A stretch of DNA of 64,000 bases from Stieleria bergensis (lineage in GTDB: Bacteria; Planctomycetota; Planctomycetia; Pirellulales; Pirellulaceae). Under the pieces are notes generated by a model that was given only the letters and a program-made list of their open reading frames with translations, made no database searches and was not told the DNA's origin. This document shows, piece by piece, positions 1 to 64,000 of the stretch. A program made the translations under genes and the position numbers. Where the stretch lies: positions 6,399,697 through 6,463,696 of the forward strand of contig CP036272.1 of NCBI GenBank assembly GCA_007745635.1, written 5' to 3'. Position 1 is the stretch's first letter, and each line of letters starts with the position of its first letter.

Positions 1-2
1 AA

Positions 3-1388
3 CGTCGTGGCCAACGCACAAATGATACCGAATCGCTTGTGCCTTTCGTTTTCCCCCAAGCCCGACAACTGGCCTATTTCTTTGGTGTTCGCACCGGCGG
101 TCGACTGGAGATTGAAGCAGAAGCCTTGACCCAAGGCTGGCAACAAGCTGACTGGAATGCGGTTCCGCAAGCGTTGCGTGCCTCAGGACTACGCAGTGCT
201 CCTATGATCTTGCTGCGGGCAGTGAATCCAGCCGGAGCCTTGGGTGTGAGCGTGAAACGCCATTCCATTGCCGACTCCTTAAAACTGCGAGTGACCGAAG
301 GCCGGTTGACCTCGGTGCTCTCACCAACAGGTGATCAACTGACGGCCGTCGATGTCACCATGGAAGTCATGCAGCGCAGCAGCCTGAGCGTTGGGCTACC
401 GCAGGGCGGTGAACTGATTAGCATCTTTGTCAACGGCGAGAGCGTCAACTCGATTCGACTGGGACAGAACTCCAACACCTGGCAATTCTATGTCTTACCA
501 GGACTACAAGACCGCACCGCCACGGTCAGTTTTGTCTACAGCGTGACCGGCGGCGATCTCAAGAACTTGAAACTGCTCAGCCCAGAACTAAGCGTTCCGC
601 TGAAAGATATCCAGTGGGATGTCATTGCTCCGCTTGGTTTTGAGCTAACTGATGATGACGGCAACATGGAACTGACGGGCCATCCTGTTCGCATGTCCTA
701 TGATCGCCAAGACTATGAACAGTTAGTCAACAGCGAACGACAAGCGAAGCAAGCGAACGCCGTGAACATGCTGAGGCAGGCCGGCCAGTTGCTTCAACAA
801 GGTGACCGCAGCAAAGCGAACTGGGTCTTCAACAGTGTCGCCAACCAATACGCGTTGGACGCCGCGACAAACGAAGACGTGCGTGTTCAACTGGAAAACC
901 TGCAGACCGAACAAGCCATCGTCGGACTCAATAGCCGTCGACAACGACTGTTCCTTGACAACAGCGATGATCAATCGGCGACCCTGGATCAACAGTGGAA
1001 GCAGGCAGCAACCACCAACCCGATCCTGCAACAGAACCAAGTCAATTTCCGTCCCCAGCAATTGAGTGCCTTACTACAAGGCAACTCGTCGGCGGACAAT
1101 CAAGCCTTGCTCAAGATCGCCGCTCGGCTCGTTCAGCATCAGCACAGCACTCAACCCGCTCCACAAGCGATTCGCATCAACATGCCAGAAGAAGGCAATG
1201 TGTACACGTTCCGCCGATCGGTTCAGGTTGCCGAAAAAGCACCGCTGGAAATCGAGGTCGATGTGCAACTGGAACGTCGGCTGAAGACCTGGCAAGTGGC
1301 GGCCACCGTGTTGCTGCTAGCCATCATGGCTGTGGTCATGTTCGTCGCTCGAAAACCCGCCGCGACAACACAAACCGCCGGGGCATAA
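3..1388 (+). CDS. Large exported/membrane protein, 3' part (5' end outside window)
   Basis: The frame is open from the window edge, so this is the C-terminal part of a longer protein (461 residues visible). A GTG at 39 exists, but the reading continues upstream of it, so I do not treat it as the start. The visible part is rich in beta-type sequence and Gln/Asn. Residues roughly 240-380 are a Gln/Ala-rich helical stretch that may be coiled coil. Near the C-terminus there is one clear transmembrane segment (VAATVLLLAIMAVVMFVARK) followed by a short polar tail, which suggests a bitopic protein with a large outside domain. I do not recognise a catalytic motif or named family. The next gene is convergent (minus strand). 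Confidence 0.75.
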   Translation, partial: RRGQRTNDTESLVPFVFPQARQLAYFFGVRTGGRLEIEAEALTQGWQQADWNAVPQALRASGLRSAPMILLRAVNPAGALGVSVKRHSIADSLKLRVTEGRLTSVLSPTGDQLTAVDVTMEVMQRSSLSVGLPQGGELISIFVNGESVNSIRLGQNSNTWQFYVLPGLQDRTATVSFVYSVTGGDLKNLKLLSPELSVPLKDIQWDVIAPLGFELTDDDGNMELTGHPVRMSYDRQDYEQLVNSERQAKQANAVNMLRQAGQLLQQGDRSKANWVFNSVANQYALDAATNEDVRVQLENLQTEQAIVGLNSRRQRLFLDNSDDQSATLDQQWKQAATTNPILQQNQVNFRPQQLSALLQGNSSADNQALLKIAARLVQHQHSTQPAPQAIRINMPEEGNVYTFRRSVQVAEKAPLEIEVDVQLERRLKTWQVAATVLLLAIMAVVMFVARKPAATTQTAGA

Positions 1389-1555
1389 TCGGCAGGTAGC
1401 CAAGTGAATCATGCCGGCGAGTTCGCGACACAACAAGTAAACGCAACGATCACGCGCTGTAGGCGGGCACAGTCGTCGCGAACTCATCGTCCGTCACATG
1501 CTTCCAGACAAGACAGCACCGCCGGGAAACCTGAGGCCATTGTCTCTTCAGATAC

Positions 1556-3117
1556 TCAAGAGGCAGATTCGAATTGCCCAGTCGTGAAAGCCGTCTCAAT
1601 ATCAGCCGGGCAACAGAGCCGGTCAGTGGGATCGTCTGCCAACATCGCCAAAACGACATTCCGAATCAACGGTCGGGTTTGCTGCCAACGCTCTGAGTTT
1701 TCAATGATTTTCAAAGACATCCAATTCTGTGGATGCGTTTTCCGGAGCCGGCTCATCGACACTCCCGAAAACAACTCATAGGCAATGCATCCCAAGCTGA
1801 AGTAATCCGATCGATAATCACCGGGCAATCCTACTAAACCTTTCGGGTGCCACGTATCCCTGCGTCCCACCCACAGTTGATTGAAGACCGGCAGTTGGGT
1901 CGTATTCAGCGGTGAGGCCGAAATCCAGCAGATGACACGACTTGCCATCCAGCCCTAGGATCACGTTGCCAGGCTTGATATCCCGATGAACCATGCCCAG
2001 AGAGTGAACCGCGTTTAGACCGTTCAGCAACCGCCTCAAAATGGCGATCGCGGTATCCATTGAAACCGAGCTCCTCCTCAGGCGTCGACTCAACGTAATG
2101 CCTTCAAGGTATTCCATGACAAAGTAGGGCTGACCGCCAACTTTTCCCACATCATAGATTCGCACCACGTTGGGATGGTTTAACTTTGCCAATCGACGTG
2201 CCTCGGCCTGAAACCGATCGCGAAGCTCCTGCCCGACCTTGGGGCTCTTCAACGTCTTGATGGCCACAGGGCGTTTCATCGAGACCTCGATAAACCACGC
2301 CTTCACCACCAACGCCAAGAACATCTTGAATCGAGTATCGGCCCAGCTGCTTTGTTAGCGCTGCGGTGATGCTGGCTTGCCGGCGATCAACGTCCGCGGA
2401 GGAATGAAAACGCAACTTGGTGGATTGATCGGAGATGCAGGAAGAATCAAATTCAATGGTTTCCTCCATGCCCCCATCTTTTAGAGCATCGAATCCATCC
2501 TCATCTCCGCCCGAATGCGAGACATCCGACACCATTGAATGCAGGTCAGACTCCCGCGTTGGATTGACAACTTCTGCCGTCACGCGACAGACTGAAAACG
2601 TGCAAAATGCGTCCCCTTTCTTGCAACACGTTTCCTCCATCACCTCGATCTCTTCGTGGAAATACTCCCCCATGCCAACCAGCACGCCACGCGCGAGTTG
2701 ACACAAACCTCACCTAGACGCGTAGACCACTTGCATCTTATCAGGCGTCAGTTCGAATGCATGGATTGACGCGGGGTGCGCTCCTTCATTGTTGATCTGC
2801 ACGGTGCGATGGATCATGGATTCTAAATTGGATAACAGCTCAAACGTTTTCCAGTCCGGGTGCAGCATTCCACGGGAAAATCCAACCAACTCAGCAGCAG
2901 CAAATCGGCCAATCTCATAAAGTGCCGTGGCGACCTCAATCCCCAAATGTTCACACGCCGATTCGAGGATTGCCATGACGGCTTCATCTGGATAGATCTC
3001 AATCGGCGAGAGCACCAAATCAGGACACCCAGCACCGTCCAGAAGCTGCTGCCATGTTTGGCCGCCAAAGCGTGTGTCAACAAACTTCTTAACGATAACA
3101 CAGATCGAACCGTGCAT
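1556..3117 (-). pseudogene. H-NOX (heme NO/O2-binding) domain fused to Ser/Thr kinase, broken by a stop and two frame changes
   Basis: From the ATG at 3117 the protein begins MHGSICVIVKKFVDTRFG, a typical H-NOX start, with Ile102-His103 at the proximal heme-ligand position. It reads VVYASR and then meets an in-frame TGA at 2710-2712. The same frame continues GLCQLARGVLVGMGEYF, the H-NOX C-terminal helix, so only one codon is bad. It falls on the final Arg of the heme-propionate motif YxSxR, consistent with CGA to TGA. A linker leads into a Hanks kinase: glycine loop VLGVGGEGVVYRG, then a frame change near 2275, RPVAIKTL, catalytic loop HRDIKPGNVI, DFG, APERF, another frame change near 1825-1835, and SDYFSLGCIAYEL. 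The ORF to 3240 adds 41 residues upstream that do not look like H-NOX. The intact form would be a gas-sensing kinase. Pseudogene or sequence error cannot be separated here. Confidence 0.85.
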
Positions 3118-3276
3118 ACCTAAAAGCACCATCAGCAGGAGTAGCGTCGAGAAAGATGACGCTTTGGTGATCAGCCGCTGATGGTCCTTAAGGTATGGAA
3201 TGACGATTCCGGGAAAATCACCAGAACTTCCCAAATGCATTCACATACGTCGGTCTTGATCGCTCGCAGGAGTGAG

Positions 3277-4701
3277 CTATGGAGCGGGCAAGACAAAGCG
3301 AAATTCTTTGCCACCCCGAACCGTGTAAGTCACCTCGTCACCGGGCTTGTGATTTAGCCGAAACCAGGTGATCAGCTTGCGAGCATCAAGGTCCCTGCCC
3401 ATGCCGTTGATGGCGATGATTTCCATACTGGGACGCAGACCCGTACTGTAGACGGGGCGTTCGGCAGGCTTCGGTCCCATCCAAGGTTTAATGGACAAGC
3501 CCTGATCTTTGCCAGCTTTGGGGCCGCGCAGAGGAAAGAATCCCATCGTCGGTCCATAAACGCCATCATAAACGGTTTTACGCCAGTAGGATTCCGTCTT
3601 CCGCCAACCCGGTTCAAGGACCACGGTTGCAAATTGAATGTCCTGTCCGCGTCGCCAAGCGATCTCCAATTGATCGGCACCATGAGCTGCACGATGCAAG
3701 ACGCCACGAAAATCAGCTTGTCCGAACAATTTTGTGCCCTCCGCCATCAGCAGTTCATCGCCAGGCATTAATCCCGCTCGGTCCCCAGGGCTGCCAGCCG
3801 CAACCTGTTTGACCACCAACCCGTGATCACGTTCTAGCAACAGACCAACATTCTCCGGCAATGGCCATTTGTCCGTGATTGTCCCGACGTCAAAGGTATC
3901 AGACTGCATGGCTTCGATGTTCATCATGTCACCGACTTGATGGCAGTGGATACAACTGCCGAACTCTTTGTGGGGCTTGCCCAGTCCCGGTCGTTTAGCC
4001 TTTAGCAGTGTGTAGCCCTTTGAGTCCTTGGGCCCCGTGGCAACCTGCGCGGCATGTCCAACGGGCAAGTCGATCTTCCATGACGGACGATCGGGATTGT
4101 AATGGTGTTTTAGAATTCGCACCAAGTTATTGATGAAGGCTTCTTCGCTGATGCGAGTGTTCTCGCTGACATGATCCTTGCCACCGAAGACACCGTATAA
4201 GTCGCCTTGCGGCGACAGGAAATAGGCCCACCAAGACAAGTCCAAATCCTGATGCGTTTTGTAAGGAAAGAACCGCTGATCCAGCAGTGAAGCATCGGTC
4301 AATCGAACCGTTACAAACCGGCGCAGCAGTGGATTGAGCGTCAAACTGCCCTCCAAGATTTCCTGATCGAACTCAGCACACTGTTCACAGGGCAAACAGC
4401 GCCATGTCACCAATAATGGCTTACCGGTCTGCTTGGCTTCCTTCATCGCTGCACTCAAGTCATCCCGCCAAACGACTTCCCCCAGCGGGTCAGGATCGGC
4501 AGGCACCTTCCACTGACGCGACGTTAGAATTTCCCGCCACTTCGCTTTGCCAGAATCCGTCCGTTCACCAGCATCTGGTTCGGCAGCCGGCACAGATGTT
4601 TGCCAGGCCACCAGCAACGCGGTGGCAAGAATGGTCAAACCGATGAATGACGCACCAAAACCGTGCAGGCGACGCCTGCCAAAGCATTTGACCAAAGTCA
4701 T
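3277..4701 (-). CDS. Exported thioredoxin-like / CxxCH / PDZ protein
   Basis: Start chosen at the ATG at 4701, which has AGG about ten bases upstream and gives a signal peptide (MTLVKCFGRRRLHGFGASFI then a hydrophobic stretch ending at SVPAA). The longer frame to 4899 adds 66 residues without family character. Domains in the 474-residue form: a thioredoxin-like domain with RCLPCEQC near residue 103; a CIHCH c-type heme motif near 250, after which the text reads QVGDMMN; a PDZ domain about 275-350 (GSPGDRAGLMPGDEL); and a second PDZ-like half at the C-terminus (PSMEIIAINGMG). This suggests a periplasmic redox or protein-quality role. Heme binding and substrate are inferred from motifs only. 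The gene is divergent from the GntR gene. Confidence 0.8.
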   Translation of the reverse strand: MTLVKCFGRRRLHGFGASFIGLTILATALLVAWQTSVPAAEPDAGERTDSGKAKWREILTSRQWKVPADPDPLGEVVWRDDLSAAMKEAKQTGKPLLVTWRCLPCEQCAEFDQEILEGSLTLNPLLRRFVTVRLTDASLLDQRFFPYKTHQDLDLSWWAYFLSPQGDLYGVFGGKDHVSENTRISEEAFINNLVRILKHHYNPDRPSWKIDLPVGHAAQVATGPKDSKGYTLLKAKRPGLGKPHKEFGSCIHCHQVGDMMNIEAMQSDTFDVGTITDKWPLPENVGLLLERDHGLVVKQVAAGSPGDRAGLMPGDELLMAEGTKLFGQADFRGVLHRAAHGADQLEIAWRRGQDIQFATVVLEPGWRKTESYWRKTVYDGVYGPTMGFFPLRGPKAGKDQGLSIKPWMGPKPAERPVYSTGLRPSMEIIAINGMGRDLDARKLITWFRLNHKPGDEVTYTVRGGKEFRFVLPAP

Positions 4702-4900
4702 CTGAATGCCTGCAAAGAGGGGGACTGCTGGAGAGCATTTTCGCTGGATTAGAAAGGATTTCCCCATTGTACTGACTTGGCCAACAACCGCCACAGTGAA
4801 GCCGTAGGCGACTGTACCAAGGGCCCGAATTGCGTTAAGATTAGCCATTCGTCCCCCCAGAAAACCCGCCTCCTTCCACAGCCTTAGAGAGCGTTCCACC

Positions 4901-5623
4901 GTGCCAGCAACTCGGAAAACCGATATCCCTCATCAGGAAACCAACCTTTCCGAACGCTCCTATCACTTTCTCCGCGAGCAACTTTCCAGCGGAAAACTGC
5001 AGCCTGGCGATCAGTTGGTCAATCGAACGTTGGCCAAGGAAATCGGTGTCAGCATTGTGCCGATTCGGGAGGCAATCAATCGCCTTTCCAGCGAAGGCCT
5101 CGTGGAGCGTGTCCCCGGTGCCGGTGCCTTTGTCCGCAAACTTGATGCGCAAGACTTAGACAATCTTTATGTGCTGCGTGATGCGTTGGAAAGCTGTGCG
5201 GCTGCCGAGGCTGCCCGCTACATCAATGAACTGGAACTCGAAGAGCTTCACGATATCTTGAAGGAAGCTCAGGCGATCGCGGAAAAACTCACCAACCAAA
5301 GCCGAGGTCACGCGACCAAAGCACAGATGGAAGCTTGGCTCAGCACTGAAAAACGATTTCACTCTCTCTTGATCGAAGCCTCCCGCAACTCGCTGCTGGC
5401 ACGTGTCGCTGGCGAACATCATGCCATCAGCCAAATCTTTGACTCTCAACGCACCGTTCCCGAACTGCTGACCGCCAAGGTCGCCACGCTGACTTGCTCT
5501 GGCAAGAAGTCACTGCTAGCCGCTTTGAAACGACGCGATCATGCCAAAGCTCGCGACTTGATGAGCGCTCAAATCCAACGCGGCCGCAAACGCGTGCTGC
5601 AGCTGTACCGCAAATCGCAGTAG
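4901..5623 (+). CDS. GntR-family transcriptional regulator (FCD/FadR-like)
   Basis: 240 residues starting at GTG. Residues about 15-80 form the GntR winged helix (LSERSYHFLREQLSSGKLQPGDQL, then EIGVSIVPIREAINRLSSEGLVERVPGAGAFV). Residues about 90-225 match the all-helical FCD effector domain (LYVLRDALESCAAAEAARYI, FHSLLIEASRNSLLARV, HAKARDLMSAQI). FCD regulators usually bind small carboxylic or sugar acids and repress neighbouring catabolic genes. Its target here is unknown; candidates are the divergent redox protein, the adjacent PmoA-like gene, and the GTTATAAC palindromes further on, which fit the general GntR pattern GT-N-AC. The length is normal for the family. Confidence 0.9.
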   Translation: MPATRKTDIPHQETNLSERSYHFLREQLSSGKLQPGDQLVNRTLAKEIGVSIVPIREAINRLSSEGLVERVPGAGAFVRKLDAQDLDNLYVLRDALESCAAAEAARYINELELEELHDILKEAQAIAEKLTNQSRGHATKAQMEAWLSTEKRFHSLLIEASRNSLLARVAGEHHAISQIFDSQRTVPELLTAKVATLTCSGKKSLLAALKRRDHAKARDLMSAQIQRGRKRVLQLYRKSQ

Positions 5624-5761
5624 CGCGATCAACTCGCCGCATCCAATCAGACTACCGGCAGCGCGCAAGTTTCGAGAAGCACGATCGAGTTCACCTTGCC
5701 AAAGCCTGGCGGATTCCTTGACGGTGTTCTATCGCTGGCGCAGGAAAACAGCACCGCCACA

Positions 5762-6745
5762 CTAATGCTGACCGGTGTACAGATTCCAGTGCTGGTCAAT
5801 CGCTTTCGGATTCGCCGCTTCACTGGTCACCAAATAGCGATAACGTGAAACGTACTTCTGGCCTGGCTGGATCGTAAACTCTCCGTCAACCATCGGTGCG
5901 AAACAGAAATAAGGTTTACTGGGATGCAGTCGTACGGTTTGCGGAGCTCGAAAATTCTCCGCGCTGCATAAGACGGCAAGAGAAACTGGCTGACCATCGA
6001 TTCGACCACTCATGGCCACCCAGTTTGGCTGAGTGTGATTGCCTTGCAACCGATCCTTGCCTTCACTGGTTAGAAATCGGAAGCCGTTGGGGTTCCGATC
6101 GGTGGCTTGCTTGTCCAGCAACCACTGAATGTTGCCGCGAATAGCCATGCCGCCGTAACGGTACTGCTTAAGCACGAGCGGGGTCTCGCCAGCACACTGC
6201 TGCACACTTTGGATGTCAAACACGAAGCGATCGTCGGGCGTCTGATACACCGTCACGGTCCAGTGCTCGATGATCGCGTCCACTTTGTTGTCTCCGCGAC
6301 CGACGGTAAACGCATGTTTCGCGGAGAAGGAGACATGTTTTTCGGCTCGCGTGACTTCGCTGATTCCGCGAAACTCAATGCCCGCTTGTTGCTTGGCTTG
6401 ATTCCAGAAGTCCACTTCTTGGCCTGCAAAGCTGGCCTTGGTCCAAGCGAAGAACAAAGCGTGCTGATGCGCGTGATCCTGCGGGTAATCGCCGGTGATT
6501 TCCTGACCCGTTGGACTGTAAACGGGATGGATGTATCCACTGCGGGCATAGTGCGGTGCCAAACCTTCAGGAACTTTTCTCGCAGTCTTCACATATTCCA
6601 AAATGGGCTTACCGCGCTGCGAAATTCGAATGCTGTCATCGGTTTCGACAAGCTGCAGATCGGCGGCGAGGAGGCATTGGCCCATCAAAATCGGCAACAG
6701 AAAAAGCGTCAGCAACCGGGTGGTGATCATCGGAATTCTCGTCAT
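5762..6745 (-). CDS. PmoA/DUF6807 family exported protein
   Basis: 327 residues with an N-terminal signal peptide (MTRIPMITTRLLTLFLLPIL, cleavage probably after LLAA). The segment DYPQDHAHQHALFFAWTKAS followed by an aromatic/acidic stretch (GQEVDFWNQ) and the later KQYRYGGMAIRG and NPNGFRFLTSEG are typical of the DUF6807 family, often annotated 'methane oxygenase PmoA' in planctomycetes. That name is misleading: these are exported proteins found near carbohydrate catabolism genes and have no membrane monooxygenase features. The biochemical role is not established. An internal ATG five codons in is an equally possible start. Confidence 0.8.
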   Translation of the reverse strand: MTRIPMITTRLLTLFLLPILMGQCLLAADLQLVETDDSIRISQRGKPILEYVKTARKVPEGLAPHYARSGYIHPVYSPTGQEITGDYPQDHAHQHALFFAWTKASFAGQEVDFWNQAKQQAGIEFRGISEVTRAEKHVSFSAKHAFTVGRGDNKVDAIIEHWTVTVYQTPDDRFVFDIQSVQQCAGETPLVLKQYRYGGMAIRGNIQWLLDKQATDRNPNGFRFLTSEGKDRLQGNHTQPNWVAMSGRIDGQPVSLAVLCSAENFRAPQTVRLHPSKPYFCFAPMVDGEFTIQPGQKYVSRYRYLVTSEAANPKAIDQHWNLYTGQH

Positions 6746-7126
6746 TGATTAGGTTCACCTGCGTCGAAAGCGAGCCGCAAGTGTTTCTCGTTGTCCGCTG
6801 GATGTGGATGCGAGCCGCGTCCAAGCCACGACTGCCGGCGGTGTCGCACGACCGACGCCAGGGATACGCCCGCGACGCCAGGGATTCGAATTGGGATTCG
6901 AATTGGGATTCGAATTGGGATTCGAATTGGGATTCGAATTGGGATTCGAATTGGGATTCGAATTGGGATTCGAATTGGGATTCGAATTGGGATTCGAACG
7001 AGGACTAGACCAGGATAGCTAACTCCTGCCTTCACGTCGCCTGATTATCCTTATCATGCAGCTTCTCTCAGGAAAGATTCCACTTCCCTTTGACCACAGT
7101 TTCAGTTGCGACAAGCATCAACGTCG
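6746..7126. other. Intergenic region between divergent genes
   Basis: 381 bases between the PmoA-like gene (leftward) and the DUF5690 gene (rightward). It holds a 12-bp tandem array (listed separately), preceded by two copies of a shorter unit (cgacgccaggga near 6855 and 6873). Overlapping reading frames here are open only because of the repeat. Promoters for both flanking genes should lie here, but I see no convincing -35/-10 pair. Confidence 0.6.
6881..6998. repeat. 12-bp tandem repeat, about 10 copies, containing palindrome ATTCGAAT
   Basis: Unit GGGATTCGAATT repeated head to tail without mismatch from 6881 to 6998 (nine full copies plus a ten-base partial). Each unit contains the 8-bp palindrome ATTCGAAT, so the array offers evenly spaced two-fold sites, about one per helical turn. 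The period is a multiple of three, so all frames across it stay open, which creates artificial NWDS or IRIG repeats in translation. Confidence 0.95.
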
Positions 7127-8479
7127 ATGCGTTCAACCTGTTCGGCACCAAGCCCCAGCAAGTCAAACCGGAAAGCCAATCTCTTGCCCACTGTTCAGCG
7201 ATCCAAGCACCTATGGCTAACGGCCATCGCAGCTTTCTGTGTCTACTTTTGCATGTATGCGTTTCGCAAGCCGTTTACAGCGGCCAGCTATGAAGGCATG
7301 CAACTCAGCGGATTCGACTTAAAGATCATTTTAGTGATCGCGCAACTCGCCGGCTACATGCTGTCGAAATTCATCGGCATCAAAGTGGTTTCCGAACTCA
7401 AACCGGCCTCTCGTGCGATCGCGATTGTCACGTCGATTGTGATCGCCGAATTAGCACTGTTGGGATTTGCCCTGGTGCCCGTAACGATCAAGCCCTTGAT
7501 GCTATTCATAAACGGTCTTCCGTTGGGGATGGTGTTTGGTTTTGTGCTCTCATATTTGGAAGGACGCAAACAGACCGAAGCGCTTTCTGCGGCCCTGTGC
7601 GCTAGCTTCATCATCTCGTCGGGAGTCGTCAAATCGGTAGGCGTTTGGCTGGTGGAAAGCTGTGGCGTGGACGAGTTCTGGATGCCATCTGTCACCGGAC
7701 TGATCTTCTTTGTGCCCTTGTTGATCGCGGTCTGGTTGCTGCAACGGACGCCCCCACCGAACGATGAAGATCGCGAGCAACGATCGGAGCGTGCCCCCAT
7801 GTCGGCTGACCAGCGTTGGCAATTTTTGCGAAGCTATTGGCTGGGCCTTGGATTGCTTGTCATGGTGTATGTTGCCCTGACCGTGATTCGCACGATTCGC
7901 GACGACTTCGCTGTTGAGCTATGGCGCGACATGGGCGTGGCGGAAAAGCCATCGATCTTTGCTAGGTCGGAAACGATGGTCGCGCTGGCCGTCACGTCGC
8001 TTAATGCTGCCGCCATTTGGGTCAAACATAACCTCTCCGCGATTCGTTTGACGCTGGGATTGATGAGCGTCTCCTTTGGATTGATTGCGTTATCGGCCTA
8101 CCTGCAAAGCACAGGCGCCGTGTCACCGTTTGTCTTCATGGTGATGTGCGGAATCGGCATGTACGTTCCTTACGTCGCCTTTCACACCACAGTCTTTGAG
8201 CGTTTGATTGCAATCTCTCGACACCCTGGCAATCTTGGTTTTTTAATGTACCTGGCCGATGCCATCGGCTACCTGGGCTATGCAGTGGTATTGGCAACTC
8301 GCAATTCGCTGGAGACCCCCGGTTCGGTGCTACCCTTCTTCCGGACGTTGCTGGGGGTCATCTCGCTGGGCTCCATCGTCGCCTTGATGGTCGCATTGAT
8401 GTACTTTCATCACACCTGGAAAAAGGATCACGACGGCGAAGCCGATGAGAATTCCGCAGGTCCTGAAACCGTTACCTGA
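7127..8479 (+). CDS. DUF5690 family membrane transporter (MFS-like)
   Basis: 450 residues from the ATG at 7127; a TTG at 7106 would add seven residues and neither has a clear ribosome site. The segment FCVYFCMYAFRKPFTAASYE followed by YMLSKFIGIKVVSE is characteristic of DUF5690. About eleven or twelve hydrophobic segments are visible, with a central soluble loop (PNDEDREQRSERAPMSADQ) as in major-facilitator proteins. It lies 213 bases upstream of an HD-oxygenase/FAD-oxidoreductase pair of the phosphonate type on the same strand, so import of a phosphonate-related compound is a reasonable inference. No substrate can be read from the sequence. Confidence 0.8.
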   Translation: MRSTCSAPSPSKSNRKANLLPTVQRSKHLWLTAIAAFCVYFCMYAFRKPFTAASYEGMQLSGFDLKIILVIAQLAGYMLSKFIGIKVVSELKPASRAIAIVTSIVIAELALLGFALVPVTIKPLMLFINGLPLGMVFGFVLSYLEGRKQTEALSAALCASFIISSGVVKSVGVWLVESCGVDEFWMPSVTGLIFFVPLLIAVWLLQRTPPPNDEDREQRSERAPMSADQRWQFLRSYWLGLGLLVMVYVALTVIRTIRDDFAVELWRDMGVAEKPSIFARSETMVALAVTSLNAAAIWVKHNLSAIRLTLGLMSVSFGLIALSAYLQSTGAVSPFVFMVMCGIGMYVPYVAFHTTVFERLIAISRHPGNLGFLMYLADAIGYLGYAVVLATRNSLETPGSVLPFFRTLLGVISLGSIVALMVALMYFHHTWKKDHDGEADENSAGPETVT

Positions 8480-8692
8480 GCAATACACTTCGACCAGTGC
8501 CCTAGGAACAGCCACTGAGAATCAAAGACGTTTTCACGGCGTCCAATTGGCTTGTGTCTTTTCTGATCGCCGACGATTGGTTAACTTAGTCGATCGCTGC
8601 TTGTCACCGCTGGAGATCGATTAAGCGATTGACCTTGCCTTGACCAAACGCGTTGCACGAATCGCACCGTTCCCCTAGCTGTTTGCTTTGAC

Positions 8693-9262
8693 ATGCAAAA
8701 CTTTGAGCAACTCATTGACTGCTTCCACCGCCAGGGTGAATCACAGTATGGCGGCGAATGCATCAACCAACGCGAGCACGCGTTACAGACAGCTTGGCTG
8801 GCAGAGCAAAGCGGGGCATCCGGCACACTGGTCGCGGCGGCATTGCTGCATGACGTTGGTCATCTGTTGCACCATTTGCCAAACGATGCTCCCGACAAAG
8901 GCATCGACGATGTCCACGAACAGGTTGGCTATGACTACCTTTGCAACCTGTTTCCAGACACCGTGACCGAGCCGGTACGGTTGCATGTTGATGCCAAGCG
9001 ATACTTATGCGCTGTGGACTCCAGTTACTATGACCAACTGAGCCCACCTTCGGTCACCAGTTTGCACCTGCAAGGTGGTCCGATGAGTCAGGAAGAAGCC
9101 GCAAAGTTCGAAGCCAACGCTCACTTTCAGGATGCCGTTTCGCTGCGTCGCTGGGACGATCTTGCCAAAGACCCTGAACGGCAAACGCCTCCGCTGGACC
9201 ATTACACGAGCTACTTGATCGCATCACTTACCCCCGAGGCACGGCATGCAAACGGACTATGA
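8693..9262 (+). CDS. HD-domain oxygenase, PhnZ/TmpB-like (phosphonate catabolism)
   Basis: 189 residues, the usual size of PhnZ-type proteins. Visible metal ligands are His29 in NQREHAL, His53-Asp54 in LLHDVGH, a His near 75 (DVHEQVGYDYL) and His98 (VRLHVDAKRYL). Tyr19 and Glu22 reproduce the YxxE feature upstream of the first ligand in PhnZ/TmpB. PhnZ and TmpB are mixed-valence di-iron enzymes that use O2 to cleave the C-P bond of alpha-hydroxylated aminophosphonates. The gene overlaps the following FAD oxidoreductase by 17 bases, suggesting translational coupling. The partner alpha-hydroxylase (PhnY/TmpA) is not in this window, so the substrate may come from another route. Family assignment is strong; substrate is inferred. 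Confidence 0.85.
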   Translation: MQNFEQLIDCFHRQGESQYGGECINQREHALQTAWLAEQSGASGTLVAAALLHDVGHLLHHLPNDAPDKGIDDVHEQVGYDYLCNLFPDTVTEPVRLHVDAKRYLCAVDSSYYDQLSPPSVTSLHLQGGPMSQEEAAKFEANAHFQDAVSLRRWDDLAKDPERQTPPLDHYTSYLIASLTPEARHANGL

Positions 9263-10370
9263 CGTCACCATCATCGGGGGCGGGATCGTCGGACTCGCGC
9301 AAGCCTGGATGGCCTCGCGCCGCGGCCTCAGTGTGCTGCTGCTCGATCGCACTGACGTACCGGTCGGTGCCTCGGTGCGCAACTTTGGCATGATCTGGCC
9401 AATCGGGCAACCCATTGGCCAGCGTTACGACACCGCGATGCGCTCACGCAACTTCTGGCTAGAACTCAGTGAACAAGGCGTCATTGAAGCGGAAGCTTGT
9501 GGCAGCATCCACCTCGCCCATCGTGAGGACGAACTGGCAGTCTTGGAAGAGCTCAGCTCGTCAAACCAGTACCCGACGAAGATGCTGACAGCAGAGGAAA
9601 CCGTCCGCCGTAGCCCACTGGCGAATCCATCGGGCCTGTTGGCTGGAATGTACAGCGAGACCGAACTGCGCGTTGACCCTCGCACGGCATCGTTAAAACT
9701 CTCTCAGTGGCTGGACACTCAAGACAAGGTCACATGCAAGTACTCAACCCCGGTCGTGCGTGTTGAAGCACCGCTGGTCCACACTGCGTTTGGCGATCGC
9801 TTCTCCGCCCCCCGAATCGTGATCTGCAGCGGCTCCGATTTGCAGACGCTATACGCTGATGTGCTGCAGTCTTCGGGACTAAAACTCTGCAAGCTGCAGA
9901 TGTTAAAGACCGCGTCCCAAGCCAACCTGCCCCGCAACACACCTCACTTGGCGAGCGGACTCACCCTGCGACACTACACAGCATTCGAACACTGCCAATC
10001 GTTGGCCGCGTTACAGCAGCGGATCGCCGATGAGACGCCGGAGTTAGATCGCTTTGGAATTCACGTCATGGCCTCCGCATTCCCCAGTGGCCAAGTCATC
10101 TTGGGTGACTCACACGAATACGATCAAGACATCACGCCCTTCGACAAGCAAGAGATTGATGACCTGATGCTTCGCGAACTGCGCAAAGTCATCACACTCT
10201 CTGACTGGACCATCACTGAACGCTGGCATGGCATCTATGCCAAACACCCGACGCTGGCAATCTTTGAACAGGAACTCGATGACGGAGTGCATGCCTTCGT
10301 GGGTCCCGGCGGCGCCGGCATGACCATGTCATTTGGACTGGCACAAAACGCCTGGGACCGCTGGATGTAA
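9246..10370 (+). CDS. FAD-dependent oxidoreductase of the TIGR03364 type
   Basis: 374 residues. The N-terminus has the dinucleotide fold DVTIIGGGIVGLAQAWMASR with an acidic residue at the end of strand 2 (LLLDR). VRNFGMIWPIGQP, LKLCKLQMLKT, a GDSHEY motif near residue 285 and the C-terminal GPGGAGMTMSFGLA mark it as the DAO-superfamily clade co-located with phosphonate degradation genes and proposed to deaminate or dealkylate aminophosphonates. The start ATG lies inside the 3' end of the HD oxygenase gene. Together the two could process an (N-substituted) aminoethylphosphonate; exact chemistry is not deducible from sequence. Confidence 0.85.
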   Translation: MQTDYDVTIIGGGIVGLAQAWMASRRGLSVLLLDRTDVPVGASVRNFGMIWPIGQPIGQRYDTAMRSRNFWLELSEQGVIEAEACGSIHLAHREDELAVLEELSSSNQYPTKMLTAEETVRRSPLANPSGLLAGMYSETELRVDPRTASLKLSQWLDTQDKVTCKYSTPVVRVEAPLVHTAFGDRFSAPRIVICSGSDLQTLYADVLQSSGLKLCKLQMLKTASQANLPRNTPHLASGLTLRHYTAFEHCQSLAALQQRIADETPELDRFGIHVMASAFPSGQVILGDSHEYDQDITPFDKQEIDDLMLRELRKVITLSDWTITERWHGIYAKHPTLAIFEQELDDGVHAFVGPGGAGMTMSFGLAQNAWDRWM

Positions 10371-10643
10371 CTCCCATCGCCAATGACAGTGCTTCATCGC
10401 GGCAGGCCATCTTGCAGGAATCATCTTTCGCCTGACAGCGACTTGGCGACACTTCCCTAGGCCACATGACTGGGGCAGTTCGAATACAAACCAGCAAACC
10501 GAAGCAACGACTCCGACCCGCGTGAACGCGTCCAGAGCAAGGCCCAAACACGCGATGGTGACTCAGCTACAATGGTGCGATTGATTCCACGCTCTCCACC
10601 ATGCCCCACCACGTTGCGCCCCGCAAACTCACGCTGAACCGTC

Positions 10644-12224
10644 ATGAAATCCATCTCAGCCTGCTTGCTCTTCCTTACGCTCATTCCATTGCCAGCGACT
10701 GCAAACGATTCATGGTGGCAGTTTCTGGGACCCGATGGCACCGGAAAAGCCAGCATGAGCAACCCGCCGACTGACTGGTCGGAACAAGAGAACGTCGCCT
10801 GGAAAACGGCCATTCACGGACGAGGCTGGTCGTCTCCGGTCATCAGGGGCAATCAAATTTGGTTGACCACTGCATCGCAAGAGGGACACCAGCTGTACGC
10901 GATCTGCCTGGACAAGCAGACTGGCGAAGTCCTCCACGACAAACTGGTGTTTGAAGTTCAAAGCCCTCAAAAGATCAGCTTTGAAAACACCTACGCCACG
11001 CCAACGCCTGTGGTGACCCAGGATCGCGTGTTCGTTCACTTTGGCACCTACGGCACCGCTTGCCTGGATAGCGAATCAGGAACCACACTTTGGACACGCC
11101 GTGATTTAAACTGCGATCATGAAACCAACGCTGGGCCGGCGAGTTCACCAACCCTTGTCAACCAGCAGTTGATCTTTCATGTCGATGGTCGAGATGTTCA
11201 ATACATCATCGCACTGGATCCGAAATCAGGAAAGTCGCTTTGGAAAACACAGCGTTCCTTTGATTACGATTCCGTCCCGATCCATCATCGCAAGGCCTAC
11301 AGCATGCCAGGCTTGGCTCCAACGTTGGATGGGCCGCAGCAACTGATCAGCGTGGCGGCACAGGGCGTCTACAGTTACAACCTAGACGGCACTGAGCGAT
11401 GGTTCGTGCGACACAAAGGCTGGTCGATCTTCCCCAGACCTATCGCAAGCCAGACCATGGCTTATGTCGTGGTTGACCGTGACCATCCGGAACTATGGGC
11501 CATTCGGCATGACGGCCAAGGCGATGTCACGGAATCACATGTTGCTTGGAAAGAAACCCGAGGCGTGCCCGCTCGCGCGACACCTTTGCTGATCGACGAC
11601 TTGATCTTCATGGTCAACCGGCAAGGCGTGATGAGCTGCCTAGACGCCAGGTCAGGGGAACTTGTTTGGAAGAAACGGATGCCGGGACAGTACTCGGCAG
11701 GGCCACTTTATGTCCCCGGAAATAAACCGAGTGAAGCTCGTCTGTATCTGTTCAATGAAGATGCCCAGTGCAACATCATTCAACCATCACGCAAATTCAC
11801 AACGCTGGCGAGCAATCAACTGACCGAGCAAGTGCTGCGCGCATCACCGGCCGTCGATGGTGACGCGCTCTTCATCCGCACCGAAGGCTACCTGTACCGA
11901 CTTGAAAAGGGCGCCAAGCCAGCACCCACCCCACAAACTGAGTTTGCCGGAAAGTGGGAGATTGGCAAGACAGCGACGAACCCCAAAGCCACGTTCGTGA
12001 TGACGCTGCGGGCCGATGGAACAGCCAGCAAAAGTCACGTGCCAAGCTCAACGGGACGCTGGCAAGTCGTCGGTGGCGAAGCTCGCGTGGTTTGGAGCGA
12101 AGGGTGGCGCGATATCATTCGCCCCGCTGGTGATGGCTATCAAAAGATCGCTTTCCGGCCCGGCACTGACTTTGATTCCCCGCCGTCAAACACCGACTCT
12201 GCGATGAAACAACCGGCCAATTGA
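10644..12224 (+). CDS. Exported PQQ-like beta-propeller repeat protein
   Basis: 526 residues with a signal peptide (MKSISACLLFLTLIPLPATA). Repeated blades with the tryptophan-docking pattern are visible, e.g. SWWQFLGPDGTG, DKQTGEVLHDK, DSESGTTLWTRRD, DPKSGKSLWKT, DARSGELVWKKRM. This is the BamB/quinoprotein dehydrogenase-like propeller common in planctomycetes. No heme-binding or calcium-binding dehydrogenase motif is seen, so a structural or binding role is more likely than catalysis. A C-terminal segment (EFAGKWEIGKTATNPKATFV) forms a separate small beta domain. The esterase gene follows on the same strand about 95 bases later. Confidence 0.85.
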   Translation: MKSISACLLFLTLIPLPATANDSWWQFLGPDGTGKASMSNPPTDWSEQENVAWKTAIHGRGWSSPVIRGNQIWLTTASQEGHQLYAICLDKQTGEVLHDKLVFEVQSPQKISFENTYATPTPVVTQDRVFVHFGTYGTACLDSESGTTLWTRRDLNCDHETNAGPASSPTLVNQQLIFHVDGRDVQYIIALDPKSGKSLWKTQRSFDYDSVPIHHRKAYSMPGLAPTLDGPQQLISVAAQGVYSYNLDGTERWFVRHKGWSIFPRPIASQTMAYVVVDRDHPELWAIRHDGQGDVTESHVAWKETRGVPARATPLLIDDLIFMVNRQGVMSCLDARSGELVWKKRMPGQYSAGPLYVPGNKPSEARLYLFNEDAQCNIIQPSRKFTTLASNQLTEQVLRASPAVDGDALFIRTEGYLYRLEKGAKPAPTPQTEFAGKWEIGKTATNPKATFVMTLRADGTASKSHVPSSTGRWQVVGGEARVVWSEGWRDIIRPAGDGYQKIAFRPGTDFDSPPSNTDSAMKQPAN

Positions 12225-12319
12225 TGACGACCAGAAAGCCCCCAGCGGAAGACTCGCTGGCAAACACTGTAACACTGGCAGCTTGGCGTCAGGCGAGATT
12301 CCTACGCGAGGCCAGACGG

Positions 12320-13354
12320 ATGATTCCGCGACCTTTGAAAACGTTTCACACCACGGCAAACCTAATGACAGACGCTCCCGTCTCCCCAGTGGCGCTTTTG
12401 GCATCGGCATTGGCCGCTGTCACACTTTTCGTCTGCGCCCCAGTGTCCTCTGCTCAACAGCGTCGCCCCCAGGGTCTGCCAGATTCAATTCAATTGCAGG
12501 CTGACATTCCCTATGCGGGGACGGACAATGCGAAACAGAAGCTTAATCTGCTGTTGCCTCAGCAACGCGCTAGCACGCGGCCGTTGCCGGTGATCGTCTA
12601 CATTCACGGTGGTGCTTGGCGTGCAGGCGATCGCAGGGCAGGGCATCGCCGAGTGGCCAGTTACGTCACATCGGGACAATACGCCGGTGTCTCGGTGGGT
12701 TACCGACTGACTGACGAGGCTATCTGGCCGGCGCAGATCCACGATTGTAAAGCTGCGATTCGCTGGGTGCGTGCCAACGCCAAGCAGTACAACTTGAATC
12801 CAGATAAGATCGGCGTGATGGGAGATTCAGCAGGCGGCCAGCTGGTCGCCATGCTTGGCACAAGCGGCGGAGTTAAAGCGCTGGAAGGAACGCTGGGCGA
12901 TCACCTGACAACTTCCAGTAAGGTCCAGTGTGTGGTTGATAACTTTGGCCCCGCAGATCTGGCGGCGATGAAAGATTACCCCAGCCGCATGGACCATGAT
13001 CGTGCCGATTCACCAGAAGGAAAACTCGTTGGGGGACAAGTCAGTGCGAATCAACAAGCGGCCGCGTCAGCGTCACCTATCTCCTATGTTTCCAAAGAGG
13101 ATCCGCCGTTCTTAATCATTCATGGCACCGACGACATGCTGGTCCCCTACAACCAATCGGTGCGTCTTGCCAAAGCGCTCAAAGGCGTCGGAGCAAAGTG
13201 TAATTTCACAACCGTCACTGAGGGCGGTCACGGCGGCTTTCGCAATCCAGCGGTCAGGCAGCGTGAACGCCAGTTCTTTGACAAACATTTGCGAGGGATC
13301 GAACGAGACGTGCCCGACAGTGACCTTCCCAATGAAATGCGAGGCAAACCGTGA
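12320..13354 (+). CDS. Exported alpha/beta hydrolase (esterase/lipase, BD-FAE-like)
   Basis: 344 residues from the ATG at 12320, chosen because GAGG precedes it by eight bases and the N-terminus (MIPRPLKTF) supplies the positive charge of a signal peptide whose hydrophobic core is PVALLASALAAVTLFVCAP. Starting at 12221 adds a non-conserved stretch. Oxyanion motif HGGAW near residue 95, nucleophile GDSAGGQ near 170, Asp in HGTDDMLVPY near 270 and His in EGGHGGF near 302 complete a serine hydrolase triad. The family includes feruloyl/acetyl-xylan-type esterases. It probably acts outside the cytoplasm on esterified glycans; the substrate is unknown. Confidence 0.88.
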   Translation: MIPRPLKTFHTTANLMTDAPVSPVALLASALAAVTLFVCAPVSSAQQRRPQGLPDSIQLQADIPYAGTDNAKQKLNLLLPQQRASTRPLPVIVYIHGGAWRAGDRRAGHRRVASYVTSGQYAGVSVGYRLTDEAIWPAQIHDCKAAIRWVRANAKQYNLNPDKIGVMGDSAGGQLVAMLGTSGGVKALEGTLGDHLTTSSKVQCVVDNFGPADLAAMKDYPSRMDHDRADSPEGKLVGGQVSANQQAAASASPISYVSKEDPPFLIIHGTDDMLVPYNQSVRLAKALKGVGAKCNFTTVTEGGHGGFRNPAVRQRERQFFDKHLRGIERDVPDSDLPNEMRGKP

Positions 13355-13715
13355 CCCCGTTTCCATGGCGTCCGCTTTTGTGCTTGCGTGAGGGTGACTT
13401 TGCCTGGCGATTCAATCCTTGAACGCACAGCGATCGAATTTTCAGTTCAAGCCCATCGCATGCCCAGCCCCTAGCAGGGGCCCTTTTGAACGGTGAACCA
13501 TCGCGTACTCGCAGAGCAAGCGTCAGCCGTTGGCCCCAAGCGATTCCGAGCGTGGACCAACTTGGGACCGATTCGAGAACTGGGGAATCAGCTGCCAACG
13601 AAGGCTTCGGTTGCGTTCCCCATCAGAATCATTTGCGACTCACGCGGGCTGACAATGGTTTACAATGACGAGTTGTGCTGAACACGTTCGAAGGACCTAT
13701 TTATCGGAGCCCGTG
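13355..13715. other. Intergenic region, no gene seen
   Basis: 361 bases between two rightward genes. Short frames on both strands (about 60 codons) have no recognisable content. The only structure I note is a small GC hairpin at 13467-13481 (listed as a weak terminator). The promoter of the following Tat-type protein should be here. Confidence 0.5.
13467..13481 (+). terminator. Possible weak terminator after the esterase
   Basis: Stem GCCCC / GGGGC with loop TAGCA, followed by CC and four T. The stem is only 5 bp and the T run is short, so this is a modest candidate. Confidence 0.3.
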
Positions 13716-15209
13716 ATGCCTGATCGTCGCCAATTCTTTCGTTGCGGTGCTGCGGCTGCCGGTGGTGCAACCGGGTTGTCCTGGCTACCGAAGCTTTCTG
13801 CTGCCGAAGTTGAACTTCCCAACAACGCCGTGCAGTTCCGCTCTGAGATTGAGCCTCTGGTGCGTCTACTGGAGACCTCGCCTCGGGAACAGTTGATGGA
13901 TCGGGTACTGGCCAAGATTCGTCAAGGCACCCACTATCAAGAGCTGTTGGCGGCACTTTTCCTGGCCGGTATTCGCAACGTCCAGCCGCGTCCTTCGGTG
14001 GGGTTTAAATTTCACAGCGTGCTGGTCGTTCATTCGGCACACCAAGCTGCAATCGCGGCAAGCAACGAACATCGCTGGACGCCATTACTGTGGAGCATCG
14101 ATTACTTCAAACGCGCTCAGCAGTCTGATGTGAAAGAGGGTGACTGGACGATGGCTCAGTCGCCAACCGAAAAATTGCCCGATCCACCACAAGCTTTAAA
14201 AGCGTTAGATGTCGCGATGTCTAAGTGGGACATTGAAGCCGCCGATGCCGCTGCCACGGTGGTTGCCAGAACGGCTACTGGCGGACAGATCCTGAACTTA
14301 CTGGCCAAACACGCGGCCAGAGACTATCGCAGCATCGGACACAAGTCCATTTACTTAGCCAATGCCTATCGAACCCTCAACGTCATTGGCTGGCAACACT
14401 GTGAGCCGGTTGTCCGCTCTTTGTGTTATGCAATCTTAAACCACAACGGCGAGCCCAATCCAGCAACGTCAGATCTGGCTGCCGATCGCGATGGGCGAGC
14501 GAACTGGAATCTGGCTGACCAACTTGGCAAGCATTGGTACAGCACCAAGTCAAAACCAGTCGAAACGCGTGTGGTTGCGGAAAGCCTGCGCACCGCCACG
14601 CCCGGCCAAGCCGCCAAGCTAGTCGTTGAGCTCATTCAATCGGGGACACACCCTGACAACATTTACGATGGCATCATGCTGGCTTCTGCTGAATTGGTTT
14701 CACAGCAACCGGGCATTGTCCCCTTGCATGCGGTGACCACGTCGAATGCCATCCGTTACTTGTATCGGCAGGTGCAAGACAACCGCATCCGGCAATGGCT
14801 GCTACTGCAGAATGCAGCCTTTGTTCCTCACTTTCGCGAATCTGCCAAAGGACGCGGCAAGCTAGGCAGCAGTGACTTGCTTGAACTACAAGCCGCTGAA
14901 GAATCAAACGCTGATCTGGAGCGTCTGTTCAAGCAAATTGGCTCCGATCGGCAAGCGGCCGCCCAAACGGTGCTCTCTGTGGCTCAGACACCTGAAGCAG
15001 CACATCAGCTGATCGGCCGAGCCCGAGAGATGGTGTTTCTAAAAGGCAACGATGCCCACGATTACAAGTTCAGCTCGGCGGCGCTGGAGGACTATTACCA
15101 AATCGATCCCGCATGGCGAACCCGCTACCTCGCCGGTTGCTCCTACTTACTGCACGGCGACTCGGAACCCACCACCGGTCTGGCCAAGCGGGTGCTACAA
15201 GAGCTCTAG
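13716..15209 (+). CDS. Tat-type exported protein of unknown function
   Basis: 497 residues. The start at 13716 is supported by GGAG seven bases upstream and by the resulting twin-arginine signal MPDRRQFFRCGAAAAGG...; the frame to 13665 adds 17 residues ahead of this. The mature part is mostly alpha-helical, rich in Ala, Leu and Gln, with repeated short helices (TPGQAAKLVVELIQSGTHP, FLKGNDAHDYKFSSAALEDY). No catalytic signature is recognised. Tat export would imply folding or cofactor loading before export. This resembles lineage-specific planctomycete proteins annotated as hypothetical, and I cannot assign a function. Confidence 0.75.
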   Translation: MPDRRQFFRCGAAAAGGATGLSWLPKLSAAEVELPNNAVQFRSEIEPLVRLLETSPREQLMDRVLAKIRQGTHYQELLAALFLAGIRNVQPRPSVGFKFHSVLVVHSAHQAAIAASNEHRWTPLLWSIDYFKRAQQSDVKEGDWTMAQSPTEKLPDPPQALKALDVAMSKWDIEAADAAATVVARTATGGQILNLLAKHAARDYRSIGHKSIYLANAYRTLNVIGWQHCEPVVRSLCYAILNHNGEPNPATSDLAADRDGRANWNLADQLGKHWYSTKSKPVETRVVAESLRTATPGQAAKLVVELIQSGTHPDNIYDGIMLASAELVSQQPGIVPLHAVTTSNAIRYLYRQVQDNRIRQWLLLQNAAFVPHFRESAKGRGKLGSSDLLELQAAEESNADLERLFKQIGSDRQAAAQTVLSVAQTPEAAHQLIGRAREMVFLKGNDAHDYKFSSAALEDYYQIDPAWRTRYLAGCSYLLHGDSEPTTGLAKRVLQEL

Positions 15210-15448
15210 CCACAACCAAACATTTCGGAATCAGCAGCGATTCGACGTCTGGGAACGAAGACTCAACCGCTGCAACAGGCAAACTGCCGGACCGACACGG
15301 CCAGTGCCAGCGCTGGCTGACAGAAATCCGACGTTTTTTTGCCAGAGCGGTTCCCTGCAACGGCTTTGCGGAGGCTTCCTGGCTGCCTAAACTTCTGGTA
15401 GGCAATTCGCCGCCGACCCGCAACAGCCTCTGACCGTACCAGCCGCTT

Positions 15449-16711
15449 ATGTCCACCGCAGAACCGACCGAACACATTCGCCAGACACCTCTCACCAGCG
15501 AACTGATTGCGGAACTCAAAAAACAGTACCCCACTCCGTTTTACGTTTACGACGAAGCGGGCATTCGCGAGAACGCTCAGCGACTGCATCGCGCCTTTGC
15601 ATGGAACCCGGGCTTCAAGGAATTCTTTGCCGTCAAAGCGTTGCCCAACCCGCACATCATGGAAGTGCTCAAGGACGAAAACTGCGCGGCTGATTGTTCC
15701 AGCGTTGCTGAACTTGAACTGAGTGATCGCGTCGGGCTGAAGGGCGAAGAGATCATGTTCACGTCCAACAACACTCTGTCCAAAGATTACCAGCGTGCCA
15801 AGGAGCTTGGCGCGATCATTAACTTGGACGATCTAAGCCACCTGGAATACGTCAAGCAACACGTTGGCTTGCCCGAATTGATTTCATTCCGCTACAACCC
15901 TGGCCCGTTGCGGGAAGGGAATGCGATCATTGGCAAACCAGAAGAGGCTAAGTTCGGTTTCACGCGCGAACAACTGTTTACCGGTTACAAGCAAGCACTT
16001 GCCGATGGCGTCAAGCGTTTTGGACTGCACACCATGGTGGCGTCTAACGAACTGAATCCTCAGTTTTTTGTTGAGACCGCCGACATGCTGTTCACCCTAG
16101 CGGCTGACTTGCACAAAGAGCTCGGCATCAAGCTTGACTTCGTCAACCTCGGTGGCGGCATGGGCATTCCTTATCGCCCCGCTGAGCAATCTTTAGACAT
16201 CGAATCCATCGGCAAAGCGACTGAGGAGCTGTATCAGAAGAAGATTGCTGGCACGGAACTGGATCCGCTGTCGATCTTCCTTGAGAATGGCCGCATCATG
16301 ACTGGCCCTTACGGATACCTGGTCACAGAAGTGATTCACAAGAAGCACACCTACAAAGACTACATCGGTGTGGACGCTTGTATGGCCAACTTGATGCGTC
16401 CAGGCATGTACAACGCCTATCACCACATCTCGATCTTGGGCAAAGAATCGCTCCCAACGGGTGGCAACTTTGATGTCGTGGGCTCACTCTGCGAGAACAA
16501 CGACAAGTTCGCGATTGACCGCCCTTTGCCGGAAACCGAAATCGGGGACACAATGGTGATCCATGACGCCGGTGCGCATGCTCACTCGATGGGTTTTCAG
16601 TACAACGGCAAACTGCGCAGCGCCGAATTGCTGCTGCGTCCTGACGGCAGCGTCAAACAGATTCGTCGAGCCGAAACACTGGACGACTACTTTGCAACGC
16701 TGGATTTCTAG
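15449..16711 (+). CDS. lysA: Diaminopimelate decarboxylase-like PLP enzyme
   Basis: 420 residues, usual length for LysA. Fold type III decarboxylase features: PLP lysine in FFAVKALPNP (about residue 60), the glycine-rich phosphate loop VNLGGGMGIPY near 235, EPGRxx replaced by the related ENGRIMTGPYG near 278, and CENNDKFA plus DAGAHAHSMGFQYNG at the C-terminal active site. LysA converts meso-diaminopimelate to lysine. The closely related carboxynorspermidine decarboxylase is less likely given the CExxD/AGAHAHSM pattern, but a substrate shift cannot be excluded because the canonical EPGR is ENGR here. Neighbours give no pathway context. Confidence 0.82.
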   Translation: MSTAEPTEHIRQTPLTSELIAELKKQYPTPFYVYDEAGIRENAQRLHRAFAWNPGFKEFFAVKALPNPHIMEVLKDENCAADCSSVAELELSDRVGLKGEEIMFTSNNTLSKDYQRAKELGAIINLDDLSHLEYVKQHVGLPELISFRYNPGPLREGNAIIGKPEEAKFGFTREQLFTGYKQALADGVKRFGLHTMVASNELNPQFFVETADMLFTLAADLHKELGIKLDFVNLGGGMGIPYRPAEQSLDIESIGKATEELYQKKIAGTELDPLSIFLENGRIMTGPYGYLVTEVIHKKHTYKDYIGVDACMANLMRPGMYNAYHHISILGKESLPTGGNFDVVGSLCENNDKFAIDRPLPETEIGDTMVIHDAGAHAHSMGFQYNGKLRSAELLLRPDGSVKQIRRAETLDDYFATLDF

Positions 16712-16755
16712 CCAGAAGGCGATTCCGGCGGCGCGCGGGCAGCAGTCAATCGCGT

Positions 16756-16761
16756 TATAAT
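16756..16761 (+). promoter_or_regulatory. Perfect -10 box TATAAT placed for leaderless transcription
   Basis: TATAAT ends seven bases before the ATG at 16769, so transcription would begin at or next to the start codon. No good TTGACA-like -35 is seen. The match is short, so it could be chance. Confidence 0.4.
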
Positions 16762-16768
16762 TGCTGGC

Positions 16769-17518
16769 ATGAACGCCCGCGATGAATCTTCTGTGCCTGC
16801 ACCACGCTCTGGCGAGTTCCAAACGACTCGCTGGAGCCTTGTGATCTCCGCTGGACAGACCGGCGATCCTGACGCGCAACAGGCACTGGCTTCACTTTGT
16901 GAATCCTATTGGTTGCCGCTGTACAGCTACGCCCGCCGCCGAGTCAATCACCTGGATGACGCGCAAGAGATGACCCAGGCCTTCTTCAGCGAACTGCTGG
17001 AGAAGAATGTCATCGCGACGGCCACTCCTGAGCGTGGTCGCTTTCGCTCCTACCTGCTGACTGCGTTCAAACATTTCCTGTCCAAGCAATGGGAAAAAGC
17101 CAAGGCTCAGAAACGTGGCGGTGGAAAACAACCACTCTCGCTGGACTTTGATTCCGCTGATTCAACCTTTCAAATCGAATCAGAATCACAGCGAACCGCC
17201 GACCAGATCTACGACCAACAGTGGGCCATCACGCTGCTAGGCAAGGTCATGCAGCGACTGGAATCGGATTGCCAACAGTCAGGCAAGGCAGAGCAATTCA
17301 CGCATCTCAAACCCTTCATGATCGGTGATCACCCGGGCATCACCTATCAGCAAGTGGCTCAAAAACTGGGCCTGTCAGAAGCTGCTGCAAAGACCGCAGC
17401 ATCGCGACTGCGTAAACAATTCGGGCAACTGCTGCGGGATGAAATCTCTCAAACCGTGACGGATTTGAACGAAATTGAAGACGAAATTCGCAGCCTTTTT
17501 AGCGTTCTGAGCAAATAA
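16769..17518 (+). CDS. ECF-type RNA polymerase sigma factor (planctomycete kinase-associated)
   Basis: 249 residues. Region 2 is visible at about 38-100 (LCESYWLPLYSYARRRVNHLDDAQEMTQAFFSELLEKN, then FRSYLLTAFKHFLSKQWEKAKAQKRGGG) and region 4 at about 165-215 (TYQQVAQKLGLSEAAAKTAASRLRKQFGQLLRDEI). The C-terminal QTVTDLNEIEDEIRSLFSVL is common in planctomycete ECF groups paired with a membrane Ser/Thr kinase. Here such a kinase follows by 82 bases on the same strand. The kinase likely controls the sigma factor, or both respond to one signal, in place of a classic anti-sigma factor. A -10 box immediately upstream suggests a leaderless mRNA. Confidence 0.9.
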   Translation: MNARDESSVPAPRSGEFQTTRWSLVISAGQTGDPDAQQALASLCESYWLPLYSYARRRVNHLDDAQEMTQAFFSELLEKNVIATATPERGRFRSYLLTAFKHFLSKQWEKAKAQKRGGGKQPLSLDFDSADSTFQIESESQRTADQIYDQQWAITLLGKVMQRLESDCQQSGKAEQFTHLKPFMIGDHPGITYQQVAQKLGLSEAAAKTAASRLRKQFGQLLRDEISQTVTDLNEIEDEIRSLFSVLSK

Positions 17519-17600
17519 ACTTCCAAAGCTGTAAAACTTTTGTCACCATCGGTTCGCTTTCCGTCAGAAGTTATCACCGACCAACTTCGAGGTGATAACA

Positions 17601-20078
17601 ATGAACGTCATGAACACTTGTCCTCAGTGCCAATCCGAAATCGCTGCCGCTGCGCCGGCAGGGCTGTGCCCAAAATGCCTCATGGGCCTCGGCCTGGAAA
17701 TGGCCGTTGGACTCGAACGGGACAACGATGATGACGCGATCCCCGTCACCAAGGACTCACACAGCGGAGCCTCCTTTACAGCGCCAACACCTCAGGCACT
17801 GGCGGCATGCTTTCCGGATCTAGACATCATTGAGCTACTGGGACAAGGCGGCATGGGCGCAGTCTATAAAGCTCAGCAGATCAAATTAGGGCGTCATGTT
17901 GCCTTAAAGATCTTGAAGCCAGACTCCTGTAGCGATCCAGCGTTTGCCGAGCGTTTCCACCGCGAAGCCCGATTGCTGGCCAAGCTAAACCATCCCAATA
18001 TCGTCGCCGTTCATGACTTTGGCCAAGTCACAACCGAACGGCTGCCAACGGAAGCGTCACTGCCGCCAACGCTGTACTACATCGTGATGGAGCATGTCGA
18101 TGGCACCAACTTGCGCGATGGGATCCGCACCTCAGAGGAGTCCGCTGAAACAGCTCTGCAGATCATCCCGCAAGTCTGTCAAGCACTGCAATATGCTCAT
18201 GATGAAGGCGTTGTTCATCGCGACATCAAACCGGAGAACATCCTGATCGATCGTCGTGGCCAGGCAAAACTTGTTGACTTTGGCTTGGCACGAATGGTGA
18301 CCGCATCCCAGCACGATTATAGCTTGACTGCCACACACCAGATCATGGGCACGCCTGCCTACATGGCGCCCGAACAGATGGAAAGCACGCGCAGCGTGGA
18401 CCATCGTGCCGACATCTATTCCCTGGGAGTTGTGTTCTATGAACTACTGACCGGCGATCTTCCCCTGGGACAATTTCAACCGCCGTCAAAGAAATCGGAT
18501 ACCGATTCACGACTGGATGATGTCGTCCTGCGCGCGATGGCAAAGGAGCCCGATCGTCGCTTTCAACACATCAGTGATCTCCAGTCCAGCGTTGAGCAGA
18601 TCTCCGCCGAACTTTCGTCCGCAGCCGGCGTGTCAACGATCGCTCGTCGGGAGATTCGCAAAGCCTGGCGTTGGGTTTCCGAGGATCCACGATCATCCAA
18701 AAGGAAGATCGGCATGCCGGCCATGCTGATGATTGGAATGAGCGTCGCAGCGGCCTTGTTGATCCTGTGCCCCTGGGTCAGCATCCAGATCGAACCTCAA
18801 ACACTCTCGGGCGATGTGCCCATTGAATTGGCTCAAAAAGCCCCTGAAGCCATCCTGGGATACCAGCTCTGGTCGGGCATTGCCATGGCAAGCTTCTTGA
18901 GCCTCTTAACGCTCCTGATCAGCCTGACCCCCACCAATAAACCACTTCGCAAAGGCCAGGCTGCCCTGATGACGTTGCTGGCCGTGTGCGCTTTGGCATC
19001 CGCCATCGCTTTTCGGATCGAACTCAGCCAAACCACCTACGCGGTCAAATTCCCTGATCTCAAGAACCCAGACAGCGACAGTTCAAATGAATCAAGCTGG
19101 CAAATGGAACTGCAGGCAATCGATCATCAGCAACAGTATCAACGTGGCTACTATGCCTCATTTGGACTCGCGATCGGTTTGGTACTGCTGACCTCAGCCA
19201 GCATCCGGCAGGCGATCCAGCGCAATCAAGATCCCGACGCGTTCAAAATCGATTCACCGACCGCGACATTGCGTTTCGCATTACCCACTGAGATTGAAAT
19301 CACCGACCAAGTTGAGTTTCACTTCACAGGCCTTGGCTACCGACTGGTCGAACAAACCGGCAACACGTGGACCTTTCAGCGTGGCAAATCAAGTGGCCTG
19401 TGGGCAGGTCTGTGCGGCTGGGATTTAGCGTCGATCCTGACCGTGCTAAAAGTCAATTGCCTGACGGTCAGCGACGACCAACAACTCGTGAACTGCGTGT
19501 GGGCAGTTCAATCCACCAGCACGTGGATCGAGCGTCGTGACGTGAAACGCCTGGAAACGGAGGGCGATCAACTGCGAAGCTTGCTCGGCGGCGAAGAGGA
19601 TCAAATCGCAATCCAACCTGAACAACCCTTGTTCACCTGGAAGTCTATCGCTGCCAGCGGGTTGACCCTGGTCTATCTCTGCACGGCAATGTTGATGGGC
19701 ATGATCTTCTGGAGAGAACGCCACTGGTTCCTTTCACCGGTCAGCATCTCAATGATCATGATTCCATCAAGCATCATGATTCCATCAAGCATCATGATTG
19801 TGCTGGGCATCATCACCACATTGACGGGATTGCTAGGAATTAACGAAGTGCATCAAAAGCAGGGAAACAAAACCTCATTGCTCGTTTCATTTGCCGCAAC
19901 GATGCTGTTTCCACTGACACTTCTGGGGGCGATCATCGGCGGTGCCGCGTTTCTGCTCGCGGAGGCCATGCACTTTAACAATCATGTTTACTTGGTCGCA
20001 CCGATGATCTGGTTCGCGATTGGACTGGTGATGATCGCTGGATTGTGGCGAGCGATCGAGAGTCGCCAATCCACCTAG
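17601..20078 (+). CDS. Membrane Ser/Thr protein kinase with N-terminal zinc ribbon
   Basis: 825 residues from the ATG at 17601, preceded by the strong ribosome site GAGGTGAT; the GTG at 17592 lies within that site. Residues about 4-28 are a zinc ribbon (CPQC ... CPKC). The kinase domain (about 65-340) has glycine loop GQGGMGAVYKA, VALK lysine, catalytic loop HRDIKPENILI, DFG in VDFGLARM and GTPAYMAPEQ. The rest holds several hydrophobic segments (e.g. MPAMLMIGMSVAAALLILCP) and a central soluble beta domain near 550-670. It forms a pair with the preceding ECF sigma factor. The 3' part contains an 18-bp tandem repeat inside a membrane segment (listed separately). Confidence 0.9.
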   Translation: MNVMNTCPQCQSEIAAAAPAGLCPKCLMGLGLEMAVGLERDNDDDAIPVTKDSHSGASFTAPTPQALAACFPDLDIIELLGQGGMGAVYKAQQIKLGRHVALKILKPDSCSDPAFAERFHREARLLAKLNHPNIVAVHDFGQVTTERLPTEASLPPTLYYIVMEHVDGTNLRDGIRTSEESAETALQIIPQVCQALQYAHDEGVVHRDIKPENILIDRRGQAKLVDFGLARMVTASQHDYSLTATHQIMGTPAYMAPEQMESTRSVDHRADIYSLGVVFYELLTGDLPLGQFQPPSKKSDTDSRLDDVVLRAMAKEPDRRFQHISDLQSSVEQISAELSSAAGVSTIARREIRKAWRWVSEDPRSSKRKIGMPAMLMIGMSVAAALLILCPWVSIQIEPQTLSGDVPIELAQKAPEAILGYQLWSGIAMASFLSLLTLLISLTPTNKPLRKGQAALMTLLAVCALASAIAFRIELSQTTYAVKFPDLKNPDSDSSNESSWQMELQAIDHQQQYQRGYYASFGLAIGLVLLTSASIRQAIQRNQDPDAFKIDSPTATLRFALPTEIEITDQVEFHFTGLGYRLVEQTGNTWTFQRGKSSGLWAGLCGWDLASILTVLKVNCLTVSDDQQLVNCVWAVQSTSTWIERRDVKRLETEGDQLRSLLGGEEDQIAIQPEQPLFTWKSIAASGLTLVYLCTAMLMGMIFWRERHWFLSPVSISMIMIPSSIMIPSSIMIVLGIITTLTGLLGINEVHQKQGNKTSLLVSFAATMLFPLTLLGAIIGGAAFLLAEAMHFNNHVYLVAPMIWFAIGLVMIAGLWRAIESRQST
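19755..19799 (+). repeat. 18-bp in-frame tandem repeat inside the kinase gene
   Basis: Unit ATCATGATTCCATCAAGC occurs twice exactly, followed by a partial third copy (ATCATGATT). It encodes the repeating pattern IMIPSS within a hydrophobic segment. The period is a multiple of three, so copy-number change would lengthen or shorten the segment without breaking the frame. Confidence 0.9.
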
Positions 20079-20114
20079 CTCATGGGCTCGGTTGCTTGCA
20101 TTGCCCAGTCGATC

Positions 20115-20146
20115 ATTGCCGAGCCTCCCGTCTCTGAATCGGCAAT
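20115..20146. terminator. Inverted repeat between convergent genes, possible bidirectional terminator
   Basis: ATTGCCGA and TCGGCAAT form an 8-bp perfect stem around a 16-base loop between the ends of the kinase (rightward) and the C26 amidotransferase (leftward). There is no T run, so termination is inferred from position only. Confidence 0.35.
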
Positions 20147-20311
20147 CCTGTTCAGCGGCACTGGGTGAAACAGTTCCACAAGTCAGGCGACCATGCAATC
20201 ATCTTGCATCGACAGCGCGTTGACCACGAGCGTTTAACGCTCCCTTGGCAGGACTTCGCACTGATCGACATTCACAGCAAGATGGTCAAACGACTGCCTA
20301 AAGACGCGGCT

Positions 20312-21109
20312 TTACTTGGCGGTCTCTGGCTGCTGGCAAGCCTGCACAAAGGCCTTGAAGAGCCTTTGCTGGGTCGCGCTTTCAGACATTCGTTCCGGGT
20401 GCCACTGAACACCGATTAAGAAACGGTTGGGATCGAGCGTTTCGATGCCTTCAACAATCCCATCCTTGCTGACCGCAGCAATCTTCAACCCCTTGCCAAG
20501 GCGTTTGACGGCTTGATGGTGAATCGAGTTCACAACAAACTGCTGAGCCTGAAAGATTTCCCCCAGTCGACATTCAGGCTTGATCACAACAGAATGCTGC
20601 GTGTTACGGTGATTGACACCAAACTCAGATGGAATGTCTTGCACCAGTGATCCGCCATGCGCGACGTTGATCCACTGGCTGCCCAAACAGATGCCGAGCA
20701 ATGGCTTCTCTGTTTTTTGGATCCAAGCGGTGATCATCGCCTTTTCAAACTGATAGCGATCATCAGCCAGCGCAACAGCAGTCCGGTGCGGCGCCTCACC
20801 GTATTCAACCGATGGGATGTCAGCGCCGCCTTGCATCAGCAATCCATCAAGCAACGCCAGATACTCAGCCACGTCTTCAGGACTGCCATCGGTGCAGGGC
20901 AAGACCACCGGAATGCCACCTGCTTTCCGAATCGCACGAACGTACTCATCCTTGACAAGTGTCGCGATCCCAATCACCGGCCGACGCTGAGTCACCGGCT
21001 TCGAATCAGAGACCTCTTGCCCCTGGGCAGGGCTGGTCAGCCCAATCCCGATAGACGGCGCGATCAGCAAAAAAAGTAGAAACAGAAATCGGCTTCGCTT
21101 CAACAACAT
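20312..21109 (-). CDS. Exported C26-family glutamine amidotransferase (gamma-glutamyl hydrolase-like)
   Basis: 265 residues. The class I glutamine amidotransferase core of the PuuD/C26 family is clear: GIATLVKDEYVRAIRKAGGIPVVLP, GLLMQGGADI, nucleophile Cys in GICLGSQWINVAHGG, and the His-Glu pair in GVQWHPERM. PuuD hydrolyses gamma-glutamyl-GABA in the cytoplasm. Here, however, the protein starts with MLLKRSRFLFLLFLLIAPSI followed by a small-residue region ending TSPAQGQE, a convincing signal peptide, so it is probably periplasmic. It could act on gamma-glutamyl peptides outside the cytoplasm. It is a monocistronic gene, convergent with the kinase. Confidence 0.85.
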   Translation of the reverse strand: MLLKRSRFLFLLFLLIAPSIGIGLTSPAQGQEVSDSKPVTQRRPVIGIATLVKDEYVRAIRKAGGIPVVLPCTDGSPEDVAEYLALLDGLLMQGGADIPSVEYGEAPHRTAVALADDRYQFEKAMITAWIQKTEKPLLGICLGSQWINVAHGGSLVQDIPSEFGVNHRNTQHSVVIKPECRLGEIFQAQQFVVNSIHHQAVKRLGKGLKIAAVSKDGIVEGIETLDPNRFLIGVQWHPERMSESATQQRLFKAFVQACQQPETAK

Positions 21110-21313
21110 GGTCGCGTCCTGGCTTAGGGATTGCAGCTTTCGAACTGCAGCTTAGGAATTGCAGCGCAAACAGGCCGCTTGGCCCCCATTACTGAATTTC
21201 CCAACGCAGAGGGCGTCCTTCGAAAGATCAATGTGCAGAGACCACCATAGCATATGTCATGATGGAAGCCGCTGGGGCCGATGACCATGAATCGACCCAG
21301 AATTGATCGCGTC

Positions 21314-21388
21314 GTCGACACTGACGCAAGACTGCGGTCGACACTGACGCAAGACTGCGGTCGACACTGACGCAAGACTGCCGTCGAC
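21314..21388. repeat. 23-bp tandem repeat, three copies
   Basis: A 23-bp unit beginning GTCGACACTGACGCAAGACT recurs three times in a row (21314-21336, 21337-21359, 21360-21382; the last differs at one base), followed by another GTCGAC. It lies just 3' of the PEP-CTERM reading frame on the minus strand and codes for nothing recognisable. Confidence 0.92.
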
Positions 21389-21394
21389 GCAGAA

Positions 21395-22225
21395 CTAGGC
21401 TCGTCGTCGACGCAAAAAGAGACTGCCCGCAGAAGCCATCACGAAGATCAGCGCCGAACTCGGTTCTGGAACCGTATTGATCGCCAGCTGATTCCAAGTC
21501 GTCGAGCCCTGGCCAGCTGACGAGCTAGCGCCCCAAACCACTCGGTTCGTTGCCCCGTTGCCCGAACGAGCCACGACTCCGTGTTCACCACCCAGGCTGT
21601 CAGTCAAGGACGCGAGGCCAGACTGCGAATCATAACGCAACTCGTAATCGACGAAGTGAACCGATGGCGATTGGTTGCCAACGTCCTGCGATAACGCGTT
21701 CCCACCGGTGGTGATTTGAAAGCGATTGGTGCCGTCATTAAGAAACACGTTGCCAGCCTGATCGCTCTAGTAACTCAAGACATAGAGATACTCATTGGCC
21801 ACTTCGATCCAAAGCACATTATTGTTCTGCCTTCCGGGAACGGCCGAGTAGTAATCATTTACCGTCCCAATACCAGGCCTACCAACGGCGTCAGCGTTAA
21901 CGCCCACCGTCCAGTTCGCGGCCCAATCCTGGCTCTGCATCAGTGAAGCCTGACTAGACGTTAAATCGCATTGATAAAAATAGAGGTCGCGCGATGTGCC
22001 GTCAGTGATCCGCCAGCCACCCATTCCGGAATCCTGCCCGAAGCTGTAATCCGGTGCGGAACCCGCTGTATTGACGCTCCAGCCCTGGCTAGTTGGGTCA
22101 GCGGCACCCGCCTGTCCAACGGCGCCCGCAACACCGGATTCGTAGGACAACAGCAATCCGGCCGACGCGAAAGAGGCGGGCAATGAGAGCAGCAGGAGCA
22201 CACTTAGCAGGGCAAAACAACGCAT
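21395..22225 (-). pseudogene. PEP-CTERM sorting-signal protein interrupted by an in-frame TAG
   Basis: The first part (from ATG 22225) begins with a signal peptide MRCFALLSVLLLLSLPASFA and reads to YVLSY, then TAG at 21767-21769. The same frame goes on SDQAGNVFLNDGTNRFQI and ends in a complete PEP-CTERM tail: VPEPSS, a hydrophobic helix (ALIFVMASAGSLFL) and RRRR. One substitution would restore a single protein of about 276 residues, so a nonsense mutation (or sequence error) is the simplest reading. PEP-CTERM proteins are exported and processed by exosortase in bacteria that make exopolysaccharide. A promoter-operator with palindrome TGTTATAACA lies about 100 bases upstream. A truncated secreted product without its sorting tail is possible. 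Confidence 0.8.
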
Positions 22226-22326
22226 GAATCTAGCTCGATTAAGACAACAACAGTTTTGGCTAGCAGCTCCAAGAAGAGACCTAGCATGGCAGCCTTCGGT
22301 GATTCAACACGCGAACGCAAGATGGC

Positions 22327-22354
22327 ACTATAATCTGTTATAACAAGGTGTCAA
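22327..22354 (-). promoter_or_regulatory. Promoter with TTGACA / TATAGT and palindromic operator in the spacer
   Basis: Reading the minus strand: -35 TTGACA at 22349-22354, 16-base spacer, -10 TATAGT at 22327-22332. The palindrome TGTTATAACA (22336-22345) fills the spacer, the classic position for a repressor. It drives the PEP-CTERM gene starting at 22225, leaving a leader of about 90-100 bases. The palindrome recurs upstream of the sialidase fusion. Confidence 0.7.
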
Positions 22355-22368
22355 TGAACTCTTTGAGC

Positions 22369-25300
22369 TTATTTGACTGTCAACTCGAAGGGCGTCGCGG
22401 GCAGCGACTGACTGTTGACCAGATTAGGAACCGGCTTGGCGAACGGCACCCAGGCGTATCGCACCGCAGACGGGGACTCGACAGCGGCGGAGGACAGTTC
22501 AACAACTGACCCCGAACGGCCTAGCTTGGCCACCGCCGGGTGATACTGGCCGTCAGCACCAGCGACTTCGAAGTACCGCAGCGACTGACCATCACTGGAC
22601 TTCAGCCCCTGTCCAGCGTGGTTGAAACTCACACGCACCAGAGCATCCTGCCGCACAGCAGCCACGGGCAGCGGCCCGGAGTAAACCGAGTGCTTGGGCG
22701 ATTGATAGGTTGTCCCCAGCGCCCAACGCGCCAGTCGTTGACCGACGATCTTTTTCTCAGGCGGATGCACATTGGTTGGATGCCCGGTATCGATCGTGAC
22801 CGCCATTCCCACATTCGGCAACTGTTGCTGCGCGACGCGCTGACTTTCGCGGAACTCCGGCCAGTAGGGGCGGTTCATGGACGGTAACTGAACCAACAAG
22901 AACGGGAAGTCTCCCTGCCCCCATTTCTGTCTCCACTGACGGATCAGTAACGGGAATAGCTGATCATGCTGGGCGACACGCGGTCTCGTTTCAGCGTTTG
23001 ATTCGCCTTGGTACCAAATCACTCCGGCAATGGCGAATGGAATCATGGGCTCCATCGTCGCTGACCAGAGGAACCCTGGCTTGAAGGGGTGATTGGGTCC
23101 GATCAGATCGGTGGGGATCGATTCGCCCGCTTGAATCGCGGCTTCTAGGTTTTGCCGCCCACGCAGTGGACAGAATTCGCCAAGCAACTCACTATCGAGC
23201 CAGTTGCCAGCGACAAGTCCCTTTAATGTTTGATCTTCCTCGAGGGCTTCAACGGGGATCCATGCCTCGGCGGGCGAGCCACCGGCCGCCGGACAGATCA
23301 AACCGACGGGCACGTTTAGCTCTGCCTGCAAGTGCGTTCCGAAGTACCAACCGACAGCGGAAAACGCTTGAGCGGTTTGCGCGGTGGCCACTTTCCACTG
23401 GCCGTCAACGAAGTGTTGCGGGGTTAGCTGCCCCAACTGTTGTGCAGAGTAACCACTTCCCACTCCGCGCGGGCCATCTGTTAAGTCAAGCAAGCGAATC
23501 TGCTGCGCGTCCTGCTCTTGCAGCGCCGCCAACTCTTGCCGCCCATTGGTCGATTGATTGAGCCGCCATTCCATGTTTGATTGGCCCGCGCACACCCAAA
23601 CTTCACCCACCAAGATGTCTCGCAGTGAAATCGATTCCGCGGCTGTCGACACCTGCAACTCAATCGCTTGCGCGCTGGCTGATCGCTGAGGCATCCGCAC
23701 ACTCCAATCACCATCTGCATTGGCGACCACGGTTTGGAGGTCTTGATCCAACTGCACGGTGACCTGACTGCCTGGATCCGCTTTGCCCCAGATCGGCAGC
23801 GGTGCGTTGGCTTGCAACACCATGTGACTTCCAAAGACTTTGGGAAGCCATAGCGTGGAGCGTTTTCCTTCCGGCCGAGAAAGCCAGGCCTGGGCGATTC
23901 GTTGGCCAATTTCCATCTTGGCTGCCCGGTTAAAGTGCAAGCCATCATACAGTGCAGATTTCAAGTCACGGTTGCCAATGTATTCAATCGCGGGATGGTG
24001 TTTTGCAGCGGCTGCCTGCTGACCACGGACAATGTCTTGGCGAGCTCCTCCGGCGGCGATTCCCCCCACCAGCAACACTGCTTCTTCGGCATAGGGCAGA
24101 TCTCGACGGAGATTCTCAAGCAGAGCTTCCAAGCGTTGTCCCGCTTGCTTTGCTTCGCCAATGTTATCGCTTTCACCTTGCACGTAAACAATGCCGCGGA
24201 TACGAAACCGACGTCCTGCCGGAAGGGCCCTCACAGCATCCGTCACCGTTTTCAGTGTGTGCCGGTACATGTGATCGTCAGGGGCGTCCTTCAGCCAAAA
24301 ACTGTTCCCACCGCCACCGCGGGAGGCCTTGATGATGGCAACATCCCGCTTCCCATCGGCAACCAAAGATCGGCCGAAACCAATCTCGGGCCCCCAGAAC
24401 ACTGGGTTCTTGCCTTCGCCTTGCTGAGCCTGCAACGTCGTCCACTGGCCGGCGGAATCTCCGATCAGGGCCGCCGTCGCATCACCGGATCGCGTCGAGC
24501 GATTGCTCCAGAAAAACTTGACTGCCGCATCTGCCGAGTTGGCTTCTGGCAAGGGCTGGCCATAGTCGGCAGGATCGACGGTTCCCAGCGAATTGGACTG
24601 CCCCGTGACGACAAACACATCCAACGGTTGATCGCTTCGGCTGGCTGCGTCACGACCCTGGCGATGATCGTCTCCCAACACGTCCTTCAGCGACACACGC
24701 TGAAAGGTCATGTGAGCCTGGCTGCCTTCATAGAGAATCCCAACCGTCTGCTCATCGATCATGGAGAGACAGGAATACCCGCCCCCACGTCCCTCATCAA
24801 GCAACAGACGATGCTGCTTTGGCCAAGTGTTCCCCTGGTCCGGCGAAGCCTTGAGGGTCATGTGATGACGACCGCTCAGGCTATCGGGATTGGAGAACAA
24901 CAGCCAGTTGCCAGCGTCATTACCAAGTTCAGCATCAACGTCAATCAGGCTGGCCATGCAGGCCCTGGGCTCGATCAAAGCACGCTCGGTGGTGGGATGC
25001 GGCTGCCAAGTCTTCCCCATGTCTTTGGACGTCATCACCACGCGTGCCGACTTGCGGTTGTAGCGACAGTTCAGCATCAATACACCAGGCTGAAGCTCAA
25101 CCACCTGAGCTTCCGTGGTGTCGTCGAATGCTCCGCTGCCCACCTGCCATGTTTCGCCATGGTCCTTGGAATAGATGATCGTCGAATGCGGCAAACGACG
25201 GTTCGCGGGCGGATCCTGGTACTGAGCAGCAAACACGATCGTGCCATCCTGCATCGTGATCCCCTTGCCAGGACCTTGCAGAATGAAACTCCACTCCGGT

Positions 25301-26700
25301 CGCTTGACCTGTTGGGTGATATTGATCGGCTGGGACCAAGTGACACCATCATCGTCGCTGCGAACCAGCATCAATTGACCGGTTTGATGTGGCTCCATCC
25401 CCGGCTGAGAACCAATCCATGACCGATTGCCATGGCTCCATGTCGCGGCAACCCAAATGGTCCCGGTGGTTTGATCAACCAATACCGCTGGATCACCAAT
25501 TCCGTCATAGCGCCACTTGGGATCATTCCCCATGTCCATGATTGTCTGCATCGGCTGCCACGTGCGCCCGCCGTCCGTAGAACGCGACATGCCAACATCA
25601 ATGTGGCCAGGCAAGTCACCGCCGCTACGATGTCGAATGTCGTAAACAGCAATCAGCGTGCCTGCGTTGGTGGTCGCTAAGCCGGGGATCCGATAGGCGT
25701 GAACTCCATCGTCACCACCGGTGCGAAGCGAAACTCCCATTCGCTGTGGCTGACTCTGATGCTGAAGCTTGTACTGCCTGCCACCGGAAAGTGTGACGGA
25801 ATCACAGTGAAGCTGAACCTGATGATCAACATTGGCATCCTTTCGCAGACGACAGGCAACGATGAATTCGTTCCCCCCCTCTTCGAGTGTGCCCACATCA
25901 CTGGCGGGCGTTAGCTCAAATGCCGTGCCCTTTGAAAGCGTTTCCATACGTGCGATCACTTGCCCGCCAAACAGTAACTCGACCGCCTCGAGATCAGCCA
26001 ACTCGGTGCGTTCATCGAAGGCCATGCTGATGCTTGCCAATCGCTGTGGATTCAAATCACCGTCAGTTTGAACGGTCAGCTTTGCCAGCGGAGAGTGCTG
26101 CGCACCGACCAAGACAGGCACGGCAAGTGACTGCACGTCCACCGCAACGATCTCTTGCAGCTTGGGAGGCACGATGCTTACATCATCAATTAGAATGCCT
26201 GTCTGGGCAGGGCTGACGACTGAGAAACGCAGCTTCTCAATGCTGGGGTCGTTCAGTGGAATTTTGACATCCGACAAGAACGCGCGGCCGACCTTGATTC
26301 GACGATCGCCGTGGTAGATTTCCGCCCACTGATCGCCGGAATACTTCTCCACGCGAAACGAAAACGGACCACGAACAGTCCAGCGTTCAGCACGAAAACG
26401 CAGCGCACCGTCGGTTTTGACTTGGTCGGAAAGCGTTAATTCGGCAACCGTCCGCTCGCCGCCGGTCAGATGCAGACACTGAGTCCCGCTCGCTGCGTGC
26501 TGAGGGTCGATGCGCGCAACACCCCCACTGAAAACCCAATCGCCGAGTTCGCTAGTGATCGATTGAACCTGGCCTGGCTTGAGAGTTTCAAAACTGGTCG
26601 CAGCAACTTCCTGAGCAGACACGCTCGTCAGAAACAGCCCCAGGACCAGCGAAACAGCTAGGACTCCACGAATCACCAAATGCTTGATCGTTCGACACAT
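22369..26700 (-). CDS. Giant exported sialidase / SASA / sialate O-acetylesterase fusion
   Basis: 1443 residues from the ATG at 26700, which gives a good signal peptide (CRTIKHLVIRGVLAVSLVLG ... SAQ); a start six codons earlier is possible. Order: N-terminal beta-sandwich (30-175); sialidase N-terminal domain (about 180-320); sialidase propeller with YRIPG near 344 and Asp-box repeats (SRSTDGGRTW, RSDDDGVTW, YSKDHGETW, TSKDMGKTW, ASPDQGNTW); a SASA/SGNH esterase from about 690 with VVTGQSNSLG; then a complete sialate O-acetylesterase from about 945 with VCAGQSNMEW near 1037 and IWYQGESNA. Removing O-acetyl groups and cleaving sialic acid (or a related nonulosonate) in one protein would be logical. 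Tandem TGTTATAACA sites lie about 100-120 bases upstream. Confidence 0.88.
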   Translation of the reverse strand: MCRTIKHLVIRGVLAVSLVLGLFLTSVSAQEVAATSFETLKPGQVQSITSELGDWVFSGGVARIDPQHAASGTQCLHLTGGERTVAELTLSDQVKTDGALRFRAERWTVRGPFSFRVEKYSGDQWAEIYHGDRRIKVGRAFLSDVKIPLNDPSIEKLRFSVVSPAQTGILIDDVSIVPPKLQEIVAVDVQSLAVPVLVGAQHSPLAKLTVQTDGDLNPQRLASISMAFDERTELADLEAVELLFGGQVIARMETLSKGTAFELTPASDVGTLEEGGNEFIVACRLRKDANVDHQVQLHCDSVTLSGGRQYKLQHQSQPQRMGVSLRTGGDDGVHAYRIPGLATTNAGTLIAVYDIRHRSGGDLPGHIDVGMSRSTDGGRTWQPMQTIMDMGNDPKWRYDGIGDPAVLVDQTTGTIWVAATWSHGNRSWIGSQPGMEPHQTGQLMLVRSDDDGVTWSQPINITQQVKRPEWSFILQGPGKGITMQDGTIVFAAQYQDPPANRRLPHSTIIYSKDHGETWQVGSGAFDDTTEAQVVELQPGVLMLNCRYNRKSARVVMTSKDMGKTWQPHPTTERALIEPRACMASLIDVDAELGNDAGNWLLFSNPDSLSGRHHMTLKASPDQGNTWPKQHRLLLDEGRGGGYSCLSMIDEQTVGILYEGSQAHMTFQRVSLKDVLGDDHRQGRDAASRSDQPLDVFVVTGQSNSLGTVDPADYGQPLPEANSADAAVKFFWSNRSTRSGDATAALIGDSAGQWTTLQAQQGEGKNPVFWGPEIGFGRSLVADGKRDVAIIKASRGGGGNSFWLKDAPDDHMYRHTLKTVTDAVRALPAGRRFRIRGIVYVQGESDNIGEAKQAGQRLEALLENLRRDLPYAEEAVLLVGGIAAGGARQDIVRGQQAAAAKHHPAIEYIGNRDLKSALYDGLHFNRAAKMEIGQRIAQAWLSRPEGKRSTLWLPKVFGSHMVLQANAPLPIWGKADPGSQVTVQLDQDLQTVVANADGDWSVRMPQRSASAQAIELQVSTAAESISLRDILVGEVWVCAGQSNMEWRLNQSTNGRQELAALQEQDAQQIRLLDLTDGPRGVGSGYSAQQLGQLTPQHFVDGQWKVATAQTAQAFSAVGWYFGTHLQAELNVPVGLICPAAGGSPAEAWIPVEALEEDQTLKGLVAGNWLDSELLGEFCPLRGRQNLEAAIQAGESIPTDLIGPNHPFKPGFLWSATMEPMIPFAIAGVIWYQGESNAETRPRVAQHDQLFPLLIRQWRQKWGQGDFPFLLVQLPSMNRPYWPEFRESQRVAQQQLPNVGMAVTIDTGHPTNVHPPEKKIVGQRLARWALGTTYQSPKHSVYSGPLPVAAVRQDALVRVSFNHAGQGLKSSDGQSLRYFEVAGADGQYHPAVAKLGRSGSVVELSSAAVESPSAVRYAWVPFAKPVPNLVNSQSLPATPFELTVK

Positions 26701-26799
26701 CAACCCACACTCCCACACAAGCTAAATCGGACTTCTTTCGGCGCCAAAAGAGCATACAACAAGACACCGACAAACCATTCCATGACAACTGACATGCCA

Positions 26800-26819
26800 T
26801 GTTATAACATGTTATAACA
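26800..26819. promoter_or_regulatory. Two tandem copies of palindrome TGTTATAACA (operator candidate)
   Basis: TGTTATAACA is repeated directly with no spacing, 100-120 bases upstream of the sialidase start. It is identical to the palindrome in the promoter spacer of the PEP-CTERM gene. Its core GTTATAAC fits the GntR-family operator pattern GT-N4-AC. The binding protein is unknown. Confidence 0.65.
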
Positions 26820-26947
26820 AGAGATGCTGTCGGTTGCCAGAAAATTCGCCGACCATTCTGTCTGACTGCCGCCAGGGTTGGCGGGCGAGCAGCCGATCTC
26901 CACTGGCGGGTTGCCGTGCTTTGAAGACCTTTGCGTTAGCGGAGATG

Positions 26948-27135
26948 GGGTGCCGTGCCATCACGCACCAACACCCCCAAAACACGAAATCACAGCGAGG
27001 TTGGGGGCTGCGAGTCAGCCGGTGCATGCGAGCACCACTGCTGTGAAGATCTTCAAGTCCGTGGTGCGGAAAATCCACGTTACTGCGGCCCAGCTGTGCG
27101 CTGTGATTTGATTGGTGCGTGCAAACACGGCACCC
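26948..27135. repeat. Long imperfect inverted repeat with internal hairpins
   Basis: The outer arms 26948-26970 (GGGTGCCGTG..CACGCACCA) and 27113-27135 (TGGTGCGTG..CACGGCACCC) pair at 19 of 23 positions. Inside lie AAATCACAGCG (near 26988) against CGCTGTGATTT (near 27100), and GCACCAC / GTGGTGC around palindrome GAAGATCTTC. A further CACGGCACCC occurs near 27240. This could be a structured RNA or a decayed mobile repeat. Confidence 0.7.
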
Positions 27136-27281
27136 TACGAATTCAATCCCGGTTCGATGAAATCGCGATTGCCCAGAGAAAACCAGAGAAAACGCAATAT
27201 CAGCCAGAATGCCAACAGGTTCAAAGCAGTGGTGCGAGCACGGCACCCGAGATTCGATCTGCTCGAAAGCGACGCTGCAGT

Positions 27282-27944
27282 TTACTTCACAGGCTCGCCG
27301 ACCACTTTGATGTTACGAACCCAGAAAGGAATGCCGTGATCTTGGATTCCGATGTAACCTTGCTTCGGCTTGCTGGCCAGCTTGGAACTCTCGAGGGCGA
27401 CTTGGTTGACGATCTGACCATTGAGCCAAACGGTGACTTGTCCCTTTTCGCTTTTGGTTCGCAAAGTGTTCCACTGCCCCGCAGGCTTGGCGGCGTTCGC
27501 GGAGGGATCAACGCCTGGCAGGATGCCGCCCGCGGTGCCGTGGGCGCCAAGCTTCTTTTTGCCAGCGCTATCAATGATCTGCACCTCAATCACTGAACCG
27601 ACCGCTTGATCGGGATCGGTGACATTAAAATACAAACCGCTATTACCGCCTTTGTTGTGTTTGTATTCGAACTGAAAATCGAAATCGCGATACTGGTGCT
27701 TGGTCCACAGGTAGCAGTCGTAGCGGGTCCAATCGGTTTCACCTGCGCGAGGCTGCAAGAACGCCACAGCATCATCGGTCAACGACCAATTGCCAGCCGT
27801 GTTGAAGTGTTTCGTCAGCTTACCAGCAGACAACAGGTCAGGAGCATCTTGCAGGTCATCCTCAGCAGAACTGATTGTGGCCAAACCAACGAACAGTGCG
27901 CAGGCAACGGATTGCTTTAGTAAATGGGTGAAAGACAGTTTCAT
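27282..27944 (-). CDS. DUF1080 (3-keto-disaccharide hydrolase-type) exported protein
   Basis: 220 residues with signal peptide MKLSFTHLLKQSVACALFVG ending SSA. The jelly-roll DUF1080 fold is recognisable: YDCYLWTKHQYRDFDFQFEYKHN, KGGNSGLYF, VIEVQIID, GQWNTLRTKSEKGQVTVWLNGQIVNQ and GYIGIQDHGIPFWVRNIKV. Family members include 3-keto-glucoside hydrolases and laminin-G/glucanase-like binding proteins, and are highly expanded in planctomycetes. It lies downstream of an SGNH-like gene on the same strand with a 93-base gap, so the two may be co-transcribed. Confidence 0.88.
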   Translation of the reverse strand: MKLSFTHLLKQSVACALFVGLATISSAEDDLQDAPDLLSAGKLTKHFNTAGNWSLTDDAVAFLQPRAGETDWTRYDCYLWTKHQYRDFDFQFEYKHNKGGNSGLYFNVTDPDQAVGSVIEVQIIDSAGKKKLGAHGTAGGILPGVDPSANAAKPAGQWNTLRTKSEKGQVTVWLNGQIVNQVALESSKLASKPKQGYIGIQDHGIPFWVRNIKVVGEPVK

Positions 27945-28037
27945 CGGGGAGTCTATCCAGAGAGTGGCGAGGAAAATCCAGGTGGGATCGGAAACGCCTA
28001 TCTTAACCGAACAAACAGCCTCCGGTCGGCACCTCGC

Positions 28038-29237
28038 TTACTCCCGATCGTCCGCGATGCCATTTTGGTTTTCGTCCTTCACTCCTGAGAGCGGATTGTT
28101 CAGAACCGCTTGCCATGCGATCTTGCGGAATTGTTGATCCAGCTCGGTGCTGGGGAATTCCTGATTTGCGAAGATCGGTTCTTTGATCAACTCGGGCGAC
28201 CGGCCATAAATTGTGGCATAAAAGACATAGCCCTCCAGCGACTCTAGCCCAGGACCTAGATGGCCAAGTTTGTCTCGCCATAATGAACGCGTCTTTCCAC
28301 CGACCGCTTTGTGAACGCCATCAATGCCTGGTAACTTGCCTTCATCAAGGTACTTCACGCACTGAACCATGGCCTCACAGGTGGGCATGACAAAGACACG
28401 CTCGCCGTACTTCTGATTCAATTCCTTAATGATTAGCGAATAGACATCAAACTTTTCTTGCCCCAATCGTGCGACAAGCTCCGGAGTCAACTCGGCCTCC
28501 GACGCTGGCATCTTGTCCAATTGATCAAGTTGTGGCCAGGCATCCGAAAGATAAAACTTCATCTCTGGGTTGTACTTCAAACAGAAATCAATCCAGCAGT
28601 TGTAGTACTCTTTCTTGTCGTTGTAGTAAGGCCCCCACATCATGGCATCCCAAGGACTATTGGCGATTGATGCCAGCAGTTTCGGCGTGGGCTTGCCATT
28701 GAATTGAAAAATCCCGTTCTCCTGTTCCCACTTGTAACGAGCGCTGCCAGTGATGCCGCCGCCAGTATGCGTCAACAGGGGCGGTTGCTCCAAGCCGGAC
28801 GCCTTGGCAATTGCTGGAAACGTTTTGTAGCCAGGCGCCATGAAACTATGGCCGGTGCCAACAATCCTCAAGGATCCATCGGTCGGCTTTTCATAGCGAA
28901 CGATGGTCTGCCCACCGGGCTTTTTCCCGGCATACAACTTGGCAATTTCCTCAGGCGATAAGTAACACACCGCATGCTCGGGAAAGCGATCCTTGCTCCA
29001 ACCGGGATCGACGGGAAAGACCTTCGGAACCCCACCTCCACTGCGAGTGCGTGCACCTTGCATCTGCTTGCGAAATGCCAACGCTTCTTCAGCCGTCAAC
29101 TTGCCATCAGAGTTGACGTCGGCCTGCGGGAACCGCTTGAGCCATTGCGAGAGTTGTCGCTCAGAAACTTGAGCATGAGCCAGAGGACAAACCAGCAGGA
29201 ATAAAAAACCGGCGAACACGGTCACGAAACGCTTCAT
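28038..29237 (-). CDS. Exported SGNH-like protein with an EF-hand
   Basis: 399 residues from the ATG at 29237 (GGAG eight bases upstream; signal peptide MKRFVTVFAGFLFLLVCPLA). The ORF to 29300 adds 21 residues without signal character. An EF-hand loop is present at the mature N-terminus (DVNSDGKLTAEEAL), and the C-terminus ends with another Asp/Asn-rich loop (DENQNGIADD). The body contains VGTGHSFMAPGYKTF with a G-x-S-like nucleophile region near the start, MMWGPYYNDKKEY and a C-terminal dyad region near DGVHKAVGG, resembling GDSL/SGNH hydrolases of planctomycetes. A carbohydrate esterase role is inferred; the substrate is unknown. A GATTATAAC box lies 40-50 bases upstream and shares part of the TGTTATAACA palindrome. 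Confidence 0.7.
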   Translation of the reverse strand: MKRFVTVFAGFLFLLVCPLAHAQVSERQLSQWLKRFPQADVNSDGKLTAEEALAFRKQMQGARTRSGGGVPKVFPVDPGWSKDRFPEHAVCYLSPEEIAKLYAGKKPGGQTIVRYEKPTDGSLRIVGTGHSFMAPGYKTFPAIAKASGLEQPPLLTHTGGGITGSARYKWEQENGIFQFNGKPTPKLLASIANSPWDAMMWGPYYNDKKEYYNCWIDFCLKYNPEMKFYLSDAWPQLDQLDKMPASEAELTPELVARLGQEKFDVYSLIIKELNQKYGERVFVMPTCEAMVQCVKYLDEGKLPGIDGVHKAVGGKTRSLWRDKLGHLGPGLESLEGYVFYATIYGRSPELIKEPIFANQEFPSTELDQQFRKIAWQAVLNNPLSGVKDENQNGIADDRE

Positions 29238-29275
29238 CAGACAGACTCCGAGCGGGGCGAGAGAAGAGGCAACGC

Positions 29276-29285
29276 TGTTATAATC
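29276..29285. promoter_or_regulatory. Half-conserved TGTTATAA box upstream of the SGNH gene
   Basis: TGTTATAATC matches eight of ten bases of the palindrome seen at the sialidase and PEP-CTERM promoters. On the minus strand it reads GATTATAACA, which can also serve as a -10 box about 40 bases before the start codon. Confidence 0.35.
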
Positions 29286-29526
29286 CATCACCGAAGTCAA
29301 AGTGTCGCTGACGGATCAAAAAATCCTGAAAGCGTTAACCGAATCATTGGGCGATCGTTTCCCATGGACGACTAGCCTCGGTGGCGACCGGCTGATCAGC
29401 CTGAATTCGATCGGTCGCAAACGGCCCACTCAGACCGAAATGCCGGCGATCGATTCCCTCTCCGAATCTATCGCACAAGAGCAGAAAGTGCCTTAAAACA
29501 GCGTGTTGCGTTGCCACAGACAGTGC

Positions 29527-29931
29527 CTAGTTGGAAACTCCCAAACCGTGCACTCCGCGGAGCTGAATCAATCCCTCCGCCCACTGGCGAAACAGTGCTC
29601 GCCGCTCGTCGTCTCGGGAAAACGTTTTCACATCACAAATTGACTTGCGAATGTCATCCCTGACGAGCCCGAAAACATGTTTATACTGAGGCTCGGGATC
29701 CGGCCCATCGACTGCTGCTCCCGATGGAAGCTGCACCCTGGCCAGGGCTTCAAACCGGTAGATCTGTAACCAGCCAGGACGCTGGACTGCAACCAACCGG
29801 ACATTGCGAAGCTTGGCGGTGTGCCCGTGAAAACCGACGTTGGTCAGGTGTTTCCGAATCGCGTCCTCTTTGTCTTTGTCGCCAACCCAGTCATTCCACT
29901 GCTTGGCAAGTCCTCGAAGCCATTGCAACAT
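29527..29931 (-). CDS. Conserved hypothetical protein (soluble, 134 aa)
   Basis: Start taken at the ATG at 29931 (MLQWLRGLAKQWNDWVGDKD); the frame extends nine codons further to a TTG. The protein is hydrophilic with alternating helix and strand, no signal peptide and no Cys pairs. RKHLTNVGFHGHTAKLRNVRLVAVQRPGWLQIYRFEA looks like a genuine folded core. The stop is followed by nothing notable. I do not recognise the family; composition and an uninterrupted frame support it as real. It is divergent from the SASA gene at 30183. Confidence 0.6.
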   Translation of the reverse strand: MLQWLRGLAKQWNDWVGDKDKEDAIRKHLTNVGFHGHTAKLRNVRLVAVQRPGWLQIYRFEALARVQLPSGAAVDGPDPEPQYKHVFGLVRDDIRKSICDVKTFSRDDERRALFRQWAEGLIQLRGVHGLGVSN

Positions 29932-30182
29932 TTGCCCACTCCTGTCAGTTCGATTCAAAACTCGGACCGCGACGCTGCTTCGTCATTAACGGAAGCACTC
30001 AAAGAAGAGCGGCAAGGGTCTCATTTCAGGAAAAAAACGGACCTCAATCGTCACGTTTCGAACCGCAAAACTCGAACCCAAAAGTACTCATTCAGCAAGT
30101 ACATTCGGTCACTCACTTGGTTTATGATAGGAGCTCGCAAAGTGTGACCTCTTTTCCCTATCCCCTCTTCGTCAACTTCCTC

Positions 30183-31283
30183 ATGAAATCACGACTCCTC
30201 TCCTTCGCGGTTCTGGCCTTCATTGCCACCTGTCTATCGTGTCCCGCGCCGACTCAGGCTGCCGACGACCTTCCCAGTCCAGACGGCAAACCAGCCGACA
30301 TGTCCAAGAAGGTCCAGGTGTTCATCATCATGGGACAGTCCAACACACTGGAGATGGGCAAAGTCAAAGGCGACAAAGAAGGCTCGCTTGAATACGCTGT
30401 GAAGAACGAAAACCTTTACCCCTTTATGGTGGATGAATCAGGCAACTGGACGAAGCGGCAAGACGTGCGCAACGTTCATGTGATGGGCAGCGGTGGCCCC
30501 GACAAGACCAGCGTTCGGCGAAACGACTGGTTAACGGTCTCAGGAAGCAAGATCGGCATTGAAACCGGCATTGGTCATCAACTGGGCAACGCGCTGGATG
30601 CTCCCGTACTGATTCTGAAGAGTTCGATTGGAAACCGCAGCCTTGGCTGGGACTTACTGCCTCCCGGTAGCCCTTCATACGAATATGAACTGGAAGTCAA
30701 AAATCGGCAAACAAAAGAAGTCGAAAGGAAGACCTACGTTTACGCCGGGTATGGCCAAAGCCCCGACAAGTGGGAAAAGGGGACCGAGCCAAAGCCCATT
30801 ACCTGGAAAGCAGGTGTTCAGTACGACGGCGACATTGCTCGCGCGAAAGATGTCCTCAAGGAACTGGACGAGTTCTACCCCGGCGCGGCGGGCTACGAAA
30901 TCGCTGGCTTCTTGTGGTGGCAAGGTGACAAGGATCGGTACAACGAGGGCCATGCCGCGATGTACGAAAAGAATTTGAATCACTTGATCGCTGCCTTGCG
31001 ACGTGACTTTGATGCTCCCGAGGCAAAATTCGTTTGCGCGACCCTGGGACAAACCAGCAAAGAAAACGCAAGCGGCAATGAAAAGATGATCTTGGATGCC
31101 ATGTTCGCGATCAGCAACCCTGAAAAGTACCCCGCACTAAAGGGTGATGTGGCAACCGTGTACACCCATCCAATCAGCATGGGCTCTGCCTCCAACGCTC
31201 ACTATGGCGGCAATGCCAAGACCTACATGAACGTCGGCTTGGCAATGGGCAAAGCCATGGTCGAATTGCTTCAAGGTGAATAG
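30183..31283 (+). CDS. Exported sialate O-acetylesterase-like (SASA) protein
   Basis: 366 residues from the ATG at 30183, giving signal peptide MKSRLLSFAVLAFIATCLSC; the longer frame to 29724 runs antisense to the previous gene. SASA/SGNH blocks: block I FIIMGQSNTLEMGK (Ser nucleophile), a central KSSIGNRSLGWDLLPPGS, WWQGDKDRYN (the usual QGESD block with Lys-Asp) and a C-terminal Asp-x-x-His-like region with HPISMGSASNAHYGG. Such enzymes remove acetyl esters from sialic acid or other sugars. Cys20 could make it a lipoprotein (LSCPAP), but the box is weak. A strong terminator hairpin follows 60 bases downstream. Confidence 0.82.
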   Translation: MKSRLLSFAVLAFIATCLSCPAPTQAADDLPSPDGKPADMSKKVQVFIIMGQSNTLEMGKVKGDKEGSLEYAVKNENLYPFMVDESGNWTKRQDVRNVHVMGSGGPDKTSVRRNDWLTVSGSKIGIETGIGHQLGNALDAPVLILKSSIGNRSLGWDLLPPGSPSYEYELEVKNRQTKEVERKTYVYAGYGQSPDKWEKGTEPKPITWKAGVQYDGDIARAKDVLKELDEFYPGAAGYEIAGFLWWQGDKDRYNEGHAAMYEKNLNHLIAALRRDFDAPEAKFVCATLGQTSKENASGNEKMILDAMFAISNPEKYPALKGDVATVYTHPISMGSASNAHYGGNAKTYMNVGLAMGKAMVELLQGE

Positions 31284-31343
31284 CGGACACCTTCACGATG
31301 CTCCCACAACGATCGAGCAATCCTGTTGGAGCCGCACTCATTG

Positions 31344-31374
31344 AACTCGCTGGCGCCGGTTGCCAGCGAGTTTT
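31344..31374 (+). terminator. Rho-independent-like terminator after the SASA gene
   Basis: A perfect 11-bp stem AACTCGCTGGC / GCCAGCGAGTT with a 7-base loop, followed by TT. The T run is short but the stem is strong, and it sits between the SASA gene and the next signal-peptide gene. Confidence 0.7.
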
Positions 31375-31422
31375 CGCGTTGGGGCTTCCAGCACAGCCAT
31401 CCGAATCATCAAACATGCTCCT

Positions 31423-33912
31423 ATGAAAGTCACTCAGATCTTCTCCCTTGCCCTCACTTTGATTTACTTGGTCGGTTTCAGCCAATCAACGCTTGCCGAA
31501 ACACCGCTAACGATCGTTGGCGAAAAACAGAAAGCCGCCTTTGAAGCCCAGCGTGCAACGCTTCAAAAAGCACTCACAGCGGCCTTGCCAAATGATCAGC
31601 CAAGCAATGCACAACTGATTAACAAAACCATTTCCAGTGACGCGCTGGATGCCCAACTGCTGCAGTACGTGGTGCTCACGGAAGCCACGCCTGCGGGACT
31701 AGCGGAATTCACCCAGCAGTCACAGCAAAACGCGGCACTGGTCAAACGACTGCTTTCCAGCCCCGAATTGCTTCGGCAAATGCTGATCGCTGACGGTGCG
31801 AATGCACCCAAGCAAGGACGCAGCCAGGGGCCAGCCCAGTATGGAAACGCAGCAAAGATCTACTCCGACATCATCAAGGGCAACAAGCAAGCCAGTTCAG
31901 GGGTACTGCAACGCTTGGCTTTGGCGATCAGCCTGGAACATGGCGTTCCCATTGCACAGTCCAACCCAGCGGCGTCCCCGAATGCCCCGGCGACGGTTGA
32001 TCCCGTCAGCCGGTACCGTCACTTTGAAACGGCGTACTTGGCGGGCGAACTGGATCCACAATTCCAGAACTTAAGCACCTGGGAACTGCGATTCGTTATC
32101 GATGGCGATGAACCTGACGAGACGTTAGCCTGGGGACGCAAGATGCTACGCAACTATCGCCCGGACCATGTCTATAACGCCAACGATGGCTGGCGATATG
32201 TCAGCATTGTCACGTCCGATGTGAAGTATGGATCAGGCGATGTCAAATACGATCGCCCCGAACTCCAGAAGTATCAAAACATCTTGATGAACGGTGGTGT
32301 TTGCGGCCGCCGTGCCTTCTTTGGCCGATTCATCTTACGATCATTCGGCATCCCCACCACAGCCAGACCAAGCCGGGGCCACGCGGCCTTGGCACACTGG
32401 ACGCCCGATGGCTGGGTCGTGAACCTCGGTGGTGCATGGGGCTGTGGCTGGACAGCCACTCGTTATGACAAAGACGTTTACTTCTTGGCCAGCACACAGG
32501 CTCGGGCCAACAGCAAGGAGTTCGTCAAAGTCAAACGCGCTCAGTGGATCGGCGATGCCTTCGGCGAAACAAGAACCTATGGCAGCAGCAAAGACAAACA
32601 TGGCTTTTGGAATAACGTCGCGCTGAAGACTCAACAGTCAATCATCACGCAATCGAAAGCCGTCACCCTCGACGCGCTGGGCGAAGACCTGGGGGAAGCG
32701 AACGAACCGACGGTTGCAGAAAAGGTGCTGGCTTCACCGACGACCGACCAGGACAAGGAAATTCAATATGGCTCCAACGAGACTGTCCTGATCCCTGCGG
32801 CGGCATACACCAAACCCGCCGGCAACACTCGCGAAGTCATGGCCATGAAAAGCTTTGGCGGAGGCCTGCAAATCTTTCTGCCGCGTTTCTTCCCGCAAGG
32901 ACAAACGGTTCTTCGTGGTGGCACGTGGAAGGGTGATCCGAATGCCTGCACCTCGGGCCATCGCTTACTGAGCGGTGGTTATGGACGTTACGAAAACTGG
33001 GGATTGCGAGCGGCGGCCTCAGCAGCAACAGGCGATCAACCGAGCACGAAAACGCTGGATCTGGGCAACGGCGTCACCATGGAGATGGTTTACATCAAAC
33101 CCGGCACGTTTGTCATGGGTGGTGAGAGCAAAACCGATGGGCGCTTCGAGTGTGTTGAAATCCCCCAACATGAAGTCACTTTGACAAAAGGCTTTTACCT
33201 GGGCAAATTCGAAGTCACACAGGCTCAGTACCAAGCCATCATGGGCAGCAACCCCAGCCGTTCGACAAAAGCTGACGACTGCCCGGTCGACAATGTGAGC
33301 GAAGCCGATGCGATTAGTTTTTGTGGCAAAGTCGCTGAGCAGACCGGCGTAGACGTTCGCCTGCCCACCGAAGCGGAATGGGAATACGCCAGCCGCGCGG
33401 GACGGACCAGCAAATGGTTCTTTGGCGATGATCCAGCAGCGATTGCAGATTATGCCTGGTACAAAAACAACGCCGGCGGCAAGTCGCATCCGGTCGGTCA
33501 AAAGAAACCGAATCCCTGGGGACTGCATGACATTTACGGAAATGTTTGCGAACGCATTTCAGACAAGTACGCCAGAAACTATTACTCCATCAGCCCCAAG
33601 ATTGATCCCACCGGGCCAAGCCAAGGCAACAAGTCACACTTCGAATACGAAATCAGTGTCACGAAGCCAGGCAACTACTTGCTCTCCGCTCTGGTGGTCA
33701 CTTCCAACGACCACCAGCGGCTGAATGTTGCGATCAACGATACCCAAGAAGCGACGACGATAAAAATGCCATTCACCGTTGGCGATTGGCAAGCGTCTCA
33801 ACCGGTTACAGTGCAATTGCGTCAAGGTGTTAACACGCTGCGATTTTGGCGAGACCGACCGCCTCAGTATGGCATGGCTGTCAAACACTTCACTCTCACT
33901 CCTCAAAACTGA
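31423..33912 (+). CDS. Exported transglutaminase-like / FGE-sulfatase-like fusion with C-terminal CBM-like domain
   Basis: 829 residues from the ATG at 31423 (signal peptide MKVTQIFSLALTLIYLVGFS). Residues about 195-420 are transglutaminase-like: NGGVCGRRAFFGRFILRSFG near 292 (Cys), RPSRGHAALAHW (His) and DGWVVNLGGAW. Then comes a segment TVLRGGTWKGDPNAC ... ENWGLRA near 497-525, which looks like the C-terminal end of an FGE-sulfatase domain. The recognisable N-terminal FGE part follows from about 547 (YIKPGTFVMGG, FEVTQAQYQAIMGSNPS, RLPTEAEWEYASRAG, NPWGLHDIYGNVCE), but its usual RGGSW end is missing; a beta-sandwich (740-829) follows instead. No FGly-generating Cys pair is apparent, so the FGE part is likely non-catalytic. 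The downstream O-acetylesterase starts 12 bases later. Confidence 0.82.
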   Translation: MKVTQIFSLALTLIYLVGFSQSTLAETPLTIVGEKQKAAFEAQRATLQKALTAALPNDQPSNAQLINKTISSDALDAQLLQYVVLTEATPAGLAEFTQQSQQNAALVKRLLSSPELLRQMLIADGANAPKQGRSQGPAQYGNAAKIYSDIIKGNKQASSGVLQRLALAISLEHGVPIAQSNPAASPNAPATVDPVSRYRHFETAYLAGELDPQFQNLSTWELRFVIDGDEPDETLAWGRKMLRNYRPDHVYNANDGWRYVSIVTSDVKYGSGDVKYDRPELQKYQNILMNGGVCGRRAFFGRFILRSFGIPTTARPSRGHAALAHWTPDGWVVNLGGAWGCGWTATRYDKDVYFLASTQARANSKEFVKVKRAQWIGDAFGETRTYGSSKDKHGFWNNVALKTQQSIITQSKAVTLDALGEDLGEANEPTVAEKVLASPTTDQDKEIQYGSNETVLIPAAAYTKPAGNTREVMAMKSFGGGLQIFLPRFFPQGQTVLRGGTWKGDPNACTSGHRLLSGGYGRYENWGLRAAASAATGDQPSTKTLDLGNGVTMEMVYIKPGTFVMGGESKTDGRFECVEIPQHEVTLTKGFYLGKFEVTQAQYQAIMGSNPSRSTKADDCPVDNVSEADAISFCGKVAEQTGVDVRLPTEAEWEYASRAGRTSKWFFGDDPAAIADYAWYKNNAGGKSHPVGQKKPNPWGLHDIYGNVCERISDKYARNYYSISPKIDPTGPSQGNKSHFEYEISVTKPGNYLLSALVVTSNDHQRLNVAINDTQEATTIKMPFTVGDWQASQPVTVQLRQGVNTLRFWRDRPPQYGMAVKHFTLTPQN

Positions 33913-33924
33913 GCCCATACGAAG

Positions 33925-36810
33925 ATGCCTCGGCTAGCCTCTGCACGCTCCTTTGCGTTTGCTCTCTGTTGCTTCATCACCACGTTGGCACTGGGCCAGC
34001 AACCGACGCTACAGGTTGCGGCCCCGTTTACCAACAACATGATTCTACAGCGGGGCGGACCTGTCCCGGTGTGGGGCTTTGCAAATCCTGGATCAATCAT
34101 CACGGTAACGTTTGCCGAGCAAGAGAAAGCAACCAAGGCAGACGCCGCCGGCGAGTGGATGATCAACCTTGATCCGCTGCAAGCATCTCAGACTGAGCGG
34201 ACTCTGAAGGTCACAAGCGATCAACAAGAGTCGCTTGAACTGCAACGTGTCCTGGTCGGTGAAGTCTGGTTTTCGTCTGGTCAGTCCAACATGGTTTGGA
34301 CCGCCGGCAGCAGCATGTGCCGCGAACTGGCTCAGGAAATCTCATCCTCGCCAGAAGACATCCCGATTCGGGAAATCAGCATCGACACTGTCTCGGCGCT
34401 GTACCCGCAGAAACAAGCGACCTCCGAATCCGGCTGGAAAACACACAAAGACGCCAGTGGCTTTTCGGCACTGTCGCTCTCGTTTGCTTACCAGCTGTAT
34501 CAAGAACTGGATGTGCCGATTGGGATTCTGCTGAGCGCTCATAGCAACACGCGCGTCGAAGCCTTCACCCAGCGTCAATCCATCGAATCGCATCCCAAGC
34601 TTTCGGGCGACAAAGACTTGATCCGTGACGCCGACCCAACGACAGAGCAAGGCAGGCGAGCGTTTACACAGTACGAACAAGACTTGCGTCATTGGCAGAT
34701 CGTCGCCGGACGCGCTGCGGAGGCAGGAGGCAGACTGCCCACGCGTCCTGCGTTGCCAGGGATTTCTGGCATGTGGCGAGGTCCGTCACAGTTTTTCAAC
34801 GGCAAAATCAACCCCGTGATCCCCTATGCGATCCGTGGAGCCATTTGGTGCCAAGGCACCAGCAACTCTGGCGACGGCAGCATTTACGCTGCTCGCATGG
34901 AAGCTCTGGTCAATGGCTGGCGTGAAGCATGGAACATGCCCGAGATGCCGTTCTACTTCACCCAGATGCAATGCTACGGTGCACCCGATCCGAATTCAGT
35001 GGGGTTTGCCGATATCCGACAAGCCCAACATCTGTTCTTTTTGAACAATCGGGAAAACGTTGGCATGGTGGTGCAATCGGATCTGAATTCGGCACGCCCG
35101 CAAGGCATCCATTACTTCAACAAATTGCATCCCGGAATCCGGATGGCTCGCTGGGCTCTGGCGAAACAATACGGCAAAGAGATTCCTTACACGGGCCCAA
35201 TCTATTCTGATTACGAAGTCAAAGGAAACCGTGTCATTGTCTCGTTTGAAGCCGAAAGCCTGTTTGGAGGATTGATGGTCGGCAATAAAGGCATGGCCAA
35301 AGACTATCGCGAAGAAGGCCTGTATGTTGAACCCGCCCAACCGACGCCAAACGCAAAACTTAATCACTTTCGTCTTTGCGGTGAAGACCGAGCCTGGCAC
35401 GCGGCCGATGCACTGATCGACGGCGATCAAGTGATCGTCACCAGCGAGGCTGTCCCGCAGCCAATTGGCGTTCAGTACGCTTATTCAGCAGTGCCCGAAA
35501 ACAGCAATCTGTACAACAAAGCCGGTTTGCCAGCGACTCCCTTCGCGATGATCAACCACCGGTTCATTTTCGAAGAAGACGACCTGGAGAAGGTAGCGGC
35601 ACTGAAAGCCAAGTACGCCCGCTACACCGATCCAGACTATCCCATTTTGCAAGTGGTCGAGTACTTTCGCGATGGAGCCATCATCCAGCGGGATCAGCCG
35701 ATTCCGATTTGGGGACACGCCAATGAAGGAGTCGAAGTCACCGTCAAACTTGGCGACGTCACCAAAACGGTCGTTGCCAATGAACGACAGCAATGGTCCG
35801 TGCAGTTCCCGCCGCTGGCCGCGTCGACAAAGCCGATCTCGCTGGTCGTTCACTCCAGCCATGGGCATCAGCATTCCGTCAAGGACCTGCTGGTCGGCGA
35901 TGTCTGGTACCTCACTGGATCGACTCAACTGAACCGTGAAATGGCCTACAACGCCAGAGATAAGAATGCGGAACCGCCAGCACCACTGCCTTTGGTGCGT
36001 GAGTTCCGCCGCAAGACGGCTGCCAGCACCTTCCCAACGCCACGCAAGCGAAAGTTTGAAACCGGTGGCGGTAAATACCGCTCCTCATGGATGGGGACTG
36101 ACAACTGGGAAGGTGATCGAGGCGTCACGATGTTTGCTTATCACTTTGCCAAGACACTCGGTCGCGACACGATCCCGCAAGGCTTTCTCACCATGTCCTC
36201 AGGGCAGGGCGGCCGAGCGAAACAACTGGCGTCGCCGCTCTCCTGGACGTCATTCCAAGGCGTCAAAGATGTCAAACGACCAGAATTCAAAGATCGCTTG
36301 AACGAACTGTTCATGCAGTATCCAAGCACCGACATTGCCAAACGAGCTGTCGAAAAACACCTTGGCGAAGTCAATCAATTTGTCGATTCAATTGCCAAGG
36401 CGAACGAGCAAGGATTCAACCTTTCGTCTGCCGCTCCCCTGTCTGCCCCTGCGTTTCCAGAAGCCGGCAAGAACAGCAATGTTCCTTCAGATACGATTCC
36501 GACCTATGCCTACAACTGGTGCGTAAGCCCCATGACCCCCATGGCTGTTGCCGGCGTGATCTGGGTCCCCTCTGAAAACAATCTCGGCTATCAACCCAGC
36601 GAGTACGCGGCCGAACTTGAGATCATGGCCGACAGCCTGCCGGGAACCTATGGCGCAGAGACGATCGCATTCCTCTACGCCCAACCCGCGGCTTCATTGA
36701 TTCCTGGTATCACGCCCCCTGAGATCAAAAACGCTAAAAGCGTGACCATGACTGAATGGCCCAAGAGCTTCAAAGCGATCGCGATCGAAATGGCAGAACT
36801 TGCCAAATAA
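33925..36810 (+). CDS. Tandemly duplicated exported sialate O-acetylesterase; second copy degenerate
   Basis: 961 residues; signal peptide MPRLASARSFAFALCCFITT. First copy (about 25-560): N-terminal beta domain with MILQRGGPVPVWGFANPG, Ser motif VGEVWFSSGQSNMVWT near 118, GMWRGPSQFFNGKINPVIPY and WCQGTSNSGD, where the family usually has QGESN. Second copy (about 590-961): it restarts with the same beta domain (AIIQRDQPIPIWGHANEG) and reads VGDVWYLTGSTQLNREM, so the Ser in GQSN is lost. It still has SPMTPMAVAGVIWVPSENN, a variant of IWYQGESN. The second half is thus probably non-catalytic. It is translationally close to the upstream fusion gene and followed by a hairpin terminator. Confidence 0.87.
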   Translation: MPRLASARSFAFALCCFITTLALGQQPTLQVAAPFTNNMILQRGGPVPVWGFANPGSIITVTFAEQEKATKADAAGEWMINLDPLQASQTERTLKVTSDQQESLELQRVLVGEVWFSSGQSNMVWTAGSSMCRELAQEISSSPEDIPIREISIDTVSALYPQKQATSESGWKTHKDASGFSALSLSFAYQLYQELDVPIGILLSAHSNTRVEAFTQRQSIESHPKLSGDKDLIRDADPTTEQGRRAFTQYEQDLRHWQIVAGRAAEAGGRLPTRPALPGISGMWRGPSQFFNGKINPVIPYAIRGAIWCQGTSNSGDGSIYAARMEALVNGWREAWNMPEMPFYFTQMQCYGAPDPNSVGFADIRQAQHLFFLNNRENVGMVVQSDLNSARPQGIHYFNKLHPGIRMARWALAKQYGKEIPYTGPIYSDYEVKGNRVIVSFEAESLFGGLMVGNKGMAKDYREEGLYVEPAQPTPNAKLNHFRLCGEDRAWHAADALIDGDQVIVTSEAVPQPIGVQYAYSAVPENSNLYNKAGLPATPFAMINHRFIFEEDDLEKVAALKAKYARYTDPDYPILQVVEYFRDGAIIQRDQPIPIWGHANEGVEVTVKLGDVTKTVVANERQQWSVQFPPLAASTKPISLVVHSSHGHQHSVKDLLVGDVWYLTGSTQLNREMAYNARDKNAEPPAPLPLVREFRRKTAASTFPTPRKRKFETGGGKYRSSWMGTDNWEGDRGVTMFAYHFAKTLGRDTIPQGFLTMSSGQGGRAKQLASPLSWTSFQGVKDVKRPEFKDRLNELFMQYPSTDIAKRAVEKHLGEVNQFVDSIAKANEQGFNLSSAAPLSAPAFPEAGKNSNVPSDTIPTYAYNWCVSPMTPMAVAGVIWVPSENNLGYQPSEYAAELEIMADSLPGTYGAETIAFLYAQPAASLIPGITPPEIKNAKSVTMTEWPKSFKAIAIEMAELAK

Positions 36811-36811
36811 A

Positions 36812-36842
36812 CAACGCCCAAGACCATTGGCCTCGGGCGTTG
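36812..36842. terminator. Bidirectional terminator between convergent genes
   Basis: A perfect 8-bp stem CAACGCCC / GGGCGTTG with a 15-base loop, sitting in the 66-base gap between the O-acetylesterase (rightward) and DUF4198-Kelch (leftward) genes. The T content on either side is low. Confidence 0.6.
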
Positions 36843-36876
36843 ATTGCTTAAACGCGACTGCCAGTCAACTGCATCT

Positions 36877-38547
36877 CTAGGGCAGATGGATGATATCCAG
36901 CTCTGCAAACTTTCCGGACGACATGTTGGCTCCACCAACGGTTAGCAGCTTGTTTCCAGCGAGTGGCAACATGCGGTGAAAGAACCGATCGCGTTCCAAC
37001 AAGTGCAGGTCGTCCCACGACTTGCCGTCTTCGGAAAGTCGCAATAGGGTGCCGGTGAAGGTCGTCACATACAATCGCCCATCAACAGAAAACGCTGAAC
37101 TGCCAAAGCCTTCCATGCCTTCACCAGGCATGTCTGGACCACGCGACCACTTTTGCGTCTTGGTATCAAAGACGTCGACGCGTGTCGATGGACCACCGAC
37201 GCGCTGCATGCCGCCAATTGCATAGACTTTCCCGTCCAAAGCAGCGACCGACAAAGCTCTTCGCTGAAAGCCAGGCTCAGGCAGTGCGTCCCATTTTAAG
37301 GGCTGCTGGCCAAGATCAAGCTTATACGCCGTTTCGTGCCAGTCGGTCTCTTCGCCGGTCATCGCCCAGCCACCGATAACGTAAATCGCGTGATTCGCCA
37401 CCACGGCATCAAACGACGAACGCGGCTCTGGCAGAGCTGGCAAGTCGGCCCACTTCCCAGTTGCCGGATCGTAGGCTGCGACAGCGGCTTGCGAATGCAA
37501 GTTTTTGTCTTCGCCTTCTTTGTTTTTCGCAGTGAAACCGCCGATGCGATACAGTTTTTTGCCATCCGAAACCATGGCAAGGCCTTGCAGGCGAGGGCCA
37601 TTGCCAAGCGTCTTCCAGCCGCTGGGCTGCTTTAGGTCAAGCTGCCAAAGCGTATTCGCCTGGGCCTCCATGTAGTACTGATGAGCTCGTCCGGTGTGCC
37701 CACCATACAGATACAATTTGTCGCCCGCGATCGCAGCACCAAAGCTTGTGACGGCTTGCGGAATCGAGGGATACCTCTCGGAGCTTACAGTGACTTTTCC
37801 CTTCGACTCCGGCTGGTCTTGATGAGGCGTGACGATCACCGTTCGCGCGTCATCCTGTGGATCGTAAAAGGTTGCCGTCAGGTAACGTGAAACCGCTTTG
37901 TACTCTTGACCGTCCAACGTGCCAGATTCACTCTCGCTGGTCGTGCCAACCATGATGCCATTCAGGCCCGACTCGACTTCTTTGTCGGTGAAGGACACCT
38001 TGCCTTGTGAGTCGGTTTTCGCATCAGCCTCTTCATGGCCTTCTTCACAAAACAACTTGACCTCAGCGTCCGCCAGCGGTTTGCCAGCAGACGTGACATA
38101 GGCGTCCACGCCTGAGGCTGTATCAACCAAGCGAACCTGCAACTCGAACTGCTCGGGTAGCGAGGCTTCGACATCGGAGCTTTCAGAGAGCTGGCCAACA
38201 TGCTGTGCAAAGTAATCCAAACGCGATCCGTGATAAATCCCGTACGTCACTTGGCAGGCGACCGAGCGATCAGGGCGAGGCTTGTCGGCGGAGACAAGCC
38301 CGATGAAGTCCTCCGTTTCAACCACATCTGCTTTGATGTTACTTGGCTTCGGATCGCTCACATCCATCAGCTTCGCTTGTTTGATCGTCGGCGGAAGCTT
38401 GTAAGTCCTGGCCGCTGGAGTTTCTCCAAACACCAAGATAGCTTTGCCTTCCTGGTCAACAGCCAACCAGGGAAAATGAGCGTGACAGAACGTGGAAACA
38501 GAGAGGGCTGCCAACAGCGTTGCAGCTCGAAAAGGGAATCGTGGCAT
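36877..38547 (-). CDS. Exported DUF4198 / Kelch-repeat fusion protein
   Basis: 556 residues from the ATG at 38547 (GGAG eight bases upstream; signal peptide MPRFPFRAATLLAALSVSTF). The mature end begins HAHFPWL, the typical N-terminal His segment of DUF4198 proteins, some of which bind Ni/Co or other metals in the periplasm. DUF4198 covers roughly 20-240, including an Ig-like part (GKPLADAEVKLFCEEGHEEA). From about 255 on, Kelch blades follow: LYLYGGHTG, LYRIGGFTA, IYVIGGWAM, VYAIGGMQRV, LLTVGGANMSSG. A metal or ligand sensor with a protein- or sugar-binding propeller is a plausible reading; function is not established. Confidence 0.85.
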   Translation of the reverse strand: MPRFPFRAATLLAALSVSTFCHAHFPWLAVDQEGKAILVFGETPAARTYKLPPTIKQAKLMDVSDPKPSNIKADVVETEDFIGLVSADKPRPDRSVACQVTYGIYHGSRLDYFAQHVGQLSESSDVEASLPEQFELQVRLVDTASGVDAYVTSAGKPLADAEVKLFCEEGHEEADAKTDSQGKVSFTDKEVESGLNGIMVGTTSESESGTLDGQEYKAVSRYLTATFYDPQDDARTVIVTPHQDQPESKGKVTVSSERYPSIPQAVTSFGAAIAGDKLYLYGGHTGRAHQYYMEAQANTLWQLDLKQPSGWKTLGNGPRLQGLAMVSDGKKLYRIGGFTAKNKEGEDKNLHSQAAVAAYDPATGKWADLPALPEPRSSFDAVVANHAIYVIGGWAMTGEETDWHETAYKLDLGQQPLKWDALPEPGFQRRALSVAALDGKVYAIGGMQRVGGPSTRVDVFDTKTQKWSRGPDMPGEGMEGFGSSAFSVDGRLYVTTFTGTLLRLSEDGKSWDDLHLLERDRFFHRMLPLAGNKLLTVGGANMSSGKFAELDIIHLP

Positions 38548-38650
38548 GGAGTTGCTCCACAGTAAGGCTTTCATGGTTGATGACCAACGAGAGACGTTTC
38601 GCTATTCTAGCTGGTGCCGCAAGATGGAAACGAATGGGGAAGGGAGATGC

Positions 38651-38668
38651 CAGTGCCTGGTGGCACTG
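38651..38668 (-). terminator. Hairpin downstream of the DUF1559 gene
   Basis: CAGTGCC / GGCACTG, a perfect 7-bp stem with a four-base loop, 30 bases after the DUF1559 stop on the minus strand. There is no T run; the same CAGTGCC-type sequence may also be a dispersed repeat. Confidence 0.4.
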
Positions 38669-38698
38669 ACATCAGAAACAAACGTGTATTGATGATCT

Positions 38699-39718
38699 TC
38701 AGAGCTCACCCTGCAGGACTTCGCGATCAGCAATGGAACCTGCGTTCCGCCAAACCTGCAAGTCAACCGAGTCGTTGACAAAGCGAACGCTACCGTCGGC
38801 CAGAGCCGTCGTGACTCCACCCGGGTGATGGCTTCGTGCCGCAAACCATCCGAATGTCAACTGACTGACGTCTGGGTAATTGGGGTTTGGTGGCATGTAG
38901 GTATTAAAGGTGCTTGCATAGGGCTTTCCTGAGATCCATGCGTACCCTCGATAACCATACCATCCCCAAACCGGCCCCTGGGACATCGCTTCGACGTTCG
39001 GGTTGGTCACCGTGCTGTGCCCAACCCACGCCACTGACTCGTATTTATGAACCGGACGCGAACCGCCAGAGATTCCGTTGCCCATCAGCGATTCGGCAAA
39101 CACAATCGTTTGGCTGGTCCCGTCTAGGATATCACGAAAACGGGATCGTGAGCCGTAATAAAACAGGCCGTCGGTTCGACTTCGCAGATCCCACGAATGA
39201 TCGCGGCCCGAACCGGTGCAGGCCATGATATTCGTGCCGCTGTAAGATTGTCCGGCATCTCCATCACAATCAAAGGCACTGAAGCGAGCATCTGCAGGGT
39301 CAGAGGGGCAACGGAACATCGACACTTCGGTGCCGGCAGCCTCAAGGTTGTTTCGATGAATCGATCGGCCCGTGTATCCACCGGTATAGATCGGGCTTTC
39401 AAAGTCAATTAAATCGCTTAGCTGCGTGTGTTCGGCATAGGGCAAGATCTGCGCCAGCACCGAGAATGCACTTTCAGAGCGGGCGCCGATTCCGGGAAAG
39501 CGTTTGAACGTCGAATGATAGTTTTGCAGCGCCAATGCACACTGCTTGTGATTGTTGGTGCAGCTTGTTCTGCGCGCTGCTTCGCGAGCCGCTTGGACCG
39601 CGGGCAGTAACAGCCCCACGAGAATTCCGATGATCGCGATCACCACTAGCAGTTCCACCAATGTGAAGCCTGCGGTGCGCGCACGGACAGTTTTATTTTT
39701 CGTTCTAGTTCTAGCCAT
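38699..39718 (-). CDS. DUF1559 pseudopilin-like protein
   Basis: 339 residues. The N-terminus has a textbook type IV prepilin/pseudopilin signal: TAGFTLVELLVVIAIIGILV followed by LLLPAVQAAREAARRTSC. Then the DUF1559 pattern TNNHKQCALALQNYHSTFKRFPG, CPSDP, NIMACTGSG, ILDGTSQTIVFAE and the C-terminal TTALADGSVRFVND. These are hugely expanded in planctomycetes and are thought to be exported or surface proteins processed by prepilin peptidase; the role of most paralogues is unknown. No type II secretion or pilus genes are adjacent here. Confidence 0.95.
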   Translation of the reverse strand: MARTRTKNKTVRARTAGFTLVELLVVIAIIGILVGLLLPAVQAAREAARRTSCTNNHKQCALALQNYHSTFKRFPGIGARSESAFSVLAQILPYAEHTQLSDLIDFESPIYTGGYTGRSIHRNNLEAAGTEVSMFRCPSDPADARFSAFDCDGDAGQSYSGTNIMACTGSGRDHSWDLRSRTDGLFYYGSRSRFRDILDGTSQTIVFAESLMGNGISGGSRPVHKYESVAWVGHSTVTNPNVEAMSQGPVWGWYGYRGYAWISGKPYASTFNTYMPPNPNYPDVSQLTFGWFAARSHHPGGVTTALADGSVRFVNDSVDLQVWRNAGSIADREVLQGEL

Positions 39719-39837
39719 GGATAGACCTCAGTTTGCAAACACGTCTCAGGACCTTTGAAGGTCACTGGTACAGGCGTGGCTGGCTGAGGCATCAACGAGA
39801 GTTGTGCCGATGGCTGGCTGCGCGAAATGGAAAGGGG

Positions 39838-40215
39838 TTACTTTGTCAAAATCAGTTTGCCAGCTTTGGTAAGCCGCAACTGGTACTGGAGTTCATTCAA
39901 TTCAATCCGAACCGTGCGATTCCCTTCGGCTAAGTCATCCCAGCGGATCACTCGGGGAGTCTCATGACTGGCGGTTCGATTGACCACACGCGCAGAACTA
40001 GCATCCGCGGCAGAGCTTGACGCCCCGCTGCCAGGACCTAACTGACTCGGTCTTGAATCTGTCTGCATCGGCTTTTTGAAGTGTTTTGCAGCCATCAGTC
40101 GCAAGCGTGCGTGGGTCGGGACCAGCGAACCTACAAGGGGCAACAGAGCCACCCAACAGATTCCGCTAATGAGAATCACTATCAATAGGATAGCAGGATT
40201 TGCAAACTCGTTCAA
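39838..40215 (-). CDS. Membrane-anchored HemP-like protein
   Basis: 125 residues from a TTG start. Residues 7-32 form a transmembrane helix (PAILLIVILISGICWVALLP). A polar Ser/Ala-rich linker follows (about 50-80), and the C-terminus ends with a HemP-type domain: RVIRWDDLAEGNRTVRIELN ... LQYQLRLTKAGKLILTK. Free-standing HemP is a small protein of about 60-80 residues linked to hemin uptake or iron regulation; here it is fused to a membrane anchor and linker. No hemin receptor or transporter is next to it. Confidence 0.78.
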   Translation of the reverse strand: MNEFANPAILLIVILISGICWVALLPLVGSLVPTHARLRLMAAKHFKKPMQTDSRPSQLGPGSGASSSAADASSARVVNRTASHETPRVIRWDDLAEGNRTVRIELNELQYQLRLTKAGKLILTK

Positions 40216-40738
40216 GCGAATTGACAGAAAACGTTGGAAACACTCTTTGCGATGCTCCGGAGGACTTGTTACCCCCCCCTGCTGTGGAGCGATGAGTTAG
40301 AAGCGGCGGACTGATCTAATGGGACAGGTAGCCAGGTGTGCTGGGGAGGGCACCTTTGGCACACTCGCTGGGCATTGGCTTCACCTGCAGAGAGCTCGCT
40401 GGCATTGAACCTGCAGACGCATGAAAGGCTTTACTCTGCGAGGCAAGACAACATTGACGTTGAAGCAACGCATGGAGTGGATGTTTCCGAGGCAACAAAA
40501 TTGACTTGCGCATTGAGACTGACATGTTCGTAACTAGCTTTTCGGTTCACTCGATGAATCGCGAAGCAATGCTCAAACAGATACCGAACTAAAACCTTTT
40601 CATGTTGGTCATCATCCGCTCACGGGACTCTGATCTGTTGGCCTTTTTGCATCCAACGTGATAAACACGACCTAGCGTTCGCTGTTACCACATTAGTACC
40701 TCGTGCCATGTCGCGCACCTATTGGGAGTGCAGTAAAG
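40216..40738. other. Intergenic region between divergent HemP-like and flagellin genes
   Basis: 523 bases with no accepted gene. It contains a run of eight C (40272-40279) about 57 bases before the HemP start. Upstream of flagellin I looked for sigma-28 (TAAA...GCCGATAA) and sigma-54 (TGGC..N..TTGC) boxes. TTGGCCTTTTTGCA near 40637 resembles sigma-54 superficially but its spacing is wrong. Confidence 0.5.
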
Positions 40739-42154
40739 ATGGGATTGACAATTGCCAGCAACGTGAGCGCTTTGAATGCGCAAAACAACTTGAACCGGTC
40801 AACCGATATGCTCAACAAGTCGATTGAGCGACTTTCGACGGGCTTTAAGATCAACCGCGGAGCAGATGGGCCAGCTGCGTTGGTGATTTCAGAAAAGCAA
40901 CGTGCCCAAATCACCGGCTTACAGACGGCGATTGAGAATTCAGAAAAAGCATCCTCTGTTATCCAAACTGCGGAAGGGGCGTTATCAGAGATCAGTAGCA
41001 TCTTGATCAAGATGCGTTCACTTGCGTTAGAGTCGTCCAACACGGGTGCGAGCGATGCAAATGCCTTAGCGGCCAATCAGGCTGAGATCAGCAACGCCTT
41101 GGACACGATTGATCGCATTTCTCGAGACACACAGTTTGGAACCAAAAATTTACTGGACGGATCAGCAGGGGTAAGCGGCAGCGCATCGGATGCCGATGTG
41201 ACGTTTATCAAAGGCACAAACAACACTAGCACTGGTAGCTATGCCGTCAACGTGACCACGGTGGCTCAGCGTGCTGCTGTCACCGCGGGAGCCACGACGA
41301 CCACCACAGCGGCAGATGAAGTCCTCACGATCAATGGTGTCAACATCACGATCAACGCCGGCAGCACGAAAGCCGCTGTTGTGACACGCATCAATGAATT
41401 CACGGATCAAACAGGAGTATTTGCGGAGGAAGTACCTGGAATCCGGCTTCGCACGACCGCCTTTGGAGGTGATGCGGAGATCACGGTTGTTTCAGACACA
41501 GCCAGTGCAACAACAAGTTCTGGATTTGGAACCACTCTCACCACAACCAGCGGCGTCAACATCGCTGGGACGATCAACAGCTTAGCAGCGACCGGCCAGG
41601 GCAATGTTCTCACCAGCACCGAAGGCGCTTCCAAAGGCACGATGGTACGGATCGGCGAGGACACCACTTCAGTGACCACGATGACACAAACCGTGACAGG
41701 AGCACAAGGGAATGCCAATGTCCAAAACGATGGACTACAATTCCAAATTGGGCCCAATCGCAATCAGGCGACGAACATCGCAATCAACAACGCCAGTTCA
41801 GATTCCTTGGGCACTGCCCAGTCGGGAAATGTGTTTAACAGTTTAGCTGAGATCAGCGTGACTTCATACAACAATGCGCAGGATGCACTCGAAGTCATTG
41901 ATGCAGCGATAAACGAAATCTCGACCTCACGTGGCTCGTTAGGGGCGTTCCAATCCAACACGCTGGAGTCACTGACTTCAAGCATGCGGTCAACCTTAGA
42001 GAACACCGTCGCGGCGGAATCGATTGTTCGCGAGACAGACTTCGCTGAGGAGATTGCCCGCTTCACCAGCAACCAAATTTTGGTACAGACTGGAACGCGG
42101 GTGCTATCGAGTGCCACACAAACGACGCAATCGATCCTGGCATTGCTGGGTTAG
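40739..42154 (+). CDS. fliC: Flagellin
   Basis: 471 residues from the ATG at 40739 (GGGAG upstream), where flagellin homology begins: MGLTIASNVSALNAQNNLNR. The ORF to 40703 adds twelve non-flagellin residues. The conserved D0/D1 N-terminal domain runs to about 150 (SIERLSTGFKINRGADGPAA, RDTQFGTKNLLDGS) and the C-terminal D1/D0 from about 380 (ALEVIDAAINEISTSRGSLGA ... ILVQTGTRVLSSATQTTQSI). The Thr/Ser-rich middle is the variable surface part. No other flagellar genes are nearby, so it is probably one of several dispersed flagellins. Confidence 0.95.
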   Translation: MGLTIASNVSALNAQNNLNRSTDMLNKSIERLSTGFKINRGADGPAALVISEKQRAQITGLQTAIENSEKASSVIQTAEGALSEISSILIKMRSLALESSNTGASDANALAANQAEISNALDTIDRISRDTQFGTKNLLDGSAGVSGSASDADVTFIKGTNNTSTGSYAVNVTTVAQRAAVTAGATTTTTAADEVLTINGVNITINAGSTKAAVVTRINEFTDQTGVFAEEVPGIRLRTTAFGGDAEITVVSDTASATTSSGFGTTLTTTSGVNIAGTINSLAATGQGNVLTSTEGASKGTMVRIGEDTTSVTTMTQTVTGAQGNANVQNDGLQFQIGPNRNQATNIAINNASSDSLGTAQSGNVFNSLAEISVTSYNNAQDALEVIDAAINEISTSRGSLGAFQSNTLESLTSSMRSTLENTVAAESIVRETDFAEEIARFTSNQILVQTGTRVLSSATQTTQSILALLG

Positions 42155-42385
42155 GCATTCAATTGCAGACTGTGGTGAGAGAACGAGGCAAACGCAACTT
42201 GCACTGACGTTGCGAAGGGTGATGGCTGTTCGCTTCGTTTCTGCTTGCATGAAGTGGCAGCCTGAATGATCGCTTTGGTGCATTTCATGCGGGAACATGG
42301 AAAGAGTCGCCTAGTTCACCTTGTTCAGGCTCTCGATTCGCGTAGGTTATAGAGACTTCACTACGCTTTACTCGGGAGCCATATT

Positions 42386-43834
42386 TTGGCGACAACCTCG
42401 GACTCAACTGAAATCAGTGCCTTTCAAGAGCAAGCAGAACAGATTGCAACCGCCGTCAATGGGTTGGTTCTTTGGGAAATCGACATTGGCGGGACGGGCG
42501 TGCCTGTTGTCGTCTTGTTTCTTTTTCTGGCGAGCTTTGGATTTACGATCTACTTGAAAGCGCCGGGTATTTTTCTGCTTCGACGCGCCGTTCGGATTGT
42601 AAGTGGTCGAGAGAAGATTGAGCATACTGTTGGAGAGGTGACGCACTTCCAAGCGTTGACCACTGCGATTGCGGGAACGGTGGGCATCGGCAACATTGCG
42701 AACGTGGCAGTCGCCATTGGAATTGGTGGCCCCGGCGCTATTTTCTGGATGATTTTAGCAGGCTTCCTAGGTGCCTCGTCCAAGATGATGGAATGTACTC
42801 TCGGCGTTAAATTTCGGGTACAACACGAAGACGGATCGATCTCCGGTGGTCCCATGTATTACCTCAGGGATGGACTGAAGTCGATTGGGTTAGGTCGTAC
42901 GGGAAAAGTCCTAGCCTATCTCTATGCGAGTTGCATTCTGATTGCGGCGTTGGGGATTGGAAACATGTTTCAATCGAACCAAGCCTACGAGCAGGTCGTG
43001 CAGATTGCTGGGGGGAAAGATGGCTGGCTTGCAGAGAACGGATTCGTCTTCGGTCTATTGTTAGCGATTGCGTTGGGGCTAGTCATCGTCGGAGGCATCA
43101 AGAGCATTGCTCGAGTGACGGAGAAGCTTGTGCCACTGATGGCGGTTCTCTATGTTTCGCTTGCTTTACTAGTCATAGCCATGAATGCGGAGGCAATTCC
43201 CTATGCGATTGGAGCAGTGATCAGCGGCGCGTTCACTCCTGAGGGGGCAGCGGGTGGAATCATTGGAGTCGCAGTTCAGGGGATTAAGCGATCGGTTTTT
43301 TCGAACGAGGCTGGTTTGGGGACAGCATCGGTCGTCCACAGTGCGGTTCAGACCAATTATCCGGCCAGCGAAGGGATTGTGTCTGTCCTGGAACCGATTA
43401 TTGACACCGTCGTCATCTGTACGATCACTGGCATGGTGATTGTGACGGGAACCTACCGAACACCCGACTTGCTAGACTCTGGACTGGAGGGGATCGAGAT
43501 CACGAGTGCGGCGTTTGCGCAAACGATCTCATTCAGTCCGTTTCTGGTGTCGATTGCCGCGGTGCTCTTCGCGTTTTCAACGCTGATCGGTTGGTCCTAC
43601 TATGGGCTCAAGGCATGGACCTTTCTGTTCGGCAAAGCAAAATGGGGAGAGAATCTTTACAAGTTTTTGTTCTGTATCGCCGTTGTTGTAGGATGCATGA
43701 TCAGCCTGAAAGCCATTGTTGATTTCTCTGATGCGATGGTCTTTCTGCTTGTGATCCCCAACTTGACCGGCCTGATCTTACTCGGACCGATCGTCAAAAA
43801 AGAGGTGGCCGCATTCCTCTCCAACTCCCAATAG
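42386..43834 (+). CDS. Sodium:alanine/glycine symporter (AgcS family)
   Basis: 482 residues starting at TTG with GGGAG eight bases upstream. AgcS signatures: FQALTTAIAGTVGIGNIANV, GGPGAIFWMILAGFLGASSK, GGPMYYL and KRSVFSNEAGLGTASVVHSA, and about ten hydrophobic helices. It imports small neutral amino acids with Na+. The first 50 residues contain an extra short polar stretch (SDSTEISAFQEQAEQIATAV) before the first helix. It stands alone between flagellin and the RAYT region. Confidence 0.93.
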   Translation: MATTSDSTEISAFQEQAEQIATAVNGLVLWEIDIGGTGVPVVVLFLFLASFGFTIYLKAPGIFLLRRAVRIVSGREKIEHTVGEVTHFQALTTAIAGTVGIGNIANVAVAIGIGGPGAIFWMILAGFLGASSKMMECTLGVKFRVQHEDGSISGGPMYYLRDGLKSIGLGRTGKVLAYLYASCILIAALGIGNMFQSNQAYEQVVQIAGGKDGWLAENGFVFGLLLAIALGLVIVGGIKSIARVTEKLVPLMAVLYVSLALLVIAMNAEAIPYAIGAVISGAFTPEGAAGGIIGVAVQGIKRSVFSNEAGLGTASVVHSAVQTNYPASEGIVSVLEPIIDTVVICTITGMVIVTGTYRTPDLLDSGLEGIEITSAAFAQTISFSPFLVSIAAVLFAFSTLIGWSYYGLKAWTFLFGKAKWGENLYKFLFCIAVVVGCMISLKAIVDFSDAMVFLLVIPNLTGLILLGPIVKKEVAAFLSNSQ

Positions 43835-43887
43835 GGTCTGTCCCTGTTCAGAAAGCGCGAAGAGGGTCTGTCCCTGTTCAGAAAGCG
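43833..43887. repeat. 25-bp direct repeat, two copies, left of the transposase
   Basis: AGGGTCTGTCCCTGTTCAGA followed by AAGCG occurs at 43833-43857 and again at 43863-43887, period 30. It begins within the stop region of the symporter. Its reverse complement contains GAACAGG, which also opens the repeats on the other side of the transposase. Confidence 0.9.
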
Positions 43888-44101
43888 GAGGTTGAGGGCG
43901 ATGCACAGCGCTGGCAAACTAGGCAGACTTCAGGGCGTCACGCAACCTGCTTACCAAACCTGAAAAGACTGCGTTAATGCAATTCTGCGTCAATCTCACT
44001 GTACATCGCGCAGAAATCGAGCCCGCACGCTTCGAAAACGCGTCAAAAATGTGGTGCCAGGCTAACCGCTGGCTGGCTCGAACCCCGAAACTCTCGACTC
44101 A

Positions 44102-45187
44102 TCAAATCTGCAACACCACGCGAGCCTGCTTGCGGATGAAATAGGCATCTCCGCTCACATGCTTCCGCTCCTCTGACATCGAGTCCAACGAACCGGCAAC
44201 ACTCCCAAACAACGCGCCAAATCGGTTCGCCATCGATAACCAAGCCTTCGCCGGTAACTTGGAAAACCTGAGCGCCGCAGGAAGCTCAATCTCGCCGTCC
44301 TCATGCATCCCCAGCGTCCATTTCAATAACTCCATGTAACGCTCAAAGCTGATCGGCAAGAACCCCTTGTCGCTACAACGCTTCCCCGATCGACTCGGCG
44401 CCGAACCTACCGCATCTTGCGCCTCGTCAAGCTCCAACTTCGATAACACCCGGCAACGATCCGCACCCTTCTCTCGCAAATCAAAGCGGTGCCGACGAGC
44501 CAACGCCTCCGCCTGAGCCTGATCCGCTTCGTACTGCGCTCGCAAGACCTCTGTGATCCGGTGCCCCAACGCCCCACTGCTATGCTGGTCAAATGGCTTA
44601 TCAAGACCCGCTCGAATCCGATTCAAGTCGATGTAGACCGTGCACGCCAACAAAGCCGCATCATCGACCAACCGAGTCGATCCATAACGCCCAGCCCAAA
44701 AACTCCCACGTCGACCGTCTTCGTAATTCGCCCGCTGAGCAAGGTACTGATTGAGTTGCTTCATCAAGTGCGAACAATCACTCAACTCAGTTCGGCACTT
44801 CTCCAGCTTCTCCTTGTTGGCCATCAACATCTCGATAGCCTGCTCAGAGGGCTGCTTGAAATTCCCGTCCTTGTCCGGCTGACCTGACAACGCACTCAGC
44901 CAACGCTCGGCCACCTGGCGATCGGTCAAAGACGCAGCAATGTCGGGCCGAGTGCGAACGTTGAGGTGATAGTGATTCGACAGCACGCCATAGCTGAGCA
45001 GTTCAATGCACAGGTGTGCAAACAGCTGGTTCATTTTGTCCACCAGCCAACCCTGGCGATAGGAAAAGTCCTCGCCGGTGTCTGGATTTTTGCCTAGGAG
45101 ATAAAGGCCATCAATGGTCCGATTATAGAGGTGCACCGCTTCGACCTGATGAGGATCGAGCACCTCTGAACGAGGGTCACGACACAT
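44102..45187 (-). CDS. REP-associated tyrosine transposase-like protein (IS200/Y1 superfamily, RAYT type)
   Basis: 361 residues from the ATG at 45187, where homology to planctomycete RAYT-like proteins begins (MCRDPRSEVLDPHQVEAVHL). The frame extends upstream to 45274 but that part is not family-like. The HUH metal motif is present as SNHYHLNVRTRPD near residue 70, and YIDLNRIRAGLD near 185 is the usual 'YIxxNxVRAG' block. Such proteins cut and move single-stranded DNA at short palindromic repeats. The C-terminal half (FLPISFERYMELLKWTLGMH ...) is the extension typical of this subgroup. Paired direct repeats occur on both sides, but true element ends are not certain. Confidence 0.82.
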   Translation of the reverse strand: MCRDPRSEVLDPHQVEAVHLYNRTIDGLYLLGKNPDTGEDFSYRQGWLVDKMNQLFAHLCIELLSYGVLSNHYHLNVRTRPDIAASLTDRQVAERWLSALSGQPDKDGNFKQPSEQAIEMLMANKEKLEKCRTELSDCSHLMKQLNQYLAQRANYEDGRRGSFWAGRYGSTRLVDDAALLACTVYIDLNRIRAGLDKPFDQHSSGALGHRITEVLRAQYEADQAQAEALARRHRFDLREKGADRCRVLSKLELDEAQDAVGSAPSRSGKRCSDKGFLPISFERYMELLKWTLGMHEDGEIELPAALRFSKLPAKAWLSMANRFGALFGSVAGSLDSMSEERKHVSGDAYFIRKQARVVLQI

Positions 45188-45644
45188 AAACGCAAGGTTC
45201 CTAAGGAAAAGCAGCAGGACCAAGCCACGCGTACCTGCCAGTACCATGCGTTTAATCAAAGGGCGGATCTTCACACCCTGAAAGAACTAAGATTTATAAG
45301 AACCATCGACCGGTCGTCAAGCCCCGACCGACGGACTTTCCCACAGCCCAACTCCCTAGCTCCGCTACGAACACAATCAAACGCCAGAACGAAAATGCTC
45401 TAGCACTCTGTGCCAATCTGAGCAAGACACTCTGCCAAGGCTCAGCCATCGAATCTAGCAATTTCAATGGTCGCTCGAACGATTAAAATCGATTTGCGTG
45501 AATTTCTTAACAAACCAACTGACTCATTCCCCAAACTCTTCGCCGGCATAAACAGCGTGCAGATTTAGGAACAGGCCCCTAAGTCAATTGGAACAAGCCC
45601 TTCAGTCAATTACCCCCATCTCGACTGCCGCTGGGAGTCCAACC
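45188..45644. other. Intergenic region upstream of transposase
   Basis: 457 bases between the starts of the transposase (leftward) and the end of the AAA ATPase (leftward). It holds the paired repeat at 45569-45613. No other gene or clear promoter is seen. Confidence 0.5.
45569..45613. repeat. 22-bp imperfect direct repeat, two copies, right of the transposase
   Basis: GGAACAGGCCCCTAAGTCAATT-type unit (first 20 bases GGAACAGGCCCCTAAGTCAA) at about 45569 is followed after one base by GGAACAAGCCCTTCAGTCAA. The pair differs at a few positions. GAACAGG is shared, inverted, with the repeats left of the transposase. Confidence 0.8.
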
Positions 45645-46811
45645 CTATCGTGCTGGCCACTTGAATCCAAAACGATCTAGCAAATTCTCATTCTCAATCA
45701 ACGTCTCCCCTAGTTTCTTGACCAAATGAACTTCGCAGCACTCTTCGGAATCCTTCACCAACTCGCTCAATAGCATATCGTTGTGACTGACAACAATCAC
45801 TTGACTGGACGCTGCTGCGAGCTGAATCATTCGCGCCAACGGCCTGATCAAATCAGGATGCAGACTTGACTCGGGCTCGTTTAGCACGAGCAACGCTGGC
45901 GGTCGCGGTGACAAAAGCGCAGCGATCAATAGCAGATAACGCAACATGCCATCGGACAACTCACTCGCTCTTAACTGCCGCAACATGCCGGGCTGATTGA
46001 ACATTAACTGAAGCCCATGCCCTGAACGCACAATCTGCACGGTCGCCCCCGGAAAGGCCTGGTCAATGGCTCCCTGCAACCCCTCTGCGTCCCCGATTTC
46101 GACAATCGTCTGAATGGCAGCTGCGAGATCAGATCCATCATTTGACAAGATGGGAGTAAATGTCTGTGAAGACACCGTTCGGGCCGGCGCCTGCTGATCA
46201 CACCGAAAGGAATCATAGAAGCGCCACTGGCAAAACTGCTCACGCATTAGAATGACTTCGGGCGCATGAAAGGGATCTGCGAACTGAGACATCACGCTGG
46301 CATTACGCGTGAGCGCCAAGTCAATCTCCTGCCACTTCCCATTGGCGCGGCGACAACGTAGTGAATCCCGACGTCGATCCACGCACAACGCGCGAGCCTG
46401 CCAATCCGGACCGACCCAAATCCCCTCACGTTTCACTTCAGGGTCACGATCAAACATTGATCCCATAGGAACTGGCAAACCAAGATCCAGGCAATAGCTG
46501 TAAGGATCGGCACAGATCGCGAGCTTGAGACTGATCGGCTTGCGTCGCAAGGTCCCTTGCACCGGCACACTGCCGTCTCGCATCGCTTGACTGATCTGCT
46601 CTGGCCCAGCCCACAGCACGGAAGAGAATCCGCCCTCGATCGCCAACGATTGGGCGAGGTCACCGCGCGCGGCATCTCCTAACAGTCGAAGCGCTCGATA
46701 CAAGTTGGACTTCCCAGCACCGTTCACTCCGGTCACCACAGTCAACTGCCCAAGTCGCAACACTAACTCACGAATCGAGCGGTAACCAGAAATCGCAATT
46801 CGATCAATCAC
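45645..46811 (-). CDS. AAA family ATPase (AAA_21/SMC-like predicted ATPase)
   Basis: 388 residues from a GTG. Walker A GVNGAGKSNLYRALR at about residues 28-42, ABC-type signature region ASELSDGMLRYLLLIAALL near 285, Walker B LLVLNEPESSLHPDLI near 315 and a switch His in VIVVSHNDML. This is the RecF/OLD-like predicted ATPase fold common in stand-alone genes and in defence systems. I see no nuclease (TOPRIM) domain or partner nuclease next to it, so a defence role is only a possibility. The N-terminal MIDRIAISGYRSIRELVL is typical of the family. Confidence 0.85.
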   Translation of the reverse strand: MIDRIAISGYRSIRELVLRLGQLTVVTGVNGAGKSNLYRALRLLGDAARGDLAQSLAIEGGFSSVLWAGPEQISQAMRDGSVPVQGTLRRKPISLKLAICADPYSYCLDLGLPVPMGSMFDRDPEVKREGIWVGPDWQARALCVDRRRDSLRCRRANGKWQEIDLALTRNASVMSQFADPFHAPEVILMREQFCQWRFYDSFRCDQQAPARTVSSQTFTPILSNDGSDLAAAIQTIVEIGDAEGLQGAIDQAFPGATVQIVRSGHGLQLMFNQPGMLRQLRASELSDGMLRYLLLIAALLSPRPPALLVLNEPESSLHPDLIRPLARMIQLAAASSQVIVVSHNDMLLSELVKDSEECCEVHLVKKLGETLIENENLLDRFGFKWPAR

Positions 46812-47308
46812 AACAAGCCATCCCTGAAACCCAGACTCTCACTTTAGCCACGATTCGAATCACAACGCTATCAAGGATGCAGTCGAGCCTGAAACGGAAC
46901 TGTCACCGAGCAGGATCAAATTGACAGGATGTTTTTCTCGAGCTCATCAACTCCGTCCTCTGATGTCAACTTGCTACCAGGCCCGACCAGCCCCCCCCGA
47001 CATCCATCATGAAATTGCACTCATTAAACCAGATAATTGGTGGCTCGGTTTGATTTTATGCATTGAATGCTATCTTGTCCAAACACCATTGGATGTAGCA
47101 AAGCTGGCGAGCCCCACACACGCGAAAGGACCCCTGGGGGCATCAGCATCGCAACTTTCGCTAATTGCCTTTACTGAGCAATTCCGCAAAATGCCGCAAT
47201 CAGCTTCGGCGGCATTGACTGCAAAACCCTCCAACAACCGGAATTGCAACTGCCTTGCGGTCCGACTGACACGTTTTCAACACCGCCTTTCGCGAATTTG
47301 AGAAACCC
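46812..47308. other. Intergenic region, no gene accepted
   Basis: 497 bases between the AAA ATPase (leftward) and CAP-like gene (rightward). It contains a C8 run at 46991-46998. A 126-codon frame from 46921 starts at TTG and has no family feature or signal peptide; I treat it as spurious. Confidence 0.5.
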
Positions 47309-47776
47309 ATGAGACTATTTTTGTTTGTTGCGTTTTGCGCGTTTGCCATCACTTCCGCAATCCCCACTGCCAGCGGCGATGGCATGGCAGAGGTCAACGA
47401 GTGGCGCCGAAAATCTGGACTCAAACCATTCATCGAAGACGCCAAGATGACTGAGTTCGCCAAATCCAAAGCTCGCTACCGCGCCGAGCGAGGCCTACAA
47501 AATGGACACCAAGGCCCCAAACCTCCCTTTCACTGGCACGAAGGCACAGGTGAAGCCAAACCAGTATGGGGCTGGCTAACCTGTGAAATGGAAAGCGACT
47601 TCAAGTACGCCGGAGCTGGCATCTGCGTTGGCAAGGATGGCACGCGGTACATGGTCCTGGTCTGTCGCGATGGCTCCGGCCGCGCGTTAATCAGTCGCAA
47701 TAACGTGCCAGTCCACTCAACCGCTCACCTGTCCCCCAATCCACCCAAAGTGGAATCTAAGCCGGCCGACAATTAG
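47309..47776 (+). CDS. Exported CAP/SCP-like small protein
   Basis: 155 residues with signal peptide MRLFLFVAFCAFAITSAIPT. The mature part resembles a reduced CAP (cysteine-rich secretory/SCP) domain: AEVNEWRRKSGLKPFIEDAK, MTEFAKSKARYRAERGLQNG and a His in NGHQGPKPPFHWHEG, later YAGAGICVGKDGTRYMVLVC. The usual second His/Glu site is not clear. Function is unknown; many planctomycetes encode several such proteins. The stop lies eight bases from the end of the convergent TPR gene. Confidence 0.7.
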   Translation: MRLFLFVAFCAFAITSAIPTASGDGMAEVNEWRRKSGLKPFIEDAKMTEFAKSKARYRAERGLQNGHQGPKPPFHWHEGTGEAKPVWGWLTCEMESDFKYAGAGICVGKDGTRYMVLVCRDGSGRALISRNNVPVHSTAHLSPNPPKVESKPADN

Positions 47777-47783
47777 GACAACG

Positions 47784-48890
47784 TCACACCGAAACGATTC
47801 GGTTAAATAGCCGAGCGAAGAACGACGGTTTCTTTTGCGGCGACCGCTGCATCATCTCTTGCAGCGTCGCCGGTTGAGGTCGCTTCCCCGCGACAACTTG
47901 ATCAATGATTCGAGCGATGCTTTGATTGACTGGATCTTCAGGACTCAGCTTCAACGCATACCTGATCGTGCCGGTGGCATCGATGGTTTGCACTGCCAAC
48001 AATTGACTGACTGCCAAATTGCCGAGCAAATCAGAATCATCCGGGCAAATCGCGACCGCTCGCTGAGCGACCTTGACGGCGGCGGGAAAATCTTGCTGCT
48101 CTAAACAGACACTGCCAAGCTCTTTTAAGACGATGGTATCCTCCGGATCAATCTCCGCAGATCGTTGCAGTTGCTTTCTAGCCTGATCAATCTTCCCGAC
48201 TGCAAACCAAGCCATCCCCAAGGCCAACGGAGCCTTGGCAGAGTCGGGATACTTTGCACTCAGCGATTGAAGATCGGAGATGGATTGAGTGAGTTTTTCA
48301 GCATCGTCAGAGTCCAGCGCAGGCCGCCCCGGCTCACGTCGATATTGCCACACCACATCAAACGCTCGGCGAAAGATCTCGTCGGCAGTTTCAGTGCTGC
48401 GTGCATGATAGACACACTGTCCGGTTTCCTTATGCCGATAGGTATCAATGTCTCCCTTCCGTTCAACAAACTCAAACTGCTCAGCGATTTCTTCTGCCGT
48501 ATAATGCTTGATCGAATCAGGATCGTAAGCACCGTTACGCTGTGGTGCGATGACCGTCCGCGAGTCGTTCCCTTCCATTGTGGCTATTAAGCGTTGCTCA
48601 TACTCAAACAGCACTAGCCAGTCACAGGGAGGATGAACACTGCGATCATGTGAATCAACAATCACAAAGTCCGCTTGCTCAGCATGTCGCGACAATCCAT
48701 GCAACTCCAAAGACTTCGCAAACCGCTCGGCATCGACGGGCGACATGAAACTCGCTTGCGATAGCATCTCATCAGCATAGCTCATCACATTAGGAGCCAG
48801 TTCCTCGAATGCTGATGCGCCATCAGACATCACGCGCTCAAGCGCATCGTTGCGAATCACCACCGATGTACATTGAATTTGAATAGGCAC
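47784..48890 (-). CDS. TPR-containing protein with unknown N-terminal domain
   Basis: 368 residues from a GTG with a strong AGGAG six bases upstream. The N-terminal 185 residues form a globular domain of unknown type (DWLVLFEYEQRLIATMEGND, IDTYRHKETGQCVYHAR). Residues about 190-340 contain tetratricopeptide-like repeats (APLALGMAWFAVGKIDQARKQ, VLKELGSVCLEQQDFPAAVK, LLGNLAVSQLLAVQTIDATG). The C-terminus ends QKKPSFFARLFNRIVSV, a short basic amphipathic tail. There is no signal peptide, so it is probably cytoplasmic. Partners are unknown. Confidence 0.75.
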   Translation of the reverse strand: MPIQIQCTSVVIRNDALERVMSDGASAFEELAPNVMSYADEMLSQASFMSPVDAERFAKSLELHGLSRHAEQADFVIVDSHDRSVHPPCDWLVLFEYEQRLIATMEGNDSRTVIAPQRNGAYDPDSIKHYTAEEIAEQFEFVERKGDIDTYRHKETGQCVYHARSTETADEIFRRAFDVVWQYRREPGRPALDSDDAEKLTQSISDLQSLSAKYPDSAKAPLALGMAWFAVGKIDQARKQLQRSAEIDPEDTIVLKELGSVCLEQQDFPAAVKVAQRAVAICPDDSDLLGNLAVSQLLAVQTIDATGTIRYALKLSPEDPVNQSIARIIDQVVAGKRPQPATLQEMMQRSPQKKPSFFARLFNRIVSV

Positions 48891-49115
48891 GGAGTTCTCC
48901 TGATAAGAAAAGCGGCATCTATTCTATCGCGCAGAACGCCTGGCAACCACAATTTAGCGTTCACCAGAACCGTAAAACACGGGCAACCGAAGTTTGCACA
49001 AAGAGTCTCGGCTAAACAAAGCGATCACGCAAAGTGTGCAGATTGCAAACTCATCGCTGCCTCTACATCACAACCATCGCTTGCCTGCTTTATCCACCGA
49101 GAAGCGGCCAACTTC

Positions 49116-50441
49116 CTAGGCAGATTCTTGGCCAAAGAGAATGGAGAGCAACTTCAATTGAATCCGATTGATCAGGCTTGAACACTGCTCGATCAGGATC
49201 GCGAACTCCTGATCGCCTCTCAGCTCTTCCTCGGTGAACTCCTGAAGTGCCTGCAACTTGATCCGCGTCACACTCTTTAGATAGTTCCTCAAAGCCTCGG
49301 GGTTTGATGTCTCCGCCTGCTTTTTCTCTATCCGCAATGTCTCAGTCAACAGTTTATCTAGATGCTCTTTTTGTCGCTGGACAATTTCCTGCAACTCTTT
49401 TTCCTGCATCCGGCGCCAGCGAAGCCACAGTAGATAGATGCCGGCACCGAGCGCGAAGAGCAACTCCTTGGTCGCCACCAACGACTCCATGACGCCCACC
49501 ATTTCTCCCAGGTTATCTTCGGGATTAAAGTACCGCTGTGCTGCAGGGTGAAACCGCGTGGGTGTCAATCCAACCGCTTCAGCGCGAGACACCAGCGTTG
49601 GAACTTTCAAACGCAGATTCTCTTCGTGAATCGCCTTCAATGCGGCTTCCACCAGGTCTGTTGACGCATTCTCCCGGCACACGAGATAGGCAGTCGTGGC
49701 AATGGTTGGACAAGCTTCCTGAGGAACGGAAGGCTGCTCAGCAAACAACCCTCGCGGCACTTCCACTCGTCGAATGAACGGCATATCCAACTCTAGCGCA
49801 GCAGCACTTTGAATCGGAATCAGATCGAACTGATTCGTCAACAGCACCTCCCTCAGTTCAGGGTGCACGATTCCAGCAACAACAATTGCCGCTTCCAAAG
49901 AGGGATCGTTGATGAGCTCAGAAAACTCTAAATCAGCTTCTGGCCCCAAGGTCGATTCCGAAATGGAAAAATGCTCCAGCATCTTTAAGGCCGCTGCACG
50001 ACTCCCAGAACCCTTGGGGCCAATACAGAGTTTTCGGCCCGACAATTGACCGACCGTTTCAATGCCACTCCCCTTGCGCGCGACCACAAACAGGTACTCT
50101 CGAAACAAGGGAGTGATCACGCTGATTTCTTCGATGCGATCGGGATCGCCTTGAACGATCGCCAGGTCAAACTCTCCGCCGACGAGTCGATCGAAGTTCT
50201 CTTTTGATCCGTTTGTATTCTTGACTTCAACCGAAGACTCTGTTCGCTTGGCCAGCGAATCAACGATTGAGGAACCAAGCAAATCATACATGCCACCAGC
50301 GATGCCAGTTGCGAAGTGAATGGTTCGCGGCACCGTGTCACGCTTCAACCACCACGTCGCCAAAGCGACAACCAGAGTCAGCACCATCGCCAACGTGATC
50401 CAACTACGAATTCGACTGGTTGAAATCTGGGACATGTGCAT
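49116..50441 (-). CDS. TAXI-like solute-binding domain in a two-helix membrane protein
   Basis: 441 residues. An N-terminal helix (SWITLAMVLTLVVALATWWL) anchors a TAXI/TRAP-type binding domain (about 35-320): IHFATGIAGGMYDLLGSSIV, VKNTNGSKENFDRLVGGEFD, LAIVQGD, CIGPKGSGSRAAALKML, AAIVVAGIVHPEL. Unlike ordinary TAXI binding proteins it then has a second helix (TKELLFALGAGIYLLWLRWR) and about 100 residues of charged helix (QEIVQRQKEHLDKLLTETLR, then IKLQALQEFTEEELRGDQEF) that should be cytoplasmic and may be coiled coil. No TRAP permease is near. This architecture fits a receptor that senses a ligand and signals inward more than a transporter; no signalling partner is adjacent. Confidence 0.8.
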   Translation of the reverse strand: MHMSQISTSRIRSWITLAMVLTLVVALATWWLKRDTVPRTIHFATGIAGGMYDLLGSSIVDSLAKRTESSVEVKNTNGSKENFDRLVGGEFDLAIVQGDPDRIEEISVITPLFREYLFVVARKGSGIETVGQLSGRKLCIGPKGSGSRAAALKMLEHFSISESTLGPEADLEFSELINDPSLEAAIVVAGIVHPELREVLLTNQFDLIPIQSAAALELDMPFIRRVEVPRGLFAEQPSVPQEACPTIATTAYLVCRENASTDLVEAALKAIHEENLRLKVPTLVSRAEAVGLTPTRFHPAAQRYFNPEDNLGEMVGVMESLVATKELLFALGAGIYLLWLRWRRMQEKELQEIVQRQKEHLDKLLTETLRIEKKQAETSNPEALRNYLKSVTRIKLQALQEFTEEELRGDQEFAILIEQCSSLINRIQLKLLSILFGQESA

Positions 50442-50477
50442 AAGCGAAGAGTCAGAGGACAGAGCAATGAGAACAAG

Positions 50478-51017
50478 CTACCTAGACTTGACTCGGAAAA
50501 GCGAGATCGTCTTCTTGAAGGGAAGACGGCGACCGCGAAAACAACACTGCAACACGAAACGTTGATGTGATTGCCGATCGGGCGTACGCAATAGTTGAAT
50601 CGAAAACCGCCGGCGACTCAATAAAAATCGCACCCAATGATGCTCATCCCGTGAATATGCTTCGACACGATGCTCTGCCAGGAAGCAGTAAAACCACTCC
50701 GCGTCGATCAAATGTCGTTGATGAGTTGGTGGCCAATCGGCGCTATCGACATAGTCTCGATACTGTTGTTGGGCACGACAACCCAATCGTCGCCACGTTA
50801 CAGGAATCAACTTAGCCACTGCACCTTGCCGCTTTTCAATCAACGACTCCGCCTGATTGCCTAGCTGTTCCAGTGACAAATGCAAAAGACAATTCCATTC
50901 TTCCGGCACCACTTTCAGTTCTTCCAAAACAATCTTGCGTTCGGCGGCAAATCGCTCCCTCAAGCGACGGTCACGCAAGAGCAACCCAATGGCCTCAACT
51001 GCACCTCGCTGTTTCAC
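50478..51017 (-). CDS. MNIO (DUF692)-associated partner protein
   Basis: 179 residues from the GTG at 51017, chosen because GGAGG lies five to six bases upstream; the ORF to 51086 would overlap the preceding gene by 92 bases. It overlaps the MNIO fragment by 23 bases, indicating coupling. Sequence is helical: AVEAIGLLLRDRRLRERFAA, LEQLGNQAESLIEKRQGAVA, WRRLGCRAQQQYRDYV, and WPPTHQRHLIDAEWFYCFLA. It resembles the small partner proteins next to DUF692 enzymes that deliver a peptide substrate (compare HvfC/BufC), but family membership is inferred from position and general pattern. It is probably functionless if the MNIO gene is broken. Confidence 0.6.
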   Translation of the reverse strand: MKQRGAVEAIGLLLRDRRLRERFAAERKIVLEELKVVPEEWNCLLHLSLEQLGNQAESLIEKRQGAVAKLIPVTWRRLGCRAQQQYRDYVDSADWPPTHQRHLIDAEWFYCFLAEHRVEAYSRDEHHWVRFLLSRRRFSIQLLRTPDRQSHQRFVLQCCFRGRRLPFKKTISLFRVKSR

Positions 51018-51492
51018 AAACCGCCTCCAATCGCTGAAGTTCTTGCTCGAGTGCTGGCAATTCTGGAAAGCAACCAACGCGTTCAATAATCACGGCTTCA
51101 ACAGGCGCGTATCGGATCACGGTCTCCGCTAAATCAAACAACTCCTCTTGAATCATGCTATTGTGGCGATCATGCCAAACGCCATCGCTATAGGAGTATC
51201 CAACAAGATGAATCTGTCGAATCACGGCGGGCTCAATTTGTTCCAACCACTGCACCGGATCAAAACGGTGATTGCGGCTATTGATGAAGAGGTTGGTCAC
51301 ATCGAGCAGCAGCCCAGCACCCGACTTGTCGCACAGCAGGTTAATGAAATCAGTCTCGGCAATCTCCTCGGGAAGTCGCAATTGAGAAGTAATGTTCTCC
51401 AGTAACAACGGTCGCTGGCAATAGTCGATGAGCTGGCGACTATGCTCAATCATGGTCTGCAACGGACGCTGATTGAGAGGAATCGGGTTCAA
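50995..51492 (-). pseudogene. MNIO/DUF692 (multinuclear non-heme iron oxidase) gene lacking its N-terminal part
   Basis: 165 residues, whereas DUF692 enzymes are about 270-290. The retained part matches from the middle of the TIM barrel: LLNPIPLNQRPLQTMIEHSR, RPLLLENITSQL, CDKSGAGLLLDVTNLFINSR with NH, FDPVQWLEQI, RQIHLVGYSYSDGVWHDRH and VEAVIIERVG. It thus keeps the Glu, Asp-x-x-N and His iron ligands but lacks the roughly 100 N-terminal residues with further ligands. Upstream the frame runs antisense into a sigma-factor fragment, so the start at TTG 51492 is nominal. Intact MNIO enzymes oxidise Cys or Asn residues in RiPP precursors; no precursor-like small Cys-rich peptide was seen here. 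Confidence 0.75.
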
Positions 51493-51516
51493 AAGAACCT
51501 CTCTCCAAACGATGCG

Positions 51517-51861
51517 TCCGCAAAGTTGGCAGCGGGTTCCATCATCATTCGCCGGCTGCTTGTCGACGATGCTCGAAGACGCAATTGCCTTAAAAGAGGC
51601 GGTCCATTAACCGGCCAATCTCAAACAACTGGCGTCTTTGCAGAGCAAACGAGATCACTGGACCTTATCGAACTGAACGACGCATTAGAGCTGCTGCAGA
51701 CCCGGTATCCACGGGCCGCACAAGTCGTCGAATTCAGATTCTTTGCTGGCCTGACCTACGAGGAGATCAGTGAGCAACTGGCGATCTCAGTCAGAACCGT
51801 CAAGAGCGATTGGCAGTTCGCCAAGTGCTGGCTCTACCGTGAACTGGAAAAGCACACCTAA
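51517..51861 (+). pseudogene. ECF sigma factor, N-terminally truncated (planctomycete ECF type)
   Basis: Homology begins abruptly at AKLAAGSIIIRRLLVDDARR (usual family form 'FFAAAAEAMRRILVDxARR'), continues RNCLKRGG, ELNDALELLQTRYPRAAQVV and EFRFFAGLTYEEISEQLAIS-VRTVKSDW-type region 4, and ends WLYRELEKHT. Region 2, which binds the -10 box, is missing. The frame is open leftward to 51442 but that stretch is the opposite strand of the MNIO fragment. The break therefore lies near 51495-51520, the same place where the MNIO gene loses its N-terminus. Not expected to be a working sigma factor. Confidence 0.72.
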
Positions 51862-52148
51862 GCCCTCACACAGCGATCACCGCCAATCGGACACTGCAGG
51901 ACACACCTGGAGCATCCCGTCAGTGACATTCAGTCACTCTGGCCGGCAACCGAGGGGCTGTAGACGAAATATCTCGATTAATGTGTCTGATCTGATCGCT
52001 GAATCGTTCAACAACAGCGTGACCGTACGCCGACTTGATTTACTTTCTCAATCATGACAAGTAAACTCGCTGAATCGCAATGTTCAGCTTTGTTGCGAAA
52101 CACCCCCGCCTCTGGCAGCTTGCCACACCCACCACAAGCAGTCCAACC

Positions 52149-53453
52149 GTGAACCAGTTTTTCAATGACCGACGGACTCGACGTTCTTTCCTACACGCTG
52201 GTTCAGGAGTGCTTGCCATTCCATTCCTGGAAACACTGGCAAGTGGCGAGAAGGCTGTTTCCAAGCCGCCAACGCGTTCCATTTTTCTCGGCGGTGGATT
52301 TGGCTTTACCAAGGACTCCTTTTATCCTACCCAAGCCGGACGCTTTGCTGACATTGGCTTGACGGACGGCTTGAAACCGCTTGAACGACACCAGAACGAC
52401 ATCACGATGGTGTCCAACCTGACGAATGTCGGCGCGACGAATCCACATGGCGGAAGTGTTTCCTACCTGACGGGAGCAAATGTCGCGGGCACTCCAGGCA
52501 AGCGATTCCATAATTCAATCTCTTGCGATCAAGTCATTGCCCAGCAACTGGGACAGGGCACGCGTTTCCCGTCACTGACACTTTCAGCAAACGAGCCTGA
52601 CGGTGGCTCAAATGCTGGCCATGGGCCTGGTCTCTCTCTTGCTTGGGACGTTGCTGGCAATCCGATCCCTGGCATCTCAAAGCCGATTGATCTGTTCTAC
52701 ACCATCTTTGCGAACCCAAATGATTCTCGCGAAGCACTTGATGCTCGCCTTAAAAAGAAGCAGAGCATCCTGGACGTGGTCCGAACGAATGGGACCGGGA
52801 TGCGGCATTCGCTTAGCAAACATGACCGCGACAAACTTGACGAGTACTTCACGGGCATCCGTCAAGTAGAAACGGGCTTGGAACGTCAAGCCAAATGGGC
52901 TGACACGCCCAAGCCAAGGGCAACCATGGACGCTCCCGATGAAGGGATCACAGGTGAGCAGGCCATTCGCCTCATGTATGACATGATGATCATTGCCTTA
53001 CAAACCGATGCGACGCGCGTGATCACCTATCGTCAACCTGTCGGTTCTTTGCTGACTGGCATGGGGATCAACCTAAAAGCGCATTCCCTGAGCCATTATG
53101 GTTTTTCGCAACCGCGAATCGATGCGTCCCAACAGCGCGACCGCAAGTGTTCAGCACTCTTTGCGCACTTCCTGGACCGCTTGAAGGAAGCTCGCGACAT
53201 GGACGGGAGCCGCTTGTATGACAATTGCATTGTCAGCTATGGCACCAATCTGCGATCGGGGCACGAGTTAAAAAACGTACCGGCGATCCTTTCGGGAGGT
53301 GGCGCAAAACAGATTCCACACGGCAGGCACATCATGCTTCCCAAGGCGGATACTCCACTTGCAAACTATTGGCTGACCTTGATGCAACAAGCTGGCGTCA
53401 AGCAGAACCAATTTAGCCATAGCACTGGCATCATCCCCGAACTGCTTGCCTAG
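52149..53453 (+). CDS. DUF1552 exported protein
   Basis: 434 residues from the GTG at 52149, which places the twin-arginine signal near the N-terminus (MNQFFNDRRTRRSFLHAGSG); an ATG at 52080 would add 23 residues. DUF1552 blocks: RSIFLGGGFGFTKDSFYP, DGLKPLERHQNDITMVSNLT, GGSVSYLTGANV, DQVIAQQLG, RFPSLTLSANEP and RVITYRQPVGSLLTGMG, DNCIVSYGTNLRSGH. DUF1552 proteins always travel with a DUF1592/1588-type c-heme protein, here the next gene 16 bases downstream. The pair is a planctomycete hallmark, exported by Tat. Its biochemical job is unknown, with the heme partner implying redox. Confidence 0.92.
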   Translation: MNQFFNDRRTRRSFLHAGSGVLAIPFLETLASGEKAVSKPPTRSIFLGGGFGFTKDSFYPTQAGRFADIGLTDGLKPLERHQNDITMVSNLTNVGATNPHGGSVSYLTGANVAGTPGKRFHNSISCDQVIAQQLGQGTRFPSLTLSANEPDGGSNAGHGPGLSLAWDVAGNPIPGISKPIDLFYTIFANPNDSREALDARLKKKQSILDVVRTNGTGMRHSLSKHDRDKLDEYFTGIRQVETGLERQAKWADTPKPRATMDAPDEGITGEQAIRLMYDMMIIALQTDATRVITYRQPVGSLLTGMGINLKAHSLSHYGFSQPRIDASQQRDRKCSALFAHFLDRLKEARDMDGSRLYDNCIVSYGTNLRSGHELKNVPAILSGGGAKQIPHGRHIMLPKADTPLANYWLTLMQQAGVKQNQFSHSTGIIPELLA

Positions 53454-53469
53454 CCAATCGAGATCGCTC

Positions 53470-55971
53470 ATGAAGATGCTGCTTCCTGCCGTGACATTCT
53501 TTCTCGCGGCGTTCAGCCAACTCGATGCATTGGCTGCTGACCACGCGTTACCGCATGCACGAAAAAGTCTAGCGCCTTTCCTAAACACCTACTGCGTCAG
53601 CTGCCATGGTGCACAAGAACAGAACGGCCAGGTGCGTTTGGACAACGTGCAATGGCAAATCACCAACAACGATCATGCGCAACGTTGGCAAGATGTATTG
53701 GACCAGCTCAATGGCGGAGACATGCCGCCGGACGATGCCAAGCAACCGAGCAACGACGAACTGAGCCATGCGCTCGATGCCTTGACGGGAGCCGTTCTGG
53801 AAGCTCGTCGCCGACTGACCGACCATGGTGGCGAGGTCACACTGCGGCGACTAAACAAGCGAGAATATAGCAACACCGTCAAACACCTCTTTGGATTTGG
53901 AGTGGCTCCAGATGACATTCCCGACGTGGGTGAAATCACGTCCTTTGACACGGTCGGCTCAGAACAGTTCTTCTCGTCCTCCAACTTTGAAGCCTTCTTG
54001 GAACTCGGCCGCAAAGTTGCCGTTGAATCTTTCCGTTACAACCTCAGCGCCAAGCGGCCTGTGAAAACCGAGCGTACAGAACCCGAGACGCGCCGCACCA
54101 AACAATTGCGTGAAAAGCTTGCCGATCTCGATCGCAAAATGGCGCTCAAGAAAACCGGTGCCAGCTGGAAAGAAATGGGCTTCAAAGATGAAGGCGAAAT
54201 GGAAATCATCTTTCGCCAGTGGGACTCGCGAGCCGAACTGCCACGGCGCTACCTGCAGTACCCGCTGGTGGATTCAGGTGTCTACATTTCCGATGTTGCC
54301 AAGTGGGCAAGTGCCGCGATGCACACCGACATTCGCGGGGAGTACATTGTCCGGATTCACGGTGGCATCAATGGTGACGTCGATCCACTGCGGCGAGTGG
54401 TCCGCATCTGGGACCGTCATTCCATTCGCGGAACCCTGGAACTCTCCGGCACGCCGGCGGCTCCCGAAAGTGTCGAGATGCGAGCCCACCAACAAATGGG
54501 ACGCAGCCATCTGGGCGTCAACATCCGTGAGAACGTTCCCGAATCGACCATCAACTCGATGCGTGGCTACCTGAATAAGCTCCAAGGCAACGGAGATCAA
54601 AGGGATCCCCGAGCTGCTGTGTTCATTGATTGGATTGAACTTGAAGGGCCTTACTATCCCGCTGGGCGACCGGCCTGGGAAGCGATTCTTTATCCCGATG
54701 GAGAAACCGGCAAAAGCCCTTCACCGTACATTTGGAATCCCAACAAGATTCATGAGCTGATTGAGAAGTTTGCGTTCGAAGCGTTCCGGCACCGCCAACC
54801 TGAGCCCGAATACATCGACGGGCTGCATCAAATTTACCAGCAGCATGTTGCCGAGGGAATGAACGCCAAGGATGCGATGGTCGAAGTCATGGCGATTGTC
54901 ATGGCCTCCCCGGCGTTCCTTTATCACCATGAATCCGATCCAAGCACAACCCCCGGTGAACAACTGCCCAATCGCGAGTTAGCCGCGCGGCTATCCTACT
55001 ATCTATGGAGCAGCCCACCGGACAACGAACTTTATGCCGCGGACCTCGGCGACCCAAACGTCTATTCAGCACAAGTCGATCGCCTGCTCGCCGATCCACG
55101 CGCCAATTCATTTCGCGAAGGCTTCGTCAGTCAATGGGCTGAGTTCGACCGCTACGACGCCATCACCATCGACACTCGTAAACTGATCCATTTCAATGAA
55201 GGTCTGCAACGCGATGCCAAACAGGAAGTGATTGAGTTCTTTGGCGCGTTGATAGACGAGAACCTTCCCGTGTCGAACTTGATTGACTCAGATTTCTTGA
55301 TGATCAATTCCGCATTAGCGACACACTATGGGCTGGACCTACCGAACAACAAATCAGCTGCTTTCCAGAGAGTTGCTCTGCCCAAGGATTCACCCCGCGG
55401 TGGACTGATGACGCAGACGGCTTTCCTAATCATGGGTTCCAACGGGGAACGTTCTTCACCGGTGATTCGCGGTGCCTTGGTCATGGAGAAATTGCTTCAT
55501 GACGCGCCAGCACCTCCCCCGCCGAACGTCCCTGAACTCAGCTCGGCATCAAGTGAGCCGATGTCCAATCGCGCGATGGTCAAGCTTCACCAACAGCGCG
55601 CCGTTTGCGCCTCTTGCCATCGCAAAATGGATGCAATCGGCTTTGGACTGGAAAACTTCGACACCATTGGCCGCTGGCGCGACACTGAAACGGTCGGACG
55701 CCAGGACGTCGCAATTGATCCCAGTGGGACATTGCCTTCGGGCGAGGCCTTCGCTGACGTCAGCGAACTGAAGCAGGTCTTGCTCAACCAGCAAGACGCC
55801 TTAGCACGCGAGATGGTTGAGTCCCTGTTGGCGTACGGCCTAGGACGCACCATCGAGTTCTCAGACGGCGACGATGTCGAGGCCATCTTAAAAAAGCTTC
55901 AACCCGCCGATTACCCCATGCGTTCCATCATCCGCGAAGTCGCCCTTAGCGCTCTGTTCCGCTCCAAATAG
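53470..55971 (+). CDS. DUF1592/DUF1588 c-type heme protein (partner of DUF1552)
   Basis: 833 residues from the ATG at 53470; the frame extends eight codons upstream into the previous gene. Signal peptide MKMLLPAVTFFLAAFSQLDA. An N-terminal c-heme site CVSCH lies in YCVSCHGAQEQNGQVRLDNV, followed by GGDMPP (usual Met-type heme ligand) and the DUF1587/1592/1588 blocks: TLRRLNKREYSNTVKHLFG, PNRELAARLSYYLWSSPPDN, FFGALIDENLPVSNLIDSDF, and the second CxxCH in RAVCASCHRKMDAIGFGLEN. The C-terminal DUF1585-like end is LAYGLGRTIEFSDGDDVE. It is expected in the periplasm. A convergent permease gene begins its 3' end three bases later. Confidence 0.93.
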   Translation: MKMLLPAVTFFLAAFSQLDALAADHALPHARKSLAPFLNTYCVSCHGAQEQNGQVRLDNVQWQITNNDHAQRWQDVLDQLNGGDMPPDDAKQPSNDELSHALDALTGAVLEARRRLTDHGGEVTLRRLNKREYSNTVKHLFGFGVAPDDIPDVGEITSFDTVGSEQFFSSSNFEAFLELGRKVAVESFRYNLSAKRPVKTERTEPETRRTKQLREKLADLDRKMALKKTGASWKEMGFKDEGEMEIIFRQWDSRAELPRRYLQYPLVDSGVYISDVAKWASAAMHTDIRGEYIVRIHGGINGDVDPLRRVVRIWDRHSIRGTLELSGTPAAPESVEMRAHQQMGRSHLGVNIRENVPESTINSMRGYLNKLQGNGDQRDPRAAVFIDWIELEGPYYPAGRPAWEAILYPDGETGKSPSPYIWNPNKIHELIEKFAFEAFRHRQPEPEYIDGLHQIYQQHVAEGMNAKDAMVEVMAIVMASPAFLYHHESDPSTTPGEQLPNRELAARLSYYLWSSPPDNELYAADLGDPNVYSAQVDRLLADPRANSFREGFVSQWAEFDRYDAITIDTRKLIHFNEGLQRDAKQEVIEFFGALIDENLPVSNLIDSDFLMINSALATHYGLDLPNNKSAAFQRVALPKDSPRGGLMTQTAFLIMGSNGERSSPVIRGALVMEKLLHDAPAPPPPNVPELSSASSEPMSNRAMVKLHQQRAVCASCHRKMDAIGFGLENFDTIGRWRDTETVGRQDVAIDPSGTLPSGEAFADVSELKQVLLNQQDALAREMVESLLAYGLGRTIEFSDGDDVEAILKKLQPADYPMRSIIREVALSALFRSK

Positions 55972-55974
55972 CAC

Positions 55975-57618
55975 CTACAGCGTGGATGTTGAATCTTGGC
56001 CCCTGACACTTGATTCGGGATTGCGATAGGCGTCGATCAATCTTTGTTCGGTGAGCATCAGCTCCGTTGCGATCTGAGTTGCTCGCTCCCTGTCCGGATG
56101 TTCCTCTTCGATCTCGTGTTCTAAAAGGTCAATCTTGGAACGCAAAAGATAGCCTTGCATGCGCTGATACGGGGTCAGGTGGCCACGACGAATGATTGCC
56201 CCGACCTCCATCCGGCGAGACCATTGGTCCCAACGTGGCAACCAAAATTCAGCGTCTGCATCGTGAGCCGTCATCACGCCAGAAATGGCATCACTGCGAA
56301 TGTAACGAATCTCTTTGATACACTCATCGGGCGAAGGATAAAAGGCAAAGCACATCGTAATGCTCAATGCAATGATACCGGCAATCAGTGTCCCACCGAC
56401 TGTCTGTGGGCTGACATTGCGATCAAACCCCGGTTTACCAGCAACGGGCTCACTAGGCTGAAACCCATCGCCCAGCTTTGCCGGTAACGACGTACTGGTG
56501 CCACCGAAAAAGGCTTCATCCCAGCCCAGCACGCGACAGACTGCGCCAACGAGCAAGAGCCATGCCAGCAGCCCCAGACTAATCATCGCGCTAACCTGCA
56601 ACGTCTCAGCAAGCTTGCGTTGCACAAAGTCAACGGTGGTCGAATCGACCGTGAGGATCGGGTTGGAGTAGCCGTCAAACGCATGCGTATGCCCGGCCGG
56701 CTGAACGCCTACAGGCACCAAGGGCCGATTGATTACATAAGCAATTGAAACCACGATCAGCATCAAGCAAGAGAACCAGATTCCAACACTTCGCAAACCA
56801 AAACTCTTGGCCATCCAAGCTAACGTGCCCAAGTTCATCCCAGCGCCGATGACCAGCAAGATGAATGCGGCGCCGGGCGAATTGACATGCTGAAACATCA
56901 TCCCTAACTGGCCCATCGCCAGCATCGGAGTCGCATAGACAGGCACTGCGACCAACGCCATCCGCGCTGGAGCCCACCAATCGTCCCGTTCCATCGCGGT
57001 CCCCAATGAACCGAAAGGCAAAATGGCCGAAAGCAGCACCATCCCACTCACAGCAATCAGGCTCCAAAGCCCCACGGGGCCACACAACTGCCGGCAAACG
57101 TAGACGACCACCAACAGCAAACGCCGCATCCCGATCACAGCATCGGACGTATCACTCGCATCGGCCTGAGCATCGGAATCCACGCTGGAACGTTCTGCAA
57201 GTGAATCCCAAATCGCGCCCACCACGGTCACAACAAACAGCGACCCCAGCGCAAACAGAACAATCACGTAGGGTCGTGAAAGCGTCAGCCCATACAACAG
57301 GGACATGGGGTTGAACAGCGGTGCCGACAAGGCGAACGCAGACATTGCCCCGACCTTGATCTTTGCGCGCTGCATTTCGATCAAAATTGGCAGCACGCCA
57401 ATACTGCAGACCGGCAGCAGCATCCCCACCAACCAAGATTGTGGTAGCGATCGCAGCGAATCACCACCGAAAAGTTTCCGCGTCCCGGCAGCACCAAGGT
57501 AGTAACGCAAAATCGCTGCGACACCTAACCCAATCAACAGCGTTGGGATAGATGAAATCGTCGCTTCCGCAATCCGAATCGCACCGCCGAAAATCGCTCC
57601 TTGAATCCACTCATTCAT
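55975..57618 (-). CDS. ArsP/DUF318-like membrane permease
   Basis: 547 residues. The permease core has paired conserved loops: GMLLPVCSIGVLPILIEMQR and SAFALSAPLFNPMSLLYGLT in the first half and VAVPVYATPMLAMGQLGMMF with NSPGAAFILLVIGAGMNLGT in the second, as in the DUF318/ArsP superfamily of predicted metal(loid) or organic-arsenic exporters. Eight or more helices are visible, and a cytoplasmic or periplasmic C-terminal tail (about 430-547) holds a charged helix (EIEEEHPDRERATQIATELM). It is the last gene of a minus-strand run, 28 bases after a His-rich lipoprotein. The preferred substrate could be a transition metal, inferred from the neighbour. Confidence 0.8.
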   Translation of the reverse strand: MNEWIQGAIFGGAIRIAEATISSIPTLLIGLGVAAILRYYLGAAGTRKLFGGDSLRSLPQSWLVGMLLPVCSIGVLPILIEMQRAKIKVGAMSAFALSAPLFNPMSLLYGLTLSRPYVIVLFALGSLFVVTVVGAIWDSLAERSSVDSDAQADASDTSDAVIGMRRLLLVVVYVCRQLCGPVGLWSLIAVSGMVLLSAILPFGSLGTAMERDDWWAPARMALVAVPVYATPMLAMGQLGMMFQHVNSPGAAFILLVIGAGMNLGTLAWMAKSFGLRSVGIWFSCLMLIVVSIAYVINRPLVPVGVQPAGHTHAFDGYSNPILTVDSTTVDFVQRKLAETLQVSAMISLGLLAWLLLVGAVCRVLGWDEAFFGGTSTSLPAKLGDGFQPSEPVAGKPGFDRNVSPQTVGGTLIAGIIALSITMCFAFYPSPDECIKEIRYIRSDAISGVMTAHDADAEFWLPRWDQWSRRMEVGAIIRRGHLTPYQRMQGYLLRSKIDLLEHEIEEEHPDRERATQIATELMLTEQRLIDAYRNPESSVRGQDSTSTL

Positions 57619-57646
57619 CGATACACCTCAAACGATAGGGGTTGTG

Positions 57647-58210
57647 TCAGTGATCATCATGCTCGTCGTGCCCATGCTCGTCGTGATGGTGATGACCGTG
57701 ATCCTCATGGTTGTGGGGCAAGAACCGATCGATCTGCTTGTCGGGCTCCAGCGTCTCCCATGCGTCTTCAGACAACTGGCATAGCTGGGAAACTTGCTTC
57801 TGTCGCTCGACTCCCCACGACCCCGGCCCCGATTGGATCGATTGAACGATCGCCTCACTCAGTTGATGAATGGGAATCCAATGCTTCTCTGCCAGATCGG
57901 TGTCGGCAGCATACTCGGGGGTTAGCGCGATTAACTTGGCTAACATTGCTTTGTCTTCGTCGCTAGCGGTTTGCTGATGAATCTCTTTCAGCAGCGTGCG
58001 CATTTTCTGTGACAACTCAATCAGTGATTCAGGACGGTCGTCCAAGTCGACCGATTCAGTGGTCAGTACAACGGACGAGGAACCTTGACCGCACCCGGTG
58101 AAGCACAACGGCAGGGACGCGATCAGCACGAACACCAAACGCTGCCACGCCTTGACTGGGAAACACAGACAACTGTGACCTCTGCTGACCGCAGGACCCA
58201 TCGTTTTCAT
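57647..58210 (-). CDS. Lipoprotein with His-rich metal-binding tail
   Basis: 187 residues. A long N-terminus leads into LVFVLIASLPLCFTGC, a lipobox with Cys at about 41, so it is probably a lipoprotein. The middle is helical (PESLIELSQKMRTLLKEIHQ ... VERQKQVSQLCQLSEDAWET). The last 24 residues are extreme: PHNHEDHGHHHHDEHGHDEH with DDH, a strong metal-binding tail. It lies 28 bases upstream of the permease and 29 bases downstream of MoxR. It may capture Zn, Ni or Cu outside the membrane and hand it to, or take it from, the permease. The start could be three codons later. Confidence 0.8.
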   Translation of the reverse strand: MKTMGPAVSRGHSCLCFPVKAWQRLVFVLIASLPLCFTGCGQGSSSVVLTTESVDLDDRPESLIELSQKMRTLLKEIHQQTASDEDKAMLAKLIALTPEYAADTDLAEKHWIPIHQLSEAIVQSIQSGPGSWGVERQKQVSQLCQLSEDAWETLEPDKQIDRFLPHNHEDHGHHHHDEHGHDEHDDH

Positions 58211-58239
58211 AAGTCAAACCAACTGGAAAAGAAGAGAAG

Positions 58240-59193
58240 CTATTTATATTCCGGTGCGGCAACAGACTGAATCACTCGTTCAATCGCAGCATTCAGATCG
58301 TCATGATGCACTTGAAGACGGACGCTCAGCACGGGATAGGCGACCTTGACGACATCACTCGGCGTCACAAAATCCCTGCCTTGCAAATGAGCCCAAGCCT
58401 GAGCCATTCGTTGCCAGTGCAACATGCCACGCGGACTAACGCCCAAGGCGATCCCCGAATCATTCCGAGTCGCGTCGACCAGATCCACGATGTACTCTCG
58501 CAGACGCGGATGCACCGTTAGATTGGCAACTTGGCGTTGATGCTGAATCAATGCCTGCTTGCTAAACACGTTGTCCGGGCTCGGTTGATCGCCCAACGTG
58601 CCAACTGCGGACTCCAAAATTTTGATTTGCGCACTGCGGTCGGGGTAACCGATCTGGAGCTTGATGGCAAAACGGTCTAACTGAGCCTCTGGCAACGGAT
58701 AGGCACCATGCGAATCAATGGGATTTTGTGTGGCAATGACCATGAACGTTTCCGACAATTGATACTCAACGGCATCAATCGTCACCTGACGCTCGGCCAT
58801 CGCCTCCAGCAAGGCGCTTTGCGTTCGCGGTGTGGTTCGGTTCAATTCATCGGCCAACAAGATGTCAGAGAAGACTGGGCCCGAGTGAAACTCAAACTCA
58901 CGCGTTTTCTGATTGAACAAATTGAATCCAGTCACGTCGGCTGGCAATAAGTCAGGTGTGCACTGAATCCGCGCCAGTTCACCACCCAAAAAACCGGCCA
59001 ACGCTTTAGCGAGCGAGGTTTTCCCGGTCCCCGGCAGATCGTCAAGCAGCAAGTGCCCTCGGGCCAACAAACAAGCAAGTACAAACTCAATCTGTTCGTC
59101 CTTGCCATAGAGCACTTGATTCAAGCTCTTGCGGAGCGTCACAAGTGGAGCATGATCAACGGTTTGCTCGGGCTCGTTAACTAACGTCGTCAT
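58240..59193 (-). CDS. MoxR-type AAA+ ATPase
   Basis: 317 residues. Walker A HLLLDDLPGTGKTSLAKALA near residue 60, Walker B ILLADELNRTTPRTQSALLE near 112, sensor 1 VIATQNPIDSHGAYPLPEAQ and arginine finger region LDRFAIKL. The C-terminal lid has LGVSPRGMLHWQRMAQAWAH and FVTPSDVVKVAYPVLSVRL. MoxR proteins act as chaperones on partners with VWA or DUF58 domains. The ATG overlaps the TgpA-like stop by four bases, and DUF58 lies one gene upstream. Confidence 0.93.
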   Translation of the reverse strand: MTTLVNEPEQTVDHAPLVTLRKSLNQVLYGKDEQIEFVLACLLARGHLLLDDLPGTGKTSLAKALAGFLGGELARIQCTPDLLPADVTGFNLFNQKTREFEFHSGPVFSDILLADELNRTTPRTQSALLEAMAERQVTIDAVEYQLSETFMVIATQNPIDSHGAYPLPEAQLDRFAIKLQIGYPDRSAQIKILESAVGTLGDQPSPDNVFSKQALIQHQRQVANLTVHPRLREYIVDLVDATRNDSGIALGVSPRGMLHWQRMAQAWAHLQGRDFVTPSDVVKVAYPVLSVRLQVHHDDLNAAIERVIQSVAAPEYK

Positions 59194-61493
59194 TGTGTTA
59201 CCTCAGTGAAGTGCAGGGCGAGTCGATTTGCAGAAAACGTACGCACCAGATCTCGCAGCACCTGACGCTGGGATGCCTGCATGTCATGGTGACTGGAGGC
59301 GTTCCCGAAACAGATCCGATCTGCCAGATCGCAGAAGGATCGAAGAATTTCTTGATGTCCTTGTTCAACCGTTGAATCGTTGCCAGTCATCATCAGCAAC
59401 CAGTCGCGTGTCGGCTGACCTGCCGGCCGTGACTTACCAATCAGCCAAGCCCTGGTTTCAATGATTCGCACCGCGAGTCGCAAGCGAGCCTGCGCTGGCA
59501 ACCAGGACGAAAGCCACCAGACCAACATCAACGCCCATTCCAGCCAAATCAGCCTCAACCGCCACATTAAAAACAAGCTGAGCACGCCACCGAGCATCAA
59601 CGGCCAATTTGCCGCGGCGTATCGCTTTGAACGCAACCAGAGCGAAGGCGAGTAAACCGGTGGCAAGTAACCGGGACTGGGCTCAATTTCGAACCAGTGC
59701 TGATCGTCCAACTTGACCTCTGCCCAGACATGCACATCTCTTGGCATCACGTTGCTGTGGGAGGCGCCAAGATCAAACGCAGAGGGCCGCACATAGAATC
59801 CAGTGACCAACCGTGACTCCAGTCCAATCTCGCGTGCCATCAAGGCAGCAGTGGTTGCGAACAAGTGTTGCCCACCGCGTTTGGTGCGCAAAAACGTTTC
59901 GATTGGAAACTCCGTCTGCGAATCGGTCAGCCTTAACTCACCCTCGCCCAAGTCGACGGTGGAATCAAGTTCGAATTCCGCCCGCAGATGATTGACAATC
60001 GACTGAAGTTGTTGGTATTTGTTACCCGTTTCGTTCGTCCACTGCTGGCAGAGCTTTTTTAACTCGGTTGGTCGCCATCTCTCTTGCGTCGCCAGCGAGC
60101 AGTTTTCCTGCAATCGATCCAGCAGTTCGTCTTCCATCAGCTTGCGTGATGCTGAATGCACGATCGTTAACGCTGGAACGGCAACGCGATCGGGCATCAA
60201 GAACGAACCATCTTGATCGATCGCAAAAAAGTCACCTCGAATAACCTCTTTAATGTGCACGCCGCTGGTCATCATCGGCAAAGGGATCCGCTGGGACTTC
60301 AGTCCGATCACCTTCGTTCGTCCAACCGCGATCTCGTTTGCAGCGCCGTCAAAGAATTCCCTGGACGTCGCTGGATCGAAGAACCACGTCTGCTGACGTT
60401 CCTGGCCTGAAATCACAGGCAGCATTTTTTCAACAGCGAGTTCTGCTTGATTCGTCCAATCAACACCATCAAAGGTGTCATAGCGATTCATTGCTAGCCG
60501 AATGCCGGTCGGTCCCTCCCATTGGATCGCCGCTTTGCTGCGAACATCGTCAAGATGCGAGTGTCGCTCTGGCGGTGCACGATCGGTACTGAATGAACTT
60601 CCGCCTTGCTCACTTTTCGATGTTCTGCCATGGGCCTCTTGAACGTTCAGTGACAACATTCCTTGACGACGTTCCCAGACGCCGCGTTTTTTGGGCTGTC
60701 CGACCGAATCGCTAAACATGTCAAACAGCGTTGACTCCGTCGACTCGAGGAAAAACTCGCTGTCCACCGCCCCAAAGGAATCCGCTTGTTGCTGAGCAGC
60801 GATGGCGGCGTCACCGCTGCCAATGCCATGACGAGCCCCAGGGTCTGACCACTGCGATCCACCGCTGGTAGGCATGAACCCGAACCCAAAGGGGGACGCT
60901 TCACCCAATCGACCTCTCACGGCCCACGTTCCCAAGACCACCAAGCCAACCGCACCAGCGACCATCAACGGTCGGAACTTCATCGTGTGCTGCACCGAAT
61001 TGACTTCACAGGTCGAAAATCGCTCCCAGTGATTGGCAATCAGGTGCCACAGACAAAGCGTGATCCAACCAATGCCAATCAATAACGCATACGGGGCGTC
61101 AGAGATAAACACGGTGAACAAGGTCAAGAAGCCAGACACGACCAATGAAATCGACCGGAGCCGTAAACTTCCCACCGACATCACCAGGCCTGCGCAGCCA
61201 AAACTGGTCATCGCCGCCATCTCTGTTGCAATCGCATTGCTCATGCTTCGCGTGACAACGTACATGATCATCGGTAAAGCGACGACGAATGCCATGCAAG
61301 CGATGGAAGCTCGATGGCGGTCAAAAGATCGAAGACGCAGTCCGATGGAAAACGCAATGCCGATCAATGCGCACTCGACACAAAACGTCGGCGTCGACTC
61401 GATGGGATAGCGTATCGTCCCAACCGCAAACCAGGCGATCAACGCCAATGCGATTGCTTCACCGACCGCACGTTTAAGCAGCAGCTTGGACAT
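59190..61493 (-). CDS. TgpA-like transmembrane transglutaminase homologue lacking the catalytic Cys
   Basis: 767 residues from the ATG at 61493 (MSKLLLKRAVGEAIALALIA); the frame to 61523 adds ten residues. There are about seven N-terminal helices, a large soluble domain (about 200-630), and a C-terminal helix pair with a tail. In the transglutaminase core the usual GxCEYFA is FLRTKRGGQHLFATTAALMA, so Cys is replaced by Gln. The His is kept (RDVHVWAEVKLDD), and the Asp of DPT is Glu (WFEIEPSPGY). It therefore should not work as a Cys transglutaminase. The gene overlaps DUF58 by 20 bases and MoxR by four, the standard MoxR-DUF58-TgpA order. Confidence 0.87.
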   Translation of the reverse strand: MSKLLLKRAVGEAIALALIAWFAVGTIRYPIESTPTFCVECALIGIAFSIGLRLRSFDRHRASIACMAFVVALPMIMYVVTRSMSNAIATEMAAMTSFGCAGLVMSVGSLRLRSISLVVSGFLTLFTVFISDAPYALLIGIGWITLCLWHLIANHWERFSTCEVNSVQHTMKFRPLMVAGAVGLVVLGTWAVRGRLGEASPFGFGFMPTSGGSQWSDPGARHGIGSGDAAIAAQQQADSFGAVDSEFFLESTESTLFDMFSDSVGQPKKRGVWERRQGMLSLNVQEAHGRTSKSEQGGSSFSTDRAPPERHSHLDDVRSKAAIQWEGPTGIRLAMNRYDTFDGVDWTNQAELAVEKMLPVISGQERQQTWFFDPATSREFFDGAANEIAVGRTKVIGLKSQRIPLPMMTSGVHIKEVIRGDFFAIDQDGSFLMPDRVAVPALTIVHSASRKLMEDELLDRLQENCSLATQERWRPTELKKLCQQWTNETGNKYQQLQSIVNHLRAEFELDSTVDLGEGELRLTDSQTEFPIETFLRTKRGGQHLFATTAALMAREIGLESRLVTGFYVRPSAFDLGASHSNVMPRDVHVWAEVKLDDQHWFEIEPSPGYLPPVYSPSLWLRSKRYAAANWPLMLGGVLSLFLMWRLRLIWLEWALMLVWWLSSWLPAQARLRLAVRIIETRAWLIGKSRPAGQPTRDWLLMMTGNDSTVEQGHQEILRSFCDLADRICFGNASSHHDMQASQRQVLRDLVRTFSANRLALHFTEVTQ

Positions 61494-62766
61494 TGCCGAT
61501 CTCCTTCCAGATTGCCGCCACAACTTTGGCGATCATTTGCTGATCAGCGAGATCCTCGGGCTGCACGACGACCCCGGCGCCCGATAGTGCCCCTCGATGA
61601 GTCACTTGAAGCAATGTGCCCAAACCACCCCATGCCGCAGGTTGACCAGCGAGCTTACTGAGTCGCTGAGCGAAGGGTTCGCACTGTGTTCCAGTGATCA
61701 ACAGATCGGTTCGCCCCGCAGCCATCAGCGCGCTTCGGCAAGAGCAACCTTCCAAAGGCACCATTGCCAATCGATCCAATACAGCTCGTGTGGAGACAAC
61801 CGCCGAGGTCAGCTGCACCGTGCGATCCCCAACAGTAACGCTCATGGAGACGCCTTTCTGCTGCCCCGCAGTGATCACACTGGCGGCGACACGCATCCGC
61901 TGAGACAGTTCGTCGATTCCGTCGCCGTGATCAACGGTATCAACCCAAAGGTTTAAATGAGACTGACGCGGTCCACCCCGTTCATTAACGATCAAAGAAT
62001 CAAGCTTCGCAGATGCAACCCAATTCACTTGGCGAGCCGAATCACCGCGCCGGAATTCGCGGGTTCCCAGAAAATCGCCGCTGCGGTCCGGACAAGATCC
62101 CTCACCACATTGCTGAGTCAAGCGTCCAGCGACAACCTGGCCATGATTCATTTCATAGAGCTTCGGCCAAACGATGACCTGGCCCGAATCAGCCAGCTTT
62201 CGACGCGCGGTCCAGATGGCAAACGGAAACGCGCAACAAACCTGAGGTTCATGTTTAGGGTAACAGCCACGCAATCGAGGGGAAACTTCGATTTGATACT
62301 CGGCTCGACACAGTGGAGGCACCGACGCTAACGCGAAGGGAGCGACGGCTGCAGCGTGCACTTCTTGCTCTACCTGATCCGCATCAAAGGGATCAAAGAA
62401 GCCTTCGACGGCTAGTCCCCAAATCGGAATCGGCAAGCGGTTGCGCACCTTGACCACCATCACGCAAGACGACTCCTCGTTCATTGCGGGTGTGCCAGGG
62501 CTGAGCTCCACCTTGACCGCGCGGACGGCAACCCAAGGCCAAGCGATGCCGACCAGCATCAACGTTAGTAGCGCCGACGCAATACTCCAACCAACCGGAC
62601 TGAAATAGAGCCCCACGATAACGCTGATGTTCATTGCAACGAACAACCAACCCACGGGCTCCTTCAACCAATAAACAAAACGATTTGCCCAGGGACAGAA
62701 ATCTGTCGTCAAGATACTTGTCAGCTTGTATCCTTGCCTGGGCGCAGCATGACCCATTGCCATTGC
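61474..62766 (-). CDS. DUF58 protein
   Basis: 430 residues from an ATG at 62766; the frame goes on seven codons to 62787. Two N-terminal helices (WLFVAMNISVIVGLYFSPVG, IASALLTLMLVGIAWPWVAV) precede a beta-sandwich and the DUF58 core: FLGTREFRRGDSARQVNWVA, SAKLDSLIVNERGGP, LNLWVDTVD. DUF58 has a VWA-like fold and is a typical MoxR partner. The following TgpA-like gene starts within its last 20 bases. In other bacteria these sets affect envelope stability or stress response. Confidence 0.9.
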   Translation of the reverse strand, partial: AMAMGHAAPRQGYKLTSILTTDFCPWANRFVYWLKEPVGWLFVAMNISVIVGLYFSPVGWSIASALLTLMLVGIAWPWVAVRAVKVELSPGTPAMNEESSCVMVVKVRNRLPIPIWGLAVEGFFDPFDADQVEQEVHAAAVAPFALASVPPLCRAEYQIEVSPRLRGCYPKHEPQVCCAFPFAIWTARRKLADSGQVIVWPKLYEMNHGQVVAGRLTQQCGEGSCPDRSGDFLGTREFRRGDSARQVNWVASAKLDSLIVNERGGPRQSHLNLWVDTVDHGDGIDELSQRMRVAASVITAGQQKGVSMSVTVGDRTVQLTSAVVSTRAVLDRLAMVPLEGCSCRSALMAAGRTDLLITGTQCEPFAQRLSKLAGQPAAWGGLGTLLQVTHRGALSGAGVVVQPEDLADQQMIAKVVAAIWKEIGNVQAAA

Positions 62767-62939
62767 GTGACACTCCCGAAAAACCAAGACAGCATGAAAC
62801 CAAGATTCGTCAGACGCACACGTGATCGCGTTAGGCGATCGCCAAGCCTCAGCCTAGCGGTGAAACGACGGTCAATGAGATTGCTAACAAGCAAAGATCC
62901 CAAAACCGGAACGAACCAAAATCAACTGAACGATGCGAT

Positions 62940-63407
62940 TCAAACGCAAGGTGGTCCGCGGGCAAAGAGGCCGGCAACCTGAGTCGCTGGCAGTTGCAAT
63001 CGATACGACGTATCAACAGCAGTGGATACATCGGGAGCATCGAATTCAACCCGTGCAATGTCTAGCAATGAACCCTTGAACGAAAACGCCATGGCTTGGC
63101 AAATCGAACAATGATCACTGTCATGATCGCAGGGCGTGTCGCCTGAAGATTGATCTTCGCTGCGTTGGGGCAACGATTCATCGGGGTGATCAGATGGCTG
63201 AGCGTGATGTTGGCACTGACAGTGCCAATGCTGATCTGAACTCTCGCCGCGCGAGGTCGTTGTGACCTGTTTAGATTGCCCTTCAGATGGCTGAACCACC
63301 TGACAACAGTCGTGGTGATGATGCGAACCAACATGCAACAACCCAGCAACGTTGCCGAGGAGCAACGCGACGAGCGCGAAATAGCTGCAGTACTGTTGGC
63401 GAAACAT
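62940..63407 (-). CDS. Small His/Cys-rich membrane-anchored protein (DUF2946-like)
   Basis: 155 residues from the ATG at 63407 (MFRQQYCSYFALVALLLGNV), with an uncleaved anchor or signal helix; the frame begins ten codons earlier at 63437. Right after the helix comes HVGSHHHHDCCQ, then SDQHWHCQCQHH and CDHDSDHCSICQAM, with a Gly/Asp-rich middle. The C-x-x-C in HCSICQ and the His clusters suggest metal binding, as in the DUF2946 group. It lies 173 bases upstream of the DUF58 gene on the same strand, and a 66-codon frame precedes it by 13 bases. A metal link with the His-rich lipoprotein and permease downstream is plausible. Confidence 0.72.
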   Translation of the reverse strand: MFRQQYCSYFALVALLLGNVAGLLHVGSHHHHDCCQVVQPSEGQSKQVTTTSRGESSDQHWHCQCQHHAQPSDHPDESLPQRSEDQSSGDTPCDHDSDHCSICQAMAFSFKGSLLDIARVEFDAPDVSTAVDTSYRLQLPATQVAGLFARGPPCV

Positions 63408-63420
63408 CAAACGAGTCAAC

Positions 63421-63621
63421 CTATCGGCTTTGCCCATCCATTCGGGTCGGAACCACTGCCTGTTTATTATCGGAGCCGACGGCCAACGCCAGTCCGAAAC
63501 GCCGAAATCCAGAGTCTTTCACGGACACTTCACGATCATCAAGCTGCCCAAAACTGAACACAACGATGCGTTCTTCATCCCAAGACTCCAACGGCTCAGT
63601 GATTTCCACCGTGATTCTCAC
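63421..63621 (-). CDS. Possible small protein (66 aa)
   Basis: GTG start at 63621, stop 13 bases before the His/Cys-rich gene on the same strand. The sequence MRITVEITEPLESWDEERIV then VFSFGQLDDREVSVKDSGFR alternates hydrophobic and charged residues like a real beta-rich protein. Longer open frames on the other strand here are less protein-like. The family is unknown; it could be an upstream member of the same operon or chance. Confidence 0.35.
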   Translation of the reverse strand: MRITVEITEPLESWDEERIVVFSFGQLDDREVSVKDSGFRRFGLALAVGSDNKQAVVPTRMDGQSR

Positions 63622-63877
63622 GGAAATTTACATCCAACGCAGCATTGGAAAGCCGCGCAGTCAGACAGACCGAAAACAGGGTTCAGGAGCGTTCGCCAGG
63701 AACCGTTGGTCCGGACGACTGCCCCAAGGACCGACTACGGCTCATTCGCACCGTTTGTTCGGCAACGCCAGAACCCCAAGGCACTCACTGTGGAGAATGA
63801 CTGCTCGGACAGCTAAGATGAGCCCTTCGCTGACGTTTGATAAATAGATCCCACTGCCTCCTGGATTGAAAAATGCG

Positions 63878-64000
63878 ATGCGCGGATCCTCACTGACTCT
63901 CGCTGTGGCTTGCTGGATGACATTCCTTGCGGAATTCACTTCACCCGTCGCCGCCCAAGAAACTTCCAACGCAGTATTCTCAGCTCGGATTGCTCCGTTT
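63878..64000 (+). CDS. Start of an exported protein, truncated by the window end
   Basis: ATG at 63878 gives MRGSSLTLAVACWMTFLAEF followed by TSPVAAQETSN, a clear signal peptide with AAQ cleavage, and continues AVFSARIAPF to the last base. A nearby ATG at 63873 is in another frame and stops soon. The mature N-terminus resembles the starts of planctomycete c-heme/DUF1549-type proteins, but this is a guess from 20 residues. Confidence 0.55.
   Translation, partial: MRGSSLTLAVACWMTFLAEFTSPVAAQETSNAVFSARIAPF

Follow-up and report, generated by a model that had tools for sequence, protein, structure and literature searches.

An apparently young H-NOX-Ser/Thr kinase pseudogene in Stieleria bergensis points to a conserved family of putative gas or redox switches in Pirellulaceae

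Results

Organization of the locus

The window, by which we mean the whole stretch of 64,000 nucleotides from Stieleria bergensis that was analysed, contains on its minus strand, from 3117 to 1556, a gene that in three-frame translation encodes an H-NOX domain followed by a Hanks-type Ser/Thr kinase. A preliminary description of this DNA had given these coordinates and had proposed an H-NOX domain with the proximal His103, fused to such a kinase, and all of this holds: the Pfam scan scores the N-terminal part as HNOB with 69.2 bits, well over the cut-off of 25.5, Pkinase is matched further on, and an H-NOX search of the whole genome recovers the gene at 5.1e-26 with '1 TGA' inside. The first frame begins with MHGSICVIVKKF, has a normal start and is open until it ends in YASR and a TGA, and past the TGA the same frame is still open over the Cys-bearing end of the H-NOX domain, the linker and the kinase G-loop. 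VAIK, HRDIKPGN, DFG and APE follow in a second frame, and DYRSDYFSLG with the C-lobe in a third. The features are listed below.

2713..3117, minus strand: H-NOX (HNOB) domain, residues 1-135, up to the stop (PF07700, E = 5.2e-19; motif positions)
2811-2809, minus strand: codon of the proximal His103 (motif position)
2724-2722, minus strand: codon of Tyr132 (motif position)
2710..2712, minus strand: in-frame TGA at the Arg codon of the YxSxR heme-propionate motif (translation; comparison with fused relatives)
2284..2709, minus strand: post-stop stretch of the first frame, with the C-terminal part of H-NOX, a polar linker and the kinase G-loop (translation, alignment)
2703, 2628 and 2604, minus strand, within 2284..2709: Cys139, Cys164 and Cys172
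2319-2284, minus strand: kinase G-loop, LGVGGEGVVYRG
2256..2286, minus strand: first frame change, a net shortening by 8 nt of the interval between G-loop Gly and catalytic Lys (against 31 relatives)
1839..2279, minus strand: middle part of the kinase in the second frame, catalytic residues kept (Pkinase, E = 6.6e-32 for 1821-2324, minus strand)
2267-2256, 1988-1965 and 1931-1917, minus strand: VAIK, HRDIKPGN and LLDFG, then APE
1817..1853, minus strand: second frame change, net 1 nt more from APE to DYRSD (against 31 relatives)
1556..1840, minus strand: kinase C-lobe in the third frame, from GLVGLPGDYRSDYFSLG to ESAS and a stop (weak Pkinase match for 1559-1948, minus strand, 9.9e-6, under the family cut-off)

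Elsewhere in the window, a perfect tandem repeat of the 12-base unit GGGATTCGAATT (9.8 copies) occupies 6881-6998, close to the side on which a minus-strand ORF (5762-6745) starts.

Lesions and pseudogene status

The gene is broken at three places, and none of these lesions has a counterpart in the relatives. In all 35 fused relatives the codon at the place of the TGA encodes the Arg of YxSxR, and the motif is left incomplete in the window copy. From the Gly of the G-loop to the Lys of VAIK there are 58 nt, compared with 66 nt in 31/31 intact relatives, and from the Glu of APE to the Asp of DYRSD there are 25 nt, where 29 of the 31 relatives have 24 and the other two have 27. Both frame changes are of the same sign. 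The stop at the YxSxR Arg and the two same-sign changes had been read correctly in the preliminary description, which also placed the frame changes correctly.

Outside the lesions the gene is well preserved. Of 29 H-NOX columns without variation among 32 relatives of the family it keeps 27, and one of the two that differ is the stop; of 37 kinase columns invariant in 31 relatives it keeps 36. When each intact relative is left out in turn, it deviates at 0-2 H-NOX and 0-3 kinase invariant columns. The kinase G-loop, VAIK Lys, alpha-C Glu, HRD, Asn, DFG and APE are all present in the window pieces, spread over three frames. The genome is a single contig of 7.1 Mb with 50 Pkinase matches, two of which are the window gene, and as a control for in-frame stops we found none in the other 48, several of which are partial matches. 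The other two H-NOX genes of the genome (L001 and L003) are also open. Because no other kinase match has a stop and nearly all other conserved residues are kept, the window gene looks, by its sequence, like a young pseudogene that was recently inactivated. On this reading the function is lost in this genome: translation would reach the stop with the heme site still incomplete, and three different frames hold the kinase motifs.

Distribution and phylogeny of the fusion

A scan of a collection of species genomes gave one close relative, an intact H-NOX-kinase frame of 538 aa from an uncultured Rubripirellula (L008, CALJHC010000028.1), with an HNOB score of 98.2 bits against the same cut-off of 25.5. 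Rubripirellula is a member of the Pirellulaceae, and the contig is that of G203 among the genomes of the window's family. The preliminary description had suggested a search for proteins with both domains and a comparison with related genomes. In a search of the whole family an H-NOX match is present in 80 of the 241 genomes, and from these results we took 40 places, chosen for long or visibly broken frames, which were tested with the two halves of L008. In 31 of the 241 genomes (L037-L067), representing 6 of the 68 genera, H-NOX and kinase lie in one open frame, with the frames of L042 and L049 reaching the end of the contig on one side. Four of the 40 places (L036, L070, L073 and L075) turned out not to be fusions. 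Further copies are cut by a contig end (L069), contain a run of N (L071) or have one frame change in H-NOX (L068), and two copies in other genera are heavily decayed, with many stops and frame changes: L072, at about 3980-5263 in G187, and L074, at about 4019-4539 in G065, where the kinase match is absent. Altogether at least 37 of the 241 family genomes have the fusion gene, 31 of them intact and at least six cut, shifted or decayed, the window included; this is a lower bound, as places with short frames, including two pieces in G147, lie outside the sample. The gene seems to have been lost repeatedly, in S. bergensis as well as in G187 and G065.

At the DNA level none of the 13 other genomes in the window's genus has the gene; four of them give hits of 31-53 bases to the region of the kinase catalytic loop. 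Synteny within the genus was of no use, the neighbouring gene at 3280-4896 having only relatives of 29-32% identity in the other genus genomes. Across the fusion loci, several of which are short contigs, no family of neighbouring genes was found in more than two genera, which is as expected of a switch that does not need a partner gene.

Outside the family, 42 of 392 sampled genomes of the phylum have an H-NOX match. One genome of another class (G284) has three copies of the same fusion, found among the 11 longest frames outside the window's own genome. The 12 genomes of that class, three of them with H-NOX, gave no further fused frame in a check that left aside a 252-aa frame of G417. The 687-aa frame of G388 is, as we read it, a stand-alone H-NOX whose upstream extension is spurious and not a fusion, and in L080 the kinase match is downstream of the H-NOX frame, not inside it. 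Two tandem H-NOX matches on the same strand, with 83 bases between them, were seen at G532:C3:47985-49027 (L082).

A maximum likelihood tree was made from 50 H-NOX rows, namely 35 fused and 13 stand-alone proteins, the O2-binding Tt H-NOX (Caldanaerobacter/Thermoanaerobacter, PDB 1u4h) and the window, with L081 and L003 left out. The window falls together with all 35 fused rows in a single clade, which has a support of 100/100 and sits on a long branch; the program warned of long branches meeting. The window adjoins the L064 group (89/58, weak), and L064 is also the relative with which it has its highest identity, 62%. From these sequences the fusion, which is conserved as a family in Pirellulaceae, appears to have arisen once.

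Several other H-NOX genes were seen during the searches. In the window's own genome, L001 (1498-3220) has a stand-alone H-NOX of 185 aa and next to it, overlapping its end, an ORF that by our own reading resembles a PAS-histidine kinase, and L003 (52-1743, minus strand) is an intact frame of 563 aa with a degenerate, partially matching H-NOX and a kinase with a strong Pfam match. The H-NOX part of L003 is without the proximal His, YxSxR and any of the three Cys, its N-terminal part was found in none of the 13 other genus genomes, and the ORF beside it resembles a receiver-HDOD protein, again by our own reading. A His-less H-NOX-like domain is also joined to a kinase in L081 (G347:C1, about 2954504-2954968), a single frame of 668 aa from another lineage of the phylum with C-terminal repeats of TPR-like appearance. 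The existence of such His-less H-NOX-kinases suggests that some of these domains are heme-independent in function or are relics. L006 (G002:C1:335953-336429) is a stand-alone H-NOX of the window's genus in which His replaces the Arg of YxSxR.

Sensor and kinase residues of the intact proteins

His103, Tyr132, Ser134, Arg136, Cys139, Cys164 and Cys172 are present in all 35 fused rows. The three Cys, a possible zinc/redox site that the preliminary description did not mention, are also kept in the window and occur in 2 of 13 stand-alone rows, these being hand-picked (12 from the family and one from the phylum). At the fourth zinc-ligand position, described as His/Gln, the fused rows have Glu (15), Gln (8), His (6) or Lys (6), so that only 14 of the 35 agree with that description. 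The position of the distal Tyr140 of Tt H-NOX is occupied by Leu in 33 fused rows and by Gly and Val in one each, never by Tyr; positions 9 and 74 never have Trp or Asn, and 23 of the 35 have Ala at position 115, where Tt has Pro. Since the distal Tyr is absent from all of them, O2 sensing by the fused family is unlikely, as far as the sequences can tell, and by the distal-pocket residue rule as set out in section 5 of PMC8738867 the residues point to the NO type and not to the O2 type.

The catalytic residues (G-loop, VAIK Lys, alpha-C Glu, HRD, Asn, DFG and APE) are complete in 34/34 kinases checked, and the linker between H-NOX and kinase is 69-109 residues long. In 31 proteins the mean hydropathy of a 19-residue stretch reaches 1.64 at most, and they therefore have no clear membrane helix.

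Discussion

The best explanation is that the window gene belongs to a conserved family of soluble H-NOX-linker-Ser/Thr kinases and was inactivated recently. The intact members of this family would be gated by NO at the heme, by oxidation of a Cys-zinc site, or by both, and we give this reading a probability of roughly 70%. Its homology and architecture, the place in a single clade, the conserved residues and the three lesions can be seen directly in the alignments, the tree and the translations, and from there on the model is a prediction about heme and zinc binding and about gating. In the intact members His103 and YxSxR would hold a ferrous heme, and NO bound to it would move the two halves of the H-NOX domain as it does in other H-NOX proteins. 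Oxidation of the zinc-type site of Cys139, Cys164 and Cys172 could cause the same change, which in turn would switch the tethered kinase in cis, without a separate histidine kinase or cyclase. There is precedent for both NO and Cys-zinc control of H-NOX in sections 5 and 10 of PMC8738867 and in parts of PMC12329717, and in the cases from Vibrio cholerae and Caulobacter that are treated there (section 10 of the former, and the latter) oxidation of the Cys site controls H-NOX in vitro. The default guess for the sign of the NO effect would be inhibition, because in pairs of H-NOX and histidine kinase, as these are presented in section 5 of PMC8738867 and in PMC12329717, it is the NO form that inhibits the kinase. 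The proposal of the preliminary description, that undamaged homologues would be candidate NO- or O2-responsive kinases, can consequently be narrowed: the intact homologues exist, in 31 genomes, but the missing distal Tyr makes the O2 part of it unlikely.

The most serious alternative concerns the signal. The intact family could be mainly a thiol or redox sensor whose kinase is under the control of the Cys-zinc site, with heme-bound NO of minor importance, and we regard this as a rather unlikely but substantial possibility. The three Cys are found throughout the fused rows and in few of the sampled stand-alone ones, and according to PMC12329717 it is Cys oxidation, and not NO, that gives a functional response in the H-NOX of Caulobacter, an obligate aerobe for which denitrification is not known. 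None of the 241 family genomes has a copper nitrite reductase above the cut-off, which is what makes the redox reading a serious rival; weaker matches occur in 56 of the 241, and the one in G025 (2.4e-50) is partial and interrupted by a stop. This result, however, leaves aside cd1 nitrite reductase and exogenous NO as sources, and the presence of His103 and YxSxR in every fused row argues that the heme matters. The wider claim that the intact relatives make up a distinct class of one-protein transducers, formed by a single fusion and lost repeatedly, in which a heme domain like that of soluble guanylate cyclase gates a eukaryote-type Ser/Thr kinase in cis and reads NO as well as thiol oxidation, is in our opinion evenly balanced between being right and wrong.

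The remaining alternatives concern the window copy. Were its lesions errors of sequencing or assembly, the gene would be intact in the organism, and the almost complete retention of conserved residues outside the lesions is what one would see in an intact gene. We find this improbable, as a net loss of 8 nt is in our judgement atypical of homopolymer error and argues for a real mutation over a read error, and as this single-contig genome has no in-frame stop in its 48 other kinase matches and two further H-NOX genes that are open. It is very improbable that the cell still produces the truncated H-NOX (residues 1-135) or fragments of the kinase and that these do something useful by themselves. 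The first piece is indeed an open frame with a normal start, and the decay is young, but this piece stops ahead of both the Arg of YxSxR and the Cys site, and the kinase has its G-loop and its catalytic loop in different frames, so that neither the heme domain nor the kinase is whole. Programmed recoding, with read-through of the stop and two frame changes giving a whole protein, would fit the correct order of reading after each lesion but is hardly credible, since 31 intact relatives have one open frame and the 8-nt loss removes residues that are found in all of them. By itself the window copy is an ordinary young pseudogene.

Several known systems can be compared with the fusion. The best match of the sensor among solved structures is the stand-alone H-NOX of Shewanella oneidensis (PDB 4u99, 1.6e-14), with which the family has His103, YxSxR and the three-Cys site in common. 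The partner of stand-alone H-NOX proteins is, in the account of section 5 of PMC8738867, a separate histidine kinase or c-di-GMP enzyme, whereas the fused proteins carry a Ser/Thr kinase as the partner on one polypeptide with the sensor. Tt H-NOX is likewise the N-terminal domain of a fusion protein, but its output is a membrane chemoreceptor and it has the distal Tyr140 that the fused rows here are without. Animal soluble guanylate cyclase beta1 also carries an N-terminal H-NOX on a soluble signalling enzyme, although that enzyme is a cyclase and not a kinase, and the sequence match to it is weak (5mnw, E = 0.043, residues 2-72). It also has HNOBA and coiled-coil parts, none of which were found in the Pfam scan of L008. 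On the kinase side the best solved match is PknB (1.7e-37), and the fusion kinases have the full set of catalytic residues of the PknB-type Hanks kinases. PknB is a membrane kinase with a PASTA sensor, while the fusion is a soluble protein with an H-NOX sensor.

As H-NOX outputs, the cited parts of the literature describe histidine kinases, c-di-GMP enzymes, chemoreceptors and guanylate cyclase. In the literature that we searched, which covers few subscription papers, no title or abstract that came up reports an H-NOX domain fused to a Ser/Thr kinase, and no paper has 'H-NOX' together with 'Planctomycetes'. The fusion architecture may already be listed in domain databases, and the 2003 paper that defined HNOB may contain an earlier mention of it. 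The view of the preliminary description that the fusion is uncommon can be refined: it belongs to a conserved Pirellulaceae family and is not an isolated rarity. The intact fused proteins look like a little-noticed gas or redox switch made of a single protein.

Conclusions

If a conserved H-NOX-Ser/Thr kinase family is confirmed, it would be a direct switch from gas or redox state to Ser/Thr phosphorylation in one soluble bacterial protein, and would provide a route from NO to Ser/Thr phosphorylation without a cyclic nucleotide, histidine kinase or c-di-GMP step. According to section 5 of PMC8738867 there is no high-resolution structure of an H-NOX with its signalling partner, and having sensor and partner in one chain would make the family a tractable system for this open problem. 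The value of the broken copy in S. bergensis is that it points to such a family, with heme and three-Cys features and apparently a single origin, which deserves to be tested.
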